From positions 1,550,001 through 1,614,000 of the forward strand of contig NZ_JAHBRX010000001.1 in NCBI RefSeq assembly GCF_018398335.1: 64,000 bases of DNA. Direction: 5' to 3'. Positions 1 through 64,000 of the stretch are shown here, in pieces. The position numbers were made by a program, and so were the translations under genes. The stretch's first letter is position 1. Each line of letters opens with the position of its first letter. Under the pieces are notes generated by a model. That model searched no databases and was not told the origin of the DNA. It worked only from the letters and a program-made list of their open reading frames with translations. This DNA comes from Chelatococcus sp. HY11 (GTDB lineage: Bacteria > Pseudomonadota > Alphaproteobacteria > Rhizobiales > Beijerinckiaceae).

Positions 1-711
1 GATGTTGATCTCCATCTGATGCCGGGCGAGATTCTCGGCCTCGTGGGCGATAACTCTGCAGGCAAATCAACCCTCATGAAGGTGTTGACCGGCGCCTATG
101 CACGCGACGGCGGCGATGTGCTCGTGAATGGTGAGATCACCCATTTCAAAAGCCCGCACGAGAGTCGCGACCTCGGGATCGAGATGATCTACCAGGATTT
201 CGCGCTGTGCGGGAACATGGATGTCGGACAGAACATCTTTCTCGGACGCTGGCCCAAGCGTTTCGGTCTCTTCGTCGACCGGCCGAAAATGTATGAAGAG
301 GCGCGTGCGGTCCTCTCCCGGTTGAAGGTGGATGTGAACTCCGTCTTCCAGAAAGTCGAGAGCCTCTCCGGTGGCCGCCAACAATCCGTGGCCATCGCAC
401 GCGCCATATCCTTCAATCCGAAGGTCGTGATCTTCGATGAGCCTACCGCCAATCTGTCTGTCATGGCGACGGAGCGGCTGCTCGAAACCATGAGCGAGCT
501 CAAGCGGCAGGGTGTGGCGCAGATCATCATCTCGCACCGTCTGACCGATATCTTCGAGGTTGGCGACCGCATCATGGTGCTGAAGCGCGGCGAGAATGTC
601 GGCGATCGCTACATCGCGCATACAACCGAACGCGAGGTGCTGGAACTCATTGTTTCGGGCACGCGCGACACCGCCCTGACGGCCGACGAAGCGATGAAAA
701 AGGCGGCTTAA
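1..711 (+). CDS. Sugar ABC transporter ATP-binding protein (5' truncated by window edge)
   Basis: The reading frame is open from base 1, so the true start lies outside the window. The visible 236 residues form a single nucleotide-binding domain of the carbohydrate-uptake (FrcA-like) type. Walker A reads GDNSAGKST, where the family usually has GDNGAGKST. The signature is LSGGRQQ, Walker B is VVIFDEPTA and the switch histidine lies in IISHR. The D-loop region ANLSV departs from the usual AALGV. The family powers import of a monosaccharide bound by a periplasmic protein; partner permease and binding-protein genes would be to the left. A LacI regulator at 1869-2906 may control it (inference). It converges with the next gene after a 45-base gap. 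Confidence 0.93.
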   Translation, partial: DVDLHLMPGEILGLVGDNSAGKSTLMKVLTGAYARDGGDVLVNGEITHFKSPHESRDLGIEMIYQDFALCGNMDVGQNIFLGRWPKRFGLFVDRPKMYEEARAVLSRLKVDVNSVFQKVESLSGGRQQSVAIARAISFNPKVVIFDEPTANLSVMATERLLETMSELKRQGVAQIIISHRLTDIFEVGDRIMVLKRGENVGDRYIAHTTEREVLELIVSGTRDTALTADEAMKKAA

Positions 712-756
712 ACACAACCATAGCCCCCTTCGACGACACGGGGCGCACGACTTTGG

Positions 757-1749
757 CTATCTGCGATCCAGCAAGAATGTCTGGACTGCACGTGTCACGA
801 TTTGGTCGGCTTCCGCCCGCGCGGCGGAGTTGCCACCGTAGGACGCGCCTCGCTGCATGCATGAACGCAAATAGCCCCCGATATCGCTCGGCGGAACAAC
901 CACATCCGAGTCCCAGCGCCGAGCTACGACAGGGTCGAGCGCGATATCGAGGCCGCAGTTCCGCGCGGTTTGAGCCCGAGGCAGGTAACGGACCGGTGTC
1001 GGCAAATCAAAGCCATGGTGGGCGCCGACGAAGACGAACATCTCCACGGGCGCACCTTTGCTGCGGAGGAAATCCGCGTAGCGACCGCAATGCGCCGCAG
1101 GGGTGTAGTCATCATCGCCGCCGAGCAGGAGAAATACAGGCGCCGGTGACACGGTCTCCGATTTGTAAGGAATCGAGCAGGATGAATAGAAGGCTATGTG
1201 CAGCGCGAAGCGCAGATCGTCGTCTATGACCGCCCGGCGGAAAGGCTCGAGCGTCGTATAGAGCGCGATCTGACCGCCCTTGGAATATCCAACGATGCCG
1301 ATGCGGTCGGTCGCGATGCCCGGATGAGAAGCGAGCAGCTTCAGCGCGGTCAATGCGTCGGTCACGCTTGCTGCCAGCGGGAGCCGGCTCTGATCGTCGC
1401 CTGTGCTCGCGAAGCCCCGGGGCTGGAAGCTGTCGACGATGAATGTCGCCACGCCGAGCTCATTGAGGCGTGCGGCCCAATCATTCTCACGCCCTGGGAG
1501 AATACCGCCACTGCCATGCATGATGATCATCGCGGGTACGGGCGTTTTCGGCGCGGTCGGAATGGTCAGCTGCCCGGCGATCGTCGCGGGCTTTCCGCCA
1601 CCCGCCATCATCTCGGTCGGGCCAGTTGGCGTTCGGGATACAAACGCGACGGACCCGACGCGGCCATCCGTGAGGTCCGACACCGGCTCAGCCTGACATA
1701 AGCCTACGGTGGCCATGCATAGCAGCACCCCGGCGAAAACGGCGCGCAT
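757..1749 (-). CDS. Secreted dienelactone hydrolase-like alpha/beta hydrolase
   Basis: 330 residues. I start at the ATG at 1749 because GGAGGAG stands six bases upstream; an in-frame GTG lies at 1764. An N-terminal signal peptide (MRAVFAGVLLC... cut near AEP) suggests export. The fold has a nucleophile elbow GYSKGG, an acid in LGGDDDYTP and a catalytic histidine in GAHHGFD, the Ser-Asp-His order of the dienelactone hydrolase family (Pfam DLH). Family members cleave lactones or esters; the substrate here is unknown. It stands alone, convergent with the ABC ATPase and about 105 bases downstream of the LacI gene on the same strand. Confidence 0.85.
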   Translation of the reverse strand: MRAVFAGVLLCMATVGLCQAEPVSDLTDGRVGSVAFVSRTPTGPTEMMAGGGKPATIAGQLTIPTAPKTPVPAMIIMHGSGGILPGRENDWAARLNELGVATFIVDSFQPRGFASTGDDQSRLPLAASVTDALTALKLLASHPGIATDRIGIVGYSKGGQIALYTTLEPFRRAVIDDDLRFALHIAFYSSCSIPYKSETVSPAPVFLLLGGDDDYTPAAHCGRYADFLRSKGAPVEMFVFVGAHHGFDLPTPVRYLPRAQTARNCGLDIALDPVVARRWDSDVVVPPSDIGGYLRSCMQRGASYGGNSAARAEADQIVTRAVQTFLLDRR

Positions 1750-1868
1750 CTCGATCTCCTCCACAAGCCGAATCCGATGCGATTGCTCAGTACAATGGCG
1801 ACGATTCTATGGCTCAGCCCAGGCCCGTGTGCTGGTCTCGGACCAGGGCCTCATGCTCTGCTATTGCC

Positions 1869-2906
1869 TCAAGGCAGGTTGTCGCGGAGGAAGATGTCAA
1901 TGCGGATGCGCTCCTGCTCCGCGATGATCGGCTCGCCGCTGCAATGCGCCAGCAAAATGCGGGCGGCCGAACGGGCCTCATGCCCCGGATCCTGGTTGAT
2001 GATGGCATCGACCACGCCGTGCAGCAGAAGGCGCCGCGAGTGTCCGGTCAATTCATGACCAATGATGACGAGGTCCTGATCGCGCCGCGCGGCTCGCACT
2101 GCCGCGGCCAGCCCCTGCAGGCCAGCGCCGGCGTTGTAGATCCCGACCAGATCGGGATTACGGACGATAATATGTTCGACCACCTTCTGCGTGAGGGCGA
2201 TATCGTCCCTGCCCTCCTCAGCGGCGAGCACGCGGAGGCCTTCGAACTCCCCGGAGACAACCTGGAAGAATCCCAGCAAGCGCTCAGCATGGTCGCGCAG
2301 CGCGAGAGAACCGGCAACGACGCCTATGGTGCCTTTGCGCCCGGCCGCGAAGCGGCCCAGCAGGGCACCTGCAGTGCGTCCGGCGGCGGTATTGTCGATA
2401 CCGACATAGCGCAACCGCCGCGAGGCAGGGGCGTCTGATACCAATGTAACCACGGCGACGCCACGCCCCACCAGATCGTCGATCGCTCCCCTCACACGCG
2501 GGTGATCGAGGGCGACAACCGCAACGCCGCGGTAACGCGTGTCGAGCCCTTCCAATGCCTGCGCCAACGTCTCCGGATCAAAGACATCGACGCGCCGCAC
2601 GTCGATGAAAGCACGCTGCCCCGCCAGCCAACCAGCTGTCGCGGCGATCTGCTCCTCAAGGAGGCGCATGAAGCTATTGCTGCCGGCTGGCATGATGAAG
2701 CAAAAGCGAAACGTCTCATTGCGGGCCAATCTTGCCGCCAACGGATCCGGCCGATAGCCCAGTCGATCGATGGCGGTCTGCACACGCGCCATCGTACGCT
2801 CCCTGACCCCCGGGCGTCCATTGAGGACGCGATCCACTGTGGCAAGGGAAACGCCCGCCTCTTCGGCAACGTCCTGGAGGGTGACTCGCGCGATGGGAAC
2901 AATCAT
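1869..2906 (-). CDS. LacI-family transcriptional regulator
   Basis: 345 residues from the ATG at 2906 (weak GGGA five bases upstream; an in-frame ATG at 2927 is also possible). The N-terminus is a LacI helix-turn-helix (VTLQDVAEEAGVSLATVDRV) with the hinge RLGYRPDPLAARLAR, followed by a periplasmic-binding-protein-like effector domain (about residues 60-345). The VDRVLNGRPGVR form of the recognition region is common in regulators of ribose/fructose-type ABC operons, which fits the ABC gene at the left edge, though linkage is inferred only. Effector unknown. About 850 bases upstream are free of protein genes and hold a candidate small RNA. Confidence 0.92.
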   Translation of the reverse strand: MIVPIARVTLQDVAEEAGVSLATVDRVLNGRPGVRERTMARVQTAIDRLGYRPDPLAARLARNETFRFCFIMPAGSNSFMRLLEEQIAATAGWLAGQRAFIDVRRVDVFDPETLAQALEGLDTRYRGVAVVALDHPRVRGAIDDLVGRGVAVVTLVSDAPASRRLRYVGIDNTAAGRTAGALLGRFAAGRKGTIGVVAGSLALRDHAERLLGFFQVVSGEFEGLRVLAAEEGRDDIALTQKVVEHIIVRNPDLVGIYNAGAGLQGLAAAVRAARRDQDLVIIGHELTGHSRRLLLHGVVDAIINQDPGHEARSAARILLAHCSGEPIIAEQERIRIDIFLRDNLP

Positions 2907-3317
2907 GATGTCCCATGCTGCCTTCATTGTCTGAGGTGCGCAACTCATGCGCGACGGGACATTTATGAAGTCCACTCACCAGACGAGCGAATGCCCAAAT
3001 TCGAGAGACGCGGACTGCGTGGACAGTTACCGTTGCGCATAAGCACATGTGCTTTTCAGGCAACACACACGACAAACATGGGCAGATCGGGCATACTCGT
3101 AGCACACTATACCACTATCGAGCGATGTCAGCGTCACGCTGGCCGGAAATGGCGATTTCCTCTATCCATCTCATAAATAAATGTTTTTCGTCGGGATGAA
3201 CGTCATAAAGCGATGGCTGGCGCGGTGCTATCCAGATTTCAGTGTGTAGGTGCCATGCACTCAGGGCATAGATTGACGCTTGCAACCTTTGCGCCAGCGA
3301 AGTAATGTTGCGTTGCG

Positions 3318-3401
3318 ATATGGCGATGTCATGTCGCTGCCCTCCTTGGGCGTTTCCTCCCTAGACTTGGGCCGCGCATCAGCGCGGCCTTCTTTCTTTT
3401 T
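3318..3401 (+). ncRNA. Candidate anti-Shine-Dalgarno small RNA (alpha-r14 / cuckoo-like)
   Basis: Three consecutive hairpins are visible on the plus strand. Hairpin 1 is GCCC-TCCTT-GGGC at 3339-3351. Hairpin 2 is GTTT-CCTCCCT-AGAC at 3352-3366 (one G-U pair). Hairpin 3 is an 8-bp perfect GC-rich stem at 3370-3389 followed by a T-rich tract. Both upstream loops expose CCUCC-type sequence complementary to ribosome-binding sites, the hallmark of alphaproteobacterial alpha-r14 and cuckoo small RNAs, which repress mRNAs by pairing with Shine-Dalgarno sequences. The 5' end is a guess: a TTGCAA-17-TAATGT promoter-like pair occurs at 3280-3308. No credible protein gene occupies the region. The family assignment is by architecture, not by alignment. 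Confidence 0.55.
3370..3401 (+). terminator. Rho-independent terminator
   Basis: Perfect stem GGCCGCGC / GCGCGGCC with an ATCA loop (3370-3389), followed at once by TTCTTTCTTTTT. It ends the candidate small RNA; no protein gene runs into it from the left on the plus strand. Confidence 0.85.
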
Positions 3402-3481
3402 AGGGAGGGCAGCGACTATGTCCGCCGCCGGTCTACACCGCGCGGCTCCCTCTGACCCCGAAAAACCCTCAACAAGAGCAA

Positions 3482-3540
3482 GACCGCCCAACCAGGTTCG
3501 GGGGCGGTCGTGCTGTTTCCTCCTGCGACTTGGGCGCAGG
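3482..3540 (+). repeat. Partial second copy of the anti-SD hairpin element
   Basis: Bases 3515-3535 repeat 3352-3372 with 18 of 21 positions identical (GTTTCCTCC, three variable bases, GACTTGGGC). The copy is preceded by an 8-bp stem GACCGCCC / GGGCGGTC (3482-3489 and 3502-3509) and can form CCTGCG / CGCAGG (3522-3527 and 3535-3540), but it lacks a T tract. It may be a decayed or rearranged paralogue of the small RNA at 3318-3401. From 3541 to 3756 I see nothing supportable. Confidence 0.45.
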
Positions 3541-3756
3541 GCTATAGTTGCACACGAAACCGCACCGCATAGCAAGCGGAAATCCGCGCTTTCGTCCTAT
3601 TTTTTGCGGATCGCTCCAAGTCCATATTCAAAAGTGCGGCAGAGGTCGCGAAAGCTCGTGATTTTCTCGAAATCGGCGCCAAGAACGCGTTTCTGCACCG
3701 CAAAAATCGACGACGGTTACCTCGTGCTACCACCTGCGCCTCATGCTGCGCTAGCG

Positions 3757-4569
3757 TCAGGCGGTGATCAGATTTTGGCGTGCCGCGATAAGATCGCGCA
3801 ACGTCGTCAATGTGGAGGTATCCGCGATCCCGTCGACACGCGATGGCCGGAAATGGCGCTGGAACGCCGTCACGACCGCCTCTGTCTCAGTATCGTACAC
3901 ACCTGTTATCGAGATTCCATAACCGTAGAGGGCGAACATCGCCTGCACCGCCTCGATCGGCTGACCGCGATCGCCGGGACTGAAGAAGCGCCCGCCTGTG
4001 ACGTCGGCGGGGCGAACCCAATGCCCAACGCCAGCTGCATTGAGGCGCTCCCAGGGAAAGGACTCGCCCGGATCCAGCTTGCGGGCTGGGGCAACGTCGG
4101 AATGGGCGAGAACACGGTCCGCCCGTATGCCCCAGCGCGTGATGATGTCGCGTGAAAGAGCAATAACGGCGGCGATCTGCACGTCCGGATAGGCGGGCAT
4201 TCCGCCGGGATGGCCGGGATTGGCGATCTCGATACCGATCGATGCCGAATTGATATCCGTCTCACCCTGCCAAAACGAAATGCCGGCGTGCCAAGCCCGC
4301 CGCGCCTCCGGCACAAGTTGCAGGACATGCCCATTCTCGAACACGAAATAGTGGGCTGAGACCTCCGAGACCGGGCTGCATAGCCGGTTCAGAGCCTCTC
4401 CCGCCGACGGCATCCCGGTGTAATGCAGAATGAGCATGTCCGGCACGCGAAAGCCCGTGCCCTCGGGTGGGGCGCCATTGATGAGGCGCTCGCCATGATT
4501 GGGGGACGCGAAGACCTTCTCGGCAATGGGACTGTCCGGACGGGGCAGGCGGCTTGGCGGCTCTGTCAT
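3757..4569 (-). CDS. N-acetylmuramoyl-L-alanine amidase (AmpD-like) with C-terminal peptidoglycan-binding domain
   Basis: 270 residues from the ATG at 4569. The core is an amidase_2 (AmpD/PGRP) domain: zinc ligands in LILHYTG, HAGIS and a third histidine in VLAHSDVAPARKLDPG, with SAHYFV between. A peptidoglycan-binding type 1 helical domain follows (IEAVQAMFALYGYGI, VVTAFQRHFRPSRVDG). No signal peptide is evident, so a cytoplasmic AmpD role (cleaving anhydro-muropeptides in wall recycling and setting beta-lactamase induction) is likely; AmpD-type enzymes carrying this extra domain are common in alphaproteobacteria. Longer starts up to 4695 exist but add low-complexity sequence without a ribosome site. 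No operon partner is apparent. Confidence 0.9.
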   Translation of the reverse strand: MTEPPSRLPRPDSPIAEKVFASPNHGERLINGAPPEGTGFRVPDMLILHYTGMPSAGEALNRLCSPVSEVSAHYFVFENGHVLQLVPEARRAWHAGISFWQGETDINSASIGIEIANPGHPGGMPAYPDVQIAAVIALSRDIITRWGIRADRVLAHSDVAPARKLDPGESFPWERLNAAGVGHWVRPADVTGGRFFSPGDRGQPIEAVQAMFALYGYGISITGVYDTETEAVVTAFQRHFRPSRVDGIADTSTLTTLRDLIAARQNLITA

Positions 4570-4833
4570 GAGCAAACGACTTCCATTGGCAGGCTTCCTT
4601 CGCATTGAAGCGGCACTAGCCGATGGTGTCCCACATGACTTACCCACTCGCAACATGGGTCGTGCTACCAGATCTTCGATCGTGGCGCGGCACAATCTGT
4701 TCTCAGGCCTCAGCGCAGACGATGTATAGCTCCTCCCCTATTGCGGAAAGGCGTCCGGGATCCGGCAAGATTCTTTTGACGAGGTTGTCGGCAGGCTTCG
4801 CTGGAGAATTGGGCATCTCCGCCGCCGCCCTCT

Positions 4834-5427
4834 CTAGTGGCGCATGTGCGACGCACCGTTATGCACAAGGTGAGGCCCGGTGAATTCCCGGAAGCGTGTT
4901 CTGCGTGAGCGGAAATCACGCCCGATCGTCAGGCGATCGCCAAGCGTCAGACGCTGGTGCGCGATGGGCAGCATAATGCCGTTTTCGAGAGCCAGATGCG
5001 CTTCGGCCAGGAAGACAAGCTTCAACAAGTCGGCGCGGAGCGCCATGGGGAGGAGGATACCACCCTCCTGACGGCAATTCGCAAGCTGCACCATGACCAT
5101 CGTGGCAGCGCCTTCCAGAGCATGGTGCTCATCAAGCAGCTGCCTGATCAAGGGCTCCATGTTGTCTTCCCGGCGTTTACGCTGGAACAGCAGCGGAAAG
5201 AGACTGTCTTCTTCGTCAGCGCGATGCAGCGGGGCATCGACCGCCAACGGACGCATGACCGACGCCACAGTTGCTATATCGATGTTCTGATCTTCGATCG
5301 CACGGATAATGCGATCGAGCTTCGCTCGCTGGCGAGCATGCTCTACGAACAGGATATCGACCGGATCGGTGCAATGGTCGAGATCAGCCCTCGACATAAA
5401 TGCGCAGGACAGGCTTTCCGATGTCAT
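4834..5427 (-). CDS. Hemerythrin-domain (HHE) protein
   Basis: 197 residues from the ATG at 5427 (an in-frame TTG at 5481 would add 18). The pattern of histidines and carboxylates matches an HHE cation-binding four-helix bundle: DILFVEHARQ, APLHRADEEDSLFP, LLDEHHALE and AEAHLALENGIMLP. Family proteins bind a di-iron centre and sense or buffer oxygen, nitric oxide or iron. Cytoplasmic, no membrane segment. It is a single gene; the upstream 5482-5753 stretch is AT-rich around 5600-5625 and probably holds its promoter. Function beyond the fold cannot be told. Confidence 0.82.
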   Translation of the reverse strand: MTSESLSCAFMSRADLDHCTDPVDILFVEHARQRAKLDRIIRAIEDQNIDIATVASVMRPLAVDAPLHRADEEDSLFPLLFQRKRREDNMEPLIRQLLDEHHALEGAATMVMVQLANCRQEGGILLPMALRADLLKLVFLAEAHLALENGIMLPIAHQRLTLGDRLTIGRDFRSRRTRFREFTGPHLVHNGASHMRH

Positions 5428-5753
5428 GACTACGCTTTCGCCCTCAGGGCACGGCCGAGAAAGCACATCCCTGGACGTCAATCCGAGGGCGAACGCGCTT
5501 CTCGATCAGGTCATGCCCAAATTACCATTATGGAGCGGCCGAAACCCTAAGAACCGCCGCGATCGCAAAGCATTCATGCGATCATCCAATCATAAGGCGA
5601 ATTTTTAAAAAGTTACAAAATGATAACAGCCGCAGAATGCCGCCATCAAACTTGCATTTTACGCACGACTGCGGGGTAAGCATCGCTGAAGTAGCGCATC
5701 TCTCACCCCGCCGCGTTACGGCCCAGCGGCTTCACAAGCGCGTGTACGAACCG

Positions 5754-6491
5754 TCAGCGCAAATAGTCGTGCACCACCTTGCCAAGCCCCAAGGTCAGAT
5801 CGGCGATGATATGGAGCGCCGACACGACCTCCAAGATCGGCAGCTCTGCCACTGGCGCCAGCGCATGGGGCTCCAGGGACAGCGCCGCGGGTCCTGACCA
5901 CGCCCCTTTTATGGTGACATCTTCGAGATAGTACTCGACGATCTCACAGATGCGTGGCGACCCATCGACATGCGGGACGATCTTCAGGAGAAAGTTCGGC
6001 GCCAGCAGTGCAGCTTTCACCGTCTCCTCGGGCACAACCCTGTGCTTGTAGCCCATGGTGCCCGTGGCGACGCGCACAGGTCCATAGTCGAGCGTCCCAA
6101 CAAGCGTATCAATCTCAGCACGCAGGACCGGGGACGCGAGTTTCTTGGGAAAGCCCCAGAGCTCTCGCCCGCCGGCGATCGGCGGATGGTCGTTCAGGAA
6201 CATGCAGTGCGTATAGCCGCCCTTGCGTCCCTGAAAGGAGACGGGGATGACCTGCCCAGTCTCCGTGTAGTCACCAAATCCGGTGGAATTGGGCATCCGG
6301 ATGAACTCATACTTCACGACCGGCTCGGTGATTTCCAACGGTTCCGGCACCAAGGCGCGCAAACGCTCAGGGTCCGTGCGATAGGTGATGATCATATATT
6401 CGCGATCGACGAAACGGTAAGGCCCTGGCGGATAGGCCGGGCTTGTCAGAGGCATGGCGAAAGCCTGTTCACGCACTTCATGCTCTTTCAT
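5754..6491 (-). CDS. Acetoacetate decarboxylase (ADC)
   Basis: 245 residues, the usual family length. The Schiff-base lysine pair falls in [12 protein letters not shown] at K116/K117, matching K115/K116 of the Clostridium enzyme; the PPGPYRF and [15 protein letters not shown] segments also fit. The family decarboxylates acetoacetate to acetone and CO2; many alphaproteobacterial homologues may act on other beta-keto acids. The start at 6491 has GAGGAG upstream. It follows the patatin gene by 57 bases on the same strand, a pairing that in other proteobacteria often sits beside 3-hydroxybutyrate dehydrogenase; no such gene is present here. Confidence 0.9.
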
Positions 6492-6548
6492 GACGCACTC
6501 CTCAATCCACCTGGATGGCCGTTTTCATAGTTGAGATGCGCGCGCCGC

Positions 6549-7718
6549 CTAGTCATAGCCGCTCGTCGCACAGTCGAAGGTCATGACGCCCTCGATATTC
6601 GTCGGACGCTGATAGATCTCCTCGTGCCGCAGGGAACGGACGGCGTCGTGATAACCCGCGCGCCAATGATCTTCCATACTTATCCGGGAAAACTCATAAT
6701 CCTTGCTATCGCCCTCGTAGTTTTTTGAACGATAGATAAGATGAACAATATTATAAAGATGCCGATCAGACGCATCTTTCAAAATGTCGTAATCCGATCC
6801 GGTCTTGTATTCATCCGGCAATGAGGCAAGAAAATCTGCGAGCGTTACGCGCAGCCGCTGAATTCGCTTGAATTGATCAGTACTGGCACGGGTCCGGCTG
6901 GAGAACTGCACTTCCTTCTGTCGCACAGACACCTGTGTCAGATCGGCGGGAAACTGACCACGCGCGCTCCAGAGATCCACCTGGAAGGCCAGGGTGTCCT
7001 GACGCGAGTTCTGCACGACCCACTGAAGTGGCGTGTTGGAGACAAGGCCGCCATCCCAATAGAATTCACCATCGATTTCGACAGCGGGAAACCCAGGCGG
7101 CAGCGCGCCACTCGCCATGATATGTTCGGGGCGGATGACGTGGGTGGCTGTATCAAAATAGGAGAAATTGCCGCTGCGAACATTCACGGCGCCAACACTA
7201 AGCCGCATGCCATCATGATTCAGCCGGTCGAAATCGATGAGCCGTTCAAGGGTGCTGCGAAGTTCGCTCGTATCATAGTAGCTCGTTGCCTCAGGTGATC
7301 CCGCCGGCATCATCCACGGAGGTGGATAGCGGGGCGTGAAGAAGCCAGGGGCACCTCCTGACAGGGCATAGAGGGCGCTATACTGGTTAAACGCACCACG
7401 TGCAGCATCGCCACGAACCGTCTTCTGAGCCACCGGCGTCAGGAAATCCCAGTAAGGGCGCGCGGTTATCTCTTCCCAAAACTGGCGCAGCTTGCCGACG
7501 CGCTCGTTTGGGGCATTCCCGGCGATAATGGCGGAGTTGATCGCTCCAATAGATATTCCGGCAATCCAATCTGGATGAAGCTCGGCCTCAGCCATCGCCT
7601 CATAGACACCCGCCTGGTATGATCCAAGCGCTCCGCCGCCCTGAAGCAAGAGCGCGATAGAATCAAATGGCGGTCGCTGGACCGTCTTGTGGCTCTTCCT
7701 CAGGACTTTTCTCGGCAT
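6549..7718 (-). CDS. Patatin-like phospholipase family protein with DUF3734 tail
   Basis: 389 residues from the ATG at 7718, chosen for GAGGGAG seven bases upstream rather than the longer start at 7754. Patatin signature: oxyanion glycines QGGGALG, nucleophile elbow GISIG, and catalytic DG in YWDGGLVS. The C-terminal part (YEFSRISMEDHW) is typical of the DUF3734 extension. Members hydrolyse acyl esters, or act as depolymerase-like proteins in polyhydroxybutyrate metabolism; the adjacent acetoacetate decarboxylase supports a link to ketone-body or PHB turnover (inference). Probably first gene of a two-gene unit with the decarboxylase. Confidence 0.9.
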   Translation of the reverse strand: MPRKVLRKSHKTVQRPPFDSIALLLQGGGALGSYQAGVYEAMAEAELHPDWIAGISIGAINSAIIAGNAPNERVGKLRQFWEEITARPYWDFLTPVAQKTVRGDAARGAFNQYSALYALSGGAPGFFTPRYPPPWMMPAGSPEATSYYDTSELRSTLERLIDFDRLNHDGMRLSVGAVNVRSGNFSYFDTATHVIRPEHIMASGALPPGFPAVEIDGEFYWDGGLVSNTPLQWVVQNSRQDTLAFQVDLWSARGQFPADLTQVSVRQKEVQFSSRTRASTDQFKRIQRLRVTLADFLASLPDEYKTGSDYDILKDASDRHLYNIVHLIYRSKNYEGDSKDYEFSRISMEDHWRAGYHDAVRSLRHEEIYQRPTNIEGVMTFDCATSGYD

Positions 7719-7902
7719 AGCCAACTCCCTCTCGCCACATGCAAGTGCGTACATAACAGACCACTATCGCTATCGAATAAAGCTAGCGTGACTTGCCCTG
7801 GTGAAGCTAGAGGCTCTCGGCGAGTATGGTTGAGGAATGGGTTGAGACAAGGCCGATTGCGGGAAGCGGGAGCCATGGTGATTTATCCCCAAGCCTCTCC
7901 CA

Positions 7903-7936
7903 CAAACAAAAAGCCCCCGGGAATAACCCGAGGGCT
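7903..7936 (-). terminator. Rho-independent terminator of the cold-shock gene
   Basis: Read on the minus strand, AGCCCTCGGG and CCCGGGGGCT pair (one mismatch) around a five-base loop, followed by TTTTTGTTTG. It stands about 125 bases beyond the stop of the cold-shock-domain gene at 8061. The rest of 7755-8060 shows no gene. Confidence 0.8.
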
Positions 7937-8060
7937 CCTGCTGCGATCGCAGCCAAGCATTCAAGTACCGGGCACCACGAGCAATATGCCATGGGCAAAC
8001 GTCCCAAACGCGTTCCCACGCGCTCGGGCGTATTAGCTACAGTCCCCGTGTGAACGGAGA

Positions 8061-8729
8061 TCAGTAACTCTCGGCAATATTCGCCGCTTCGCGCCCCTTG
8101 GCACCAGCCACCACGCTCATCTGCACCCGCTGACCTTCAGCGAGATCATTGAGGCCGGCGCGCTGGAGGGTCGAGGCATGAACGAACACGTCCCGTCCAC
8201 CATCGTCAGGCTGGACGAAGCCAAAGCCCTTGTCGCGGTTGTACCACTTGACCGTGCCGTTCAGCTCCTCGGACGGGCCATCGGCGCGGGGCGGATAGCC
8301 GCCCCCACCACCGCCGCCGCCGAAACGAGGCGCGGATGGACGCGGCGCGCGCTGCTGCGGTGGCAGATCCTCGAGTTCCACGACTTCCGACACCTGCGGA
8401 CCCTTGGGTCCGTCGCGCAGGCGTACCATGGCGCGCGCACCCGCTTCTGCGCCGGCATGACCGGCTGCCTCAAGCGTACGCAAGGACAGGAAAGCGTCAC
8501 CCGAGCCGTCGGAGCAGGCGACGAAGCCAAAGCCCTTGCTGGGATTAAACCACTTCACGGTTGCTTCGATGACAGGACCGGAGGGCGGTGCGAACATGCT
8601 GTCTCTCGGATCTCCGCCGCGCGGATCTCCACCAGAGCGCGGGCCCCCAAAGCCGCTATCGCGCGCGTCAAAACCGTCTCTACGGCCGCCCCGGCGGCGC
8701 GCATCACGGGAATCATCATATCGGTTCAT
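8061..8729 (-). CDS. Tandem cold-shock-domain (CspA-like) protein
   Basis: 222 residues with two cold-shock domains joined by a Gly/Pro-rich linker. Domain 1 (about 53-117) has VKWFNPSKGFGFV; its RNP2-like part is degenerate (DAFLSL). Domain 2 (about 156-222) has VKWYNRDKGFGFV and DVFVHAS. The N-terminal 45 residues are Arg/Asp/Gly-rich and disordered-looking, a poly-Gly run follows domain 1. Such double-CSD proteins are typical of Rhizobiales and bind single-stranded nucleic acid, acting as RNA chaperones. Monocistronic: own terminator downstream, long AT-richer 5' region upstream. Confidence 0.93.
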   Translation of the reverse strand: MNRYDDSRDARRRGGRRDGFDARDSGFGGPRSGGDPRGGDPRDSMFAPPSGPVIEATVKWFNPSKGFGFVACSDGSGDAFLSLRTLEAAGHAGAEAGARAMVRLRDGPKGPQVSEVVELEDLPPQQRAPRPSAPRFGGGGGGGGYPPRADGPSEELNGTVKWYNRDKGFGFVQPDDGGRDVFVHASTLQRAGLNDLAEGQRVQMSVVAGAKGREAANIAESY

Positions 8730-9157
8730 ACAGGAAGATCCAACTAGAGAGATATAGCTTTTATCCGAACAAGGTTTCGGCGCACCACACGTTTACACGT
8801 CTTAACTTTATTCAACCCTCATGCTCGTGGCGAGCGAAATCATAACCTCGATTTGGGCAATGCGCGAGCACCCAAATGCGGTAAAATTGCAAGTTTTTTA
8901 TGGTCATTTTTCCAGACCGGCGCTGGAGAAAAAGGCATGCCAAGTCCCAAGCATCCGCCTTCGAGGTCAGACGCGCGTCGTGCTTCTCCCCCTTGGAGCT
9001 TGAAAGCCCACCGCTCCAGCAAGCAACACAAGCTATATCGCCGACCCATCCCAACATATATTATCGCTTTTATTTCAAATCGTTACATTCATTTCCTCTG
9101 GCGGGACGCTCCCTCCAAAGCGTGCGGTGGAAGGTGCTTCCAAGACCCGATCGGGAA
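8730..9157. other. Intergenic region between pyc and the cold-shock gene
   Basis: No supportable gene. The 8730-8830 part is AT-rich by local standards and probably contains the promoter and leader of the cold-shock gene (minus strand). Nothing else recognisable was seen up to the terminator-like palindrome at 9158. Confidence 0.5.
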
Positions 9158-9202
9158 ACATAGGGACAGCCAATCAACCCCTTCGATCGGCCGTCCCTAT
9201 GT
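9158..9202 (-). terminator. Palindrome downstream of pyc, probable terminator
   Basis: Perfect 10-bp arms ACATAGGGAC (9158-9167) and GTCCCTATGT (9193-9202), extended inward by three more pairs after one mismatch, lie 10 bases past the pyc stop. On the minus strand TTTCCC follows, so the U tract is weak and the assignment rests on position and stem quality. Confidence 0.65.
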
Positions 9203-9211
9203 GAGACCGCC

Positions 9212-12200
9212 TTATGACAGCACGATCAGGAGGTCCTTGGCATCGATGGGACTGGCACGATTCACGAGAATCTCGGTCACAGTGCCATCACGTGGCGCAT
9301 GCAGGGTGGTTTCCATCTTCATGGCCTCGATCGTCAGGAGGACATCGCCGGCCTTCACGGGCTGGCCGACTGTCACGGCGATAGAGGAGACAGAGCCAGG
9401 CATTGGCGCGGCCACATGAGCGTCATTGCCATCCTCCGCCTTGCGGCGTTCGGGCTGCGAGGCGACAGCGGCGCGGTTCGGTACCTTGGCGATGCGCGGC
9501 TGCCCATTGAGTTCGAAGAAAACCCGGACCTGGCCCTCTTCGTCCGTCTCGCCTATCGCCTGCAGACGCACGACGAGCGCCTTGCCCTTCTCGAGCTCAA
9601 CGGAGATCTCGTCGCCGACCCCCATGCCATAGAAGAACACCGGTGTAGGCAGCATGGATACGGGCCCGTATTTACGCTGCGCGCCCGCGAATTCCGCGAA
9701 CACCTTGGGGTACATAAGATGCGCAGCCAAAGCCGCGTCATCGGCGTCCTCGTCGAGCACCTTCGTCGCATCGGCGCGCGCGGCATCGAGATCGCAAACA
9801 GCGAGAAGCGAACCCGGCCGCGCCGTGGACGGCTTCTCACCCTTGAGGGCCTTTCTGACGAGCCCCTCCGGCCAACCACCGGGCGGCTGGCCGAGATCGC
9901 CGCGCAGCATTTCCACTACCGAGGCCGGGAAAGCAATCTCCCGGTTCGGGTCGAGAACATCCGCCGAGGTCAAATCCTGCGCCACCATGGTGAGCGCGAG
10001 ATCGCCGACCACCTTGGACGACGGTGTCACCTTCACAATGTCTCCAAAGAGATCGTTTGCCGCGCGATAGGCTTTGGCGACATCATGCCAGCGGGTCTCC
10101 AGGCCGAGGGAGCGCGCCTGCTCCTTGAGATTGGTAAACTGGCCGCCCGGCATTTCGTGGAGATAAACCTCCGAAGCGCCAGCCTTGAGGTCGCTCTCGA
10201 AAGCCGCGTACTGCGCCCGCACCGCCTCCCAGTAAAAGCTGATCTGGCGGATGGCTTCCGGATCAAGGCCGCTTTCGCGCTCGCTGTGGCGCAGGGCCTC
10301 CACCATCGAGCCGAGACAGGGCTGGGATGTCAGGCCGGACATGGCATCCATGGCGCCGTCGACCGCATCGGCGCCGGCATCGATCGCCGCCAGCATGCTC
10401 GCCGCCGAAATGCCCGATGTGTCGTGGGTGTGGACGTGAAGCGGCAGCCCCACCTCTTCCCGCAGCGTCTTCACGAGAACACGGGCGGCGGCCGGACGCA
10501 GCAAGCCACCCATGTCCTTCAGGCCGAGGACATGGCAGCCAGCCGTCTCCAGCTCCTTGGCCAGGCCGACATAGTACTTCAGTGAATACTTGGAGCGGTC
10601 CGGGTCGAGAATGTCGCCAGTATAGCAGATGGCGCCTTCGGCAATCTTGCCGGTTTCTCCAACGGCGTCGATCGCGACGCGCATGTTCTCGACCCAATTG
10701 AGACAGTCGAAGATGCGGAAGAGATCAATGCCGCCCTTGGCCGCCTGACCAACGAAGAAGCGCACGACATTGTCGGGGTAGTTGGTGTAGCCGACACCGT
10801 TGGCGCCGCGCAGCAGCATCTGGAGCATCAGATTGGGCACGCGGTCACGCAGGAGCGCGAGACGCTCCCATGGATCCTCGTTGAGAAAGCGCATGGCCAC
10901 GTCGAAGGTCGCGCCGCCCCAGCATTCGAGCGACAGAAGTTGCGGCAGGCCGGATGCATAAGCATCCGCGATACCGACGATGTCATGGGTGCGCATGCGT
11001 GTCGCTATCAGCGACTGGTGCGCATCACGCATGGTGGTGTCGGTGAACAGGACCCGCTCTTCGGTGCGCATCCACTGGCCGAAGGCTTTGGCGCCGAGAT
11101 TATCGAGCAGTTGTTTGGTGCCCGCAGGCTTCTCGGCGGCAAAGACAGGGGCTACAGGCTTGCGCGCTTCAGCCGGCGGGCGCGGACGGTTCTTGACCTC
11201 CGGATGGCCGTTGACCGTGACATCGGCCACATAGGTCAAGAGCTTCGTCGCGCGGTCGCGACGCCGGCTGAACTGGAAGAGTTCCGGCGTATCGTCGATG
11301 AAGCGCGTGGTGTACTCGGCCTTGATGAAGCTCGGATGATCAAGCAGCGCTTCTAGAAAGGTGAGATTGGTGGCAACGCCGCGAATACGGTACTCGCGCA
11401 GCGCCCGGTTCATGCGGTGCGTTGCTTCCTCCGGCGTCTGAGCCCAGGCCGTGACCTTCTCCAGCATCGGATCGTAGAAGCGCGTCACGACCGCTCCGGA
11501 ATAGGCTGTGCCGCCGTCGACCCGGATACCGAAGCCGAAGGCGCCCCGGTAGGCCGAGATCCGCCCATAGTCCGGGATGAAGTTGTTTTCCGGATTTTCC
11601 GTGGTGATACGGCACTGAAGCGCATGGCCGTTGAGGTGGATGCCATCCTGGGCAGGAATGCCCGTCTCCGCGACATTGCCGATATGGCCCCCCTCAGCAA
11701 TGCGGATCTGCGCCTTGACGATGTCGAGCCCGGTCACGACCTCGGTGACGGTGTGCTCCACCTGGATACGTGGGTTCACCTCGATGAAATAGAAGGCGCC
11801 CGTGTCGGCATCCATCAGAAACTCGACCGTGCCGGCACCGACATAGCCGGTGGCGCGGCCAATCTTGAGCGCAGACTCGCAGAGCGCCCGCCGCTGGTCA
11901 TCGTCGAGGAATGGGGCCGGAGCGCGCTCCACAACCTTCTGGTGGCGGCGCTGAATGGAACAGTCGCGCTCGAACACATGCACGAGATTGCCATGGGTAT
12001 CGCCGAGAAGCTGCACCTCGACATGGCGTGCGCGGCGCACGAGCTTTTCGAGATAGACCTCGTCCTTACCGAAGGCCGCCTTGGCTTCTCGGCGGGCGGT
12101 CATCACCGAATCAAGGAGCGCGTCTTCGCTCTCGATCGGGCGCATGCCACGCCCGCCGCCACCCCATGAGGCCTTAAGCATCACGGGATAGCCGATCTCG

Positions 12201-12670
12201 GCGGCCAATCGCTTGATCTCGGCTGGATCTTCGGGCAGCGGGTCCGTCGCGGGCATCACCGGCACGCCGACGCTGATGGCGAGGTTACGCGCGGCGACCT
12301 TGTTTCCGAGCGTCCGCATGGTCTGGGGACGCGGACCGACAAAGACGATCCCGGCGGAGGCACAGGCCTCGGCGAATTCAGGACTTTCCGACAGAAAGCC
12401 ATAACCGGGGTGGATGGCATCGACTTTCGCCGCCTTGGCCACCCGGATGACCTCATCGATCGCGAGATACGCCTCCAGCGGACCGAGTGTCTTCTCCCCA
12501 TGGGCGCCCCGCCCCACCTGATAGGCTTCGTCAGCCTTGAAACGGTGAAGCGAGAGCTTGTCCTCCTCGGCGTAGATCGCGACCGTCTGGATGCCGAGCT
12601 CGGTGGCGGCGCGGAAAACGCGGATCGCGATTTCCGAACGGTTGGCGACTAACAGCCTTTTGATCTTCAT
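9212..12670 (-). CDS. pyc: Pyruvate carboxylase
   Basis: 1152 residues, full length for the single-chain alpha4 enzyme. Order of domains: biotin carboxylase (1-460; ATP loop KASWGGGGRGM, EVNPRIQVEHTVTE), carboxyltransferase (about 530-800; TTMRDAHQSL, metal-site histidines in LHVHTHDTSG, carboxylated lysine region LKDMGG), allosteric/tetramer domain, and C-terminal biotinyl domain with EAMKME, the biotin being on K1118. It converts pyruvate, bicarbonate and ATP to oxaloacetate, replenishing the TCA cycle. Acetyl-CoA activation is usual for the family. Monocistronic: palindrome downstream, about 200 bases without a gene upstream. Confidence 0.98.
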   Translation of the reverse strand: MKIKRLLVANRSEIAIRVFRAATELGIQTVAIYAEEDKLSLHRFKADEAYQVGRGAHGEKTLGPLEAYLAIDEVIRVAKAAKVDAIHPGYGFLSESPEFAEACASAGIVFVGPRPQTMRTLGNKVAARNLAISVGVPVMPATDPLPEDPAEIKRLAAEIGYPVMLKASWGGGGRGMRPIESEDALLDSVMTARREAKAAFGKDEVYLEKLVRRARHVEVQLLGDTHGNLVHVFERDCSIQRRHQKVVERAPAPFLDDDQRRALCESALKIGRATGYVGAGTVEFLMDADTGAFYFIEVNPRIQVEHTVTEVVTGLDIVKAQIRIAEGGHIGNVAETGIPAQDGIHLNGHALQCRITTENPENNFIPDYGRISAYRGAFGFGIRVDGGTAYSGAVVTRFYDPMLEKVTAWAQTPEEATHRMNRALREYRIRGVATNLTFLEALLDHPSFIKAEYTTRFIDDTPELFQFSRRRDRATKLLTYVADVTVNGHPEVKNRPRPPAEARKPVAPVFAAEKPAGTKQLLDNLGAKAFGQWMRTEERVLFTDTTMRDAHQSLIATRMRTHDIVGIADAYASGLPQLLSLECWGGATFDVAMRFLNEDPWERLALLRDRVPNLMLQMLLRGANGVGYTNYPDNVVRFFVGQAAKGGIDLFRIFDCLNWVENMRVAIDAVGETGKIAEGAICYTGDILDPDRSKYSLKYYVGLAKELETAGCHVLGLKDMGGLLRPAAARVLVKTLREEVGLPLHVHTHDTSGISAASMLAAIDAGADAVDGAMDAMSGLTSQPCLGSMVEALRHSERESGLDPEAIRQISFYWEAVRAQYAAFESDLKAGASEVYLHEMPGGQFTNLKEQARSLGLETRWHDVAKAYRAANDLFGDIVKVTPSSKVVGDLALTMVAQDLTSADVLDPNREIAFPASVVEMLRGDLGQPPGGWPEGLVRKALKGEKPSTARPGSLLAVCDLDAARADATKVLDEDADDAALAAHLMYPKVFAEFAGAQRKYGPVSMLPTPVFFYGMGVGDEISVELEKGKALVVRLQAIGETDEEGQVRVFFELNGQPRIAKVPNRAAVASQPERRKAEDGNDAHVAAPMPGSVSSIAVTVGQPVKAGDVLLTIEAMKMETTLHAPRDGTVTEILVNRASPIDAKDLLIVLS

Positions 12671-12868
12671 TATGCATCGCTCCTCATGGGCGCATTGCGG
12701 CGCACCTTATTTTGCTGCGATGCAATATTCAGACTATATTGATGAGAAATTCAAGCCTGACATGTCAGCATGCGCCGGGTACGCCACGGAGCATGCTCAA
12801 GCGGAGACGAAATCCGCAGCTGAATGCTTTGCGGGCTACGATCCAGGGTTAGTCACGTCCGGGCTCAC

Positions 12869-13915
12869 TTAATCCGCGACGGACCAGGCGGTGTTCTCCC
12901 CGCCGCGATAGATATGCACGGCCTCGCCCGTCCCCAGCGTGACGTCCTCGGCCACGAAACGCGGCCTCTTGATCAATGTGATCGTGTCCTCGTTCGGCTC
13001 CAGCCCGTAGTGCCGCGGGCCGTTGAGACTGGCGAAGGCTTCGAACTTGTCGAGCGCGCCCTCTTCGTCGAAAACCTGTGCATAGGTTGCAAGCGCAACC
13101 GGCGCGACGAACAAGCCAGCGCAACCGCAGGCGGCCTCCTTGGCGCCGCGTGTGTGAGGCGCGGTGTCTGTGCCCAGAAAGAAGCGGGCGCTGCCCGAAG
13201 TCGCGGCCCGTCGCAAAGCCTGCCTGTGGTTCTCGCGCTTGGCGATCGGCAAGCAGTAATAGTGAGGGCGAATGCCACCCTGGAAGATGGCGTTGCGGTT
13301 GAACATCAAATGATGCGGCGTGATGGTCGCGCCGATTCCGGGCCGGGCGCCCTCGACATAGGCGACGCCCTCCGCGCTCGTCACGTGCTCCATCGTGATC
13401 ACGAGGCCCGGAAAGCGCTTCGCCAGCGGCTCGAGCACCCGTTCGACGAACACCGCTTCGCGATCGAAAATGTCTACGTCCCCATCCGTGACCTCCCCAT
13501 GCATCAGGAGCGGCACGCCGGTGCGTTCCATCGCGGCAAGGACGGAGTAGACCGCCTCTATGCGCGAGATACCGAAATGCGAATTGGTCGTCGCATGCTG
13601 CGGATAGAGCTTCACCGCCGCGATCGTGCCATTGGCGTAGCCGGCGACCACATCCTCGGCGTCGGTATCGTCGGTCATGTAGAGGGTCATCAGCGGCTTG
13701 AAGTCGCTGCCCTGCGGCAAGGCCGCCTCAATGCGCTGGCGATAGACGAGCGCATCGGCGGTCGTGACGACCGGAGGCACCAAGTTGGGCATGATGATAG
13801 CCCGGCCGAACTGGCCGGCGGTGTGGGAAACGACCGCCTCGAGCATCGCGCCATCACGCAGATGGACATGCCAGTCATCGGGGCGGCGGATGGTGATGCG
13901 TTCGCTCATGTTCAA
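12869..13915 (-). CDS. pyrC: Dihydroorotase (PyrC type)
   Basis: 348 residues, identical in length to E. coli PyrC. Zinc ligands WHVHLRD give H16 and H18; the carboxylated lysine is K102 in AAVKLYP, again the E. coli position; further ligands lie in LMHGEV, TMEHVT and the catalytic aspartate in LGTDTAPH. It catalyses ring closure of carbamoyl-aspartate to dihydroorotate in pyrimidine synthesis, in the cytoplasm. Not in an operon with other pyr genes here; pyc is 198 bases downstream on the same strand. Confidence 0.97.
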
Positions 13916-14035
13916 CTCCAGTCTGTCAGCGCGTCATAGACCAGCCATCACGACAAGAACAGATACCAGTCGCGGACGCCGCCATGGACAAAAGACCCGT
14001 GGCTGCACATATGGTCCTACGGAACGCAGGTCCGA

Positions 14036-14214
14036 CGATTGACGCAACACGTCAATCGGTTCATGACACCCGTATCCGGCCATGATGGCCGGGGCTTTGG
14101 AGCCATCCCCACGATGTCAAGCGACAGTAGTACCGCCCGCCCGGAGATGGCTGCCCGCTGAGCCGCAAGGCTTACCGTGCCGCCCTGCTCCATGGCGCGG
14201 CAACGGAGTAAGCC
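14036..14214 (+). promoter_or_regulatory. Structured leader of mgtE, possible translational switch
   Basis: Successive perfect stems occur: CGATTGACG/CGTCAATCG (14036-14058), CCGGCC/GGCCGG (14076-14092), AGCC-GCAA-GGCT (14161-14172, GNRA loop) and TGCCGC/GCGGCA (14178-14202). Bases 14169-14175 (GGCTTAC) are also complementary to 14208-14214 (GTAAGCC), which joins the ribosome site GGAG (14205-14208) to the start codon at 14215. The GNRA hairpin and this long pairing exclude each other, as in a translational riboswitch. I do not recognise the Mg2+ M-box consensus. Regulatory role is inference. Confidence 0.45.
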
Positions 14215-15609
14215 ATGCAAAACGATATCCTGATGCGCGGCCGCGCCGTCTTGGCGCAAAACGTCTTGGCGCCAGAAGTGTTGGCGCAGGACCTCAATGC
14301 AGACAATCCCTCGACCGCCCTTCTCGTCGAGCGTCTCACAGCGCTTGATCCAAGCGACGCGGCGGCGGCGCTCCTCGTCCTGCCGCGCCGTCGCGCGGTC
14401 GCCGTCTGCGACCGCCCGGAATTCCTGACAGCAGCCGAGGTTTTCGCGGCCCTCCCGCGACAAGAGGCGGCGGCCTTTCTCGCGGACATGTCGGCGGACC
14501 GCGCGACCGACGTGCTGGGCACGCTGGCCGCGCATTTGCGCAACGAACTCCTGGCGCGGATCGAGCCCCGCACCCGGGCCACGCTGAAACAGCTGCTCGC
14601 CTACCCCGTCGATACGGCGGGCGGCATCATGACCACGGAATTTGTGGCCCTGCCGGAAACGACGACGGTCGCGGGCGCGCTCGCCCATATCCGCACTGTC
14701 GAGCAGAGCCGTGAGACCATCTATGCCATCTACGTCGTCGACGGCGAACAACGGCTGACAGCCGCGATAACCCTGCGCCGGCTGATAGCGGCGGACCCGT
14801 CCGCGACGATCATTTCCCTTTCCGCGGGACGGCCGCCTGTCGTGGTTCGTTCCGACACGGATAGGGAGACGGTTGCCGCGACCATCCGCCGGCACGATCT
14901 TCTCGCCGTGCCTGTCGTGAATGACGCCGGACATATACTCGGGATCGTCACCGTCGATGACGTCCTCGACGCGATCATCGCCGAAACGACGGAAGACGTG
15001 CACAAGTTCGGTGGCCTGGAGACCTTCAGCGAGCCTTATCTGCAGATCGGCTTCCTGTCGATGATCCGTAAACGCGCCGGCTGGCTCTGCGCCCTGTTTC
15101 TCTCCGAAATGTTGACCGCCTCGGCGATGCAGCATTTCGAAGCGGAACTGGAGCGCGCCATCGTGCTCACGCTGTTCATTCCGCTCATCATGAGTTCGGG
15201 CGGTAACTCCGGAAGCCAGGCGACCTCGCTTCTCATCCGGGCGCTTGCCCTCGGCCAGGTCAGGTTGCGTGACTGGTGGAGAGTGGTTCTGCGCGAGATG
15301 CCGGCCGGACTGACCCTCGGCATCATCCTCGGCACCATCGGCATCGCGCGCATCAGCATCTGGCAGGGACTGGGGCTCTATGACTACGGACCCTACTGGA
15401 TGCTGATCGCGGCAACGGTCGGGGCAGGCCTCATCGGCATCGTGACCTTTGGCTCAATGGCGGGGGCCATGCTGCCCTTCATCCTGCAGCGCCTCGGCTT
15501 CGATCCAGCCAGCGCCTCTGCACCCTTCGTCGCAACCCTCGTCGATGTCACAGGCCTCATCATCTATTTCTCGGTTGCGACAGTCATCCTCAGCGGAACC
15601 CTGCTGTAG
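14215..15609 (+). CDS. mgtE: Magnesium transporter MgtE
   Basis: 464 residues with the MgtE layout: N-terminal helical domain (about 1-130), paired CBS domains (about 131-265, including GIVTVDDVLDAI) and a C-terminal region of five membrane helices (about 285-464), with the selectivity-loop motif SSGGNSGSQA and a second conserved stretch near PFILQRLGFDPA. The family forms Mg2+-gated Mg2+ channels in the inner membrane; the CBS and N domains sense cytosolic Mg2+. GGAG precedes the ATG by six bases. Upstream leader may regulate translation; downstream lies a palindromic repeat. Confidence 0.96.
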   Translation: MQNDILMRGRAVLAQNVLAPEVLAQDLNADNPSTALLVERLTALDPSDAAAALLVLPRRRAVAVCDRPEFLTAAEVFAALPRQEAAAFLADMSADRATDVLGTLAAHLRNELLARIEPRTRATLKQLLAYPVDTAGGIMTTEFVALPETTTVAGALAHIRTVEQSRETIYAIYVVDGEQRLTAAITLRRLIAADPSATIISLSAGRPPVVVRSDTDRETVAATIRRHDLLAVPVVNDAGHILGIVTVDDVLDAIIAETTEDVHKFGGLETFSEPYLQIGFLSMIRKRAGWLCALFLSEMLTASAMQHFEAELERAIVLTLFIPLIMSSGGNSGSQATSLLIRALALGQVRLRDWWRVVLREMPAGLTLGIILGTIGIARISIWQGLGLYDYGPYWMLIAATVGAGLIGIVTFGSMAGAMLPFILQRLGFDPASASAPFVATLVDVTGLIIYFSVATVILSGTLL

Positions 15610-15653
15610 GGCGCGTGGACAGTTGCCGGGGTGAAGCGACCGGGACCTCCGTC

Positions 15654-15799
15654 GTCATTCCGGGGCGGGCCACGGGCCCGGGCCCGAAACCCATGAATAC
15701 AACGCCAGACAAATGGAGGGCCTCGTCCGACGCGTTTTCTTGTCAGACCTCGTGTTGATGGATTCCGGGCTCTTCGCTGACGCGAAGCCCCGGAAAGAC
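15654..15799. repeat. Intergenic palindromic repeat element
   Basis: A 146-base unit bounded by near-perfect inverted termini GTCATTCCGGGGC (15654-15666) and GCCCCGGAAAGAC (15787-15799, one mismatch). The interior holds GGGCCCGGGCCCG and a small hairpin CTTCGC/GCGAAG next to the right end. The ATTCCGGG...CCCGGAAT style of flank is familiar from dispersed intergenic repeats of Bradyrhizobium-like Rhizobiales. It lies just after mgtE and may also serve as a transcript end. Copy number in the genome cannot be seen from one window. Confidence 0.6.
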
Positions 15800-15802
15800 C
15801 GC

Positions 15803-15861
15803 GCCCTTGGGAAAGGGCAAATCCGCCCCTCGAAAAAAATCTAAAAAAATCGCGAGGGGCG
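15803..15861 (+). promoter_or_regulatory. Two hairpins upstream of the Gly/His-rich gene
   Basis: GCCCTT-GGGA-AAGGGC (15803-15818) is a perfect hairpin with a GNRA loop. CGCCCCTCG (15824-15832) and CGAGGGGCG (15853-15861) are perfect 9-bp arms around a 20-base A-rich loop. They sit 81-139 bases before the next start codon and may be a leader structure or part of the promoter; the A-run is striking in this GC-rich DNA. Confidence 0.35.
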
Positions 15862-15941
15862 TGAACCTTTTCCCGCCTCGTCGCGACCAATGGTCATCGG
15901 GATCGCAGAGGGCGATACCGCACTCGAAATGGAGAACACCG

Positions 15942-16373
15942 ATGACCGCTCTCTCTTTGAAATCCGCGCCTTCCCTGAAGACCGCACTCGCCGCCTTCGC
16001 TCTGGCCACGGCCGCTCTCACTGTCTCAACTTTCACAAGCACGGCCTATGCCGGCCCCGGCTTCGGCGGGCCTGGCACTCTCTCGGGCCACGGCGGTCAT
16101 GGTGGCGGTGGGGGACATGGTGGTGGAGGACATGGTGGTGGCCACGGCTGGGGCGGTCCCGGCAAGCCCGGCCCACACTGGGGTGGTGGCTACCGCCCGC
16201 ATCGTCCGGGCTACTGGGGACCGCGCGGTGCTTTCTATGCAGGCATCCCGATTGCCATCGGCATCGCCGGCGCCACCGCCTACGCAAGCGGGCCAGATTG
16301 CTACCGGGTTTATCGCAAGGTCTTCGTGAAGGGTGTCGGCAGGGTCGTGCGGCCAGTGACCATCTGCGATTGA
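15942..16373 (+). CDS. Secreted Gly/His-rich protein of unknown function
   Basis: 143 residues; the ATG at 15942 has GGAG ten bases upstream. Residues 1-36 are a signal peptide ending in AYAG. Then comes a low-complexity Gly/His segment (about 37-95: repeated GHGGGG and GGHGGG units, then GPGKPGPHWGGGYRPH). The C-terminal part has a short hydrophobic stretch (IPIAIGIAGATAYA) and two cysteines (PDCYRVYRK and VTICD). His-rich repeats suggest binding of nickel, copper or zinc, but that is inference. Similar small exported proteins are common in Rhizobiales without known function. The sigma-factor operon begins 169 bases downstream. Confidence 0.72.
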   Translation: MTALSLKSAPSLKTALAAFALATAALTVSTFTSTAYAGPGFGGPGTLSGHGGHGGGGGHGGGGHGGGHGWGGPGKPGPHWGGGYRPHRPGYWGPRGAFYAGIPIAIGIAGATAYASGPDCYRVYRKVFVKGVGRVVRPVTICD

Positions 16374-16541
16374 TCGCGCGACACAGGGTACACCATGTGG
16401 AAGCGACGAGGGGGCGGACCGCCATCCGTCCCCTGATCATCAGGCGGCCAGCGACCCATGATCACGATAAGCGATTGGCAACGGTATCAGACTGCGGCAG
16501 GCTCGCGCCAAGCTGTCCTGTGGCGGCGACCAGGAAAAACG

Positions 16542-17102
16542 ATGGCGGGGATGTCCGAGGCAGAACTGGTGGAACGGCTCGTGGTCGGCGACAAGGCCGC
16601 CATGCGGGCGATCTTCACCGCCCATCATCTGCGCGTCTTCCGGTTCGTTCTGCGATTGGTGGGGCGGGAGGATGTCGCCGAGGATGTGGTGACCGAGGTC
16701 TTCCTTGACCTTTGGCGACAGGCAAGCCAGTTCGAGCAGCGATCAAGTCTCTCCACATGGCTCCTGGCGATGGCCCGCAACAAAGCCTATTCCGCCCTGC
16801 GCCGACGGCGTGAGGAGCAGCTCGAGGATGGGGTAGCCGAGGCGATCCCCGACCAGGACGACACGCCGGAAATCCATGCCCAGAAGATCAACAAGGCCGC
16901 GATCATGCGTCAGTGTCTCGACAGGCTCACGCCGGAGCACCGCGTGGTCATGGATCTGGTCTATTATCACGAAGAGCCGATCGAAGCCGTCAGCCGTATC
17001 CTCGAGATCCCCGAGAACACGGTGAAGACGCGGATGTTCCATGCGCGCAAGCGCTTGTCGGAACTCTGCAAGGCGGCTGGATTGGACAGGGGGTGGCCAT
17101 GA
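16542..17102 (+). CDS. ECF-family RNA polymerase sigma factor
   Basis: 186 residues from the ATG at 16542 (AGGA six bases upstream; a start at 16458 would add 28 atypical residues without a ribosome site). Sigma-70 region 2 is seen in LRVFRFVLRLVGREDVAEDV and FLDLWRQ, region 4 in PEHRVVMDLVYYH and IPENTVKTRMFHARKRL. The final four bases overlap the anti-sigma start (ATGA), indicating translational coupling. Such sigma factors direct RNA polymerase to stress or envelope promoters when their membrane anti-sigma releases them; it probably also transcribes this operon. Confidence 0.94.
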   Translation: MAGMSEAELVERLVVGDKAAMRAIFTAHHLRVFRFVLRLVGREDVAEDVVTEVFLDLWRQASQFEQRSSLSTWLLAMARNKAYSALRRRREEQLEDGVAEAIPDQDDTPEIHAQKINKAAIMRQCLDRLTPEHRVVMDLVYYHEEPIEAVSRILEIPENTVKTRMFHARKRLSELCKAAGLDRGWP

Positions 17103-17791
17103 GCCCAACCACGACCCAACACCCCGGCGACGCGCCGGAGCCGATCGAGGCCCTGCTACCCTGGTATGCGGCCGGGACCCTAGACGATGCCGAAACGGCG
17201 GCGGTCGAGAAGGCGCTTGCCGCTGATGCCGGGTTGCGCGTCCAGCTCGCGCTGATCCGCGAGGATCAGGCAGACGTCATCCATGCCGCAGAAAGCATCG
17301 CCGCGCCGTCCACACGCATGGCCGGAAAGCTGTTCGCGGCGATCGACGCGGAGCCCACACCCGCCGCGCGTCAGCCGCCACGCCAGTTCCCCTGGCTCGA
17401 ACAGCTCGGCATCTGGCTCGGAGCGCTGACACCACGCAAGCTCGCATTCGCGGCGCTGTCCGCCGCCGCACTGGTGGCCCTGCAGGCAGGCATCGTTGCC
17501 GCGCTGATGGCCGCGCGCACCCCGGGCGCGACCTACGAAGTCGCGTCCGGATCGGGCAATATGACGTCGGGCGCGCATTCCGTGCTCGTCGCCTTCGAGC
17601 CCACCGCGCGGCTTGAGCAGATCACGGCGCTGCTTGGCGAGCTCAATGCATCAATTGTCGAAGGACCGCGCGCAGGAGGCCTGTTCCGGCTTCGCTTTGC
17701 CGATAGCGGCGACAGCACGGCCATGGCTTCCCGCCTGGCGCGGCTGAACAACGCCAAAGGCATCGTCAGGCTGGTCGCTCCGACGAACTGA
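17099..17791 (+). CDS. Membrane-bound anti-sigma factor
   Basis: 230 residues. The cytoplasmic N-terminus (EALLPWYAAGTLDDAETAAVE) resembles the anti-sigma zinc-finger-type helix bundle but lacks the HxxxCxxC zinc motif. One transmembrane helix (about 118-142, KLAFAALSAAALVALQAG) is followed by an exported domain of about 90 residues (VLVAFEPTARLEQITALLGEL...). The exported domain ends with an IVRLV strand reminiscent of subtilase pro-domains. Overlap with the sigma gene supports a sigma/anti-sigma pair; the downstream protease could act on the exported part (inference). Confidence 0.85.
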   Translation: MSPTTTQHPGDAPEPIEALLPWYAAGTLDDAETAAVEKALAADAGLRVQLALIREDQADVIHAAESIAAPSTRMAGKLFAAIDAEPTPAARQPPRQFPWLEQLGIWLGALTPRKLAFAALSAAALVALQAGIVAALMAARTPGATYEVASGSGNMTSGAHSVLVAFEPTARLEQITALLGELNASIVEGPRAGGLFRLRFADSGDSTAMASRLARLNNAKGIVRLVAPTN

Positions 17792-17830
17792 CTCATATCG
17801 GGATCTCCCGGTAAGATTAAGGAGGCGTCT

Positions 17831-19603
17831 ATGACAGGAACAGCAAGTCTGGCGCCAGCCATAGCGCGGCGGGGGAAGACGCTAAACAGCGACCACCTCG
17901 CGGCGACTGTTGCCCTCCTGGCCGGCTTCTCAAGTCTGGTGTTCGTCACGCTGGCGCAGCCAGCCAAGGCCGACATCCTAGGCAGCCATGGACGTGGCCA
18001 GCTCATGGCGCAGGCGAGCGGGCGCTATCCGAGCGAAACGTCCCCACGCTACGATCAGCGGCCAGAGCGTATGCCGCGTGGCGGCTATGATACGCGGCGG
18101 CGCCCGCGCGACCCCGGTTACCCCGGCCGGCCGGAGCGCCCCTGGCGCCCGCCCGGTTACGGCGGTCCGCCGCTCTATGGCGGCCCTATCGTGCCTCCGT
18201 TCGTTCGCCCTGCCCCGCCGCCGGTCTACGTCGACGACGGCGGATACGAGGCTGAACCGCGTCCGCGTCGTCCCCGCGCGGTCCAACCGGCAAAACAGCC
18301 CCCGAAAAAGACGGTCAAACAGCCGCCGGCGAAGAAGCCACCCGCGGGCGCCCCCGCCCGTACGACGCCGCCGGCCTCCCCGCCCGCGTCAGTCGCCAGC
18401 GACCAATTCGTCGCCGATGAGGTTCTCTTCGAGCTGAGCGCCGACGCTGCTACAGCCGACGCCGACGCGGTCGCACAGCGCTTCAATCTGACCGTTCTGG
18501 AACGCCGGCCGATCGATCTCTTAGGGATCACCATCATCCGCGCGCGGCTGCCACGCGGCCAGAATGTCCCCGCCGTCGTGCGTGCGCTCACTGCTGACCA
18601 GCGCGTGGCAAGCGCCCAACCCAACCATATCTTCCGCCTGCAGGAAGATAGCGTTCTGGCGGCGGAGCAGCCCGCGCCGCCGACGGCCGCAGCGAGCACG
18701 GCCACCGCGGCACCAGCCGTCACGGGTTCTGCCGATCTCGCAAGCGTGCAGTATGCGCTGGAAGCTATGAATCTGCGTCCCGCACAGTCCATCGCGCGTG
18801 GCAAGGGCGTCACCGTGGCGGTCATTGATTCGGCGATCGACGGCGCCCATCCGGAGCTCTCCGGCAGCCTTGTACCTCAGTCGAGTGCGCGAAAACCTTC
18901 TCCCCATGGAACGGGCATCGCCGGGATCATCGCCGCCCGTGCGCGCATGATCGGCGCCGCCCCTGCCGTGCGCATTCTCGGCATCGACGCCTTCAGCGAG
19001 ACCGGCGACAGCGCGAGCGGCACGAGCCTCGATGTCGTGAGTGGGCTCGACACGGCGGTCAAGCATGGCGCCGACATCGCCAATCTCAGCTTCGCCGGAC
19101 CCCGTGACGGGCTTCTCTCCCGAGCGCTCAGGGCAAGCAGCCAGCGCGGCCTGTTGCTCATCGCGGCGGCGGGTAATGGCGGAGCCAAAGCGCCGCCCGT
19201 CTTCCCGGCGGCCCATCCCGACGTCATCGCCGTCACCGCCGTCGATGTCGAGACACGCATCTACGAGAAGGCGGCGGCGGGGCCGCATGTGGCGGCAGCG
19301 GCGCCAGGCGTCGATATTCTCGTTCCCATTCCCGGCGGCGCCTATGAGCAATCGTCAGGCACCTCGTTCGCGGCCGCGTATGTCAGCGGAACTGCGGCCC
19401 TCTTGCGGGAGACGCGTACCGAACTGAGGGGGGAGGAGTTACGCGCGACGCTCAGCGCGACAGCGCGCGATCTCGGCCCCAAGGGGCACGACAACACGTT
19501 CGGAGCCGGTCTCATCGATGCCGCCGCGGCGCTGTCACGGATCGTGCAGCCGGCCGAGACGGCCAAGCCCAAGTCTGCGCCGACGCTCACCGCTACGCCC
19601 TGA
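17831..19603 (+). CDS. S8 family serine protease (subtilase), exported
   Basis: 590 residues, 39 bases after the anti-sigma gene, with AAGGAGG before the ATG. Residues 1-53 carry a signal sequence or anchor (HLAATVALLAGFSSLVFV, then AKA). A Pro/Arg-rich segment (about 65-195) precedes an inhibitor-like pro-domain (about 196-275). The catalytic triad is Asp in VAVIDSAIDGAHPE (about 333), His in PHGTGIAG (about 359) and Ser in SSGTSFAAAYVSG (about 512), the subtilisin order. Its place in an ECF operon suggests regulated proteolysis at the cell envelope; direct cleavage of the anti-sigma is only a hypothesis. Confidence 0.92.
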   Translation: MTGTASLAPAIARRGKTLNSDHLAATVALLAGFSSLVFVTLAQPAKADILGSHGRGQLMAQASGRYPSETSPRYDQRPERMPRGGYDTRRRPRDPGYPGRPERPWRPPGYGGPPLYGGPIVPPFVRPAPPPVYVDDGGYEAEPRPRRPRAVQPAKQPPKKTVKQPPAKKPPAGAPARTTPPASPPASVASDQFVADEVLFELSADAATADADAVAQRFNLTVLERRPIDLLGITIIRARLPRGQNVPAVVRALTADQRVASAQPNHIFRLQEDSVLAAEQPAPPTAAASTATAAPAVTGSADLASVQYALEAMNLRPAQSIARGKGVTVAVIDSAIDGAHPELSGSLVPQSSARKPSPHGTGIAGIIAARARMIGAAPAVRILGIDAFSETGDSASGTSLDVVSGLDTAVKHGADIANLSFAGPRDGLLSRALRASSQRGLLLIAAAGNGGAKAPPVFPAAHPDVIAVTAVDVETRIYEKAAAGPHVAAAAPGVDILVPIPGGAYEQSSGTSFAAAYVSGTAALLRETRTELRGEELRATLSATARDLGPKGHDNTFGAGLIDAAAALSRIVQPAETAKPKSAPTLTATP

Positions 19604-19853
19604 GGTTAACGTGGCTGAGGCGACGTTGACCACGATGAGCAAGACGATCGGGAGGATACAATTTTGCCGTTGAAATCCCGCAACTGATACCGCATGACAT
19701 TCATGTGACAGTCGCAATGGTGCTCTGGCGAACGGGGACGAGCCTGTTTCTGAAAGCGCGCGCGGCACGACTGAATCTGAATATTCGCGCCTCTGGATAT
19801 TCATGCGTGCCATCTAGGGAACTAATATCGCCATTCATGTCGCGAGTTCGGGA

Positions 19854-20693
19854 ATGGAAGACCTTCATTATCGCGAATACAAAATACTTCTGCGGCCGGA
19901 GCGTTTCTTCAATCCTCAACAGTTCGAGGTTTTCTGGAAGAAAATCTGCGCCATCGCCGCCAAGCATAAGGTCAATGTCGAGACCAACAAGAACGCTTTC
20001 CAGCGTCAGGTTCGGGAAGTCCTGTTCTACGATACGAACGACCATGCGCTGTACAAGAACGCGTTCATTCTGCGTCGCCGCACCTTCTATACCGATGGCT
20101 GGCCAGACCCCGCGCATGAACTGACGTTCAAATATCGCCACCCCAATCTTGACAGCGCGGCGGCCATCGATATGACGCCGCATCTGCAATGCAGCGCCGC
20201 CATCAAGTTCAAGGAGGAGATTCTTCCGCTCAAGGACAGCCTCGGGGGAATGCGCAGCCTTTATTCGCATAATTGCGTGCTGATAAGCCCCGGCCTCGAG
20301 CTGAATCAGGGCATAGAGCATATCGCGAATGTGTTTCCCGCGCTTGGCCAGCTTCGCAGCGGAGCCGGCGCATCCAAGATCAAGCTTGTCAATAATCTCT
20401 CGGTCGAGGAAGTGCAGGTGAATGTGGGCACGTTCTCCTTCGGCCGCGACCTCGACGCGAAGGCGACAATCGCGGTATGGCGCAACCGCGCGAGCGAAAC
20501 ACCGCTCATCGGGGAATTTGCGTTCCAGACCAAGTTCAGTCGGTACGACGATCTGCATGCCAAGGCTAAGAAGCGCTCCGAGGACTTCTTCTTGGACGTA
20601 CAGACGCAGGAGCCGGAGTGGGTCGCCCTGGGAACGACCAAGACCGCACTCGTCTACGGCCTCGGCAAAGCCGTGACGGTCGGCCACGAATGA
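19854..20693 (+). CDS. Conserved protein of unknown function, possible CYTH/VTC-like fold
   Basis: 279 residues, no signal peptide or membrane helix. The beginning (LHYREYKILLRPERF) and later charged strands (FILRRRTFYTD, HELTFKYRHPN, AAIKFKEEI, LIGEFAFQTKF) alternate charged and hydrophobic residues, as in the tunnel of triphosphate tunnel metalloenzymes; the classic ExExK is reduced to REYK, so any enzyme activity is doubtful. I know of no assigned function. Its stop overlaps the start of the chromate transporter half gene (ATGA), so it is probably co-transcribed with it. Start at 19854 has only a weak ribosome site. Confidence 0.6.
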   Translation: MEDLHYREYKILLRPERFFNPQQFEVFWKKICAIAAKHKVNVETNKNAFQRQVREVLFYDTNDHALYKNAFILRRRTFYTDGWPDPAHELTFKYRHPNLDSAAAIDMTPHLQCSAAIKFKEEILPLKDSLGGMRSLYSHNCVLISPGLELNQGIEHIANVFPALGQLRSGAGASKIKLVNNLSVEEVQVNVGTFSFGRDLDAKATIAVWRNRASETPLIGEFAFQTKFSRYDDLHAKAKKRSEDFFLDVQTQEPEWVALGTTKTALVYGLGKAVTVGHE

Positions 20694-21343
20694 TCGCCCC
20701 GGCATCCACCGACACCGGCCAGCCGGCGCGCGTCGGGCTGGCCGAAATCTTTCTGACGTTTCTGGTCATCGGCGCCACAAGCTTTGGCGGCGGGGTCGTC
20801 GCCTATCTGCGCAACAGTCTCGTCTTGCAGAAAGGATGGCTGGATGAGGAGCGCTTCCTGTCAGCGCTTGAAATCGCCCAGACGCTTCCGGGGCTCAACG
20901 CCACGAACATGAGCGTCATTGTTGGCGACCGGCTGCGCGGGCCGATCGGCGCTTTCATCGCTTTCCTCGGCATGACGCTTCCCGGTGCGACACTCGTGAT
21001 GGTGCTCGGCGTTCTCTATGCCGCGCATTCCCACAATCCAGCCGTCAATGCGGCGCTCGTCGGCGTCGGCGCCGCCTCCGTCGGCATGCTGTCGGCGGTC
21101 ACCTTGCAAATCGGCCGGAAACAGTTCGGCTCGCTGATCGACATCGCGATCATTGTCGCGACGATCATCCTGGTGAGCTACTTCCGCGTTTCATTGCTTG
21201 TCGTGCTATTCACGGTGGGACCTGTCGCCGTCTTTCTCTATCGGCCAAAGGCGCCGACGCGATCGGCGACCGCGGACTCATCGGGTGACGCTGCGCCCAG
21301 CGCCATAGCGCGTGAAGCCTCGAGGGCCCGTGGGCATGAGTGA
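20690..21343 (+). CDS. chrA: Chromate transporter family protein, N-terminal-type half
   Basis: 217 residues; ATG at 20690 overlaps the upstream stop. A CHR domain with the signatures FGGGVVAYLRNSLV, WLDEERFLSALEIAQTLPG and LPGATLVMVLG and about five or six hydrophobic segments marks one half of a ChrA-type transporter. Short-chain ChrA proteins work as pairs encoded by adjacent genes; the second half follows with an eight-base overlap. The family exports chromate at the inner membrane, but many members have no proven substrate. The last 30 residues are a polar tail. Confidence 0.9.
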   Translation: MIAPASTDTGQPARVGLAEIFLTFLVIGATSFGGGVVAYLRNSLVLQKGWLDEERFLSALEIAQTLPGLNATNMSVIVGDRLRGPIGAFIAFLGMTLPGATLVMVLGVLYAAHSHNPAVNAALVGVGAASVGMLSAVTLQIGRKQFGSLIDIAIIVATIILVSYFRVSLLVVLFTVGPVAVFLYRPKAPTRSATADSSGDAAPSAIAREASRARGHE

Positions 21344-21863
21344 TTCAAATCTCAGCGTCTTCGGCGTTTTCTCGCTTCTGTCGGTGCTCGCCGTCGGCGG
21401 AGGAACAGCCGTTCTGCCAGAGATGAAGGAACTCGTCGTCAACAGCCATCAGTGGCTTAACGACGACCAGTTTCGCGACATATACGGCCTCGGCCAGGTC
21501 GCACCCGGACCCAATATGCTGATGGTGCTGGTGATCGGTTACCACGTCTCCGGCTATCTCGGGGCGCTGCTTGCGTTCACCGGATTTTTCCTGCCCGCGA
21601 GCCTCATCTCCCTTGGCGCATCGCGAGTCTGGGACCACTTCGAGGGCTCGCCCTGGCGGGAATCCCTGCAGAAGGGCCTGGCCCCGCTCGTCGTGGGCCT
21701 GATGGCGGCCGGCGCGATCGCCATCGCGCGCACTGCGATCGAGGGAGCCGCGACGATCGCCATGGCGATCGCCGTCTTTCTCGGCGTCTATTTCGTCAAG
21801 CGCGTGAACCCCGCCCTTTTCATTCTGGCGGGCGGGGTCATCGGCTTTCTCGCACTTCAATAG
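21336..21863 (+). CDS. chrA: Chromate transporter family protein, second half
   Basis: 175 residues from the ATG at 21336. Second CHR domain: AVGGGTAVLPEMKELVV, FRDIYGLGQVAPGPNML and LPASLISLGASRVW, with five to six hydrophobic helices. It pairs with the preceding short-chain ChrA, probably in opposite membrane orientation. It converges with the aldo/keto reductase gene; the 26-base gap contains a weak GGGCG/CGCCT hairpin that may end both transcripts. Confidence 0.9.
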   Translation: MSDSNLSVFGVFSLLSVLAVGGGTAVLPEMKELVVNSHQWLNDDQFRDIYGLGQVAPGPNMLMVLVIGYHVSGYLGALLAFTGFFLPASLISLGASRVWDHFEGSPWRESLQKGLAPLVVGLMAAGAIAIARTAIEGAATIAMAIAVFLGVYFVKRVNPALFILAGGVIGFLALQ

Positions 21864-21889
21864 GGCGTGACGCCTATAAGGTGCGACGA

Positions 21890-22930
21890 CTATCCGCGGC
21901 GGGGCGACGGCTGGGTCCGGTTGGCGCCCTGCCGCGTCAGCATCCAGCCGGGGTATTCCGGTGACAGAGCGCTAACCGCATCAAGCGCGGCCAAATCGTC
22001 AGCCGAGAGCTCAACCTCGGTGGCGCCGATATTCTCCGTGAGCTGAGAAACACGTTTCGCGCCGACAATGACGCTCGTGACGACGGGCTGATGCAGCAGC
22101 CAGGCCAGCGCGACCTGCGCGATGGTCGCGCCACGTGCCTCGGCGATCGGTCGTATAGCCTCGATGATCGCATCACCCCGATCGCGCGCGACAGGCGGGA
22201 AATCGAAACTGGCGCGACGGCCCTCGCCCGCACCGGCGCCATTACCGGCATATTTGCCAGACAGGAGGCCACCGGCAAGTGGGCTCCACACCATCAGACC
22301 TACCTTCTCCGAGGTCAGCATCGGGACGATCTCACGTTCGAGATCACGACCCGCGAGGGTGTAATAGGACTGCAGCGAGCGGATCGGCGAAAGGTGGCGA
22401 CGCTCCGCTATGCCCAGCGCCTTGGCCACATGCCAGGCCGCCCAGTTCGACACGCCGATGTAGCGGACATGCCCATGACGAACTAGGATATCGAGCGCCT
22501 CCAGCGTCTCCTCCATCGGCGTCACAGTGTCGAAGCCGTGGATCTGATAGAGATCGATATGGTCGAGTTGGAGACGCTTCAGGCTCGCCTTGACCTGGTC
22601 GAGAAGATGGACGCGCGTCGCGCCGGAGCCGTTGGGACCTTCACCGACACGACCGAAAGCCTTGGTCGCGATCACCACCTGGTCGCGTGCGACACCAAGA
22701 TTGCGTAACGCCTGGCCGGTGATCTGCTCGGACATTCCGGCGGAGTAGACATTCGCCGTATCGATGAAGTTGACGCCGGCGTCGAGCGCGGTGCGGACCA
22801 GTTCGTCGGCCTCGGTCTGCTGGAGGCCGCCCATATTCTGCCAGATGCCTTCGCTACCGCCGAAGGTCATGGTGCCAAGGCACAATTCCGAGACAAAAAG
22901 GCCGGTTTGGCCAAGAGTGTTGTAACGCAT
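21890..22930 (-). CDS. Aldo/keto reductase
   Basis: 346 residues from the ATG at 22930 (AAGGGA upstream; a frame extension to 23041 is not needed). (beta/alpha)8 aldo/keto reductase with catalytic Asp-Tyr in FIDTANVYSAG, Lys in VVIATKAFG, His in LDHIDLYQIHGFD, and the NADPH-binding stretch VIVGAKRVSQL near the C-terminus. It resembles the YghZ/YajO-type group that reduces aldehydes with NADPH. Substrate not predictable. Single gene, convergent with chrA, upstream neighbour is a VOC protein 172 bases away on the same strand. Confidence 0.94.
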   Translation of the reverse strand: MRYNTLGQTGLFVSELCLGTMTFGGSEGIWQNMGGLQQTEADELVRTALDAGVNFIDTANVYSAGMSEQITGQALRNLGVARDQVVIATKAFGRVGEGPNGSGATRVHLLDQVKASLKRLQLDHIDLYQIHGFDTVTPMEETLEALDILVRHGHVRYIGVSNWAAWHVAKALGIAERRHLSPIRSLQSYYTLAGRDLEREIVPMLTSEKVGLMVWSPLAGGLLSGKYAGNGAGAGEGRRASFDFPPVARDRGDAIIEAIRPIAEARGATIAQVALAWLLHQPVVTSVIVGAKRVSQLTENIGATEVELSADDLAALDAVSALSPEYPGWMLTRQGANRTQPSPRRG

Positions 22931-23101
22931 TGCTGGAATCCCTTGAGATAAAGCGGGCCCCGACACGGAAAGCGCGAACGGGCAAAACAACAGTGATGGA
23001 ACCGATAAGGATGATTGTGCCGCGATCAGGACGCGATACATTTTGAGGAGACAGGCACAGCGTTATCGTGTCCGAGGCTGGTAGAACGACGAAGCAGCTT
23101 G

Positions 23102-23509
23102 TCAGTCGTCCCAGGACACAACGACCGATGGGGCAGATCTCTCCGCCGGGCCGTGAAAGACAGCTTCGATATTATTTCCGTCCGGATCGAGCAGGAAGGC
23201 GCCATAGTAGCCCGGATGATAATCACGCAGGCCCGGCGGCCCGTTGTCCCGCCCACCAGCGCCGAGACCCGCCTGGTAGAAGCGATCGACCATCGCACGA
23301 TCCGTCGCCTGGAAGGCGAAATGGACATGGCTTATCTGCTCGGACGTTCCCTCATCGACCCATAGCTCGTCCGCGAAGAAATAGCCGTCGCCATCGACGA
23401 TAGGAACGCCGACCGCTTCAAGGACGGCACCGTAGAAGCGCCTGGAGGCACCGAGATTCTGAACCTTGAGATGGAGATGATCGATCAGGCGGCCGCGGTG
23501 CAATTGCAT
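23102..23509 (-). CDS. VOC (glyoxalase/dioxygenase superfamily) protein
   Basis: 135 residues, GGGAG nine bases before the ATG. Two beta-alpha-beta-beta-beta units: IDHLHLKVQNLGASRRFYGAV opens the first, HVHFAFQATDRAMVDRFY the second, ending in YYGAFLLDPDGNNIEAVFH. Metal-site candidates are His in the first strand, His in HVHFAF and Glu in NIEAV. Members range from glyoxalase I to antibiotic-resistance proteins; the exact role is unknown. Confidence 0.88.
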   Translation of the reverse strand: MQLHRGRLIDHLHLKVQNLGASRRFYGAVLEAVGVPIVDGDGYFFADELWVDEGTSEQISHVHFAFQATDRAMVDRFYQAGLGAGGRDNGPPGLRDYHPGYYGAFLLDPDGNNIEAVFHGPAERSAPSVVVSWDD

Positions 23510-23645
23510 AGGCAGGATCTCCCTATCGGTTGACCGATCTTGCGCCTATGTCGTGACGGTGGGCCCGACCTGCAAGGGTCGGACGACGGACTTTCTCCTC
23601 TCCTCGCTTGCTTACAGAAGCACAAGTACCCCCTGCCCCGGCCGC

Positions 23646-24569
23646 CTACTCGCTTTTTGGCAAGGCCGTGGCCCGCAACCTGCGCAAAGCCTGCCATGGC
23701 CGCCCGTCGATCGCCGCGAGGCCAAGTCCGATCAGGACTATGCCCATCACATGCTTGGGTAGCAGGGTTTCGTCGAGAAACAGAATGCCGAGCAGGATCG
23801 CGCTCACGGGGATGATGAACGTCACCAGAAGCAGGTTCGTCGCCCCGGCCGTCGCGAGAATACGGAAGAACAAAATATAGCCGAAAGCGGTCGAGATCGC
23901 GGCGACGCCAATGAGGGCCCCGATCGCCGCGAGGCTGGGCATCGGGAGTGTCCACGGCCGATCGATGGCAAGCATCAACGGGAAGAGCAGAATGCTGGAG
24001 GCGATGACCTGCCCCGCCGCCGTCGCCATGGGCGTGACGCCCATCCGGTGGAAGCGGCGCCCGTAAATGCCGGCCAGCGCATAGGACAGCGCGCCAGCCA
24101 GGCACATCAACTGCGCCGTGACATGAACACCGAGCTCCTCGACCGCGTCGAACCCGATCATCACGGCCACACCGGCGAAGCCGATGAGGACCCCGGCGAG
24201 CCGGCCACCGCTCATCTTCTCGTCGTTGGTCAGCAGGTGGGCGAAGATCACGGTGAAAAGCGGGGCCGAGGCGTTCAGGATGGAGGCGACACCCGACGCG
24301 ATATACTGCTGGCCCCATACGATCAGCGTGAAAGGTATGGCGTTGTTGAGCAACCCCATCCCGAAGAAAGCGGCCCAGACGCGCCGATCCCTCGGCATCC
24401 GTGCTCCGGTCAGCTTCAGGATGATGAGCAGCATGACGGCGCCCAAAGCCACGCGGGACACCACGACGGTGAACACCGGCAGCTCACGAATGGCGACGCC
24501 GTTGAAGAAGAACGAACCACCCCAGACCGCTGCCAGAGCAAGGAGCATTCCCCATTCCAGCGCTGTCAT
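23646..24569 (-). CDS. EamA/DMT-family transporter
   Basis: 307 residues from the ATG at 24569 (longer in-frame start at 24617 is a TTG). About ten hydrophobic helices in two EamA repeats; the first begins LEWGMLLALAAVWGGSFFFNGVAI, the second near VTAQLMCLAGALSYA. Typical tail IVLIGLGLAAIDGR. Inner-membrane drug/metabolite exporter family (RhaT/YdcZ relatives); substrate unknown, often amino acids or toxic metabolites. No operon partner. Confidence 0.9.
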   Translation of the reverse strand: MTALEWGMLLALAAVWGGSFFFNGVAIRELPVFTVVVSRVALGAVMLLIILKLTGARMPRDRRVWAAFFGMGLLNNAIPFTLIVWGQQYIASGVASILNASAPLFTVIFAHLLTNDEKMSGGRLAGVLIGFAGVAVMIGFDAVEELGVHVTAQLMCLAGALSYALAGIYGRRFHRMGVTPMATAAGQVIASSILLFPLMLAIDRPWTLPMPSLAAIGALIGVAAISTAFGYILFFRILATAGATNLLLVTFIIPVSAILLGILFLDETLLPKHVMGIVLIGLGLAAIDGRPWQALRRLRATALPKSE

Positions 24570-25010
24570 CGGCCGGTTTCTCGAGGGGCGTTGAGACACC
24601 ACATTTCTCCATGCCAAGATCCAGCCAATGTTCAGGCGGCGAACATGGATGCACCAGAGCCTTCACCGCACGCTATCCGATTCTTGCGCCGGAACCGCTC
24701 CTTGTGCCGGAACCTGTGCAAATCTTAGCCAACCGGCGCCACTCTCGGGCAAAACAAGGTGTCGACCGGATGCCCCGCGCCGGGAAGTGACTTAAGTCCG
24801 CGGCTCCCTCCCTGGGAGAACGACGCCACGCCTTGACCATGGTCTCACGGTAACGTTCGTGCTGGTGTATCCCGATTGGGTTTCACCATCGCCGCCGGGT
24901 CCGGGAAAGCTCCGATCCCCTGCGGAGACGCAATGTGGTGCTTGCATGCGCAGGCCATTCCGGGGACAATTCCTTCTTGATTCAATGAGCTAGGATTCTT
25001 CACTCAGCAG
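24570..25010. other. Gene-free interval with C-rich-loop hairpins
   Basis: No protein gene is supportable. On the plus strand there are CTCCC-TCCCT-GGGAG (24804-24818) and CTCCG...CGGAG (24910-24926) hairpins with C-rich loops, plus short palindromes CTTAAG and GACCATGGTC. The interval contains the divergent promoters of the EamA and NUDIX genes. A small RNA with anti-SD-like loops is possible but there is no clear terminator. Confidence 0.3.
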
Positions 25011-25481
25011 ATGAAGTCGACACGCCGCAGAGCTGCTAGAAATGGGGAACCCCTGCGTCAGGTGGCGGCTTTGCCGTTTCGTCTGACGGAAGGCGGCGAA
25101 ATCGAGGTCCTGGTCCTGACATCACGCGAAACGCGTCGTTTCATTTTGCCCAAGGGCTGGATCGGACGCCGGCACAAGGCTTGGAGATCAGCCGCCCAGG
25201 AAGCTCGGGAAGAGGCAGGCGTGATCGGAAAAGTGAAGCGCAAGCCGATCGGAAGCTACATTTATTGGAAGCGCCTATCGGATCACTTCGCGCTCGTCGA
25301 GGTCGATGTCTACCCGCTGAAGGTCCAGAAGCACCTCAAACGCTGGCCGGAGCGACGCCAGCGCGTTCGCCGATGGCTTCCCATCGGTGATGCAGCCCTT
25401 CTCATTGATGAGCCACAGCTGCACCGCCTTATCGAGACATTTGGCGACGGCGGCACAGCGACGACCACCAAGGATAACTAG
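25011..25481 (+). CDS. NUDIX hydrolase
   Basis: 156 residues. The Nudix box runs over about residues 47-69, seen as LPKGWIGRRHKAW followed by AQEAREEAGV; the RExxEExG core is intact, while the early glutamate of the box is replaced (K in HKAW). The GWIGRRHK form and the following KPIGSYIYWKR resemble the diphosphoinositol-polyphosphate / diadenosine-polyphosphate phosphohydrolase-like group of Rhizobiales. The family hydrolyses nucleoside diphosphates linked to another moiety. Basic N-terminus (KSTRRRAARN); no obvious ribosome site before the ATG. Confidence 0.9.
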   Translation: MKSTRRRAARNGEPLRQVAALPFRLTEGGEIEVLVLTSRETRRFILPKGWIGRRHKAWRSAAQEAREEAGVIGKVKRKPIGSYIYWKRLSDHFALVEVDVYPLKVQKHLKRWPERRQRVRRWLPIGDAALLIDEPQLHRLIETFGDGGTATTTKDN

Positions 25482-25912
25482 GCCGCCCTAGCTGCGTGAT
25501 GACGGTCGACTGATCCACAGGGACGGCAGGCTCGTAGACAAGGCTGACATGGCCGTAGTCATGAAAGCAGGTTTACGGCGAAATGCCGCGACAGGCGTTG
25601 CACATGGTCTCGCGGCGAATGACCTCATGGGCTCATGCTGCGTCATAAAAGGTCAGATCGGATACCTCATCGATCCGTCCGATAATGTCCTGCGAGTTCG
25701 CAATTCACCTATTCCGACTTCGTTTCCCGCAGAGAAACGCCGCCGCATTGTGTCTAAATTCGCGGCGTTTCCGAGACATGCACCCGATACACTGGAGGTG
25801 AACGTCATGCTGCAGGAGCAGAAGGTCGCATCACGGCGGCCAGCCGATCTTGTCGATCCGTTTGATGCCGTCGGCGTTCCTATGATCACGTTGTCCTAGT
25901 GGATCGAAGATC
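25482..25912 (+). other. Interval with a doubtful 116-codon ORF (25549-25899)
   Basis: An open frame at 25549-25899 ends just before the response regulator. It begins MAVVMKAGLRRN and has no recognisable domain, signal peptide or membrane segment; its start lacks a convincing ribosome site. It could be a small unknown protein or chance. The regulator's promoter must lie within or before it. I do not claim a gene. Confidence 0.25.
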
Positions 25913-26695
25913 GTGGCCGATATCATTGTTGTGGACGACGACCCCTCACTCCGGGCCATGCTGGAAGATGGCCTTTCGCTCGCGGGCCATACCATTCGCA
26001 CCGCGGGAGACGCTCCCGCGCTCGAAAAACTTCTCGCCAGGCCCGCTCCGGAACTGGTCGTTCTGGATGTCGGCTTGCCGGGGGAAGACGGCTTCAGCAT
26101 CGCCCGACGGCTAAGGCTTTCCCATGGCTTTGGCATCATCATGCTGACTGGAGCCGATGATCTGATCGACAAAATCACAGGATTGGAGGCCGGGGCTGAT
26201 GATTACATGACGAAGCCGTTCTCGCTGCGCGAGCTCTCTGCAAGAATGGATGCGGTGCTGCGGCGTCGGCGCGTTCTCGACGCCGAAATACTACCGTTCG
26301 GGGTGTTTTCTCTCGATCTCAAGAACTGGAGACTGCTCGATGCCAATGGGATCGAGCTTCCCCTGTTCCCCACCGAAATCGACCTCATCGCGGCCTTCGC
26401 CATGAACGTCGGGCGGATGCTCAGCCGCGATGAAATCCTGCGGCTGGCACCTGCCCACGGAGAAGATCCGATGGATCGAAGCATCGACACGCGAATAACG
26501 AGATTGCGGCGCAAGCTTAAAAGCGCGAACCATGACTGCGATCTCATCCAGACGTCGCGCGGCAAAGGCTACATGTATCGCGGTCCCAGCCGGGCGATAC
26601 AGCTCACGGCCACCACGCAACGCGCGGTTCCGCGTCAGCCTCCCTCCCTCTCCCAATCCTTGCGGGAAGCAGCGGGAAACTCGCTTACAATATAG
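25913..26695 (+). CDS. OmpR/PhoB-family response regulator, orphan
   Basis: 260 residues from a GTG start. Receiver domain (1-118): acidic pocket VVDDD, phospho-acceptor D52 in LVVLDVGLPG, switch Thr in MLTGADD and Lys in MTKPF. C-terminal winged helix (about 130-232: LPLFPTEIDLIAAF, DTRITRLRRKLK, RGKGYMY). A 28-residue polar tail follows. DNA-binding two-component regulator; no histidine kinase is next to it, so its partner is elsewhere. It converges with the GntR gene. Confidence 0.94.
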   Translation: MADIIVVDDDPSLRAMLEDGLSLAGHTIRTAGDAPALEKLLARPAPELVVLDVGLPGEDGFSIARRLRLSHGFGIIMLTGADDLIDKITGLEAGADDYMTKPFSLRELSARMDAVLRRRRVLDAEILPFGVFSLDLKNWRLLDANGIELPLFPTEIDLIAAFAMNVGRMLSRDEILRLAPAHGEDPMDRSIDTRITRLRRKLKSANHDCDLIQTSRGKGYMYRGPSRAIQLTATTQRAVPRQPPSLSQSLREAAGNSLTI

Positions 26696-26769
26696 CCCGA
26701 AAGTGGGGCGACGAGAACGCAGGCCGGCATTTGCGACCGCGTTTAACACCGCTGTCGCTCAGCACCCCA

Positions 26770-27459
26770 TCAACGCGGCTCACTTTCACCGTCGATGCCG
26801 AGGGATCGGTTTCGGCCGCGCATGATATGCCTCGCCATGGCCTCCACCGCGCCCACCGCGTCACGCTTCTCCAACGCCGTGATGATGGACAAGTGGTCTT
26901 TCATGGCGAGCGGCAGCAAAGCCATCGTCAAACGACCACGTTCCTGGCGGACGAGGCTCAGTTTCAAGGAATTCACGCGGTAGGCATCTGAGATGATGGC
27001 ATTGCCGAGGGCGTCGACGATCGTCGTATGGAAGTTGAAGTCCATGGCCTGCGCCTCAGCCAGAAAGACCGCAGGGTCCTTGTCACCAAGACCACGCTCG
27101 CAAGTCGCCAGAACGGCCTCATGCATGCGTCGCCAATCGGCGATTTCCTCCGCGGAAGCAGCAATGGCGAAGGAAGCGACAGCCTCCCGCTCGATCATCG
27201 CGCGATACTGGAAGGCGTCGCGGATGAGATCGATCCCGACATAGGCGATCTGCATGCCACGGTGGGGCACCGTCATGACGAGCCCCTCAGCTTCAAGCCG
27301 CGAGACCAGCTCGCGGACGACGCCAACCGGAAGGCCCGTCAACTCCACCAGCTCGCGCTGCGAGACGAACTGGCCGGGACGTACGGCATGGGCGAGAAGA
27401 TGGCGGGTGAAGGCTTCGTAGGCTCTCTGACGCGAGGACTGTTGCTCGGATATGACCAT
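26770..27459 (-). CDS. GntR-family (FadR/FCD subgroup) transcriptional regulator
   Basis: 229 residues. N-terminal winged helix (SQRELVELTGLPVGVVRELVSRLEAEGLV) and C-terminal FCD all-helical ligand domain with metal-binding type residues (D in DAFQYRAMIE, H in FNFHTTIV, H in KDHLSI, H in ARHIMRGR). Last gene of a five-gene operon starting at 32645, only 12 bases after the permease gene, so probably the local repressor whose ligand is the imported substrate. A palindrome CTAACATGTTAG upstream of the operon is a candidate operator. Confidence 0.93.
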   Translation of the reverse strand: MVISEQQSSRQRAYEAFTRHLLAHAVRPGQFVSQRELVELTGLPVGVVRELVSRLEAEGLVMTVPHRGMQIAYVGIDLIRDAFQYRAMIEREAVASFAIAASAEEIADWRRMHEAVLATCERGLGDKDPAVFLAEAQAMDFNFHTTIVDALGNAIISDAYRVNSLKLSLVRQERGRLTMALLPLAMKDHLSIITALEKRDAVGAVEAMARHIMRGRNRSLGIDGESEPR

Positions 27460-27471
27460 TGTCGTCGGCCC

Positions 27472-28308
27472 CTATCCCTTTGTCGCGCCACGCATGGCAC
27501 CGAAGAACATCTGCCGCTGGACGATCCACGCGAAGGCGAGGACCGGTATCATCTGCAGCGTCGCAGCGGCGAATACCTCGCCCCAGGTCGCGGTCCCCTC
27601 CCCGATGCCCGACAGCATATCGGCCAGGACGACCGGTGCCGTGACGGTGCGCGACGTCGTCAGGATCAGGCCGAACATGTAGTCGTTCCAGGCAAAAAGG
27701 GCGACGAAGATCGCCACGGTAATCATGCCCGGCCAGATCAGCGGCATGATGACCCGCAGGAAGGCCTGCAGCCGATCGCATCCATCGAGAAAGGCGGCTT
27801 CCTCCACCTCAAGCGGCACATTGTCGATGAATGTCTTCAGGATCATCACACTGAGACTGACTTCGAAAGCCGCGTAAACGAGGATCAGCCCGATCCGCGA
27901 GTTGTCGAGTCCGATCGTGGAGAAGATCGGGAAGAGCGGCACGGTCACAACTAGCGGCGGCAGCATCTTGATCACGAGGAGCGCGCTGGACGAACGACCC
28001 ACACCGTGTTGTGGCAGCCGGGACAGGGCGTAGGCCGCCGGCAGGCAGACGGCGAGAACGAGAGCGATAGCGCCGGCCGTGACGACAGCACTATTCGCAA
28101 GTCCGAGCTGGAATTTCCCCCAGCGCATGCCGAGGCTCGTGTAGTTTTCGAGCGTGGGCCAGAAGAAAATGACCGGCCGATAGGAGAAGATATCCCGTCC
28201 TTCCTTGAAGGAGGAGGCAATGACGACAATGATGGGGATGACCGCGATCGCCATGGCGATCGCGAGAACGATGCGGTCCAGCAGGGTAACGGAGGTGCGA
28301 CTGTCCAT
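27472..28308 (-). CDS. Sugar ABC transporter permease (MalG type)
   Basis: 278 residues, AGGAG seven bases before the ATG. Six predicted membrane helices; the EAA loop that contacts the ATPase is VEEAAFLDGCDRLQAFLRVIMPL, and the C-terminus WIVQRQMFFGAMRGATKG is typical of CUT1-family MalG-like permeases. It partners the MalF-like permease immediately upstream, 13 bases apart, and the binding protein at 31374-32645. Inner membrane uptake of a sugar or sugar-like compound. Confidence 0.94.
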   Translation of the reverse strand: MDSRTSVTLLDRIVLAIAMAIAVIPIIVVIASSFKEGRDIFSYRPVIFFWPTLENYTSLGMRWGKFQLGLANSAVVTAGAIALVLAVCLPAAYALSRLPQHGVGRSSSALLVIKMLPPLVVTVPLFPIFSTIGLDNSRIGLILVYAAFEVSLSVMILKTFIDNVPLEVEEAAFLDGCDRLQAFLRVIMPLIWPGMITVAIFVALFAWNDYMFGLILTTSRTVTAPVVLADMLSGIGEGTATWGEVFAAATLQMIPVLAFAWIVQRQMFFGAMRGATKG

Positions 28309-28321
28309 CTCGGGCTCCTGC

Positions 28322-29248
28322 TCAGGCCGTGTTGCCCGCCGCGTCCCGATAGAGACGCAACATGTAGAGGGATGATGCGACCGCCGTTAGCAACAGCATC
28401 AGCCAGGCGATGGCGGCGGCCTGGCCAAAATTCCAATAGCTGAATCCAGTCTTGTACAGGTAGATCGACAGCAACTCCGACGACTCGAGAGGCCCGCCTT
28501 TCGTCAAGATCCAGACGGTTCCGAACGCCCGCATGGTGATGATGATGCGAAAGATCATCGCTATCAGCAAAGCCGGCATCAGAAGCGGCAGTGTAATCCG
28601 CCAAAAACTTTGCAGCGCCGTGGCTCCATCGAGATCAGCCGCCTCATAGATGTCCGGCGACAGGGCGGCGCGCACGGGAAACAGCATGATCAGCACATGC
28701 GGCATGCCGGCCCAGAACTCGATGAACGCCACGGTCGGCAATGCGAGCGCTTCCGACGACAGCCACGGAAGGCGCCCGAGGCCCATCATTTCCGTGAGGA
28801 AATTTATCGGGCCGACATTCAGATCCAGAAGGTAGCCCCACATCGTCGCCGTCACCGCATGGCTCATGGCGATCGGCGCGATCAGGCAGGCGATGATGAT
28901 GCCGCGAAAAGCGCGCAGGCGAGCCAGGATGCACGCGAGCCACAGGCCGATGACGACCTCGAACGAGACAGCAATTGTGACGAACAGGAGTGTCCGCCAA
29001 GCCGCCATCCAGAACTCGGCCGCCGATAGCGTCGCGCGGTAGTTCGCGAGACCGACGAATTGCGGCGTGCGCCCGACGGAGTAGTCCGTGAAGCTCAGAT
29101 AAAGCGCCCAAATCTCGGGAATGACGATGACGGCGGTGACGAAGAGATATAGCGGCGCGACAAGTGACCAGCCCCGCGCGACCTCACGGAAATCGCCCCG
29201 CGCCCCACGTCGGCGTCTGGCCGGCCGAGCCAGCGCGAACTCTGTCAC
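28322..29248 (-). CDS. Sugar ABC transporter permease (MalF/UgpA type)
   Basis: 308 residues; GTG start whose bases overlap the stop of the FAD oxidoreductase gene (GTGA). The N-terminal helix (VAPLYLFVTAVIVIPEIWALYLSF) and EAA loop (YEAADLDGATALQSFWRITLPLL) identify a CUT1-family permease. N-terminal 25 residues are Arg-rich. Works with the MalG-like protein as a heterodimer. No ATP-binding subunit is encoded in the operon, so it must borrow an MsmK/UgpC-like ATPase from elsewhere. Confidence 0.94.
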   Translation of the reverse strand: MTEFALARPARRRRGARGDFREVARGWSLVAPLYLFVTAVIVIPEIWALYLSFTDYSVGRTPQFVGLANYRATLSAAEFWMAAWRTLLFVTIAVSFEVVIGLWLACILARLRAFRGIIIACLIAPIAMSHAVTATMWGYLLDLNVGPINFLTEMMGLGRLPWLSSEALALPTVAFIEFWAGMPHVLIMLFPVRAALSPDIYEAADLDGATALQSFWRITLPLLMPALLIAMIFRIIITMRAFGTVWILTKGGPLESSELLSIYLYKTGFSYWNFGQAAAIAWLMLLLTAVASSLYMLRLYRDAAGNTA

Positions 29249-31221
29249 GACGTGATCTCCACGCGCGGCACATCCACAAGCAGCACGTGGTCTTCGTAAG
29301 GCCGCTGCTTGAGCGTTTGCGGGTTCGGCTCCGGCTCGCCGATGGGGGCGAAACGGTCTTCCGAGCCCTCCCAGAAATGTACCGCGCCATCGCGATCGGT
29401 GAAGGCTGCGGCACAGCCGATTGCTGTCGGAATGAGGTCCGGCCAGACCGCGCTGTCGTGATCCCTGGACAACACGCGATAACGCACGCGCTCATCCGCG
29501 ATGATCAGGACAAAGAGCCGCCCCGGCTCATCCGTTGTCGCGTGCACCTCCCATCGTTCTTCGCCGCGCTGGCAGCGCTTCAACAGGACGCATGCGACCG
29601 CGCCTTCTCCGGCAGCCGGCGCGGGCTGTTGGGCTTCGTCGAAGGCGAGGATCGAGCCCGCGGCGTCGAAACACACCTTGCCCATGACCGCATTCGGCCG
29701 CTCGTCGTCCAGCGCCACACGCTGTGCTTCTTCGGAAGGGGCGATCCGGGCCCAGGCGGTATGCTCGCGGAGCGCGGATGCAACGGCGTTGCCGCCTCTG
29801 ACGAGCGTGGCACGCGTGCGACCGTTGGACAGGCGATCGAGCGCCAAGCGGTCGCCGTCCCGGGCGTGGATCGGGATGGTCTCCTCGATGAGCTGCAGGC
29901 AGCGCAGATAGTCGCCATAGCGGGACAGATCGAGGATCTGACCGCCGGCCTCGATGGCGGTCCGCAGCGCGGCCGGATCAAGGGTTGTGAGGGAGCCGCC
30001 GGTCGCCAAGGCGAGATGAGCGGCGGTTCCAGCCCCAAAACCCATCTGCGCGCAGGTGGCCATCGCCCGGTAGGAACTCAGCGCCATCTGGTCGCCGGAC
30101 AGGGAACGGCCCGGACAGAGCAGGTTGTGCATTCCCTGCGGCAGCATGGCGCGAAGGGGGATGTGATAGGGCTCCACCATGTCGGTGATGCCCGTGCCAG
30201 CGCGCTTGTCCGTATCGGGCCAATGGAAATCGAGATGGTAGGTGCCGACCGCGACAGCATCGTCGAAGACTGCCGCGTGGCGGACATCGTCCTCGGTCAA
30301 GGTCGCACCGCCGACGATGCGTCGCCCTTCCCGCTGGCCGATGGCCCTTGAGACCGAGGCCAGCGTATAGGTCGCGAGTGGCTTGCCGCCACCCGCGGCA
30401 TGCCTGCCCCGGTAGCCCCGCGTCTGCAGATGATAGATCAGCCCCATCATTTGCCGTCGGCCGTGGATCTCCGCCTCCGACAGGCTGAAGCCATCGGCGG
30501 CGTCGAAGCCGACGACCTTCATCTTCACCTCGATCCGTCCGTCCGCGAAACCATGCAGCGACGTCATCGGCAGATCATCGTCACTGTCCCAACGCGGGCA
30601 GCCTTCCGGGAGAAAAGGGTGTACCGGCCGCCCAGTGTCCCACAGCGTGAAATAGAGACTCATCGGCAACTGAGCCAGGGCGCCGAGGTGACGCGTCGGC
30701 AAGCCGAGTATATCCGCCATGAGGGCATTGCCCGTCGCGTCGATCACGGCTCCAGGTTCAACGACCACAAGCGTGGGCCCCACGCTGATCAGCACCTCCG
30801 TCACCCAGCCCTCGCGCGCCTTGCCGTCGAGCGCCACGGCATGAAGCCAGGTCTCGATGCCAGCCTCGGCGACCATGTCCTGCAGATAATAGCCACAGCT
30901 CTCGAGATCGTAGGCGCGCCGATCATCGTTGCTGCGATAGGGATCGATCTTCCCAGCTCTTTCGAGCCGTGCGACGAGTTCGGCGAAAATCGCATTCACC
31001 CGCGCCGTGTCGCCGACGAAACCCGCGACCCCTCCAACTGTGCCCTGCCCGCCCAGGATATTGCTCTGCTCGACGATGACGACGGACCGGGAGGGATCCG
31101 CTCGTTTTGCTGCGAGGGCGGCAAATGTGCCCGCCATGCCGCCGCCGATGACAAGGACGTCAATGGCGCGGCGTACCGGGACCGTTCTGGACAGGGTATA
31201 GGATTGCATCGGTTCAGCCAT
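29245..31221 (-). CDS. FAD-dependent oxidoreductase (FAD_oxidored family)
   Basis: 658 residues. N-terminal Rossmann motif VLVIGGGMAGTFAALAAKRAD (dinucleotide GxGxxG) and VVIVEQSNILGGQG, AVIDATGNALMADI in the middle, and GRSLSGDQMALSSYRAM in the second FAD region. It matches the FAD_oxidored family (Pfam PF12831), often placed in carbohydrate-uptake operons of Rhizobiales, with proposed but unproven oxidation of sugars or cyclitols. Residues beyond about 500 form an extra beta-rich region, including RLFVLIIADERVRYR. It overlaps the permease gene by four bases and follows the binding-protein gene by about 150 bases containing a stem-loop. Confidence 0.9.
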   Translation of the reverse strand: MAEPMQSYTLSRTVPVRRAIDVLVIGGGMAGTFAALAAKRADPSRSVVIVEQSNILGGQGTVGGVAGFVGDTARVNAIFAELVARLERAGKIDPYRSNDDRRAYDLESCGYYLQDMVAEAGIETWLHAVALDGKAREGWVTEVLISVGPTLVVVEPGAVIDATGNALMADILGLPTRHLGALAQLPMSLYFTLWDTGRPVHPFLPEGCPRWDSDDDLPMTSLHGFADGRIEVKMKVVGFDAADGFSLSEAEIHGRRQMMGLIYHLQTRGYRGRHAAGGGKPLATYTLASVSRAIGQREGRRIVGGATLTEDDVRHAAVFDDAVAVGTYHLDFHWPDTDKRAGTGITDMVEPYHIPLRAMLPQGMHNLLCPGRSLSGDQMALSSYRAMATCAQMGFGAGTAAHLALATGGSLTTLDPAALRTAIEAGGQILDLSRYGDYLRCLQLIEETIPIHARDGDRLALDRLSNGRTRATLVRGGNAVASALREHTAWARIAPSEEAQRVALDDERPNAVMGKVCFDAAGSILAFDEAQQPAPAAGEGAVACVLLKRCQRGEERWEVHATTDEPGRLFVLIIADERVRYRVLSRDHDSAVWPDLIPTAIGCAAAFTDRDGAVHFWEGSEDRFAPIGEPEPNPQTLKQRPYEDHVLLVDVPRVEITS

Positions 31222-31292
31222 GTCAGCAGGGTAGCCGCGCGGCGCGCACCGCGTTTACTTGCGTGTGGGACCATTCAAGACTAACGCCCATC

Positions 31293-31352
31293 CCGCATCG
31301 GCCATCCCCGAGGCGGCACGAGGACCGAACCCCGAACCCGGAGCCGATGCGG
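31293..31352 (-). promoter_or_regulatory. Intercistronic stem-loop between binding-protein and downstream genes
   Basis: Perfect 10-bp arms CCGCATCGGC (31293-31302) and GCCGATGCGG (31343-31352) with a 40-base loop. On the minus strand it lies 22 bases past the binding-protein stop. No U tract follows, so it is more like the mRNA-stabilising or processing hairpin seen after other binding-protein genes, which lets that protein be made in excess, than a terminator. Confidence 0.5.
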
Positions 31353-31373
31353 TCTGCGAATGGGCAACGCCCG

Positions 31374-32645
31374 TCAGCGATCACGACGCTTGTCGACGAT
31401 CGTCTTGATGTCGGTCTCGGCGGTCTTCAGCGCCTCATCGACCGGCTTTTTGCCGATGATCGCAGCGACAGCCTCCTTCACGAAGATATCGCGCACCTGA
31501 TTGGTGCCCTCGAAGATCGGCAGCGGCTGGGTCGCATTATCGAGAGCGGCCGTCGACGCCGACGCGTAAGGCGCGCCCTTCAGGAATGCCTCATCCCGCA
31601 GCGTATCGGCGCGGACGGGGCCATTGCCGTTCAAGGCCATCTGGAGCTGCACCGGCGCCGAGGCAAGATAGCGAATGAAGGTCTTCGCGGCCTCCTGATT
31701 GTCCGGCCGGCCGTTCTTGGGCAGCGCGGCCGCCCAGAACGCGACCTTGGCCGGGGCGTAGGTCTGGGGCGGCGTGCCGGGAATAGCGAAGAAGCCGGCC
31801 TTGCCGGCGATCCGGGACGACGCGGGGTCATTGAAGCGATTGAAGTAGTTGTCGCCGAACAACGACATGGCGACCAACCCCTCGCGCATCATGGTTTGAA
31901 CGGAGGTCGCATCCATGGAGAAGAAATTGGGCGGAAGCGCGCCCTTGTTGAACAGGTCTTTCAGGCGTTCCACAGCGGCTTTCGTTTCGGCGGAATTGAC
32001 GACCACCGCGAAATCATCGGTGAGAACATTCCCACCCATGGCCTTGACCACGGCAATGATGTCCTCGTCGGGCTTCAGCGCAAGCCCGTAAACCGGGGCG
32101 CCATCATCACGCTTGAAACTCGCCTTCTCCGCAGCCGTCAGGAGATCCGCGAAGGTCTTGGGCTCGGCGATACCCCGCGTCTCGAAGATCGCCTTGTTGT
32201 AGTGGACGATCTGCGGATTGGAGCGGATCGGTATGCCCTTCAACTGTCCGTCCAGCGTGTAGGCCGCCCGCATACGCGGGAAGATGGCGTCGAACTCCTT
32301 GGCTTCCGCCGATCCCGCCGGCGCGTCGAAGGTCACGAGCTTGTCCAGCACGTCGCGGGCCGGCCAACCGCTCTCGATCATGACGACGTCGAACTGGGAG
32401 CTTCCAGACGACAGCGCGCGCAGAAGATTCTGCTGCATCTGCGGCCAGGGAACGGTCTCCCAGTCGATGGTGATGCCGGTGTCCTTCTCGAATTTTTCCT
32501 GGAGGTTACTGCCAGGCACCTTCGGGTTGCCCTGCAAGGCCGCCTGGTGGGCCGAATTCGCGAAAACGCGCAATGTCGCTGCGTCAGCCTGGGTCGTTGC
32601 AACGGCAAAGCCGATACCCACGGCCACTCCAAATATCCACCGCAT
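31374..32645 (-). CDS. ABC transporter sugar-binding protein
   Basis: 423 residues from the ATG at 32645 (GGGAGG upstream; frame extends to 32732). Signal peptide MRWIFGVAVGIGFAVATTQADA. Family 1 solute-binding protein: early LRVFANSAHQAAL, IDWETVPWPQMQQ, FDVVMIESGWPARDV, hinge GIPIRSNPQIVHYNK, and late KTFIRYLASAPVQLQ. Binds a sugar-like substrate in the periplasm for the CUT1 permeases of the same operon. First gene of the operon and probably the most expressed. Confidence 0.93.
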   Translation of the reverse strand: MRWIFGVAVGIGFAVATTQADAATLRVFANSAHQAALQGNPKVPGSNLQEKFEKDTGITIDWETVPWPQMQQNLLRALSSGSSQFDVVMIESGWPARDVLDKLVTFDAPAGSAEAKEFDAIFPRMRAAYTLDGQLKGIPIRSNPQIVHYNKAIFETRGIAEPKTFADLLTAAEKASFKRDDGAPVYGLALKPDEDIIAVVKAMGGNVLTDDFAVVVNSAETKAAVERLKDLFNKGALPPNFFSMDATSVQTMMREGLVAMSLFGDNYFNRFNDPASSRIAGKAGFFAIPGTPPQTYAPAKVAFWAAALPKNGRPDNQEAAKTFIRYLASAPVQLQMALNGNGPVRADTLRDEAFLKGAPYASASTAALDNATQPLPIFEGTNQVRDIFVKEAVAAIIGKKPVDEALKTAETDIKTIVDKRRDR

Positions 32646-32760
32646 GAGATGATCCCTCCCGTTGTTCCGCTCGCGCGGCTTGTTTGGCTTCAACGCATGC
32701 GTCGGAACGCGCTCATCGCCAGCCTGAATCATCCCTAACCAATGAAGAGATTATCGTCAA

Positions 32761-32772
32761 CTAACATGTTAG
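32761..32772. promoter_or_regulatory. Candidate operator palindrome for the GntR regulator
   Basis: Perfect 12-base palindrome CTAACATGTTAG, 115 bases before the start codon of the binding protein, in a 367-base interval (32646-33012) without other genes. FCD-type GntR proteins bind short palindromes of this kind. The interval separates this operon's promoter from the 3' end of the gene at 33013, so the palindrome can only serve the transport operon. Assignment to the GntR protein is inference. Confidence 0.45.
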
Positions 32773-33012
32773 TCGTGAATAGCTCTATAAGCCTTATCAG
32801 CGCCATCCATCGACGCCGGGTTGCAGTCGCCAGCGTGCCGCGCGACAGCGCAAGTTGCGGCAGGCGCTTTCACCCGGCGCGAAGGTGCCAAACCGCGCTG
32901 GAACGTGAGAACGGAGCAATGGGCTGGAACAACGGGGCCAGTCAGCCCCGACCTTTGGAACATGCGCGCGCTCAATACGGCGTTGGCGTGGACGCATGAT
33001 CATGTCGACGAG

Positions 33013-34215
33013 CTACGGCAGATCTGCCTCAAGGACAAATCGCTCGATCCCCTCGAACAACGCGCCCCACGCCTTTTCTTCCGGCAAGATAACGTGGTTG
33101 CGGCTTTCGAGCATGAGGAATTCGGCTTGCCGGATGCGGGTCGCGAGCCGATACCCCTGCTCGAGTGGTTGGATGCCGTCATCCCGCGAATGCGCCACAA
33201 GTGTTGGAACACTGAGGCGCTCCAGCAGATGGCTGACATCGAAGTGGTCGACCGCCAAGCGTATCGAAGCAGCGTTCTCTGGCGACGCTGTTTGCCGTTG
33301 AAGATCTGCCAGCGAGGCCACCTGCTCTCGGCTGCCATCGGGAATGAACATCGTCGCAAAAGCGTCCAGGAAGGGGCTGTTGGACTTACCCCAGCCATGT
33401 CGCATCAGCGTGAGCAAGGCCTCTCCCTGCTGCTTGTCGCTTTCCGCCCGGACAAGCCGTCCCTTCTCATACCCGCCCTGCAAAACCAAATGACTCACCT
33501 TGTCGGGATGCCGGCACGCAAAAGCGATGGCAATCGGCACGCCCTGTGAGCTGCCGAAGAGGGCAAAGCGCTCAAGGTGCGCGGCGGAAACGACAGCTTC
33601 AAGATCCTCGACGAACCTGTCGAGCGAAAAGTCACCGATATCCCACTCCGACAGACCGTTGCCGCGCTGGTCATAACGCGTCACTTGAAACCGCTGACTA
33701 AGGCGGTCAAGAAACGGCCGCCAGATAGGGCTGTGCCAGTCATGCTCCAGATGGGTCAGCCAATGCCCCGCCTTCACGAGACGATAACCGTTTCCACTCG
33801 TGGCATAGGCGATACGGGTACCATCAGCCGAGCGACAAAACGCTACCCGCTGATAGGCCTGCATAGGGGCCGGTTTTTTCGAGGGCTCGTCGGGCAACGC
33901 CGGTGAGATTGTTTCAACCGCGCCGACAAATCGAAAGCCTCGCCGGGGAATGGTTCTGATCCATTCCTGGCGTTTGCCGTCGTCTCCAATGACCGAACGA
34001 GCCGCGCTCACGCGCGCGTTGATTGCGGAATTCGATACGAGGCGACCCTTCCAGACGACTTCAAGCAATTCGTCGAGGGACACCACGCGATCGCGCTCCC
34101 GCATCAGATGAAGAAGCAGGTCGAACACCTGGGGTTCGGCATCAATCGGCCGGCCGCCAGCGAGAAGCTCGCGGGTATCCGTCGTCAGCTCGAATGATCC
34201 AAACCGGTAGCGCAT
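33013..34215 (-). CDS. Winged-helix regulator fused to alpha/beta hydrolase
   Basis: 400 residues. Residues 1-100 are a CadC/OmpR-type DNA-binding domain (FGSFELTTDTRELLAGG, VFDLLLHLMRERDRVVS, LLEVVWKGRLVSNSAI, WIRTIPRRGFRFVG). After a short linker comes an alpha/beta hydrolase (about 125-400) with nucleophile in LFGSSQG, acid in HSRDDGIQP and histidine in ESRNHVILPEE, so the triad looks intact. There is no transmembrane helix between them. Soluble fusions of this type may sense an ester- or lactone-like ligand or hydrolyse it; this is inference. Divergent from two tiny ORFs at 34281-34569. Confidence 0.9.
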   Translation of the reverse strand: MRYRFGSFELTTDTRELLAGGRPIDAEPQVFDLLLHLMRERDRVVSLDELLEVVWKGRLVSNSAINARVSAARSVIGDDGKRQEWIRTIPRRGFRFVGAVETISPALPDEPSKKPAPMQAYQRVAFCRSADGTRIAYATSGNGYRLVKAGHWLTHLEHDWHSPIWRPFLDRLSQRFQVTRYDQRGNGLSEWDIGDFSLDRFVEDLEAVVSAAHLERFALFGSSQGVPIAIAFACRHPDKVSHLVLQGGYEKGRLVRAESDKQQGEALLTLMRHGWGKSNSPFLDAFATMFIPDGSREQVASLADLQRQTASPENAASIRLAVDHFDVSHLLERLSVPTLVAHSRDDGIQPLEQGYRLATRIRQAEFLMLESRNHVILPEEKAWGALFEGIERFVLEADLP

Positions 34216-34280
34216 GGCCGCACTTTACCATTGGGCACGGCTGCGCTGAAGCGTCTGACGCTCCCGACAAGAGAAGGACA

Positions 34281-34376
34281 ATGGAAACACAAGCCAGGGG
34301 CAAGCAGCCGGCCAAGCGGGGAACAGGCCGCCGACGTAGGCTGCGGGACTGCCGAAACGGAGGCTGCGATGGTTGA
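34281..34376 (+). CDS. Possible 31-residue Arg-rich leader ORF
   Basis: ATG at 34281 with AAGGA four bases upstream encodes METQARGKQ then a basic run (GTGRRRRLRDCR), ending at 34376. It overlaps the start of the next small ORF by eight bases, an arrangement suited to coupled translation. Too short for recognition; could be a leader peptide or chance. Confidence 0.3.
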   Translation: METQARGKQPAKRGTGRRRRLRDCRNGGCDG

Positions 34377-34569
34377 GACTGGTGAAACGCCTATTCGCCG
34401 TGACCGGACTGGCGCAATCGACATAAGCTTCTATGCACGTCGCGCAGTTCACCTGCGGCGCGACGCAATGACTGACGAACGCAAGCGCTGCGCACAGTGG
34501 TTGCGAGGGTTGCTCATGCGATTCCGCAGATCGGGCTTGAGCCTGCCGCCGCGAGCGACGTGGTTTTAA
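34369..34569 (+). CDS. Small protein (66 residues), unknown function
   Basis: ATG at 34369 with GGAGG five bases upstream. The middle, IDISFYARRAVHLRRDAM and CAQWLRGLLMRF, resembles the amphipathic Arg-rich helices of small alphaproteobacterial proteins of the DUF1127-like kind (D-x-x-x-Y-x-x-x-A-x-x-L-R pattern followed by W-hydrophobic stretch). It is divergent from the fusion regulator at 33013-34215, sharing a short promoter region. Resemblance is by eye only; no function assigned. Confidence 0.5.
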   Translation: MVETGETPIRRDRTGAIDISFYARRAVHLRRDAMTDERKRCAQWLRGLLMRFRRSGLSLPPRATWF

Positions 34570-34629
34570 AACGCTTGGCCAGCGGGTGATCATTGCCGGC
34601 ACGCTGCAATACCGTTGCGACCCGAAGCA

Positions 34630-35358
34630 TCAAAATGTCGGCGGTGTATTGATCCACAAGATCACGGCTTCGTCGGGGCCGGGATTATAGAAGGAATGCG
34701 GCGCCTCTGATCGGAAGCAGAAGGAATCACCGCGCCCGAGCACATGCGTCTGCTTGTCGATCGTCAGTTCGACGAAGCCTTCGATCACGAAGCCCGCCTC
34801 CTCGCCGATATGGGAATAATCGCCAGCCGAACCATGCCCCGCCGCTATGGAAATGAGATTACCCTGAAGCATCCGATCCGGTGAGTGCGGGATGATCTGT
34901 TCGATCCGAAGCCCCTGCTGGGAAGCGCCCAGATAATCAAGAGTGACCTCCTTACGGTCACTCGCCCGCACCACCATGCAACTCTCGGTTTCCGATCCGG
35001 ACAGGAACGATGCCATGCTTGTTCCCAAGCCCGCCACAAGCTTGTGAAGCACGGAGAGTGACGGCAGGAGCCGCCCATTCTCGATACGTGAGACGAGGCT
35101 CGCGGAGCATCCCGCCTTCGCCGCGAGATCGACCAGCGTAAATCCCTGCGCCCTGCGCATGGTCTGCAGACGCCGCCCAAGTCTTGCCGCCTCCAGCGTA
35201 GGTTCAGTTGGCGTCGGGCTCTCCAAACCAACAGGGCTGATCGGTTCGACCACGACGGGCTGGCTGCGCTTCACTCCGGATCTCGACGTTGTCTCGACCG
35301 TGCCCCTCCCCGTGAGGGGCTGGGGCACCTTGGCCGTCGCTTTTGACCTATTCTTCAT
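34630..35358 (-). CDS. XRE-family regulator with C-terminal cupin
   Basis: 242 residues. After an N-terminal Pro/Thr-rich tail (1-55), an HTH_3 domain (about 58-118: LGRRLQTMRRAQGFTLVDLA, CSASLVSRIENGRLLPSLSV) and a cupin_2 domain (about 165-240: SIAAGHGSAGDYSHIGEEAGF, ELTIDKQTHVLGRGDSFCF, APHSFYNPG). This is the PuuR-like layout in which the cupin senses a small metabolite and controls binding by the HTH. It is the last gene of the operon running from 41118, 33 bases after the binding protein, so it probably autoregulates uptake. Confidence 0.92.
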   Translation of the reverse strand: MKNRSKATAKVPQPLTGRGTVETTSRSGVKRSQPVVVEPISPVGLESPTPTEPTLEAARLGRRLQTMRRAQGFTLVDLAAKAGCSASLVSRIENGRLLPSLSVLHKLVAGLGTSMASFLSGSETESCMVVRASDRKEVTLDYLGASQQGLRIEQIIPHSPDRMLQGNLISIAAGHGSAGDYSHIGEEAGFVIEGFVELTIDKQTHVLGRGDSFCFRSEAPHSFYNPGPDEAVILWINTPPTF

Positions 35359-35391
35359 GGCAATCCAAATATCAGATCAGAACGCTGATGT

Positions 35392-36375
35392 TTACGGCCG
35401 CCATCCGGCCGGCGGCCGCAGATGGGCCTTATCCACCGTCTTCAAGTTTTCGGGCGTGATGCCGATCAGTGGAACATTGATGATCTTAGGTTCAGGCTTC
35501 TTTCCCTCCAACAGATCCGAGATCACGCGGACCTCTGTGCGGCCGATCAACACGGGCTGTTGCGCGACCACATAGTCGGCGCAGCCCGCGTTCATCATTT
35601 CCTCGGCCTCCTCGCCCAGCACGGAAAAGATGACGCGCGTTTTTCCACAACGGTCTGCCGCCTGGGCGGCCCGCGCAGCCCCAACGCCATAGACGTCATC
35701 CGCACCGTACAACATGTCCAGCTTCGGATGCCGTTGCAGGATCTCGCTGGCGCGCGTCAAAGACGTCGCGGCATCCTGCTCGCTCGTTGTCTCCGCGACG
35801 ATCTTGATACTTGTCCCGGCGATGTCCTCCTTGAAGCAGCGAAGCCGCTCCGTCGCCCAGAACGATCCCGGCGGTCCGGCCAGGACACCCAGGCTGCCGC
35901 CAGCCGGCATGAGAGCTTTCGCGCCCTTTGCCAGTTCTCGCCCGATATTGCAGTGGCTCGACGAAACGGCAGCATCCGGCTCCACCGTGCTCGCGACGAC
36001 GTTGACGCCGGCGCCAACCAGCAGGATCCCGGCGTCTCGCGCCTGCTGCACGACACCATTCAATGCGGCGGGATCGCTCGGATCAATCAAGATCGCCGCG
36101 ACTTTCTTGATCGCCAGATTCGAAATCTGATCGAGCTGCTTGTCGATATTGGCATACCCGCCCGCATCCTGAACAATGACCGTGAAACCACGTGCTTTCG
36201 CCTCGTCAAGAATTCCGTATAGTTCGGCGGTGGGGTAAGGGCCCTTCAAATTGGGCTTCGACAACCCAATGACCTTCTTGGGCTGCTGAGCCTGAGCCGT
36301 CGAAGTACCCATTGATGCAATTGCCAGTATTGATGCAAATCCGGCTATCGATTTTATGATCGCTTTGGATATCAT
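35392..36375 (-). CDS. Ribose-type ABC transporter substrate-binding protein
   Basis: 327 residues from the ATG at 36375. Signal peptide ISKAIIKSIAGFASILAIAS... cut near AQA. Periplasmic-binding-protein type 1 (Peripla_BP_4) fold: VIGLSKPNLKGPYPTAELYGI, IDQ-like DPSDPAALNGVVQQARDAG, MLYGADDVYGVGAARAAQ, and the late PLIGITPENL. The family binds pentoses, hexoses, autoinducer-2 or related polyols. With the permease and ATPase just upstream it completes a ribose-type importer. Confidence 0.93.
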   Translation of the reverse strand: MISKAIIKSIAGFASILAIASMGTSTAQAQQPKKVIGLSKPNLKGPYPTAELYGILDEAKARGFTVIVQDAGGYANIDKQLDQISNLAIKKVAAILIDPSDPAALNGVVQQARDAGILLVGAGVNVVASTVEPDAAVSSSHCNIGRELAKGAKALMPAGGSLGVLAGPPGSFWATERLRCFKEDIAGTSIKIVAETTSEQDAATSLTRASEILQRHPKLDMLYGADDVYGVGAARAAQAADRCGKTRVIFSVLGEEAEEMMNAGCADYVVAQQPVLIGRTEVRVISDLLEGKKPEPKIINVPLIGITPENLKTVDKAHLRPPAGWRP

Positions 36376-36425
36376 GTTTGGTCCCACTTCTGGTTATTGA
36401 TTGCGATTCTTAACGAGGCACAGCT

Positions 36426-37427
36426 TCAGTGGCCCTGCTTTCTCCGGACATTGGCCTGGTCAAGCGCGACAGCGGCGATCAGCGAGAGCCCTATGATCAT
36501 CATCTGCGTGTAAGACGAGATGTTGAGAAGGTTGAGGCCATTCGCGAGGATGCTGATGAAAGCCACTCCGAAGGCCACGTTCACGATAGAGCCACGTCCA
36601 CCGGCGAGCGAGACGCCTCCGAGCACAACCGCGGCAATGGACTCGAGTGGCAGCGTCGCCCCCAGGGTCGGCTGCCCCGAGGAGACACGGGCGGTCAGGA
36701 TGATCGCGCCTATCGCGGCGGTCAATCCGCAGATGGCATAGGCTATCACTCTGACCCGCTCGACATGGATCCCGGACAGCCTGGCCGCCTCCTCATTGCC
36801 GCCAACGGCGCAGATATGCCGGCCCAGCCTGGTATAGCGCAGCGTGAGTTCGGCAATGATCAGTGTCACGGCGGCAAGAAGAACCGGAATGGGCAGGCCA
36901 AGCCAGTATTGATAGGCAATTCGGCCAAACGCGGGAGGAAGCCCGAGTATCGGAACACCGCCCGCGAGATTGAGCGCGAGCCCGGCGGTCACCGACAGCA
37001 TGGCGAGGGTCGTGATGAAGGCTGAGATGCGAAAGCGGGTTATGATCAAGCCGTTCACGATACCGACCAGGGCACCGCAAAGCAGCGCGGCAACAATTCC
37101 CGGCACGATTCCGAACTCACGCATGACGAAGGCCAGCACCACGCTGACGAGAGCTACGGTGGAGCCGACGGACAGATCGAGGCCGGCGGTGAGAATGACA
37201 AATGTCTGGCCGAAGGCGACAGCGGCGAGCGCGGCCGCGGCGATGCCGATATTTCGGAAGTTCGAGCCGGTCAGGAAAACATCGGACAACAACGAAAACA
37301 CGATGACGAGACCTAGTGTCGCCACCGGCAACGCGATTTCCATGGCACGTTCACGCGCGATACGTCCCAATCCAGCTTTCCATTCCTCCCTTCCAAAGAC
37401 TTGAAGTCTTTCACCGTAAGACTGCAT
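36426..37427 (-). CDS. Ribose-type ABC transporter permease (RbsC family)
   Basis: 333 residues, about eight to ten membrane helices. Characteristic motifs: FVILTAGLDLSVGSTVALVSV, the ATPase-contact region GRHICAVGGNEEAARLSGI, and AAVVLGGVSLAGGRGSIVNVAFG. Bacterial inner-membrane permease of CUT2 systems, working as homodimer with the double ATPase at 37478-39013. The spacing to neighbours is about 50 bases on both sides. Confidence 0.95.
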   Translation of the reverse strand: MQSYGERLQVFGREEWKAGLGRIARERAMEIALPVATLGLVIVFSLLSDVFLTGSNFRNIGIAAAALAAVAFGQTFVILTAGLDLSVGSTVALVSVVLAFVMREFGIVPGIVAALLCGALVGIVNGLIITRFRISAFITTLAMLSVTAGLALNLAGGVPILGLPPAFGRIAYQYWLGLPIPVLLAAVTLIIAELTLRYTRLGRHICAVGGNEEAARLSGIHVERVRVIAYAICGLTAAIGAIILTARVSSGQPTLGATLPLESIAAVVLGGVSLAGGRGSIVNVAFGVAFISILANGLNLLNISSYTQMMIIGLSLIAAVALDQANVRRKQGH

Positions 37428-37477
37428 GGAATATTCCCCGATTCATTATTGCAGCGCATCCGCGCCGGAACCACCGC

Positions 37478-39013
37478 TTATCTGTCATGCCCCTTGAACG
37501 CGGCCGCCAGGATCCGGTGTTCGTCGAACTGCTCTTCCGGAATTTCGTCCTGAATCGTGCCTGCGGAGACCACCACGATGCGATGGCAGAGGTGAAGCAG
37601 CTCCGCGTTTTCCGATGAAACGACGATGACGGCGGCTCCGCGCGCCGCAAGATCCTGTATCAGTTTATAGATCTCGGCCTTGGCGCCGACGTCGATACCC
37701 CGTGTCGGTTCATCGAAGATGTAGACGTCTGCCTCCGCGAGCATCCATTTGCCGATGACGATCTTCTGCTGGTTGCCGCCGGAATTCGTGCGAGCCGCTC
37801 TTGAAAGCTGCCCACGGAACTGCAGCTTCTGCGCCATGCTGGTCGCCGCCTGGCGCGCGCGCCGCCATGAGATCAATCCGCCGCGGCAATGGTCGGCAAG
37901 AGAAGCCATCAGCAGGTTCTCGTAGCCCGAAAGTCCGGTAACGAGGCCCTGATCTTTCCGATCCTCGGGAATGTAGGCGATGCCATTGCGGATAGCGTCG
38001 GCGGGCTTCCGGATGGCCAAACGATGTCCATCCTTGCGGATCTCGCCGCTATCGAGTGGATCCGCGCCGAAAATGCTGCGCATGATTTCCGTACGGCCGG
38101 CACCTACAAGGCCCGCGAAGCCGAGAACCTCTCCCGCGCGCACGTCGAAACTGATGTTCTCGAAGACATCCTTGCGCGTCAGCGCGGAGACAGATAGCCG
38201 GACATCGCCGATCCGGCGATTGCGCGGCGGAAACAGCTCGGTCAGCGGTCGCCCGACCATGAGCTCGATCAGTTCCCCGGTTCCGCGCAGTCGCGAGGTT
38301 TCGAGTGTCTCGATATGACGGCCGCCGCGTAGCACCGTGATGCGATCGGCGAGCCCCATGACCTCCGCCAGCCGATGCGATACGTAAAGTATCGTCGTGC
38401 CCTCCGCGCGCAAGCGACGCAGGATGCGAAGCAGGGCATCCGCTTCCTTGTCGGAGAGCGAGGCGGTCGGCTCGTCGAGGATAATGATGGGGGCTTTCAG
38501 GGCCAGCGCTCGCGCGATCTCCACGATCTGCTTGTGGCCCGTGGACAAGGACGACGCCCGCGCCCGCGGATCGATCTCGTCCTCGCAATCAAGGGCCCTG
38601 AGCATGTCGGCAGCGATCGCTTCCGCCTGCCGACGGCTGACGACATGCCGTCCGGCGCCGGAAGCCGGTTCATTGCCGAGCACGATGTTCTCGGCGACCG
38701 TCATTCCGGGGACGATCATGAGCTCCTGGAAGATGGTGACAATGCCGCTTCGGCGGGCAGCCCCCGGCGTGTCGAGGATGATCGGTTGGCCGCCGAGCAA
38801 CACACGACCAGCCGAGGGCCTTGCGTCCCCCGAGAGAATGCGGATCAAGGTCGACTTCCCCGCACCATTCTCACCGACGAGGGCATGCACCTCCCCTCGC
38901 CGGATGACCATGTTGAGATTGCTGAGCGCCCGCACGCCGGGGTAATCCTTGCTGATGGCCTCAGCGGCGAGAATGGCGTCGTCACCGCCGGCGGAATTCA
39001 TCGCTAGCATCAT
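37478..39013 (-). CDS. Ribose-type ABC transporter ATP-binding protein (RbsA family)
   Basis: 511 residues from the ATG at 39013 (AAGG upstream; the open frame extends to 39139 within RidA). Two nucleotide-binding domains: first with GENGAGKSTL, LSTGHKQ and IIILDEPTASLS; second with degenerate Walker A GLVGAGRTE, signature SGGNQQKI and VYIFDEPTRGIDVGAK. The degenerate second P-loop is normal for CUT2 ATPases. Energises the RbsC-like permease. Confidence 0.95.
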   Translation of the reverse strand: MMLAMNSAGGDDAILAAEAISKDYPGVRALSNLNMVIRRGEVHALVGENGAGKSTLIRILSGDARPSAGRVLLGGQPIILDTPGAARRSGIVTIFQELMIVPGMTVAENIVLGNEPASGAGRHVVSRRQAEAIAADMLRALDCEDEIDPRARASSLSTGHKQIVEIARALALKAPIIILDEPTASLSDKEADALLRILRRLRAEGTTILYVSHRLAEVMGLADRITVLRGGRHIETLETSRLRGTGELIELMVGRPLTELFPPRNRRIGDVRLSVSALTRKDVFENISFDVRAGEVLGFAGLVGAGRTEIMRSIFGADPLDSGEIRKDGHRLAIRKPADAIRNGIAYIPEDRKDQGLVTGLSGYENLLMASLADHCRGGLISWRRARQAATSMAQKLQFRGQLSRAARTNSGGNQQKIVIGKWMLAEADVYIFDEPTRGIDVGAKAEIYKLIQDLAARGAAVIVVSSENAELLHLCHRIVVVSAGTIQDEIPEEQFDEHRILAAAFKGHDR

Positions 39014-39024
39014 GCGCTGCCGCC

Positions 39025-39465
39025 TTATGCTCGCGGGAATGTGTGATCGGGCGGGATCGCCGCGATCATGTCGAGTTCGACCCGTGCGCCCGGCGCGCTC
39101 AGGTTGTTGATCGCGACGAGGGTTCCAGCCGGGCGCCAATCACCAAAATGCTCACTCAGCACGGCATACATGTCGTCCATGTCGCGCATGTCCGTGACGT
39201 ATTTCGTCAGCTTGACCACGTTGCGCCAGGTCAGGCCTCTCGCGTCCAGGACCATCTTGATATTGGCCAGGGCCAGGCGTGTCTGCTCCCGCATGTCATG
39301 GGGAAGCACATGCTCCTCCGCGACATGTGGATGCCTGTGATAGAGCGGCGAGGCCGTGGCCCCGGCGATGAACAGGAGATTGCCCATGCCGGAGACCTCG
39401 ACGGCCGGCGCATAGGGCATGTCCTCGGCTTCCTCCGGGCGTGGATGAACAGCGTGAATGGTCAT
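39025..39465 (-). CDS. RidA (YjgF/YER057c/UK114) family protein
   Basis: 146 residues from the second of two tandem ATGs (39465), giving GGAGG a five-base spacing. RidA fold: AVEVSGMGNLLFIAGATAS, QTRLALANIKMVLDARGLTWRNVVKLTKYVTD, and the active-site arginine/glutamate segment LSAPGARVELDMIAAIP. RidA proteins hydrolyse reactive enamines/imines to ketones and ammonia; other members act in aromatic or pyrimidine breakdown. Located between FAH hydrolase and ABC genes, it suggests a nitrogenous or enamine-forming substrate (inference). Confidence 0.92.
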   Translation of the reverse strand: MTIHAVHPRPEEAEDMPYAPAVEVSGMGNLLFIAGATASPLYHRHPHVAEEHVLPHDMREQTRLALANIKMVLDARGLTWRNVVKLTKYVTDMRDMDDMYAVLSEHFGDWRPAGTLVAINNLSAPGARVELDMIAAIPPDHTFPRA

Positions 39466-39487
39466 CATAGCCTCCCACCGGGCTGGA

Positions 39488-40570
39488 TCAGGCAGCGCTG
39501 CGGCGCCTGCGCCACTCGACCTTGGTTTCACGGGGCGGCATTATGCGATTGCGGAGAACACCAAGCCCCGCCGCCTCGAGCTCGACTACATCACCGACCG
39601 AAATCCACCGATCGAGCTCGAAGCCGCACCCGTGGTTCACTGTCCCAGAGCCGAGCACGTCACCGACGTTGAGTGTTTCATCCTGGGAGGTGTAGGAAAT
39701 CATTTCCTCAAAGCTCCACTGCATCTCACCCGGGGTGGATTCCGCCCAGACGTCACCATTGATCAGCACGCGCATCGGCGTCCGCGCCACATCCGGCAAT
39801 TCATCCGGTGTCACGATCCATGGCCCCAAGCCCCACGCGAAATCCTTGCCCTTGAATGGGCCGGTATTGTTCGCCATTTCGCCGCGCTGGGTGTCACGTG
39901 CCGAGAAGTCATTGAGAAGCGTGTAGCCGAGGATATGTGCGCCGGCATCATCCACATCCACGTTGCGGGCTGGCAATCCCACCACTGCAGCGATCTCGAG
40001 CTCGAAATCGAGTTTGCCGGTATATTCGGGCCACTGCACATTCTCGTCGTGCCCCACCATCGAGGTCGGATTGGCCTTGAATGCGAACGGGCGCTCATAC
40101 CATTCGGCGGGCAATTTCAGGCCCATCTTGCCGAAGGTCGACAGCAGATGGTCCTCGAATGCAGCGAAGTCGCGCAGCACCGGCACGCGGACCGGCGGCA
40201 TCAGTTGCACCTCGCCGAGCCTATGGGCGAGAGCCTCGCCCTGGGGGCCGCGAAGCTTACCCGCGGCGATGGCTTCCCATTGCCCCGCCAGCCATGCCGA
40301 GACCTCCCGCACAGGATCAAGTGCCGGCCCGTAGAGTGCTGCGCAGGCGTTGAGGTCGGCCGGAGCGAATGCGTTGGCGCGCAGGCTGGGAGCAGGCTTG
40401 CGTTGCGAAGCCGAAAGCGCCGCAAAGGCCGCATTGACGTCGACCACCCAGCCGCCACCGGAGCGCGCGATAGCTACCGGGTCGGCATCGATATCGTTGC
40501 CTGCCCAGATGATGCCGAAGCGATCGACGGGGCCGAGAGGCGTATTGAGGCGAAAGGTTCCAAGTTTCAT
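39488..40570 (-). CDS. Fumarylacetoacetate hydrolase (FAH) family protein
   Basis: 360 residues; the ATG overlaps the cupin stop (ATGA). The C-terminal FAH domain shows metal ligands in FELEIAAVVG and the conserved AGAHILGYTLLNDFSARD, KDFAWGLGPWIVTPDEL and GSGTVNHGCGFELDR stretches. N-terminal about 100 residues form the smaller cap domain seen in long FAH members. The family cleaves C-C bonds in beta-diketo acids, opens acyl groups, or tautomerises/decarboxylates oxaloacetate-like acids. The substrate is not inferable but points to a ring-fission or keto-acid pathway. Confidence 0.93.
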   Translation of the reverse strand: MKLGTFRLNTPLGPVDRFGIIWAGNDIDADPVAIARSGGGWVVDVNAAFAALSASQRKPAPSLRANAFAPADLNACAALYGPALDPVREVSAWLAGQWEAIAAGKLRGPQGEALAHRLGEVQLMPPVRVPVLRDFAAFEDHLLSTFGKMGLKLPAEWYERPFAFKANPTSMVGHDENVQWPEYTGKLDFELEIAAVVGLPARNVDVDDAGAHILGYTLLNDFSARDTQRGEMANNTGPFKGKDFAWGLGPWIVTPDELPDVARTPMRVLINGDVWAESTPGEMQWSFEEMISYTSQDETLNVGDVLGSGTVNHGCGFELDRWISVGDVVELEAAGLGVLRNRIMPPRETKVEWRRRRSAA

Positions 40571-41118
40571 CGCGTCACCTCAGCAATATCGACCTTGTCG
40601 TCAGCGTCCGTTCCCGGGAATGGGCCTTGTTTTATCTCGATCAACCGGGTTTTCGGCTCGAGGAATTCAACCTCATGTCCTTCAATCATCAAAAGAAGAT
40701 CATTAGGCACAAGATTGACATCGCCCAGCCACGCGCCTTGGCGTGTATAGATCGCGACGCGCGCGCGCCCGCTTTGGCAGATAAGGATCTGATGACGCGT
40801 TGGCCATGCCGGCAGCTCCTCTCGCGGCACATGATAGTGCGGCAGGGTTGTCGCCCCCGGCTCACGCTCCAGCATGATGATCTGCAGCGGCCATCCATTG
40901 TCCGTTACATGGGCCTTTGTCGTGCGCTCCAGAGTTGGGTCTGATACCCGATAGGCCTCCTGCACATGGCGAATTTCGTCTTCACTCTCCATAAAGGGAG
41001 GGAAGCGCTCGAATGCGGAAAACTGCGCGCCAACATGGATGGCAATCGTTCGATTATCATCCGGCGCCCGATAGAAGCGCACATGTTCGACGTCGTCACT
41101 AGACTGCGAATGAGACAT
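40567..41118 (-). CDS. Cupin-domain protein
   Basis: 183 residues from the ATG at 41118. A single cupin: PHYHVPREELPAW (metal-binding histidines and glutamate) followed by HQILICQSGRARVAIYT, GDVNLVPNDLLLMIEGHEVEFLEP. The N-terminal 75 residues contain an acid-rich helix (MESEDEIRHVQEAY). First gene of the seven-gene operon that includes FAH, RidA and a ribose-type importer. Could be a dioxygenase, isomerase or binding protein; no motif decides it. Confidence 0.85.
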   Translation of the reverse strand: MSHSQSSDDVEHVRFYRAPDDNRTIAIHVGAQFSAFERFPPFMESEDEIRHVQEAYRVSDPTLERTTKAHVTDNGWPLQIIMLEREPGATTLPHYHVPREELPAWPTRHQILICQSGRARVAIYTRQGAWLGDVNLVPNDLLLMIEGHEVEFLEPKTRLIEIKQGPFPGTDADDKVDIAEVTR

Positions 41119-41247
41119 GCCTTTGCCCGCGTGATTGTAGGGAATAATCCAGATGCCCGGACCAGCGGAGACAGGCCTCGAGCTTTTCAGGCGATCAAGG
41201 TACAAGCACGACGTCAGACCAACAGCCGGTAAATTCGAAACATAACG

Positions 41248-41289
41248 TTTCCAATCTGATCATACTGCCAATCTTATTGCAATTGGAAA
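41248..41289. promoter_or_regulatory. Candidate LysR binding site between divergent operons
   Basis: TTTCCAAT (41248-41255) is the inverse of ATTGGAAA (41282-41289). Nested in it, CCAAT (41268-41272) and ATTGG (41282-41286) are separated by nine bases, and ATTGCAAT (41277-41284) is a perfect palindrome. LysR-type regulators bind dyads of about this spacing (T-N11-A) between their gene and a divergent target, which is the layout here (41119-41431). Confidence 0.5.
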
Positions 41290-41431
41290 ACATTGTTCTC
41301 CTATGTTGCATTTTGAGAAAAAAACTGAGAAATTTTGCATAGCAGTTGCGTAAGGGCGGGCCGGCGGCGCGTCGTCATCGCTCATGAGCGTCTGCCCTTG
41401 CCAGAACGCAATCATAAAGAGGGGAAATTCA

Positions 41432-42415
41432 TTGATAGACTTCAATGAATACTATTACTTCGCCTATGTGGTCGAGAGTGGAGGGATAACACCGGCCAGC
41501 AGAGCCCTCAGCCAGCCCAAATCAAAAATAAGTAAGAGAATTTCAGAATTGGAAAGACGGCTCGGTGTCCGACTGATCCAAAGAACTTCGCGCAACTTCG
41601 CCGTCACCGATCTCGGTGAAGAATTCTACACACACGCGAGAAAAATGCTTGCAGAGGCTCGGGCCGCCGAGAACGTCATCAAAGCCCGCCTGTCAGATGA
41701 AAGCGGCACGATCCGGGTGACGTGCTCGGCCCAGGTCGCGCAGGCCGGACTGGCCAAGATGCTACCGAGTTTCCTTCAACGCTTCCCACAAATCCAGCTT
41801 CAGCTTGATGTCGTCAACGGGCCGAACGATCTGACGTATCGCCTGTCAGATCTTGTTATCGTCGCGCATGACAGAGAACTCGGCGACTCCAGCATGATAC
41901 AGCGACGGATCGCGGTCGAACCGTCACTCCTGGTCGCGAGCCATTCCTATCTCGCTGACCGATCTTCGATCGAAATGCCCGCGGAGCTTCCAGGCCATCG
42001 TTTACTTGGCCCCACCGAGGCCAATGCTCGGTCCCGATGGGAAATCGTGCACCAGCGGACGGGAGAACACGTTGCGGTCGCGTTCAACACGCAGTTGGCG
42101 AGCAACGACGTGCTTGTAGTTGCGGCCGCCGCCCGCGAGGGCGCCGGGGTCGCGGCCCTTCCTGCCTCGGCCTGCGCTGACGACATCCGCGAAGGACGGC
42201 TCGCTCATGTCCTTCCAGAATGGACCGCCGGCTCAACGACCATCAGCGCCCTTCTGCCGTCACGGCAAGGTGTTCTTCCAGGGGTACGTGCTCTGTTAAA
42301 TCATTGCATCGAGCATTTTTCCGTGGCCACGGCAAAGCTCAAAGAGCGGCCACCTGAACCGTCTCCAACAGGGATAGCCAACCGTGTTCTTTATTCCAGA
42401 GCCGTCCAGCCATGA
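41432..42415 (+). CDS. LysR-family transcriptional regulator (TTG start)
   Basis: 327 residues. I start at TTG 41432 because GAGGGG lies eight bases upstream and residues begin LIDFNEYYYFAYVVESGGIT as in LysR proteins; the ATG at 41384 has no ribosome site. HTH: PASRALSQPKSKISKRISELERRLGVRLIQRT; ligand domain from about residue 90 (GTIRVTCSAQVAQAGLAKMLPSFLQRFP). Divergent from the cupin/FAH/ABC operon and overlapping the next gene by four bases, so it likely controls both sides. Confidence 0.93.
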   Translation: MIDFNEYYYFAYVVESGGITPASRALSQPKSKISKRISELERRLGVRLIQRTSRNFAVTDLGEEFYTHARKMLAEARAAENVIKARLSDESGTIRVTCSAQVAQAGLAKMLPSFLQRFPQIQLQLDVVNGPNDLTYRLSDLVIVAHDRELGDSSMIQRRIAVEPSLLVASHSYLADRSSIEMPAELPGHRLLGPTEANARSRWEIVHQRTGEHVAVAFNTQLASNDVLVVAAAAREGAGVAALPASACADDIREGRLAHVLPEWTAGSTTISALLPSRQGVLPGVRALLNHCIEHFSVATAKLKERPPEPSPTGIANRVLYSRAVQP

Positions 42416-42783
42416 TCTATGAGCTCAGACAATACGAGTGCTTGCCCGGAAAACTGGCAGCTGTTGTCGAACGCTTCCGACGGGAAGTCGCTCCGCTTTG
42501 GAAGGAAATGGAAATCCAGTGTCTGGGCTTCTGGACAACAGCCGTCGGTCCCAACGATCAGACATTACACTATATTCTCGCCTGGCGGAGCCTCGCCGAC
42601 CGCGATGCCCGGTGGCAAACCTTCGTGCAGGATCCGCGTTGGCAGGCCGCCAAGGCCAACACGGAGCTGGCCGGTCCCTTGGTGGCGCGCATCAGCAATA
42701 TTCTGATGCGGCCCGCGAATGTCATGGAGATTGTTGCGGAACCCGCCGAGCAAATTTTCTGTGCGCCCCCGGCAGACAGGTGA
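42412..42783 (+). CDS. NIPSNAP-family protein
   Basis: 123 residues; ATG overlaps the LysR stop (ATGA). Opens MIYELRQYECLPGKL, with CLGFWTTAVGPNDQTLHYILAWRSLADRDARW, as in the NIPSNAP ferredoxin-like fold (alpha/beta barrel dimers). Often found in degradation operons for aromatics or amides, with unclear role, possibly enzymes. Followed by the gamma-glutamyltransferase gene four bases later. Confidence 0.9.
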   Translation: MIYELRQYECLPGKLAAVVERFRREVAPLWKEMEIQCLGFWTTAVGPNDQTLHYILAWRSLADRDARWQTFVQDPRWQAAKANTELAGPLVARISNILMRPANVMEIVAEPAEQIFCAPPADR

Positions 42784-42787
42784 TGAG

Positions 42788-44380
42788 ATGCTGAATACGG
42801 TCAGATCACGGCGCGGAATGGTCACTGCGCCTCATCATCTCGCCAGTGAGGCGGGTCTGCGCGTGCTGCGCGATGGCGGAAACGCGATCGAAGCAGCGAT
42901 TGCCATGGCGGCGGCTCTCGCCGTCGTCTACCCGCATATGACCGGGATCGGCGGTGATGGCTTTTGGATCATAGCCCCGGCCGGCAGCGATCCGATAGCT
43001 ATCGATGCGTGTGGCCGCGCTGCACGTGCCGCCACGGTCGATTTCTATGGCAATGCCGGATTGTCTCAGATCCCGGCACGAGGCCCCCTCGCCGCAAATA
43101 CCGTGGCGGGCACTGTGTCCGGCTGGAGTGAGGCGCGGCGGATGAGCGCTGCGCTCGGCGGCCGTCTGCCGCTTGGACGTATCCTGGAGGACGCCATCTG
43201 GTATGCGGAGCACGGCTTCCCTGTATCGGCAAGCCAGGCTGAACTCACGCGGGCCAAGCTACCTGAGCTGCAAGGCGTTCCTGGATTCGCCTCGACCTAC
43301 CTTATCGGCGGACGACTGCCCCGGACGGGTGAGTTCATGGACCTGCCTGCCTTGGCCGCGACCCTCCGTCGCCTCGCAGAAACAGAACTTGATGACTTCT
43401 ATCGCGGTGAACTTGGCCGCCGGCTCGCATCCGATCTCGCTGCCGTTGGATCGCCGCTGACACGTCTTGATTTCGAGAAACATCACGCCATCCAGGCCTC
43501 GCCCTTGGCCACGACATTGCGCGGAGGCATTCAGCTGTTCAATTGCCCACCTCCCACGCAGGGGCTTGCGTCTCTGATGATTCTGGCGCTCTTCGATCGT
43601 TTGAATGTGACGGTCGAGGCTGAGACCTTCGGCCATTTGCACGGCTTGGTGGAAGCGACCAAGCGGTCATTCGTTGTCCGCGACCAGGTTGTCGGAGATC
43701 CGGGCACTATGTCCGAGAGCGCGCAGGATTATCTATCGCCTGAACGGCTCGACGCTCTCGCCTCCACCATCGATATGCACCGAGCTATGCCCTGGCCGGC
43801 ACAGCCCTCGGCCGGTGACACCGTCTGGCTTGGCGCCGTCGATGCGAACGGCCTGGCGGTGAGCTTCATCCAAAGCATTTTTTTCGAGTTTGGATCCGGA
43901 TGCGTGCTGCCGGAAACAGGCGTGCTCTGGCAGAACCGAGGCGCGAGCTTCTCGTTGTCAGATGGTGTTCGCCAACTCGGCCCGGGAAGAAAGCCGTTTC
44001 ATACGCTCAACCCGGCGGCCGCCCGCTTTCCTGACGGTCGGCTCATGGTTTACGGGACCATGGGCGGAGAGGGTCAACCTCAAACCCAGGCTGCCATCTT
44101 CACGCGCTACGCGCTCCACGGCCAAGATCTCCAGGCCGCTATCACGGCGCCCCGGTGGCTTCTCGGCAAGACCTGGGGCGAAGACAGCGTCACCCTCAAA
44201 GTCGAGAATCGATTCTCCGAGAGCCTGATCGCAAAATTGCGTGGCGCCGGCCATGACGTTGCGGTGGTCGATGCCTTTACGAGCACCATGGGGCATGCTG
44301 GTGCGATCGTCCGCCACGCGAATGGGCTGATCGAGGGCGCGAGTGATCCACGGAGCGACGGCGCGGCACTTGCCTACTAG
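42788..44380 (+). CDS. Gamma-glutamyltransferase family protein
   Basis: 530 residues from the ATG at 42788. Ntn-hydrolase: N-terminal GMVTAPHHLASEAGLRVLRDGGNAIEAAIA, HMTGIGGDGFW, and the autocleavage threonine T345 in GDTVWLGAVDANG, giving a small subunit of about 186 residues. FGSGCVLPETGVLWQNRG and GTMGGEGQPQTQ are also family marks. The DTVWL form lacks the TTH of E. coli Ggt and fits the shorter rhizobial subgroup. No signal peptide, so cytoplasmic: may remove a gamma-glutamyl group or hydrolyse an amide in the catabolic locus. Confidence 0.92.
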   Translation: MLNTVRSRRGMVTAPHHLASEAGLRVLRDGGNAIEAAIAMAAALAVVYPHMTGIGGDGFWIIAPAGSDPIAIDACGRAARAATVDFYGNAGLSQIPARGPLAANTVAGTVSGWSEARRMSAALGGRLPLGRILEDAIWYAEHGFPVSASQAELTRAKLPELQGVPGFASTYLIGGRLPRTGEFMDLPALAATLRRLAETELDDFYRGELGRRLASDLAAVGSPLTRLDFEKHHAIQASPLATTLRGGIQLFNCPPPTQGLASLMILALFDRLNVTVEAETFGHLHGLVEATKRSFVVRDQVVGDPGTMSESAQDYLSPERLDALASTIDMHRAMPWPAQPSAGDTVWLGAVDANGLAVSFIQSIFFEFGSGCVLPETGVLWQNRGASFSLSDGVRQLGPGRKPFHTLNPAAARFPDGRLMVYGTMGGEGQPQTQAAIFTRYALHGQDLQAAITAPRWLLGKTWGEDSVTLKVENRFSESLIAKLRGAGHDVAVVDAFTSTMGHAGAIVRHANGLIEGASDPRSDGAALAY

Positions 44381-44524
44381 GACCACCCTCGCGCTACACA
44401 GCCCAAAACCCAACAGAATAATCCATCCGAGGTCTTTGCTTGGCTCTCAGGGCAGGCTACTCAGCATCAATAAGCCAGAGGCTCCGCCCATCCAGAAGAT
44501 ACCTCGCTTTCGTGGATCCCCAGC

Positions 44525-45376
44525 ATGTATGGAATACCGTTGTACGACCTTGCCTGGTTGGTGGTCGCCTTGCTGTGCGCTGGGGCCGTCACGGGTCTTC
44601 TGGCCGGTGTGTTCGGTGTCGGTGGCGGCGCGGTGGCCGTGCCCGTGCTTTACGAGCTCTTCCGTGTGACGGGTGTGCCGGAGGAGGTGCGCATGCCGCT
44701 CTGCATCGGCACCTCACTCGCGATCATCATCCCGACGTCCATCCGCTCCTTCAACGCCCACAGGTCAAGAGGCGCGGTCGACATGGCCATACTCCGGCAA
44801 TGGGCGATACCCGTCGTGGTCGGGGTCTGCATGGGCAGTCTCGTGGCGCGCTATGCGCCGGAGGCCCTCTTCAAGTCTGTTTTCGTCGTGGTGGCCGGCG
44901 TCTCGGCGATCCGACTGCTGTTCGGCAAGGATAGCTGGAACCTCGGCCTCGACATGCCGCGCAAGGCCATCATGACGCTCTATGGCTGGCTCATCGGCGT
45001 GCTCTCCAGTCTGATGGGCATCGGCGGAGGGCAGCTGTCCAACCTCTTCATGACGTTCTACGGCCGGCCGATCCACCAGGCCGTGGCGACGTCCTCGGGC
45101 CTGGGGGTTCTCATCTCGATACCGGGCACGCTCGGCTATATCTACGCAGGATGGCCGCGCGCGGCGGAGTTCCCCCTGGTTGCCGCGCTCCAGCCGCCCC
45201 TGGCCCTCGGCTATGTTTCGCTGGTCGGCCTCATCCTGTTCATTCCGACGAGCGTACTCACCGCGCCGCTCGGCGTCAGGCTCGCCCACGCCATGCCCAA
45301 ACGCAAGCTGGAGATCGCATTCGGCGTTTTCCTGCTCCTGGTCAGCGGCCGCTTTCTCCTCAGCCTTCTTCCTTAA
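44525..45376 (+). CDS. TauE/SafE-family membrane transporter
   Basis: 283 residues, about eight hydrophobic helices. Motif GLLAGVFGVGGGAVAVPVLYEL in the first half is repeated as LSSLMGIGGGQLSNLFMTFYG in the second, characteristic of the TauE/SafE (DUF81) family of sulfite or sulfonate-type anion exporters. Separated by 144 bases from the GGT gene; may belong to the same transcript. The direction and substrate are unknown. Confidence 0.92.
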   Translation: MYGIPLYDLAWLVVALLCAGAVTGLLAGVFGVGGGAVAVPVLYELFRVTGVPEEVRMPLCIGTSLAIIIPTSIRSFNAHRSRGAVDMAILRQWAIPVVVGVCMGSLVARYAPEALFKSVFVVVAGVSAIRLLFGKDSWNLGLDMPRKAIMTLYGWLIGVLSSLMGIGGGQLSNLFMTFYGRPIHQAVATSSGLGVLISIPGTLGYIYAGWPRAAEFPLVAALQPPLALGYVSLVGLILFIPTSVLTAPLGVRLAHAMPKRKLEIAFGVFLLLVSGRFLLSLLP

Positions 45377-45435
45377 TAGCTTCACCGGCAAATAGCTTCG
45401 CGCGCGCGGGTTCGCGCTTGAAGGGACGGCGTTGT

Positions 45436-46482
45436 TCAAGCAGGACGAAGCAGGGGGAAGCTTACACCCACCGCTGTGCCCTTCGCCCGGGGCAACCAGA
45501 ACAATTCGCCGCCGAGGCTGCGTGCCATCGACTGAACGATACGGCTGCCGAGGCCGGTGCCCTTCGGCGCGCCTTCACCGTGCCAGCCTATTCCTTCGTC
45601 CTCGACGGTAATCCTCGCCGTATCGTCCTCACAGGACAGCCGAACCAGAATATCGCCTTCACCACCCTCGGGGTAAGCGTATTTGAAGGCGTTGGTCACA
45701 AGCTCTGTCACCAGGACGCCTATTGATACGGCGCGGTCGGTAGGCACTTCGCCCGGAGAGGTCTCCACCCTGAGCTGGGAACGGTGACCGGCTTGACGCA
45801 TCGAACTGGCGAGGTCGCTCACCAAGCCCTGCAGATATTCGTCAATCGCGACCGAGCGGACATTGGCCGAAGTGTATAACCGGCGATGGACACCTGCGAC
45901 CGCGAGAATTCGCGCATCGGTTTCGGCAAGCGCCGCCCGGCATACTGGATCCTCGATCGCCTTCAACTGGTATCGCACCATTGACGAGACAATCGCCAGA
46001 CTGTTCGCCACGCGATGGTTGACCTCGGCGAGAAGCGCCTCGGCGCGATCGCGCGCTTCGCGAACCTCCTGCTCGGCAATCTCCTTCGCACGCTTAAGAC
46101 GCGCGTTCTGGATGGCCTGATCGATCGCGCTCGTCAGGAGTTCGAGGAACTCCGCCGCGATCGTCTTCGGCACATAGTCCACGGCGCCCGCCTTGAGGGC
46201 CTGAACCGCGACGGTCGTCTCGGCGGAGGCGGTCACGTACACGACCGGGGGAGCCCCCTGTCGCCCACGAAGCACCTCCAGCACGTCAAGGCCAGTTCCG
46301 GTGGGCAGGAAATGATCGAGAGCGACGACGTGAAAATCGCCTTGGTCTATGAGATCAAGACCACTGTCGGCATCGGTCGCGAGTTCCACCTCAAAGCCGC
46401 GGCGGGCCAACGCCTTCTGCACCAGCCGGCCCATGCCGGGATCGTCGTCGATATAGAGAACGCGGCGGATGCTCAACGGCAT
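45436..46482 (-). CDS. Response regulator / HWE-type histidine kinase hybrid
   Basis: 348 residues. Receiver (about 6-118): YIDDDPG, acceptor in VVALDHFLPTG, YVTASAETT, VDYVPK. Then HisKA_2/HWE-like kinase: LLAEVNHRVANSLAIVSSMV, GVHRRLYTS, VLVTELVTNAFKYAYPEG (N box), VEDEGIGWHG (G1). The receiver in front of a HisKA_2 kinase is common for light- or stress-responsive relays in Rhizobiales. Three bases after the stand-alone receiver gene; last of a three-gene operon. Confidence 0.93.
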   Translation of the reverse strand: MPLSIRRVLYIDDDPGMGRLVQKALARRGFEVELATDADSGLDLIDQGDFHVVALDHFLPTGTGLDVLEVLRGRQGAPPVVYVTASAETTVAVQALKAGAVDYVPKTIAAEFLELLTSAIDQAIQNARLKRAKEIAEQEVREARDRAEALLAEVNHRVANSLAIVSSMVRYQLKAIEDPVCRAALAETDARILAVAGVHRRLYTSANVRSVAIDEYLQGLVSDLASSMRQAGHRSQLRVETSPGEVPTDRAVSIGVLVTELVTNAFKYAYPEGGEGDILVRLSCEDDTARITVEDEGIGWHGEGAPKGTGLGSRIVQSMARSLGGELFWLPRAKGTAVGVSFPLLRPA

Positions 46483-46485
46483 GTG

Positions 46486-46932
46486 CTAGGTCGTTTCCGG
46501 GATTTGCATGACTGAGAAGAACAGTCCGAGCTGGCGAATCGCGTTTGCAAAGCCTTCGTAGTTTACTGGTTTAGTAATGTACACATTCGCGCCGAGATCA
46601 TAGCAGCGCTGAATTTCCCGGGCGTCGTCGGTCGTTGTCAGAACCACGACCGGGGTCCGCTTGGTATGGGGGTTCGACTTCACCTTCTCCAGGATCTCGA
46701 TCCCAGTCATGTCAGGCAAATTGAGATCCAGCAGGATGAGAAGGGAGCGCGCCATTCCATCCGTGCCGGAACCATCCGGTGACAAGAGATAAGCCAACGC
46801 CTCCGTCCCGTTGGTGAACGGCACGATCTCGTTGCTCACTCCCGCGCGGCGAATGTTCTTCTCGATGAGACGCGCATGACCCTCGTCATCTTCGATCATG
46901 ACGATCGTTACGGATTTGGCGTTTCCAGTCAT
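46486..46932 (-). CDS. Single-domain response regulator (Rcp1-like)
   Basis: 148 residues. Receiver fold with MIEDDEGHARLIEKNIRRAG, acceptor Asp in LILLDLNLPDMTG, VVLTTTDD and ITKPVNYEGF. The IEDDEGHARLIEKN form is typical of Rcp1-type receivers that shuttle phosphate from phytochrome-like kinases. Overlaps the CHASE3 kinase gene by four bases, so that kinase is its likely partner. Confidence 0.94.
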   Translation of the reverse strand: MTGNAKSVTIVMIEDDEGHARLIEKNIRRAGVSNEIVPFTNGTEALAYLLSPDGSGTDGMARSLLILLDLNLPDMTGIEILEKVKSNPHTKRTPVVVLTTTDDAREIQRCYDLGANVYITKPVNYEGFANAIRQLGLFFSVMQIPETT

Positions 46933-48431
46933 GCCTTGCCACTCCCCAGTACGGCCCGCAGATCAGCTGGCAGGCTCAGAGTGAATAAACTGCCCTTTCC
47001 GAATTCCGAGTTAAGGGTGATATCCCCTCCAAGGTTTCTTGCCATCGCGCGAACATGAGCGAGACCGATGCCTTCACCCGGTTGATCCTGCTGGCCCGAG
47101 CGCCGGAACAACTCGAAGACGCGCGCGAGATCCTGGGCTTGAATGCCGCGGCCGTTGTCCTCCACCGAGATACTCACCGTGTTCGCGCGCTCCATCCGAA
47201 CCCGGATCGATACCTTCAACGGAACATCTGTCCTGCGGTATTTCACTGCGTTGTCAAGTAAATTTCCGATTATCTGCTCGAGCGAGAGCCTGTCGCTTAT
47301 GATCGCGCCGGCTTGGATGTCGGTGACAACCTCCCCATCGGCGTCGGCGACTTGGTGAGCAATGACGGCCGTGGCCGCATTTAACAAGCCGCCAAGATCA
47401 ATCCGCTCGGGTTTGAGCGTGCGCCTTCCCTCTCGAGAGAGCTTGAGAATGGCGTTGATAAGACCGTCCATTTTTCGCGTGGACGACCTGATAAAGCCCA
47501 GAGCTTCGGGCAAGTCGCTTTGTGCGGCGACGGCGGCTTCCTGGTACGCGGTGTCGGATGTGTCACCGTGATAATTGCCGACGAAATGCTGGACCGCGGC
47601 GACGCCCTGCTCCAACTCGGCCGTGAAGCCCATGATATTGACCAGAGGCGCCCGGAGGTCATGGGTCACGATATAGGCGAACCGTTGGATCTCCTCGTTG
47701 GCCCTTCCGAGTTCAGCGGTTCGCTCCCGCACACGCTCCTCAAGGCTGGCATTCAACCCTTGAATTTCGAGGCGGATTTCGGCCAGTTGCCGGAGATAAA
47801 CGAGGATGGTTCCGATACCGGCGAGTGTGGCGGCGATGACGATAAAGCCACCAATGACCGAGACCCACCAGAGCGCCGTAGCGCTTCTTGCTTGAACGGC
47901 CGCGATCTCGCTCAGTTCCTCTTCCGCCCTGCCAATCAGTTCCTGGAATGTCGTCCGCGCCCGGTCCATCAGATCCTTACCGCGATCGGTCCGGACCATT
48001 TCGAGGGCCTGCTCTCTCTCGCCACGCCGGCCTAACGCGATGGTTTCACTCAGCTCTGACATCTTGTCCTGCAGAGTGGAGATCAATCCGGGCGCCTCAA
48101 CGCCGGCCTGCTGGAGGGGGTCATTGGCGGCCGCGTTGAGGAATCGCTGCTTTGACGCATCGAGATTGGCGATCGCGGCCTCGAAGGGGGTGAGATATCT
48201 CTCGTCCCCCGTCAGGAGATAGCCTCGCTGGCCGATCTCGGCATCCTGCACGAGGGAACGCAGCTCAATCGCGGCATTACGCAAGCGCCGCAGGTCCGTC
48301 GCGTCCCTGGCGAAGGTCTGCGTCCGCTGGACGAGCCAGATATTGGCCGTGACGACACTGGCGAGAGCGATGAAGCCGAGCACGAGCAGTGCCACGGTCG
48401 CCATGAAGAACGAATTTCGTGAGAGAGGCAT
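46929..48431 (-). CDS. CHASE3 sensor histidine kinase
   Basis: 500 residues from the ATG at 48431. Membrane helix (FFMATVALLVLGFIALASVV), CHASE3 periplasmic domain (AIELRSLVQDAEIGQRGYLLTGDERYLTPFE), second helix (ALWWVSVIGGFIVIAATLAGI), coiled segment, HisKA with FAYIVTHDLRAPLVNIMGF (His about 256), HATPase with LEQIIGNLLDNAVKY, DNGRGI and GEGIGLAHV. Senses an unknown periplasmic cue and phosphorylates the Rcp1-like receiver downstream. Confidence 0.94.
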   Translation of the reverse strand: MPLSRNSFFMATVALLVLGFIALASVVTANIWLVQRTQTFARDATDLRRLRNAAIELRSLVQDAEIGQRGYLLTGDERYLTPFEAAIANLDASKQRFLNAAANDPLQQAGVEAPGLISTLQDKMSELSETIALGRRGEREQALEMVRTDRGKDLMDRARTTFQELIGRAEEELSEIAAVQARSATALWWVSVIGGFIVIAATLAGIGTILVYLRQLAEIRLEIQGLNASLEERVRERTAELGRANEEIQRFAYIVTHDLRAPLVNIMGFTAELEQGVAAVQHFVGNYHGDTSDTAYQEAAVAAQSDLPEALGFIRSSTRKMDGLINAILKLSREGRRTLKPERIDLGGLLNAATAVIAHQVADADGEVVTDIQAGAIISDRLSLEQIIGNLLDNAVKYRRTDVPLKVSIRVRMERANTVSISVEDNGRGIQAQDLARVFELFRRSGQQDQPGEGIGLAHVRAMARNLGGDITLNSEFGKGSLFTLSLPADLRAVLGSGKA

Positions 48432-48701
48432 GCAGGAGCGACCAGGACACCGAGACGAATGGGGACGACCGCCTGCCGCAGCCATGGCATTTCAGGCGAC
48501 GTTCCCGACTACCATGCGAATAGATATGGCGGCCGACACACCAGAGGGAGCAAGACGGCTCTATGGAGCCTATCATCTTCCCTTCTCTCTCGACAGCCCC
48601 GATCCACAGCTCTCCCTGGGCTCTTTCGCGGCGGTTTTCCGTCTTTTTGGGCTCGCTGGCAGGACATTGTAATGGCACCGCGCCTTCCCCGCCACCGTCG
48701 G

Positions 48702-50969
48702 CTAACTCGCGACCACACGAACCGGGATCGACTTCGCGGCGGGCGTGCCGCTGATCTTGTCATGGTATTCCAGTGGCAACAGCGGATTGAGCTCGGGATA
48801 GTAGCCGGCGACCGCACCGCGCGGCATGGGATAGTCGAGTACCGTCAAGCCATCGACCCGCCGCCGGACACCGTCATCGGTGATGGTTTCCAGGACGACT
48901 GTCGAGCGCGCTTCCAATCCCCTCTCAACGCGATCCTCGACGTTCATGAACAGCACCATGCGGTCGTTGTAAACGCCGCGATAGCGGTCATTATAGCTGT
49001 AGATCGTCGTGTTGAACTGATCATGCGAGCGCACGGTGGCCAACCTCAGCATCGCGGGATCGGCGACCGGCGCGGCGGCATGAAGCCCCGGGAATATGAG
49101 GAAATTCGCCTTGCCATTCGGTGTCGGCCAGACGAGACGCCGTGGCGGTATGTCGAGGTGGAAGCCCCCTGGTTCTTTGATCCGCTCCGAGAAGTCATGG
49201 TAGATGCCGGGATAGACTTCAGCGATCTTGTCTCGGATCAAACCGTAGTCATCAATATAGCGCTCCCACGCGACCTTGCTGTCCGGCAGCGTTGCCATCG
49301 CCATTCGGCAGACGATCTCCACCTCCGGCATTAGATGGGGGCTCGCCGGCGTCAGCACACCGCGCGAAGCCGTGACGTTCGACATCGAGTCCTCGATTGT
49401 CACGAACTGCTCACCGGCGGCCGTGGTAATGGTCTCCGATCTGGCGATCACCGGCAGCATGAGGGCGTCGCGGCCGTGAACCAGGTGGCCACGGTTTAAT
49501 TTCGTGGTGACGGCGACCGTCAGGCGGAGCTTCCGCATCGCCTCATAGGAACGCTCGGTGTCGGGAACGGCCCGGATGAAATTGCCGCCCATGCCGATGA
49601 AGACCTTGGCCGTCCCGTCCTGCATCGCAGCGAGCGACTCGACGGTGTGATGGCCATGCTCCCGGGGCGGCTCGAAGCCGAAGACATCCCTGACCCGGTC
49701 GAGATAGGCGGCCGTCGGCTTTTCGTCGATGCCGACAGTCCGGTCTCCCTGGACGTTCGAGTGCCCGCGGATCGGAGAGATTCCGGCACCGGGCCTGCCG
49801 AAATTACCCCTGAGCAGGAGCAAATTCGCGAGCTGCTGGAGGAGCCGCGATCCATCCTGATGCTGGGTCAGGCCCATGCCATAGCAGATCATTGTCGCCT
49901 TGGAACGGACATAGACCTCGGTGACGCGACGGATCTGCTCCTCGCTGATCCCCGAGATCTCCACGATATCCTGCCAGCTCTGGGCCAGCACCTCTTCGCG
50001 AACCGCTTCAAAGCCCGTCGTGTGCTCGGCGATGAAATCATGATCGATGACTGTCTCGCCGTCCGCCTCGCGCTCGAACATCACCTTCATCATGCCCTTG
50101 AACAGGGCTAGGTCGCCACCGATGCGGATATGGACGAATTCGCTCGCTATCCGCGTCGATCCGAACGTCGCCATCTGGATCACGTCCTGAGGCTCGGTAA
50201 AACGGATCAACGCCCGCTCAGGCATTGGATTGACGACAACGATCGGCACGCCTCGTTTCCGCGCCTCGACCAGGCTAGTCATCATGCGCGGCGAGTTGGT
50301 GCCGGTGTTCTGGCCGATGACGAAAATCGCCTCGGCGTGCTCGAAGTCCTCCATGATGACCGTGCCCTTGCCGACGCCGATCGAGAACGGCAGGCCACGG
50401 CTGGTCGGCTCATGGCACATGTTTGAGCAGTCGGGGAAATTATTCGTGCCGAACTCGCGCACGAAGATCGAATACAGGAATGCGGCCTCGTTGGGGGTGC
50501 GGCCAGACGTGTAGAACTCCGCGTGATCGGGGCTTTCAAGAGCGCGCAGATGACGGCCGATGAGATCGAATGCTTCGTCCCAGGAGCAAGGGATATAGCG
50601 ATCCGTACTCGCGTCGTAGCGCATCGGCTCGGTGAGACGACCCTGCATTTCGAGCCAGTAATCCGACTGTTCCATCAGCTCGGTGACGGTGTACTTTTCA
50701 AAGAAATCGGGTGTTATCCTTGATCTCGTCGCTTCGAAGGCGAGAGCTTTGGCACCGTTTTCGCAGAATTCGAGTGTTTTTTTGTGCTTGGGATCAGGGA
50801 AGGCGCAACTCGGACATTTGAAACCACCGGGCTGGTTCATCGCGAGCAACGCGCGCGATCCCTTTGCCACCACGCTCTGCTCCATCAGCACCTTGGCGGT
50901 CGCGGCCGCGGCTCCCCAACCGCCGGCAGGATGGTCATAAGTCTTGAACCTGGGTTTCTTATCCGCCAT
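48702..50969 (-). CDS. FdhF/YdeP-family molybdopterin oxidoreductase
   Basis: 755 residues from the ATG at 50969 (CGGAG nine bases upstream). N-terminal FeS-type segment GGFKCPSCAFPDPKH, molybdopterin region SNMCHEPTSRGLPFSIGVGKG, GMGLTQHQDGSRLLQQLANLLLLRGNFGRPGAGISPIRGHSNVQGDRT, and a C-terminal molydopterin dinucleotide-binding domain (HDQFNTTIYSYNDRYRGVYNDR). YdeP relatives resemble formate dehydrogenase but lack a proven reaction; E. coli YdeP is linked to acid resistance. No subunit genes nearby, so probably a soluble single-chain enzyme. Confidence 0.93.
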   Translation of the reverse strand: MADKKPRFKTYDHPAGGWGAAAATAKVLMEQSVVAKGSRALLAMNQPGGFKCPSCAFPDPKHKKTLEFCENGAKALAFEATRSRITPDFFEKYTVTELMEQSDYWLEMQGRLTEPMRYDASTDRYIPCSWDEAFDLIGRHLRALESPDHAEFYTSGRTPNEAAFLYSIFVREFGTNNFPDCSNMCHEPTSRGLPFSIGVGKGTVIMEDFEHAEAIFVIGQNTGTNSPRMMTSLVEARKRGVPIVVVNPMPERALIRFTEPQDVIQMATFGSTRIASEFVHIRIGGDLALFKGMMKVMFEREADGETVIDHDFIAEHTTGFEAVREEVLAQSWQDIVEISGISEEQIRRVTEVYVRSKATMICYGMGLTQHQDGSRLLQQLANLLLLRGNFGRPGAGISPIRGHSNVQGDRTVGIDEKPTAAYLDRVRDVFGFEPPREHGHHTVESLAAMQDGTAKVFIGMGGNFIRAVPDTERSYEAMRKLRLTVAVTTKLNRGHLVHGRDALMLPVIARSETITTAAGEQFVTIEDSMSNVTASRGVLTPASPHLMPEVEIVCRMAMATLPDSKVAWERYIDDYGLIRDKIAEVYPGIYHDFSERIKEPGGFHLDIPPRRLVWPTPNGKANFLIFPGLHAAAPVADPAMLRLATVRSHDQFNTTIYSYNDRYRGVYNDRMVLFMNVEDRVERGLEARSTVVLETITDDGVRRRVDGLTVLDYPMPRGAVAGYYPELNPLLPLEYHDKISGTPAAKSIPVRVVAS

Positions 50970-51347
50970 GGTCAAACACTCCGTCCGACACCAAAATTAC
51001 CTAGCAAAACGAGGCATTATATTGTCTCGCGGACATCATCTCCCAGCCCCTTTCGTTCAGATTTCGACGTGATTTGCGGGGGAGCGGGCGATCTGGATAT
51101 CCCGCGCGCGGCGATCCCCACGCCAAGGCGATTATGAAGACGACAAGAAGGCCGCTCGGCCGTGCATTTTGGAAAGAGTGTCTCGTCAATTTCCGGCCGA
51201 TACCATCCTCCGGATGTCCAGCGGCCCCGACATCCAGGCTCGGACAGCATCTCTCCCGCCACCGGCTGGCAACCACGCGGATGAATGCCTAGATAACCGG
51301 AACCACGTTGACTTAAGCGAAGCTTTCTCATTGGGCGCGGCTATCTC
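50970..51347. other. Divergent intergenic region, nothing recognised
   Basis: 378 bases between the outward-reading FdhF/YdeP and LLM oxidoreductase genes. Must hold both promoters. No supported ORF, hairpin or repeat stands out. Confidence 0.5.
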
Positions 51348-52367
51348 ATGAAGAAGATCGGATTTCTGTCGTTCGGGCATTGGTCGCCCTCCCCCCAATC
51401 TGGAACGCGGTCGGCTTCCGATGCGCTCCTGCAGTCCATTGACCTGGCGGTCGCCGCCGAGGAACTGGGCGCTGACGGGGCCTACTTTCGCGTTCATCAC
51501 TTTGCCCGCCAACTTGGCTCCCCGTTCCCACTGCTGGCGGCGGTCGGCGCGAAGACCAGCCGCATCGAGATCGGCACGGCTGTCATCGACATGCGCTATG
51601 AGAACCCGCTGTATATGGCCGAGGATGCAGGCGCGGCCGATCTCATCGCGAAAGGGCGCCTTCAACTCGGCATCAGCCGCGGCTCGCCTGAGCAAGTTAT
51701 CGATGGATGGCGCTATTTCGGCTATCAACCCGCTGAAGGCGAAAGTGACACCGACATGGCGCGGCGCCATGCCGAAGTCTTTCTCGATGTACTACGGGGC
51801 AAAGGCTTTGCCCAGCCCAACCCCCGGCCGATGTTTCCCAATCCCCCCGGACTTTTGCGCCTTGAGCCGCATGCGGAAGGTCTGCGGGACCGGATCTGGT
51901 GGGGGGCGGCCACCAACGCCACGGCGGAATGGGCGGCCAAGCTTGGCCTGAACCTCCAAAGCTCGACGCTCAAGTTCGACGAGAGCGGACAGCCCTTCCA
52001 TGTTCAGCAAGCCGAGCAGATCCGGATTTATCGCGAAGCGTGGAAAGCCACGGGGCATGCACGCGAGCCGCGCGTTTCGGTGAGCCGCAGCATCTTCGCG
52101 CTCGTGAACGATCAAGATCGGGCCTATTTCGGCGGCAACGAAAACGAGGATCATTTCGGCTATATCGAGCCGGAGAAGCTCGCGGTCTTCGGCCGTAGCT
52201 ACGCCGCCGAACCGGACGTCCTCATCGAACAGCTGAAGGAGGACACGGCAATCGCGGAGGCTGACACGCTGCTCCTGACGGTGCCGAACCAGCTCGGCGT
52301 CGACTACAACGCCCATGTCATCAATGCGATCCTCAAGCACGTCGCTCCGGCGATGGGGTGGCGCTGA
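51348..52367 (+). CDS. LLM-class flavin-dependent oxidoreductase
   Basis: 339 residues, bacterial luciferase-like TIM barrel. GFLSFGHWSP at the start, AVAAEELGADGAYFRVHHFARQLGSPFPLLAAVGAKTSRIEIGTAV, MAEDAGAADLIAKGRLQLGISRGSPEQ, and IEQLKEDTAIAEADTLLLTVPNQLG near the end. Family members oxidise alkanesulfonates, nitriloacetate or aldehydes using FMNH2 or F420. Substrate not predictable; no reductase partner nearby. It converges with the BTAD regulator, 56 bases apart. Confidence 0.93.
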   Translation: MKKIGFLSFGHWSPSPQSGTRSASDALLQSIDLAVAAEELGADGAYFRVHHFARQLGSPFPLLAAVGAKTSRIEIGTAVIDMRYENPLYMAEDAGAADLIAKGRLQLGISRGSPEQVIDGWRYFGYQPAEGESDTDMARRHAEVFLDVLRGKGFAQPNPRPMFPNPPGLLRLEPHAEGLRDRIWWGAATNATAEWAAKLGLNLQSSTLKFDESGQPFHVQQAEQIRIYREAWKATGHAREPRVSVSRSIFALVNDQDRAYFGGNENEDHFGYIEPEKLAVFGRSYAAEPDVLIEQLKEDTAIAEADTLLLTVPNQLGVDYNAHVINAILKHVAPAMGWR

Positions 52368-52423
52368 AGGCGGGCAAACCGACGCAACATAGGCCGGCGG
52401 GAACACATCGCGCGCAATCGCGG

Positions 52424-54433
52424 TCAAGGAGCGAGACCGATCGCCCGGGCCGCTGTCCGATAGAGGGATTGGGTGTCACTGTCGAAGCGAAACGTATCGA
52501 GGAACTGCGCAACGCCGTAGCCGGGGCTCTGCTGCCTGACCCGTGCGGCGTGCGTGCGCGCTTCGTCGATGCGTCCGGTCAGCGAAAGGCAGTGAGCGGC
52601 TATGGCCAGAATGTGGACATGAGCGTTGGGGCGCGACGCGGCCTTCATACCCCAATCCGCCGCTTCCTCGAACCTGCCGAGCCGCACCAGCGCCATGGCG
52701 CGCGTGCCCAACATGCCGAAGAGCAACGGATCGCAGGGGCTGAGCAAACGCGAATGGTCAGACGAAGCGATCGCGGCGTCGGGATCACCCGCCTGGGAAT
52801 GGACAAAGGCGACCGAATAATGCCCGAGCGCAAAGTTCGGGCTGAGGTGAACGGACTCCTCCAACGCGCGCGTCGCCTCGGCGGTCTCGCCAGTCAACCA
52901 GAGCGCACGTCCCATCGCCCAATGGGCGGCAGGGTTCCGGTTATCAGCCTGCAGGCTTCGGCCTGCGGTTTCCAGTGCCTGTCTTGTCTGCTCGCCGCGA
53001 TCCTCCCAGCGCTGGAACGCGCTTTGCCAGTGCGTGAACGACAGACCGGCCCAGGCGCGGGAGAATGTGGGATCGAGCCGTGTTGATTGAAGGAAGAAAT
53101 CGGCGGCACGGCCATTCTCCTCGCGCGTGAAATTGTACATGTGCCAAAGACCGCGATGGTAGCATTCCCAGGCATCGAGGGCCTCTGGCGGCTTCAAGAT
53201 CGCCCTATTGCGCTCCGCGTTTTCGATCTCAGCCGCGATCGACGAAACGATGCCGCCGCACACCTGGTCCAGAACAGTGATATGTGCCGAGGTAGCCGTC
53301 TCGAACCGGTCGGCCCACAAGATCCGAGCGGTCGCCGCCTCCGCGACCTCCACCGCCACGATGGTGATATCGCCATGGCGTTCCAGGTAGCCGGTGGCGA
53401 CGTAGTCCACGGCGAGCCGCTCCCCGATTTCGCGTGGGCCAAGCGTTTCCGCGGCGATGGCGAAGACCGAGCCCCGCGCGATGACGAACAGGCTGCGCAA
53501 CCGCGCCAGCCTGCTGATGATATCGTGGGTGATGGCATTTCCGAGTTCGCTGCGACTCCCGAGACCTCCAGCGACGTCGATAAAGGGCATGACGGCGATG
53601 GAAGCGCGCCGTGTCGTGGGCGGGGTGACAGCCAGCGTAAGCCGCTCGACTGAGCCCGCGGCGACTTGCACGGAGGGCGCCCCACCACGCATCGCGGCCC
53701 ATTGGGCCCGAACAGGGGCGAAATCCATGCCCTCCCCGGCAAAGCGGCGAGCCGCGGCCTCGATGTGCCGGTCCCCTTCCTCGATCATCCGCCTTTGCAA
53801 GAGTTCAGCCAGAAACCGTTGGTGCGCCTCAGCATCGAGTGGCGCGTCCTCCAACCACTCCCTGGCCGCCGCGAGACCTTTCGCCGTGCCCGGCACGGAC
53901 CTGCGGGCAATCTCGGCCGTGACCGCTGCCTTGAACGAGCGAAACTCACCGCGCCTGGCCATCAGCCAATAGCGCAGGTCGAGACTGGCCTCTGCATCCA
54001 GTCCATCGAGCAGGTCACCCGCGAAAGCTGCGGGCAGCGACATGAGTACGTCGTCGGTCAGCGGCCTGGTCCCGCCGCCGACAACCGCGAGAATCCTGAG
54101 GGCGTCAACGTCGCAACCCTCAAGGTCGAGAGCCACGCGCCCCTCGTCGGTCTTCACACGCGGCCTGCCCGGCTCGTCAAGAAGCGGTCGCAGTTTGCTC
54201 AGGCACCATCGGAGTTCGCCGCGCGGGTCGTTAGGCACCTGCCACAGGAGTTCGCAGAGACGCTCGCGCGACACGGGATGCGGCGCAAGAACGAGGTAAG
54301 CGACCAGCAAACGCAGCTTGCGTGATGGCGGCAATTGAACGGCCACACCGGCGCGCAGCAGCTTGAACGGCCCGAGCAGCCGCAATTCGATCCCGGTCAG
54401 TTGCGATGCTGCAGCGGAACCATGCGATTCCAT
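52424..54433 (-). CDS. BTAD/SARP-type regulator with TPR-rich C-terminus
   Basis: 669 residues from the ATG at 54433 (GGAG upstream; a GTG at 54457 is in frame). N-terminal winged helix (IELRLLGPFKLLRAGVAVQLPPSRKLRLLVAYL) and bacterial transcriptional activator domain (about 90-250). A TolB/adenylate-cyclase-associated segment follows (RASIAVMPFIDVAGG, ITHDIISRLARLRSLFVIARGS), then TPR helices (about 400-640). Soluble; such proteins activate nearby biosynthetic genes. It is divergent from the cysteine-synthase/decarboxylase pair, 123 bases between starts, so these are its likely targets. Confidence 0.9.
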   Translation of the reverse strand: MESHGSAAASQLTGIELRLLGPFKLLRAGVAVQLPPSRKLRLLVAYLVLAPHPVSRERLCELLWQVPNDPRGELRWCLSKLRPLLDEPGRPRVKTDEGRVALDLEGCDVDALRILAVVGGGTRPLTDDVLMSLPAAFAGDLLDGLDAEASLDLRYWLMARRGEFRSFKAAVTAEIARRSVPGTAKGLAAAREWLEDAPLDAEAHQRFLAELLQRRMIEEGDRHIEAAARRFAGEGMDFAPVRAQWAAMRGGAPSVQVAAGSVERLTLAVTPPTTRRASIAVMPFIDVAGGLGSRSELGNAITHDIISRLARLRSLFVIARGSVFAIAAETLGPREIGERLAVDYVATGYLERHGDITIVAVEVAEAATARILWADRFETATSAHITVLDQVCGGIVSSIAAEIENAERNRAILKPPEALDAWECYHRGLWHMYNFTREENGRAADFFLQSTRLDPTFSRAWAGLSFTHWQSAFQRWEDRGEQTRQALETAGRSLQADNRNPAAHWAMGRALWLTGETAEATRALEESVHLSPNFALGHYSVAFVHSQAGDPDAAIASSDHSRLLSPCDPLLFGMLGTRAMALVRLGRFEEAADWGMKAASRPNAHVHILAIAAHCLSLTGRIDEARTHAARVRQQSPGYGVAQFLDTFRFDSDTQSLYRTAARAIGLAP

Positions 54434-54556
54434 GCTCGCTCCAACGCTGGCTCCCACGCCACGTCGTCTACCGCCACTCTAGCATCTGCCGCGCAATCGC
54501 AAAGCCTTATCCGAGGCAGAGCGCGACGGCGCGCGTGACCTCGACGGAGGAACGAG

Positions 54557-55645
54557 ATGACCAATAAGACAGCGTCCAGAATCACCAACGGCCGTGGGCG
54601 GCTATTTGAAAGCATCGTGGAGACAATCGGCGACACGCCAGCAATCCGCGTCAACAATCTCGGCGTCGAGGGCCGGACAATCTACGTCAAGGCAGAATTC
54701 TTCAATCCCGCCGCCTCGGTGAAGGACCGGCTTGCGGTCGCCATCATTGAGGAGGGTGAGCGGAGTGGAGCGCTTCGGCCGGGGCAGACCGTTGTGGAGG
54801 CCACCAGTGGAAACACCGGAATTGGACTGGCCATGGTCTGCGCGCAGAAGGGTTATCCGTTGGTCGTCACAATGGCCGACAGCTTCTCCATCGAACGCCG
54901 CCGACTGATGCGCATGTTCGGCGCGAAGGTCGTGCTGACCCCGCGCGCGCAGAAGGGGTTCGGCATGTATCTGAAAGCGGTCGAGCTCGCCGAAAAGAAC
55001 GGCTGGTTTCTGGCCCATCAGTTTGAGACGGCAGCAAATGCAAACATTCACGAGATGACGACGGGGCGTGAGATTATCAACGACTTCGCCGGGTCGCGCC
55101 TGGACTGCTTCGTCACCGGATATGGCACCGGCGGGACCGTCGTCGGTGTGTCACGCGTGCTACGCCGCGAACGCCCCGAGACGAAAATCGTGCTCAGCGA
55201 ACCAGCCAATGCCCAGTTGATCGGTAGCGGTTACGTCCAGCAACGCGGTCCGAATGAAGAGCCGGCGGCAAGCCACCCGGCGTTCGAGCCGCATCCGATC
55301 CAGGGCTGGACACCCGACTTCATCCCTTATGTCCTGCAAGAGGCCATCGACCGGCAATACTACGACGAGGTCTTGCCGATCGCGGGCGCGGAAGCTGTCG
55401 CGGCTGCCCAGGCGCTGGCCCGGAAGGAGGGAATATTCACCGGAATTTCAGGCGGCGCGAGCTTCGCCGTCGCGCGGCAAGTCGCTGAGAAGGCACCGGC
55501 CGGCTCGGTCATTCTGTGCATGCTACCCGACACGGGCGAACGCTATCTGTCGACACCCATGTTCGAGAGCATTCCGGCCGACATGAACGAGGAAGAATTG
55601 GCGATCGCTCGCTCGACGCCAGGCTTCCAACTGGCCACGGCCTGA
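54557..55645 (+). CDS. Cysteine synthase-like PLP enzyme
   Basis: 362 residues, perfect GGAGGA before the ATG. Fold-type II PLP enzyme: Schiff-base lysine K56 in PAASVKDRLA, substrate loop EATSGNTGIGLAM, phosphate-binding GYGTGGTVVG, GISGGASFAVA. Longer than CysK by about 40 residues at the C-terminus. Normal reaction is O-acetylserine plus sulfide to cysteine; relatives use other nucleophiles such as sulfite or O-phosphoserine. Pairing with a decarboxylase suggests a dedicated non-protein amino acid rather than housekeeping cysteine synthesis (inference). Confidence 0.9.
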   Translation: MTNKTASRITNGRGRLFESIVETIGDTPAIRVNNLGVEGRTIYVKAEFFNPAASVKDRLAVAIIEEGERSGALRPGQTVVEATSGNTGIGLAMVCAQKGYPLVVTMADSFSIERRRLMRMFGAKVVLTPRAQKGFGMYLKAVELAEKNGWFLAHQFETAANANIHEMTTGREIINDFAGSRLDCFVTGYGTGGTVVGVSRVLRRERPETKIVLSEPANAQLIGSGYVQQRGPNEEPAASHPAFEPHPIQGWTPDFIPYVLQEAIDRQYYDEVLPIAGAEAVAAAQALARKEGIFTGISGGASFAVARQVAEKAPAGSVILCMLPDTGERYLSTPMFESIPADMNEEELAIARSTPGFQLATA

Positions 55646-55658
55646 GCGGGAGGAGGCA

Positions 55659-57146
55659 ATGACACGGCATGCCGCGCGAACGATCGCGCTGCCGGTCGCG
55701 AGGCCGACCGAAACGCTAGACCCACCGGACTGGTCGCGGATCAAGGAACTCGCGCACCAGATCGTCGAAGACGCGGTCGAGCATGTTAGCGGCGTACGCG
55801 ACCGGCCGGTGTGGCGGGCGATGCCGGAAGAGGTCATGGCGACCTTCCGCGGCCCGCCGCCTGAAATGCCAACGCCCGTGGACGAGGTCTACAAGCTCGT
55901 CAAGCGTGACGTATTCGCCTATCCGATGGGCAACATCCATCCGCGCTTCTGGTCCTGGTATATGGGAACCGGCAATTTCGGCGGCGCGCTCGGCGACTTT
56001 CTCGCCGCTGTGCAGGGCTCCAATCTCGGAGGCGGCAGCCATGCAGCCGCACTTCTCGACCAGCAGGTTGTCGGCTGGCTGCGCGATATGGTGGGCCTGC
56101 CGCAGACCGCGAGCGGCACGCTGGTCAGCGGCGGATCCATGGCCAATCTCGTCGGCCTCACGGTGGCCCGCAACGCCATGGCGGGTATCGACTTGCGCGA
56201 GGAAGGCGTCAGCGCGCTCGAAAAGCCGCTTCGCTTCTATGCCTCAGACCAAGTTCATTCCTGCCATCGCAAGGCAATCGAGACGTTGGGCCTCGGCAAC
56301 AAGGCCCTGCGCCGCATCGCCACCGACGCGGCCTTCCGCATCGACATCGCGACTCTGCGCGCCGCGATCAAGGAGGATCGGGAAGCCGGCTTCCACCCGG
56401 CCTGTATCATCGGCACCGCCGGTACCGTCAATACTGGCTCGATTGACGACCTCATGGCTCTAGCGGACCTGGCAGCCGAGGAGAGACTGTGGTTCCACAT
56501 CGATGGCTGCATCGGCGCGCTGGTCGCGATCTCCCACGACAACGCATGGCGCGTCGAAGGCATCAATCGTGCCGACTCGATCGCTCTCGATCCGCATAAG
56601 TGGCTGCATGCCCCGTTCGAGGTCGGATGCGCTCTCCTGCGCGACCGTACCTTGCACCGCCAGGCCTTCGCCGTCTCGCCCGAATATCTCAAGGGCACGG
56701 CGCGGGGATTGGCCTCAGGCGAATGGCTGCACGAATACGGCCTCCAGACCAGCCGAGGCTTCAGCGCGCTGAAAGTATGGATGGCGCTGATGGAGCACGG
56801 GACCGCAAAGTTTGGACGGCTGATCGACCAGAACATCGCCCAGGCTTATCACCTCGCTGAGCTGGTGCGCGCCAATCCGCCACTCCAACTTCTGGTCGAA
56901 CCAGAACTGAACATTGCCTGCTTTCGCTATGCTCCAGCCGGACTCGCGGAGGAGGCGCTCAAGAGCGTGAATACCGAGATCATGGTCAGGCTCCAGGAGA
57001 CGGGTGTCGCTGCCGTCTCCGATACGGTCATCCACGAGCGCTACTGCCTTCGCGCGGCGATTTGCAATCATCGGACGCGCTACGAAGACCTGGAGTTATT
57101 CGTGGCCGAAATCATGCGCGAGGGCGCGCGGCTGTCGGGCGGCTAG
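55659..57146 (+). CDS. PLP-dependent amino acid decarboxylase (group II)
   Basis: 495 residues, 13 bases after the cysteine-synthase-like gene, with GGAGGAGG before the ATG. Group II decarboxylase (aromatic-L-amino-acid / glutamate / cysteine-sulfinate type): HPRFWSWYMGTGNFGG, GTLVSGGSMANLVGL, DQVHSCHRKAIETLG, WFHIDGCIGALVAIS, and the PLP lysine K314 in LDPHKWLHAPFEVG. It forms CO2 and an amine. Probably co-transcribed with the upstream enzyme; substrate likely the product of that enzyme. Confidence 0.93.
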   Translation: MTRHAARTIALPVARPTETLDPPDWSRIKELAHQIVEDAVEHVSGVRDRPVWRAMPEEVMATFRGPPPEMPTPVDEVYKLVKRDVFAYPMGNIHPRFWSWYMGTGNFGGALGDFLAAVQGSNLGGGSHAAALLDQQVVGWLRDMVGLPQTASGTLVSGGSMANLVGLTVARNAMAGIDLREEGVSALEKPLRFYASDQVHSCHRKAIETLGLGNKALRRIATDAAFRIDIATLRAAIKEDREAGFHPACIIGTAGTVNTGSIDDLMALADLAAEERLWFHIDGCIGALVAISHDNAWRVEGINRADSIALDPHKWLHAPFEVGCALLRDRTLHRQAFAVSPEYLKGTARGLASGEWLHEYGLQTSRGFSALKVWMALMEHGTAKFGRLIDQNIAQAYHLAELVRANPPLQLLVEPELNIACFRYAPAGLAEEALKSVNTEIMVRLQETGVAAVSDTVIHERYCLRAAICNHRTRYEDLELFVAEIMREGARLSGG

Positions 57147-57294
57147 GACATGCCATGGCTCCGGCGCAGTTGGAGGCGGCCGATCCATGGGGCACCGCAA
57201 GCCCCAGGTTGAACGCATAGCTGACGCCCCAAGCAGGGTTGCTCGCAATGCATGCCTAACTTGTCAAGGCGCACCCGCTGTCGTGGCAAAAGAA

Positions 57295-57322
57295 GGGCCG
57301 GCGCTCCAAAGGAGGCCGGCCC
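57295..57322 (-). terminator. Strong hairpin, probable minus-strand terminator
   Basis: GGGCCGGC (57295-57302) and GCCGGCCC (57315-57322) pair perfectly, extended by CTCC/GGAG around an AAA loop with one bulged base. On the minus strand TTCTTTTGCC follows, which suits termination leftward. It lies 387 bases beyond the LysE stop, so either that transcript is long or an unseen small RNA ends here. The remainder of 57147-57708 shows no supported gene. Confidence 0.6.
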
Positions 57323-57708
57323 AGTATAAATGTTTGACCGAAGTCGAAACATTCCAGAGGGGAACGGCCGAAAACAAGCTCTACGCCGGGAGGGGTGCGG
57401 AGCCCAACGTCTTCAGCCACGGGTGATATGACGTCTGCATCCGCATTGTGCAACGCGCCATGCTTCATGACAGCCATGCGCTATATGCAACACGATTGGC
57501 ACACCAACCACCCATCCGTCATATTCGCCCGTCCCCCTCAGGCGACGCCTGACTTCCATTTTCAGGAAACTGCATCTCCAGGCACCCGCGTCTCCAGGAA
57601 CGAGCCACGGGCGTCAACCAGCTCTCACGGAGACCTTCAGCCGGGCTGGGCTGGCCATGGCGTTGATAAGCGCAGCCCGGTGCGGGCAGTCACGCTCAGC
57701 CGAGACAA

Positions 57709-58359
57709 TCAAGGGACAGGGCGTTTCGCCAGGGCGAGGCCAATGCCAAGAGCGATCATCGCGCCCCCCGAGAACTCACGCAGGCGCTGGATCGCACCCG
57801 GGCGCGCTGCCGCGCTTTCCCTGATGCCACTGGCCGCCAAGGCGACGATGGCGTCGGCGAGGGTGTTAAGCGCAACCGACACGAAACCGAGCACCACAAA
57901 CTGCATCGCCACGTGCCCAGCGGCAGGATCCACGAATTGAGGGATGAAGGCGAGGAAAAAGGCCGCTGTCTTTGGATTTAGAGCCTCAACCAGCACCCCT
58001 TCGCGGAAGGCCCGCCGTGCTCCCATCGGAGGCGACACCGCGCCATTTGCCAAGGCTGACGCGGCCTCGCGGCGAGCCGTTCGAAATGTGCGAAAGCCAA
58101 GCCATACAAGATAGGCTGCGCCAATCAGCTTCAGCAGCGTGAACAGCTCCGCGCTCGCAAGCACGATGGCGGATACACCAAGGCTTCCAGCGACCACGTG
58201 AGCCATGCCTCCGAGCCCCGTGCCCAGGCTGGAGGCTATCCCTTCCGCGCGGCCGCCGGCGAGCGTACGCGAGGCGACGTAGAAGATGCTGGGACCGGGT
58301 GTGATGGCCAGCAGCAGCGCGGCGGCCATATAGACGATGAGCTGAGTGAAGTCTGACAT
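57709..58359 (-). CDS. LysE/RhtB-family amino acid exporter
   Basis: 216 residues, six hydrophobic helices. Signatures: MAAALLLAITPGPSIFYVASRTLAGGRAEGIASSLGTG at the N-terminus, LKLIGAAYLVWLGFRTFR, and VEALNPKTAAFFLAFIPQFVDP. Exports amino acids or related amines across the inner membrane. Lies after the decarboxylase gene in opposite orientation; whether it exports that pathway's product is speculation. Confidence 0.94.
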   Translation of the reverse strand: MSDFTQLIVYMAAALLLAITPGPSIFYVASRTLAGGRAEGIASSLGTGLGGMAHVVAGSLGVSAIVLASAELFTLLKLIGAAYLVWLGFRTFRTARREAASALANGAVSPPMGARRAFREGVLVEALNPKTAAFFLAFIPQFVDPAAGHVAMQFVVLGFVSVALNTLADAIVALAASGIRESAAARPGAIQRLREFSGGAMIALGIGLALAKRPVP

Positions 58360-58517
58360 GAAGGCGGTACCGAAGGCGGTTCAAATCGCTGAATTGCACG
58401 TCGCATTAAACGTCTTGCCCAGTCGCGTCCAGTGTCAGGGGGGACACGGCAGTCGCCGTGGGCTTCTGATCCTCGGCGCGAAGCGCGTCCCGAATATCCG
58501 CCCTGCGCCACTTTCTT

Positions 58518-59573
58518 TCAGGGGTTTTTGTTTCGGCTGCGAAGATATTGCAGGGGCATATATCCAATAACGATCACAATGAAACCTCCAATGGCAGTGT
58601 CGAGAAGCCGCTGCATTCCATAATTGATGTCGCCAGTGCCGGGCACGATCACGTCAAGAAGTATCAGGACCAGCGGCGTCAGAAAAACGGCCTGCAGAAC
58701 ATAGGAACGCTGCATCGCCCAAGGTAGTATCCCAGCCAGAATGGACAGGACTGCGATCAGCGGTAAGCCCTTCGGCACAAATGCCAGCGTTAATGCACCA
58801 ATCAATACACCCGCAAGCGTTCCGATGATCCGTTGCAGAGCACGATCGCGAATGGAGCCAAAATCCGGTTTCATAACAAGACCGACGGTCAATGGCACCC
58901 AAAACCAATGTGCGGCGTCATAAATCCAGTGCGTGCCGTAGGCCGCGCCTAGACACAGCGCAAAGGCCACAGCCGGTGCGATCATTGAGGCAACCGGCCC
59001 AGCTGTCTTTTCAGAGAGTAACTCTAAAGACGGCTTTTCATCTGGAGTATCCTGAGCATGCCAGCCACGAATGAGAATTTCGACACCGAGGACGAGGGCG
59101 TAGAATACTGCGCCGATCAAATAGAGAACCGCAGGTTGCGAAAAAGGAGCGATGGCTGGAACGCCCAATGCAATTGAAGCAACAAGCAATGTCTGCAACG
59201 TACCGATCGACAGCGCTCTATTCTTGCTGCTCAGCAACGCGGATACGAACCCAATAACCATCATGCTGACCACAACAGCACCCCATGGCATTGAGGCAAG
59301 GTAGCCCAGCAGGTATCCAGCCGCGCCGATAGGAGCGGAAATCAGCATTTTCGTGTAGATGGCGCGATAACTGCCGGAACTTTCACCCGTGATCATCATC
59401 AGGCAACCCATGGCGATCCACATACCAGACATGATATCGTCAATAATCAAGCCATACGTGAATGGGAGCCCGAGGCATAAGGCGGATCGTATTGCGCGGC
59501 TCCAATGCCACGTTGCAGGATTCAATCGGAAAAGCCCCAACAGCGTATCGTCATTTACAGCTGACTTAGACAT
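58518..59573 (-). CDS. FUSC-family membrane protein
   Basis: 351 residues with about ten hydrophobic helices in two blocks: one around 25-170 (LPFTYGLIIDDIMSGMWIAMGCLMMI...) and one around 205-345 (APAVAFALCLGAAYGTH, HWFWVPLTVGLVMKPDFGSIRDRALQRIIGTLAGVLIGA). The PDFGSIRDRALQRIIGT stretch is the aromatic-acid exporter (FUSC/YccS-like) motif. Likely efflux of organic acids or phenolics. It ends about 160 bases from the LysE start on the same strand. Confidence 0.88.
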   Translation of the reverse strand: MSKSAVNDDTLLGLFRLNPATWHWSRAIRSALCLGLPFTYGLIIDDIMSGMWIAMGCLMMITGESSGSYRAIYTKMLISAPIGAAGYLLGYLASMPWGAVVVSMMVIGFVSALLSSKNRALSIGTLQTLLVASIALGVPAIAPFSQPAVLYLIGAVFYALVLGVEILIRGWHAQDTPDEKPSLELLSEKTAGPVASMIAPAVAFALCLGAAYGTHWIYDAAHWFWVPLTVGLVMKPDFGSIRDRALQRIIGTLAGVLIGALTLAFVPKGLPLIAVLSILAGILPWAMQRSYVLQAVFLTPLVLILLDVIVPGTGDINYGMQRLLDTAIGGFIVIVIGYMPLQYLRSRNKNP

Positions 59574-59789
59574 CGCCCCCCGCTTGAGCCGTTCAAAGAC
59601 AATGGAAAATTGCCGCCGCCCGCTACGGCGATGCCAACGACGTCATTGTGGGTTAATAGCTCATTGCAATCAATGTAGTGGTAATGAACTTCCACCGGGA
59701 ATTGCCTCCCTCGCGAACTAGAGTTACGGCCCGCGAAGGATGGACAAACGTCAGCCCCACACAGTTTGCTCGTCAAAGCAGCAACGCTG

Positions 59790-60150
59790 CCGTTCGGACT
59801 ATTGCAAACGAAGCAAGAAGAGAGAAAGACGGGCGGCACTCGATAGGATGGGTCTTGGTATGACGGTCAAAGCGAGTGTTTGGCGGGGCGCGACGGCCGA
59901 ACGCAATCCTGATGGCGACAAGCAGCATTTCGCCGGCGAAGGGAAAAGCCAGTCGCATCCCACCGCGATGTTGGACGCGATTGCGCTGTTGAACTCTCCC
60001 GCGCCGGCATCAAGGCCGAAGATGGCGCCCATGAGCGACGCACCTGAGATTCGGCCGATATTGCTGGACAGGCGGAGGGCTCCCGCAACCATGCCGCTTC
60101 GGTTATCTCGATGAAGGGTCTGGTCTGATAGACATCGGACGGCGCCATTC
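59790..60150 (-). pseudogene. Remnant of an MFS transporter C-terminus, frameshifted
   Basis: On the minus strand DNRSGMVAGALRLSSNIG and GASLMGAIFGLDAGAG match the penultimate helix region of sugar-efflux type MFS proteins (RGMIAGLLNLSRNLG...TGASVMGAVFA). The match then jumps frame near 59958: GCDWLFP in the first frame is replaced by MRLAFPFAGEMLLVAIRIAFGRRA in the next, as expected for the last helix. No start or N-terminal half exists upstream to 60392. So this is a degraded fragment, not a gene. The rest of 59574-60392 is otherwise empty. Confidence 0.6.
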
Positions 60151-60392
60151 GGCGGTGGGGGAACCGCTTTCTCGACGGTTAGGGCGTCGCTGGCGACGTC
60201 AATCCAGAAAAGCCGTCGGAATCGGCACCGGAGCCGCAGGGCCAGGGTATCTAGGTCATGTAATTTATCGTGACCGCCCTACTCGCCGTGGCGGAATTCG
60301 TCGTAACCAGAGGCTGAATAAACGCGATGTATTGGCGTCGTCCTGCCGTCCCGGGTCGCGTTAAGCCCGATCGGTTTACAGGCTGCCCCGAC

Positions 60393-60887
60393 TCATTTCT
60401 CAGCCATCTGAATAAAGATTTCGTCACGGCCAAGGCTGAGCGTCAACCCGGCGCTTGCGCCTGTCAGGTGCATGATCACGCCAGCTTTGTTCTCAAGCCA
60501 AAGATCGCTTCCCCCCGACGCCTCCAGACCCACCTTCCCAGTGCCTTGCGCGTATGTTCCCCCGAACATTGCGACGTCATTAAGTTTGTAGACATCGCCC
60601 GCGACGACCAGTTTAGACGCACCGCCCGGGCCTATCACGCTGCCGACTAGTCTGAACGGATATTTCTTTCCCTGAAACGTCAAGACACCCTCGCCTCCGA
60701 CGAAGCCTCCGACGAAGGCCTCAGTGAGCGTCACGGTGCCGGATGGCGACAGCCCAGCAACGCTCGCCGCGGTCGGGACATTTACTGGAATTGGCGAAGA
60801 TACGCAGCTTGTGAGCGACAACAGCGCCGCTATTCCAAAGACCATTGACCATGAGGGCATGCTCCTGCGCCGAGCTTTAGCGATCAT
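60393..60887 (-). CDS. Small predicted lipoprotein of unknown function
   Basis: 164 residues; GAGG nine bases before the ATG at 60887. Signal peptide with lipobox LTSC (cysteine about residue 28), so a lipid-anchored envelope protein. The mature part is Gly-rich beta-type sequence: VGGFVGGEGVLTFQGKKYPFRLVGS, YKLNDVAMFGGTYAQGTG, and DLWLENKAGVIMHLTG. I know this pattern from uncharacterised envelope proteins but not a function. Alone, 100 bases or more from neighbours. Confidence 0.75.
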   Translation of the reverse strand: MIAKARRRSMPSWSMVFGIAALLSLTSCVSSPIPVNVPTAASVAGLSPSGTVTLTEAFVGGFVGGEGVLTFQGKKYPFRLVGSVIGPGGASKLVVAGDVYKLNDVAMFGGTYAQGTGKVGLEASGGSDLWLENKAGVIMHLTGASAGLTLSLGRDEIFIQMAEK

Positions 60888-61295
60888 TCGTGCATCCTCG
60901 TGGGTAGCTCACTGCGCGGAAGCGAAGGTAGCAAGATAGGAAGGGTATGATTACACCGGAGCGGACGCCGAGTCTATCAGACTTGCCGTCGATTACGATG
61001 GTGCCTGGAGCCGCCTCGGGCGCATGCCTGCTGAAGCGGAATTCCAGTTTGGCGGTCGTGCCTGGATTATTCCAGCCGGGTGACAATCCTGACAGCGCGG
61101 GGTTACGGATACGGGGGCGGACCAAGATCCGCGCCCACGAGGAAACCGGCAAAGAGCAGCGGGGACACCGCCCTTTATGGACGGCTTACCGGCGAGTGCC
61201 TGGCCAGGCGTGGAGGCGAGCTGAGCAAAGCCCGTTGCGCGCACTGTTACTACTACGGCATATTGCGGCTGCGCGTTATTCGCTCCGAGCGACTG
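60888..61295. other. Gene-free interval
   Basis: 408 bases between the lipoprotein start and the DUF1254 gene end. Short open frames occur but none has coding character or a ribosome site. It must contain the lipoprotein promoter near 60900-60960. Confidence 0.5.
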
Positions 61296-63089
61296 CTACA
61301 GGATGCAAGCCTCGACGAAAGCCACTCGTTCAACCGGACCAAGCCCTTTTCCCGCTGCTTGCCTTCGGCATTCCTCACGCTTGTCCAGTCGCTGCTCAAC
61401 CCGCTGCAACAAGGTTTCGTTCTTCGTCCCGTCAGGGCGAGCTTCACTCTTCTTTCCGTCGGCGCCGCCGGAAACAAGTTCGATCTCGCTTGGCTGCCAA
61501 GTCTTGTCGAAGAATGACGGAAGCGGGCTATAGAGGCGTAAGATCGTGAACCAGCCCTTCTTGGGATCGGTTTGGATCCAGTTGCCGCGCGTGACGCCTG
61601 CTGGCTGCGTCGGAGCGAAATAGACTGTCGTCGTCCCATCGGCGGCCGCCTCCGCCGCGGGCGAGGGATAGCTCTGGCTGCCGGCGCGCGGGTATCTCTG
61701 CGGCGTCTGGAGCATCGAGCGTGTCTGGTTATCGTAGAGCGTGAAGGACCAGAACGCCTCTGCCGGAATATCCTTGGGTAGCTTCACCTTGTAGGTCTTG
61801 GCGCCGTCAAAGGCAGCCCCCTCCGCATCAAGGAAACCCATCAGGTACTGCGAGCCCACGCCCGGAATGCGCATGATCATGCCAGGCGAGTCGAGCGTAT
61901 AGCCATAGTAGAAGGCGGTTCGTGAATCGAGCGTGCGTGCGCCAGTAGGCGGGAGCGGCTTGAACATGCCCTTCTCGAAGCGCGGCGGCGGCGTCTCGAA
62001 GAACGCGCCGCCTTCCCAAAGCATGCTGCCCCAGTGCGAACCCTCGTAATAGGCCCAGTCAGGGTGTTTCAGCGCGTAGCGCCAGTTGAGCGCACGTCCG
62101 GCTGCCTGGCCGACGGCGGCTGCCTCCGTCAAGATCTTCTTCATCCGTTCGTCGGGCGCGAACGCCTTGCCGTGAACGATACCGATCGCTGCCAGTTGTC
62201 CGGCGAGCTCGATGTCGTAGCTCGTGGCAGGCTCGTTCTGGACGTTCTCGTTGATCAGCTCGAAGAATCCGTAGTCACTCGGCGGGATCGTGTTGAACGA
62301 CCGCCCGCTGACCTCGATGAACTTCGTCTCCGGGATCTGTGGCTCACCTTCGATTCTCACCGTGCCCCCGAGAGCCTGCGCGATGCTCGTTCCGAAGGAG
62401 CCTGGACGATAGGAATAGATCTTGAGGCTGCGCTTGATGTTCTCGACGGCCGGCTTGGGGTCGTTATCGACGAGATAGGCCCGCGCAGCATAAAGGGCGA
62501 GGTTCGTCTTCGAACGCGCGACAAAGTAGCCGCCCTCAGGCAGGGGGCCGTTATAGTCGGGGCCGACGATCAGGTATTTGCCGCCGAGGCCGCGATCCGG
62601 GCCAGGGGCGCCGATATCGATGATCCAGGAGAACCACATATCATTGATCGTGCCGACAGCCCCCGATGGCTGTTCGACGACGACCGGGCCTTTGCTCAGA
62701 TCGAGTGCGGTCAAGTAGTAGACCGTGTCGGCATTGGCCGTCAGGAACAACGAACTTGCATCCATCAGATCGGAGAAGATCGCGACGTCGCCGGGCTTGA
62801 CACCGATGCTTGCAAATCCCTTCACAATCGCCAGAGCGGAAGCGCCGCGGAAGCTGTTGTTGTAGACGTCTAATGCGCGGGTGAAATCGAGCGCATCATA
62901 CACCTTGCTGGCGGTCTCAGCGGTAGGCGCACCGTCCTTGAACTCCAGCGTGCCGATGCGCGTCTGCACCGAGGCGGGTGCACCAAGAGACCGGATGGTC
63001 TCCGGCGCCACTTGAGCGACAGCCGGGGCCGAAGACAGGGAGAGGACAGCGATCAGTGTAGTGCCAGTCGATTTCAAGCAGCGTTTCAT
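61296..63089 (-). CDS. Exported DUF1254/DUF1214 protein with PsiF-like C-terminal tail
   Basis: 597 residues from the ATG at 63089 (AAGG nine bases upstream). Signal peptide ending in APAVAQ. DUF1254 (about 45-190: ADTVYYLTALDLSKGPVVVEQPSGAVG) and DUF1214 (about 410-540: FWSFTLYDNQTRSMLQTPQRYPRAGSQ, GNWIQTDPKKGWFTILRLYSPLPSFFDKTWQPSEIE). Long DUF1254/1214 proteins are secreted and of unknown activity. The last 25 residues, EECRRQAAGKGL then RVAFVEACIL, resemble a PsiF repeat (Cys-x-x-Gln-Ala...Cys), an unusual addition. Monocistronic. Confidence 0.9.
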   Translation of the reverse strand: MKRCLKSTGTTLIAVLSLSSAPAVAQVAPETIRSLGAPASVQTRIGTLEFKDGAPTAETASKVYDALDFTRALDVYNNSFRGASALAIVKGFASIGVKPGDVAIFSDLMDASSLFLTANADTVYYLTALDLSKGPVVVEQPSGAVGTINDMWFSWIIDIGAPGPDRGLGGKYLIVGPDYNGPLPEGGYFVARSKTNLALYAARAYLVDNDPKPAVENIKRSLKIYSYRPGSFGTSIAQALGGTVRIEGEPQIPETKFIEVSGRSFNTIPPSDYGFFELINENVQNEPATSYDIELAGQLAAIGIVHGKAFAPDERMKKILTEAAAVGQAAGRALNWRYALKHPDWAYYEGSHWGSMLWEGGAFFETPPPRFEKGMFKPLPPTGARTLDSRTAFYYGYTLDSPGMIMRIPGVGSQYLMGFLDAEGAAFDGAKTYKVKLPKDIPAEAFWSFTLYDNQTRSMLQTPQRYPRAGSQSYPSPAAEAAADGTTTVYFAPTQPAGVTRGNWIQTDPKKGWFTILRLYSPLPSFFDKTWQPSEIELVSGGADGKKSEARPDGTKNETLLQRVEQRLDKREECRRQAAGKGLGPVERVAFVEACIL

Positions 63090-63435
63090 CGTCTCACCTT
63101 CGTCGCAATCGGGCTGCGCGACGCTTCGAGCCACCCTAAATCAACGTCAGGGTCGAAAACCATCCATTTCATGCCAACCGAGGTCGTGCGGATCGGCTTT
63201 GGGCGAGTAGGCGATCAAACTTTGCGAAGCCAGAGTCCACACATCTTCTCGGGGTATCGTAAGGACGCCCGAATTCCCCGAGTTGTCTATTCAAGGTGTG
63301 GATGATCGATGGCGACAGCGGATTCTTTTCTGCAAGCGCCATCGTCCTGAATTACCGCCGGCGACGGAACGACATACCTAAGGCTGCGCTCTCAATCCGC
63401 TTGCCATGATTGCGCCTGACCGATATCAAAAAAAC

Positions 63436-63454
63436 CCATTTTGCGCCAAAATGG
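63436..63454. promoter_or_regulatory. Near-perfect palindrome before the AraC-type gene
   Basis: CCATTTTG (63436-63443) and CAAAATGG (63447-63454) are perfect inverted 8-mers with a three-base spacer. Placed at the beginning of the AraC-type open frame, it could be an operator for autoregulation, in which case the true start is downstream. The region 63090-63435 holds no other recognised feature. Confidence 0.4.
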
Positions 63455-64000
63455 TGCTTCGGAGCGTTTTCCCATAGCCGCCATTCCTGTCATTGCCAGC
63501 TATGTCCTGCAAGGCGTGCCCGCTTTCGTTAGAAACGAAATTGGCGCAAGGACATTGATCCGCGCGAATCGCGCAGCTGGCTTCGACGCCGAGCTGGTCG
63601 AGCAATCCCATTGCTTCATTACACAACGGTCGGTGGTCGATTTCATCAACGAAATCGCGCGAGCAATGGGAGAGCCCGGCCTGGGTCTTCTCTTGGTTCC
63701 TGCGATGAATGTTGGCACCTACGGCAACTTTGGACGCTACATTTTGGGTGCCGAGACGCTCGGACAAGCCATCCAGCGTAGCATCTCCGCACTTCCTTAT
63801 CACAGCTCCTACGATCGCCTGACCGCTTCCCAATGCGGCGACGAACTCAAGTTCAGCTATACATTTGCGTTGGCCAGAGCTGAGGGCTACGATATCATCG
63901 CGAGCACCGCAGCTGGGGAGCTCTTGAGCCTTTTCAAGGCGTATTTGCCAGATGGCTGGAGACCCCTTCGAATCGAGCTCGACATAGCTGCACCACATAG
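63441..64000 (+). CDS. AraC-family regulator, N-terminal part (cut by window edge)
   Basis: The frame is open from a stop near 63420 to the end of the window. No ATG occurs before the conserved part; TTG 63441 is the first candidate and the true start is uncertain. The protein (186 residues visible) matches the arabinose_bd-type N-terminal domain of AraC regulators: GFDAELVEQSHCFITQRSVV, INEIARAMGEPGLGLLLVPAMN, GNFGRYILGAETLGQAIQRS and FKAYLPDGWRP. The DNA-binding C-terminus would be beyond 64000. Divergent from the DUF1254 gene, possibly its regulator. Confidence 0.7.
   Translation, partial: MRQNGASERFPIAAIPVIASYVLQGVPAFVRNEIGARTLIRANRAAGFDAELVEQSHCFITQRSVVDFINEIARAMGEPGLGLLLVPAMNVGTYGNFGRYILGAETLGQAIQRSISALPYHSSYDRLTASQCGDELKFSYTFALARAEGYDIIASTAAGELLSLFKAYLPDGWRPLRIELDIAAPH

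Follow-up and report, generated by a model that had tools for sequence, protein, structure and literature searches.

An alpha-r8-family small RNA in Chelatococcus, with predicted uptake-gene targets and a genus-specific conserved stretch at its 3' side

The closest described relatives of the element analysed here are the small RNAs (sRNAs) of Rfam family RF00519, named alpha-r8 in the literature (PMC7143759, PMC12559287). In Caulobacter, the family's 10-mer is described as single-stranded and pairs with the leader of a target just 5' of the start codon, as demonstrated by compensatory point changes, and it also pairs with the sponge RNA CrfA (PMC12559287). According to the same source, linkage to an FGase gene is found in most species carrying the family. 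In Sinorhizobium meliloti, the mmgR promoter was efficiently shifted by PhaR in EMSA, with the binding site 13 nt from the start, and YGCRNYGCR is given as the core of the PhaR/AniA site (PMC12542648). Finally, RNase III processing has been described for a trans-acting sRNA whose antagonist is encoded in cis (PMC8687705). A search of open-licence papers found no literature on sRNAs in Chelatococcus, hence no expression data for the locus at 3315-3401, and none of the titles listed dealt with this locus or with a sponge next to an alpha-r8 gene.

Family, structure and conservation of the RNA

The window, i.e. the whole 64-kb stretch of Chelatococcus DNA that was analysed (64,000 nucleotides), contains a single type of RNA scoring above its Rfam cut-off, RF00519 (suhB/MmgR). 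The match at 3332-3405 on the plus strand scored 73.8 bits, the cut-off being 41 (E 2.2e-13 for the window), and covered the full length of the model, 1-77. Together with a predicted 71-nt fold of -28.7 kcal/mol (z -4.0), this places the element well beyond chance. The general idea put forward in the earlier note, namely an sRNA that acts in trans and has an anti-Shine-Dalgarno segment as well as a terminator of its own, is well supported. The element is a member of a known and very common family, which was found above cut-off in 115 of 119 genomes of the bacterial family and in 78 of 101 genomes of the order. We consider it highly probable that it is an alpha-r8 trans-acting sRNA, present as a second genome copy, which would repress uptake genes at their ribosome binding sites and would be linked to PhaR and PHB. 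The features on which this reading draws are the following.

3279-3308, plus strand: predicted sRNA promoter, with -35-like CTTGCA (3279-3284), an 18-nt spacer and -10-like TAATGT (3303-3308), read from the layout shared by the family
3309-3317, no strand: PhaR/AniA-box core TGCGTTGCG (consensus YGCRNYGCR) where transcription is predicted to begin, kept in 4/4 genus orthologues
3315-3401, plus strand: alpha-r8/MmgR/SisA-type sRNA, paralogue A (copy A), predicted transcript, from the RF00519 match and, for its 5' extension, from leader folding and the family layout
3315-3337, plus strand: 5' hairpin GCGATATGGC / GTCATGTCGC of 10 bp (3315-3324/3328-3337), outside the Rfam model, from leader energies over 65 loci
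3339-3351, plus strand: middle hairpin GCCC-TCCTT-GGGC, stem invariant and loop variable
3353-3362, plus strand: single-stranded anti-Shine-Dalgarno targeting 10-mer TTTCCTCCCT (RNA form UUUCCUCCCU)
3369-3401, plus strand: Rho-independent terminator, a 9-bp stem (8 G-C) at 3369-3390 followed by the T-rich tail TCTTTCTTTT, from the fold and a terminator scan

Conservation was assessed over 65 loci drawn from the family and the order, namely those of L001-L070 whose core differed by at most six substitutions from a 30-nt string containing the 10-mer. The set is biased towards good members, since the loci are the best-scoring ones; L003 and L011-L014 were dropped, with TTTCCTCCCT kept in L012 and L014 and absent in L003, L011 and L013. 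The earlier note had described the RNA as two CCUCC loops followed by a terminator, and the letters on which it relied are present (GCCC-TCCTT-GGGC at 3339-3351, GTTT-CCTCCCT-AGAC at 3352-3366 and the GC stem at 3369-3390 with its T-rich tail). The second of the two segments holds up, as TTTCCTCCCT was identical in 65/65 loci, while the first loop varies (TCCTT in 49 loci, TTCTT in 10 and others in 6), with part of its CCCUCC belonging to the stem. When loops were compared with stems, as the note had proposed, the GCCC/GGGC stem was invariant in all 65 loci around its variable loop, but the GTTT/AGAC stem found no support: the changes there were one-sided (4/65 loci), and both the minimum-free-energy (MFE) fold and the Rfam consensus structure of RF00519 leave the CCTCCCT segment unpaired. 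In the MFE fold, TTT and CCTCCCT are single-stranded, whereas the G of GTTT pairs with U3338 and AGA pairs with the tail. The result is the arrangement characteristic of RF00519, with a single-stranded UUUCCUCCCU lying 3' of a weak hairpin. Terminator-like sites numbered two in 3000-3800, where 1.1 were expected.

The 5' hairpin was assessed by anchored stems and energies, because its length varies among loci. The mean leader fold over the 65 loci was -15.9 kcal/mol compared to -8.3 in dinucleotide shuffles, in which the lowest of 20 replicate means was -8.9, and the outer six pairs of the hairpin are realised by several Watson-Crick and wobble types. A contiguous-stem measure, weaker than the energy measure, gave at least 6 pairs in 50 of the loci against 21 expected. 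This hairpin lies outside the Rfam model and is supported across loci of both family and order, which should make it of use to specialists. Since it belongs to the RNA, and since the -10-like TAATGT and the -35-like CTTGCA lie where the family layout has them, the predicted start is probably near 3315 rather than at 3318, where the note had placed it. Its remark that the region would mislead gene callers was fair, as the RNA is crossed by two mechanically called ORFs, one of 104 aa on the minus strand (3261-3575) and one of 291 aa on the plus strand (3280-4155).

Promoter, genome copies and predicted targets

The block upstream of the sRNA is kept in 4/4 genus genomes, and a sigma-70 scan returned no consensus promoter at the sRNA. 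Across the 65 loci, a PhaR-box core occupied the start position in 50 cases and the promoter spacer in 44, compared to approximately 1.5 expected for each, with the counting windows set after the motif had been seen; 7 loci carried the core in neither position. Two promoter motifs shared among the loci, TTTTGTGC..YGC in the spacer (35/65 loci) and TTGCRRYGC at the start (32/65), were found at most twice and at most once, respectively, in 100 shuffled sets, and both contain YGCRNYGCR, the core of the S. meliloti PhaR/AniA site. At copy A the spacer core is absent and the start core alone is present. The extended PhaR motif with AT-rich arms, in the consensus as read from the paper, had no match anywhere in the window, where the core alone matches. 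The core at the start of copy A suggests that expression of the sRNA would follow the carbon store PHB.

The source genome holds two RF00519 matches above cut-off, copies A and B, and one weak match, and the other three genomes of the genus hold two or three above cut-off each. Copy A lies between genes for a LacI-type regulator and an amidase, of which the amidase is a neighbour in 4/4 genus genomes and the LacI-type regulator in 3/4. Copy B (L002/L080) lies between genes for FGase (N-formylglutamate amidohydrolase, PF05013) and an inositol-phosphatase/SuhB-type protein (PF00459), so that the FGase neighbour is found at copy B and is missing at copy A. The membership of copy A nevertheless stands, because extra paralogues lie elsewhere in Caulobacter too (PMC12559287).

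The motif of the copy B promoter spacer, TTTTGTGCRRYGC, was found at four places in the genome compared to one for the reversed pattern, and one of the four is copy B itself. Two others (G000:C2 1296084 and 1301263; L081, L082) lie at genes that by eye resemble nitrate assimilation, and the motif there may be a site of a shared nitrogen/carbon regulator. The idea that PHB or phasin genes share the promoter motif was discarded, as TTTTGTGCRRYGC was not found near any of the four phasin places of the genome. TTGCAGTGCRR was rarer than its reversed control (12 against 25).

Two further family matches were seen in C. asaccharovorans (G001). At L010, 1501-1581, a third copy above cut-off (56.4 bits) has a different 5' leader, does not contain GACTTGGG and lies upstream of a gene that by eye resembles the nucleotidyltransferase type. 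At L013, approximately 1540-1640, a weak RF00519 match falls inside a series of GCCAAGTCTTGGGCGGAAACAAGTCTTGGGC-like repeats, which look as though they arose by multiplication of the 3' part of the core.

Candidate targets were sought as start codons preceded by a ribosome site with which UUUCCUCCCU would pair. The pattern AGGGAGGAAA-N1-9-ATG occurred 13 times in the four Chelatococcus genomes and its reversed pattern 0 times, and GGGAGGAAA-N1-9-ATG occurred 62 times compared to 2. The 62 places correspond to 61 distinct ORFs, of which 9 under 60 aa were dropped, and 33 of the 52 ORFs of at least 60 aa encode solute-binding proteins by Pfam (SBP_bac_1 16, TctC 6, Peripla_BP_4 4, Peripla_BP_6 3, SBP_bac_5 2, NMT1 1 and SBP_bac_3 1, the families being taken as disjoint as judged from the sequences). 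Five solute-binding clusters recur among these ORFs in 3 or 4 genomes; acetyl-CoA synthetase recurs in 4/4 genomes and an aldehyde dehydrogenase, of the methylmalonate-semialdehyde type by reading, in 3. For the one-base control AGGAGGAAA (52 places, 51 loci, 17 under 60 aa dropped), 8/34 proteins were solute-binding, all in single-member clusters; 25 of its 39 families were among those listed, and the count of 8 stood when 10 of the 34 proteins were re-scanned singly. The difference between GGGAGGAAA and AGGAGGAAA was significant by member (Fisher p 2.7e-4) and by protein cluster (22/35 against 8/26, Fisher p 0.013). Both the target set and the control were chosen after the first AGGGAGGAAA matches had been seen, and leaving these matches out gave 25/41 against 8/34 (p 0.0011). 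An earlier control, AAGGAGGAAA, occurred at 7 places, too few for use.

The bias of the target sites towards solute-binding proteins is real. Since the AGGAGGAAA control is itself rich in solute-binding genes (8/34), part of it may stem from strong ribosome sites, which may simply be common before genes of this kind. The sRNA would likely act by repressing uptake genes at their ribosome sites. The region of approximately 3315-3401 would be transcribed as an sRNA, probably with the help of Hfq, and its invariant, unpaired UUUCCUCCCU would pair with GGGAGGAAA-type ribosome binding sites just 5' of start codons and block translation. The targets would chiefly be solute-binding proteins of ABC and tripartite carriers, along with acetyl-CoA synthetase and aldehyde dehydrogenase, and the PhaR-box core at the start would make sRNA expression track the PHB store. 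A regulon of solute-binding proteins and acetyl-CoA synthetase would fit a brake on uptake under carbon surplus. Phasin genes are the proposed targets of MmgR in Sinorhizobium. As direct targets of the 10-mer, phasin mRNAs were rejected here, as GGGAGGAAA did not precede the readable starts among 14 phasin-like loci, several of which have no resolved start.

The conserved stretch downstream of the sRNA

Conservation at the locus extends past the terminator. A block of approximately 3262-3615 is nearly identical in the four orthologues, with 23-30 of every 30 columns identical through most of 3404-3615 and 0-12 of 30 in windows outside the block. The features of this part are given below.

3404-3615, no strand: conserved non-coding stretch 3' of the sRNA, genus-specific, found in 4/119 family genomes, which are the four of the genus
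3333-3345, plus strand: left arm GTCGCTGCCCTCC of a perfect 13-nt inverted repeat, within the sRNA, from a repeat search and orthologue comparison
3404-3416, plus strand: right arm GGAGGGCAGCGAC, directly 3' of the terminator, complementary to the 5' part of the sRNA, in 4/4 genus orthologues
3515-3535, minus strand: segment GCCCAAGTC-GCA-GGAGGAAAC, candidate sponge or antisense RNA, complementary to the sRNA core at 9+9 of 21 positions
3561-3569, no strand: another PhaR-box core, at the distal end of the stretch, in 4/4 orthologues although its free positions differ

The longest complement of this kind in 33 other loci was 5-8 nt, compared to 13 nt here, and the longest in 300 shuffles was 9. 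A search for the sRNA followed by the mirror arm matched one record among named genomes, C. asaccharovorans DSM 6462, the window's own genome perhaps having been left out. The mirror arm (GGGAGGG) can also be read as a ribosome site followed by a suitably spaced ATG (AGGGAGGGCAGCGACTATG, from 3419 onward); a protein from this ATG is unlikely, because the tiny ORF, by reading, is frameshifted in the window relative to its sisters and ends early in three relatives. Elsewhere, an 18-nt direct repeat (94%) of CGMTGGCCGGAAATGGCG lies at 3137-3154 and 3841-3858, one unit intergenic and one in the amidase gene, and is probably due to chance.

A possible explanation for the inverted repeat is pairing between 3404-3416 and the sRNA inside a single read-through transcript, where the long duplex would hide both anti-Shine-Dalgarno segments and yield a processed or inactive long form. 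Consistent with this, the fold predicted for the 88-nt strand (-53.8 kcal/mol, z -7.2) has its 5' arm closed on 3404-3416, the T-tail of the terminator is interrupted (TTCTTTCTTTTT), and the energy of pairing between the 5' part of the sRNA and the plus strand of the stretch is -43.0 kcal/mol. The terminator, however, is strong, with 8 of its 9 pairs being G-C, the pairing energy stands out less than the perfect 13-nt match does (3/500 shuffles paired as strongly), and among the loci compared the long repeat is confined to Chelatococcus. Taken together, we regard read-through pairing as rather unlikely.

The stretch may encode a sponge or antisense RNA, possibly an off-switch for the sRNA. The segment at 3515-3535 is a direct repeat (D1) of the sRNA core over 21 nt (18/21), unchanged in 4/4 genus genomes, and its minus strand forms a predicted duplex of -34.1 kcal/mol with the core, which 0/500 shuffles equalled; this strand offers the G/A-rich stretch complementary to the alpha-r8 core that is expected of a CrfA-like sponge. 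Unremarkable pairing was obtained between the core and the plus strand (65/500 shuffles as strong) and between the 5' part and the minus strand (411/500). On the minus strand, the PhaR core at 3561-3569, a -10-like CTATAG at 3542-3547 and the D1 segment line up, while sequence inspection and scans near 3535 on this strand revealed no -35, no consensus promoter and no intrinsic terminator. Consensus folding of the stretch (-77.3 against -74.5) did not tell the strands apart. In its full form, the proposal would be a Chelatococcus system of an alpha-r8 sRNA and a head-on antagonist, in which a short minus-strand RNA from approximately 3535, sharing the PhaR control of the sRNA, would titrate both sRNA copies via GUUUCCUCC and GACUUGGGC (9+9 bp), and the 13-nt arm would sequester the 5' part in read-through RNA. 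This is a speculative reading that we consider unlikely; if true, it would represent a compact PHB-sensing module of sRNA and sponge with an origin independent of the Caulobacter CrfA.

The same repeats could also be debris of a tandem duplication beside a decaying or silent copy A. Tandem copies of the family do occur in other genomes (e.g. G021, G030 and G081 in the family, G162 and G194 in the order), D1 is a direct repeat at a distance of 163 nt, and copy A carries fewer PhaR cores than copy B. Against this, the block of approximately 3262-3615 is kept in 4/4 genomes while its flanks drift, the 5' hairpin, 10-mer, terminator and start core of copy A are all intact, and no change is seen in D1 or the 13-nt repeat across 4/4 genomes, the repeat search having found both in L076 and L078 as well. 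Decay is therefore improbable.

The earlier note favoured another identity, an RNA of alpha-r14 (NfeR1) or cuckoo type in which several loops carry CCUCCUCCC. Such an RNA shares the anti-Shine-Dalgarno segment and the terminator with the element, but this identity can be set aside almost entirely, and is ruled out by the full covariance scan as long as the Rfam models hold. When all 4227 Rfam families were scanned on 3200-3700 at E up to 10, the ten matches did not include alpha-r14 (the model we take to be RF02345), and RF00519, at 73.8 bits, was far ahead of SorY (30.5 bits, cut-off 111) and SorX (23.4, cut-off 46.6), weak sub-threshold matches to other alphaproteobacterial sRNAs that came next. 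Moreover, alpha-r14 RNAs bear the motif in all three loops (PMC7143759), whereas the loops of the predicted RNA are GAT, TCCTT and ATCA, CCUCCUCCC is absent from it, and its one invariant anti-Shine-Dalgarno segment, with CCTCCCT, is single-stranded. The reading as an alpha-r8 sRNA is the one retained below.

Comparison with described systems

NfeR1/alpha-r14 resembles the present RNA as an alphaproteobacterial anti-Shine-Dalgarno sRNA by which transport genes are repressed (PMC7143759), and differs in its Rfam family, in the motif being carried by three loops and in the lack of any match at 3200-3700. The CrfA sponge of Caulobacter shares with the minus strand of 3515-3535 a G/A-rich stretch facing the alpha-r8 core; CrfA, however, is a proven and separately encoded sRNA, while the candidate described here faces the sRNA gene and is known from sequence alone. 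A precedent for a joint locus of sRNA and antagonist is provided by PMC8687705. Such a pair occurs in Campylobacter, a member of another phylum, and is not known to be related to alpha-r8.

The nearest parallels are found within the alpha-r8 family itself. SisA-D of Caulobacter crescentus share the 10-mer, the presence of multiple paralogues and a predicted role as repressors that act on uptake genes at the ribosome site (PMC12559287). The predicted targets in Chelatococcus are solute-binding proteins of ABC and tripartite systems, whereas TonB receptors stand out in that study, and PhaR cores are present at both copies here, while no upstream motif common to sisA-D was found there (PMC12559287). 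MmgR of S. meliloti belongs to the same covariance-model family (alpha-r8, RF00519) and has the core 10-mer and the terminator in common with copy A; in contrast, the 5' hairpin is extra to the Rfam model, and copy A lies between the LacI-type regulator and amidase genes rather than beside FGase/suhB. A PhaR/AniA box lies in the mmgR promoter, likewise here (PMC7143759, PMC12542648). The occurrence of PhaR cores at two fixed promoter places in most loci suggests that PHB sensing is an old, order-wide input to these RNAs rather than a feature of Sinorhizobium.
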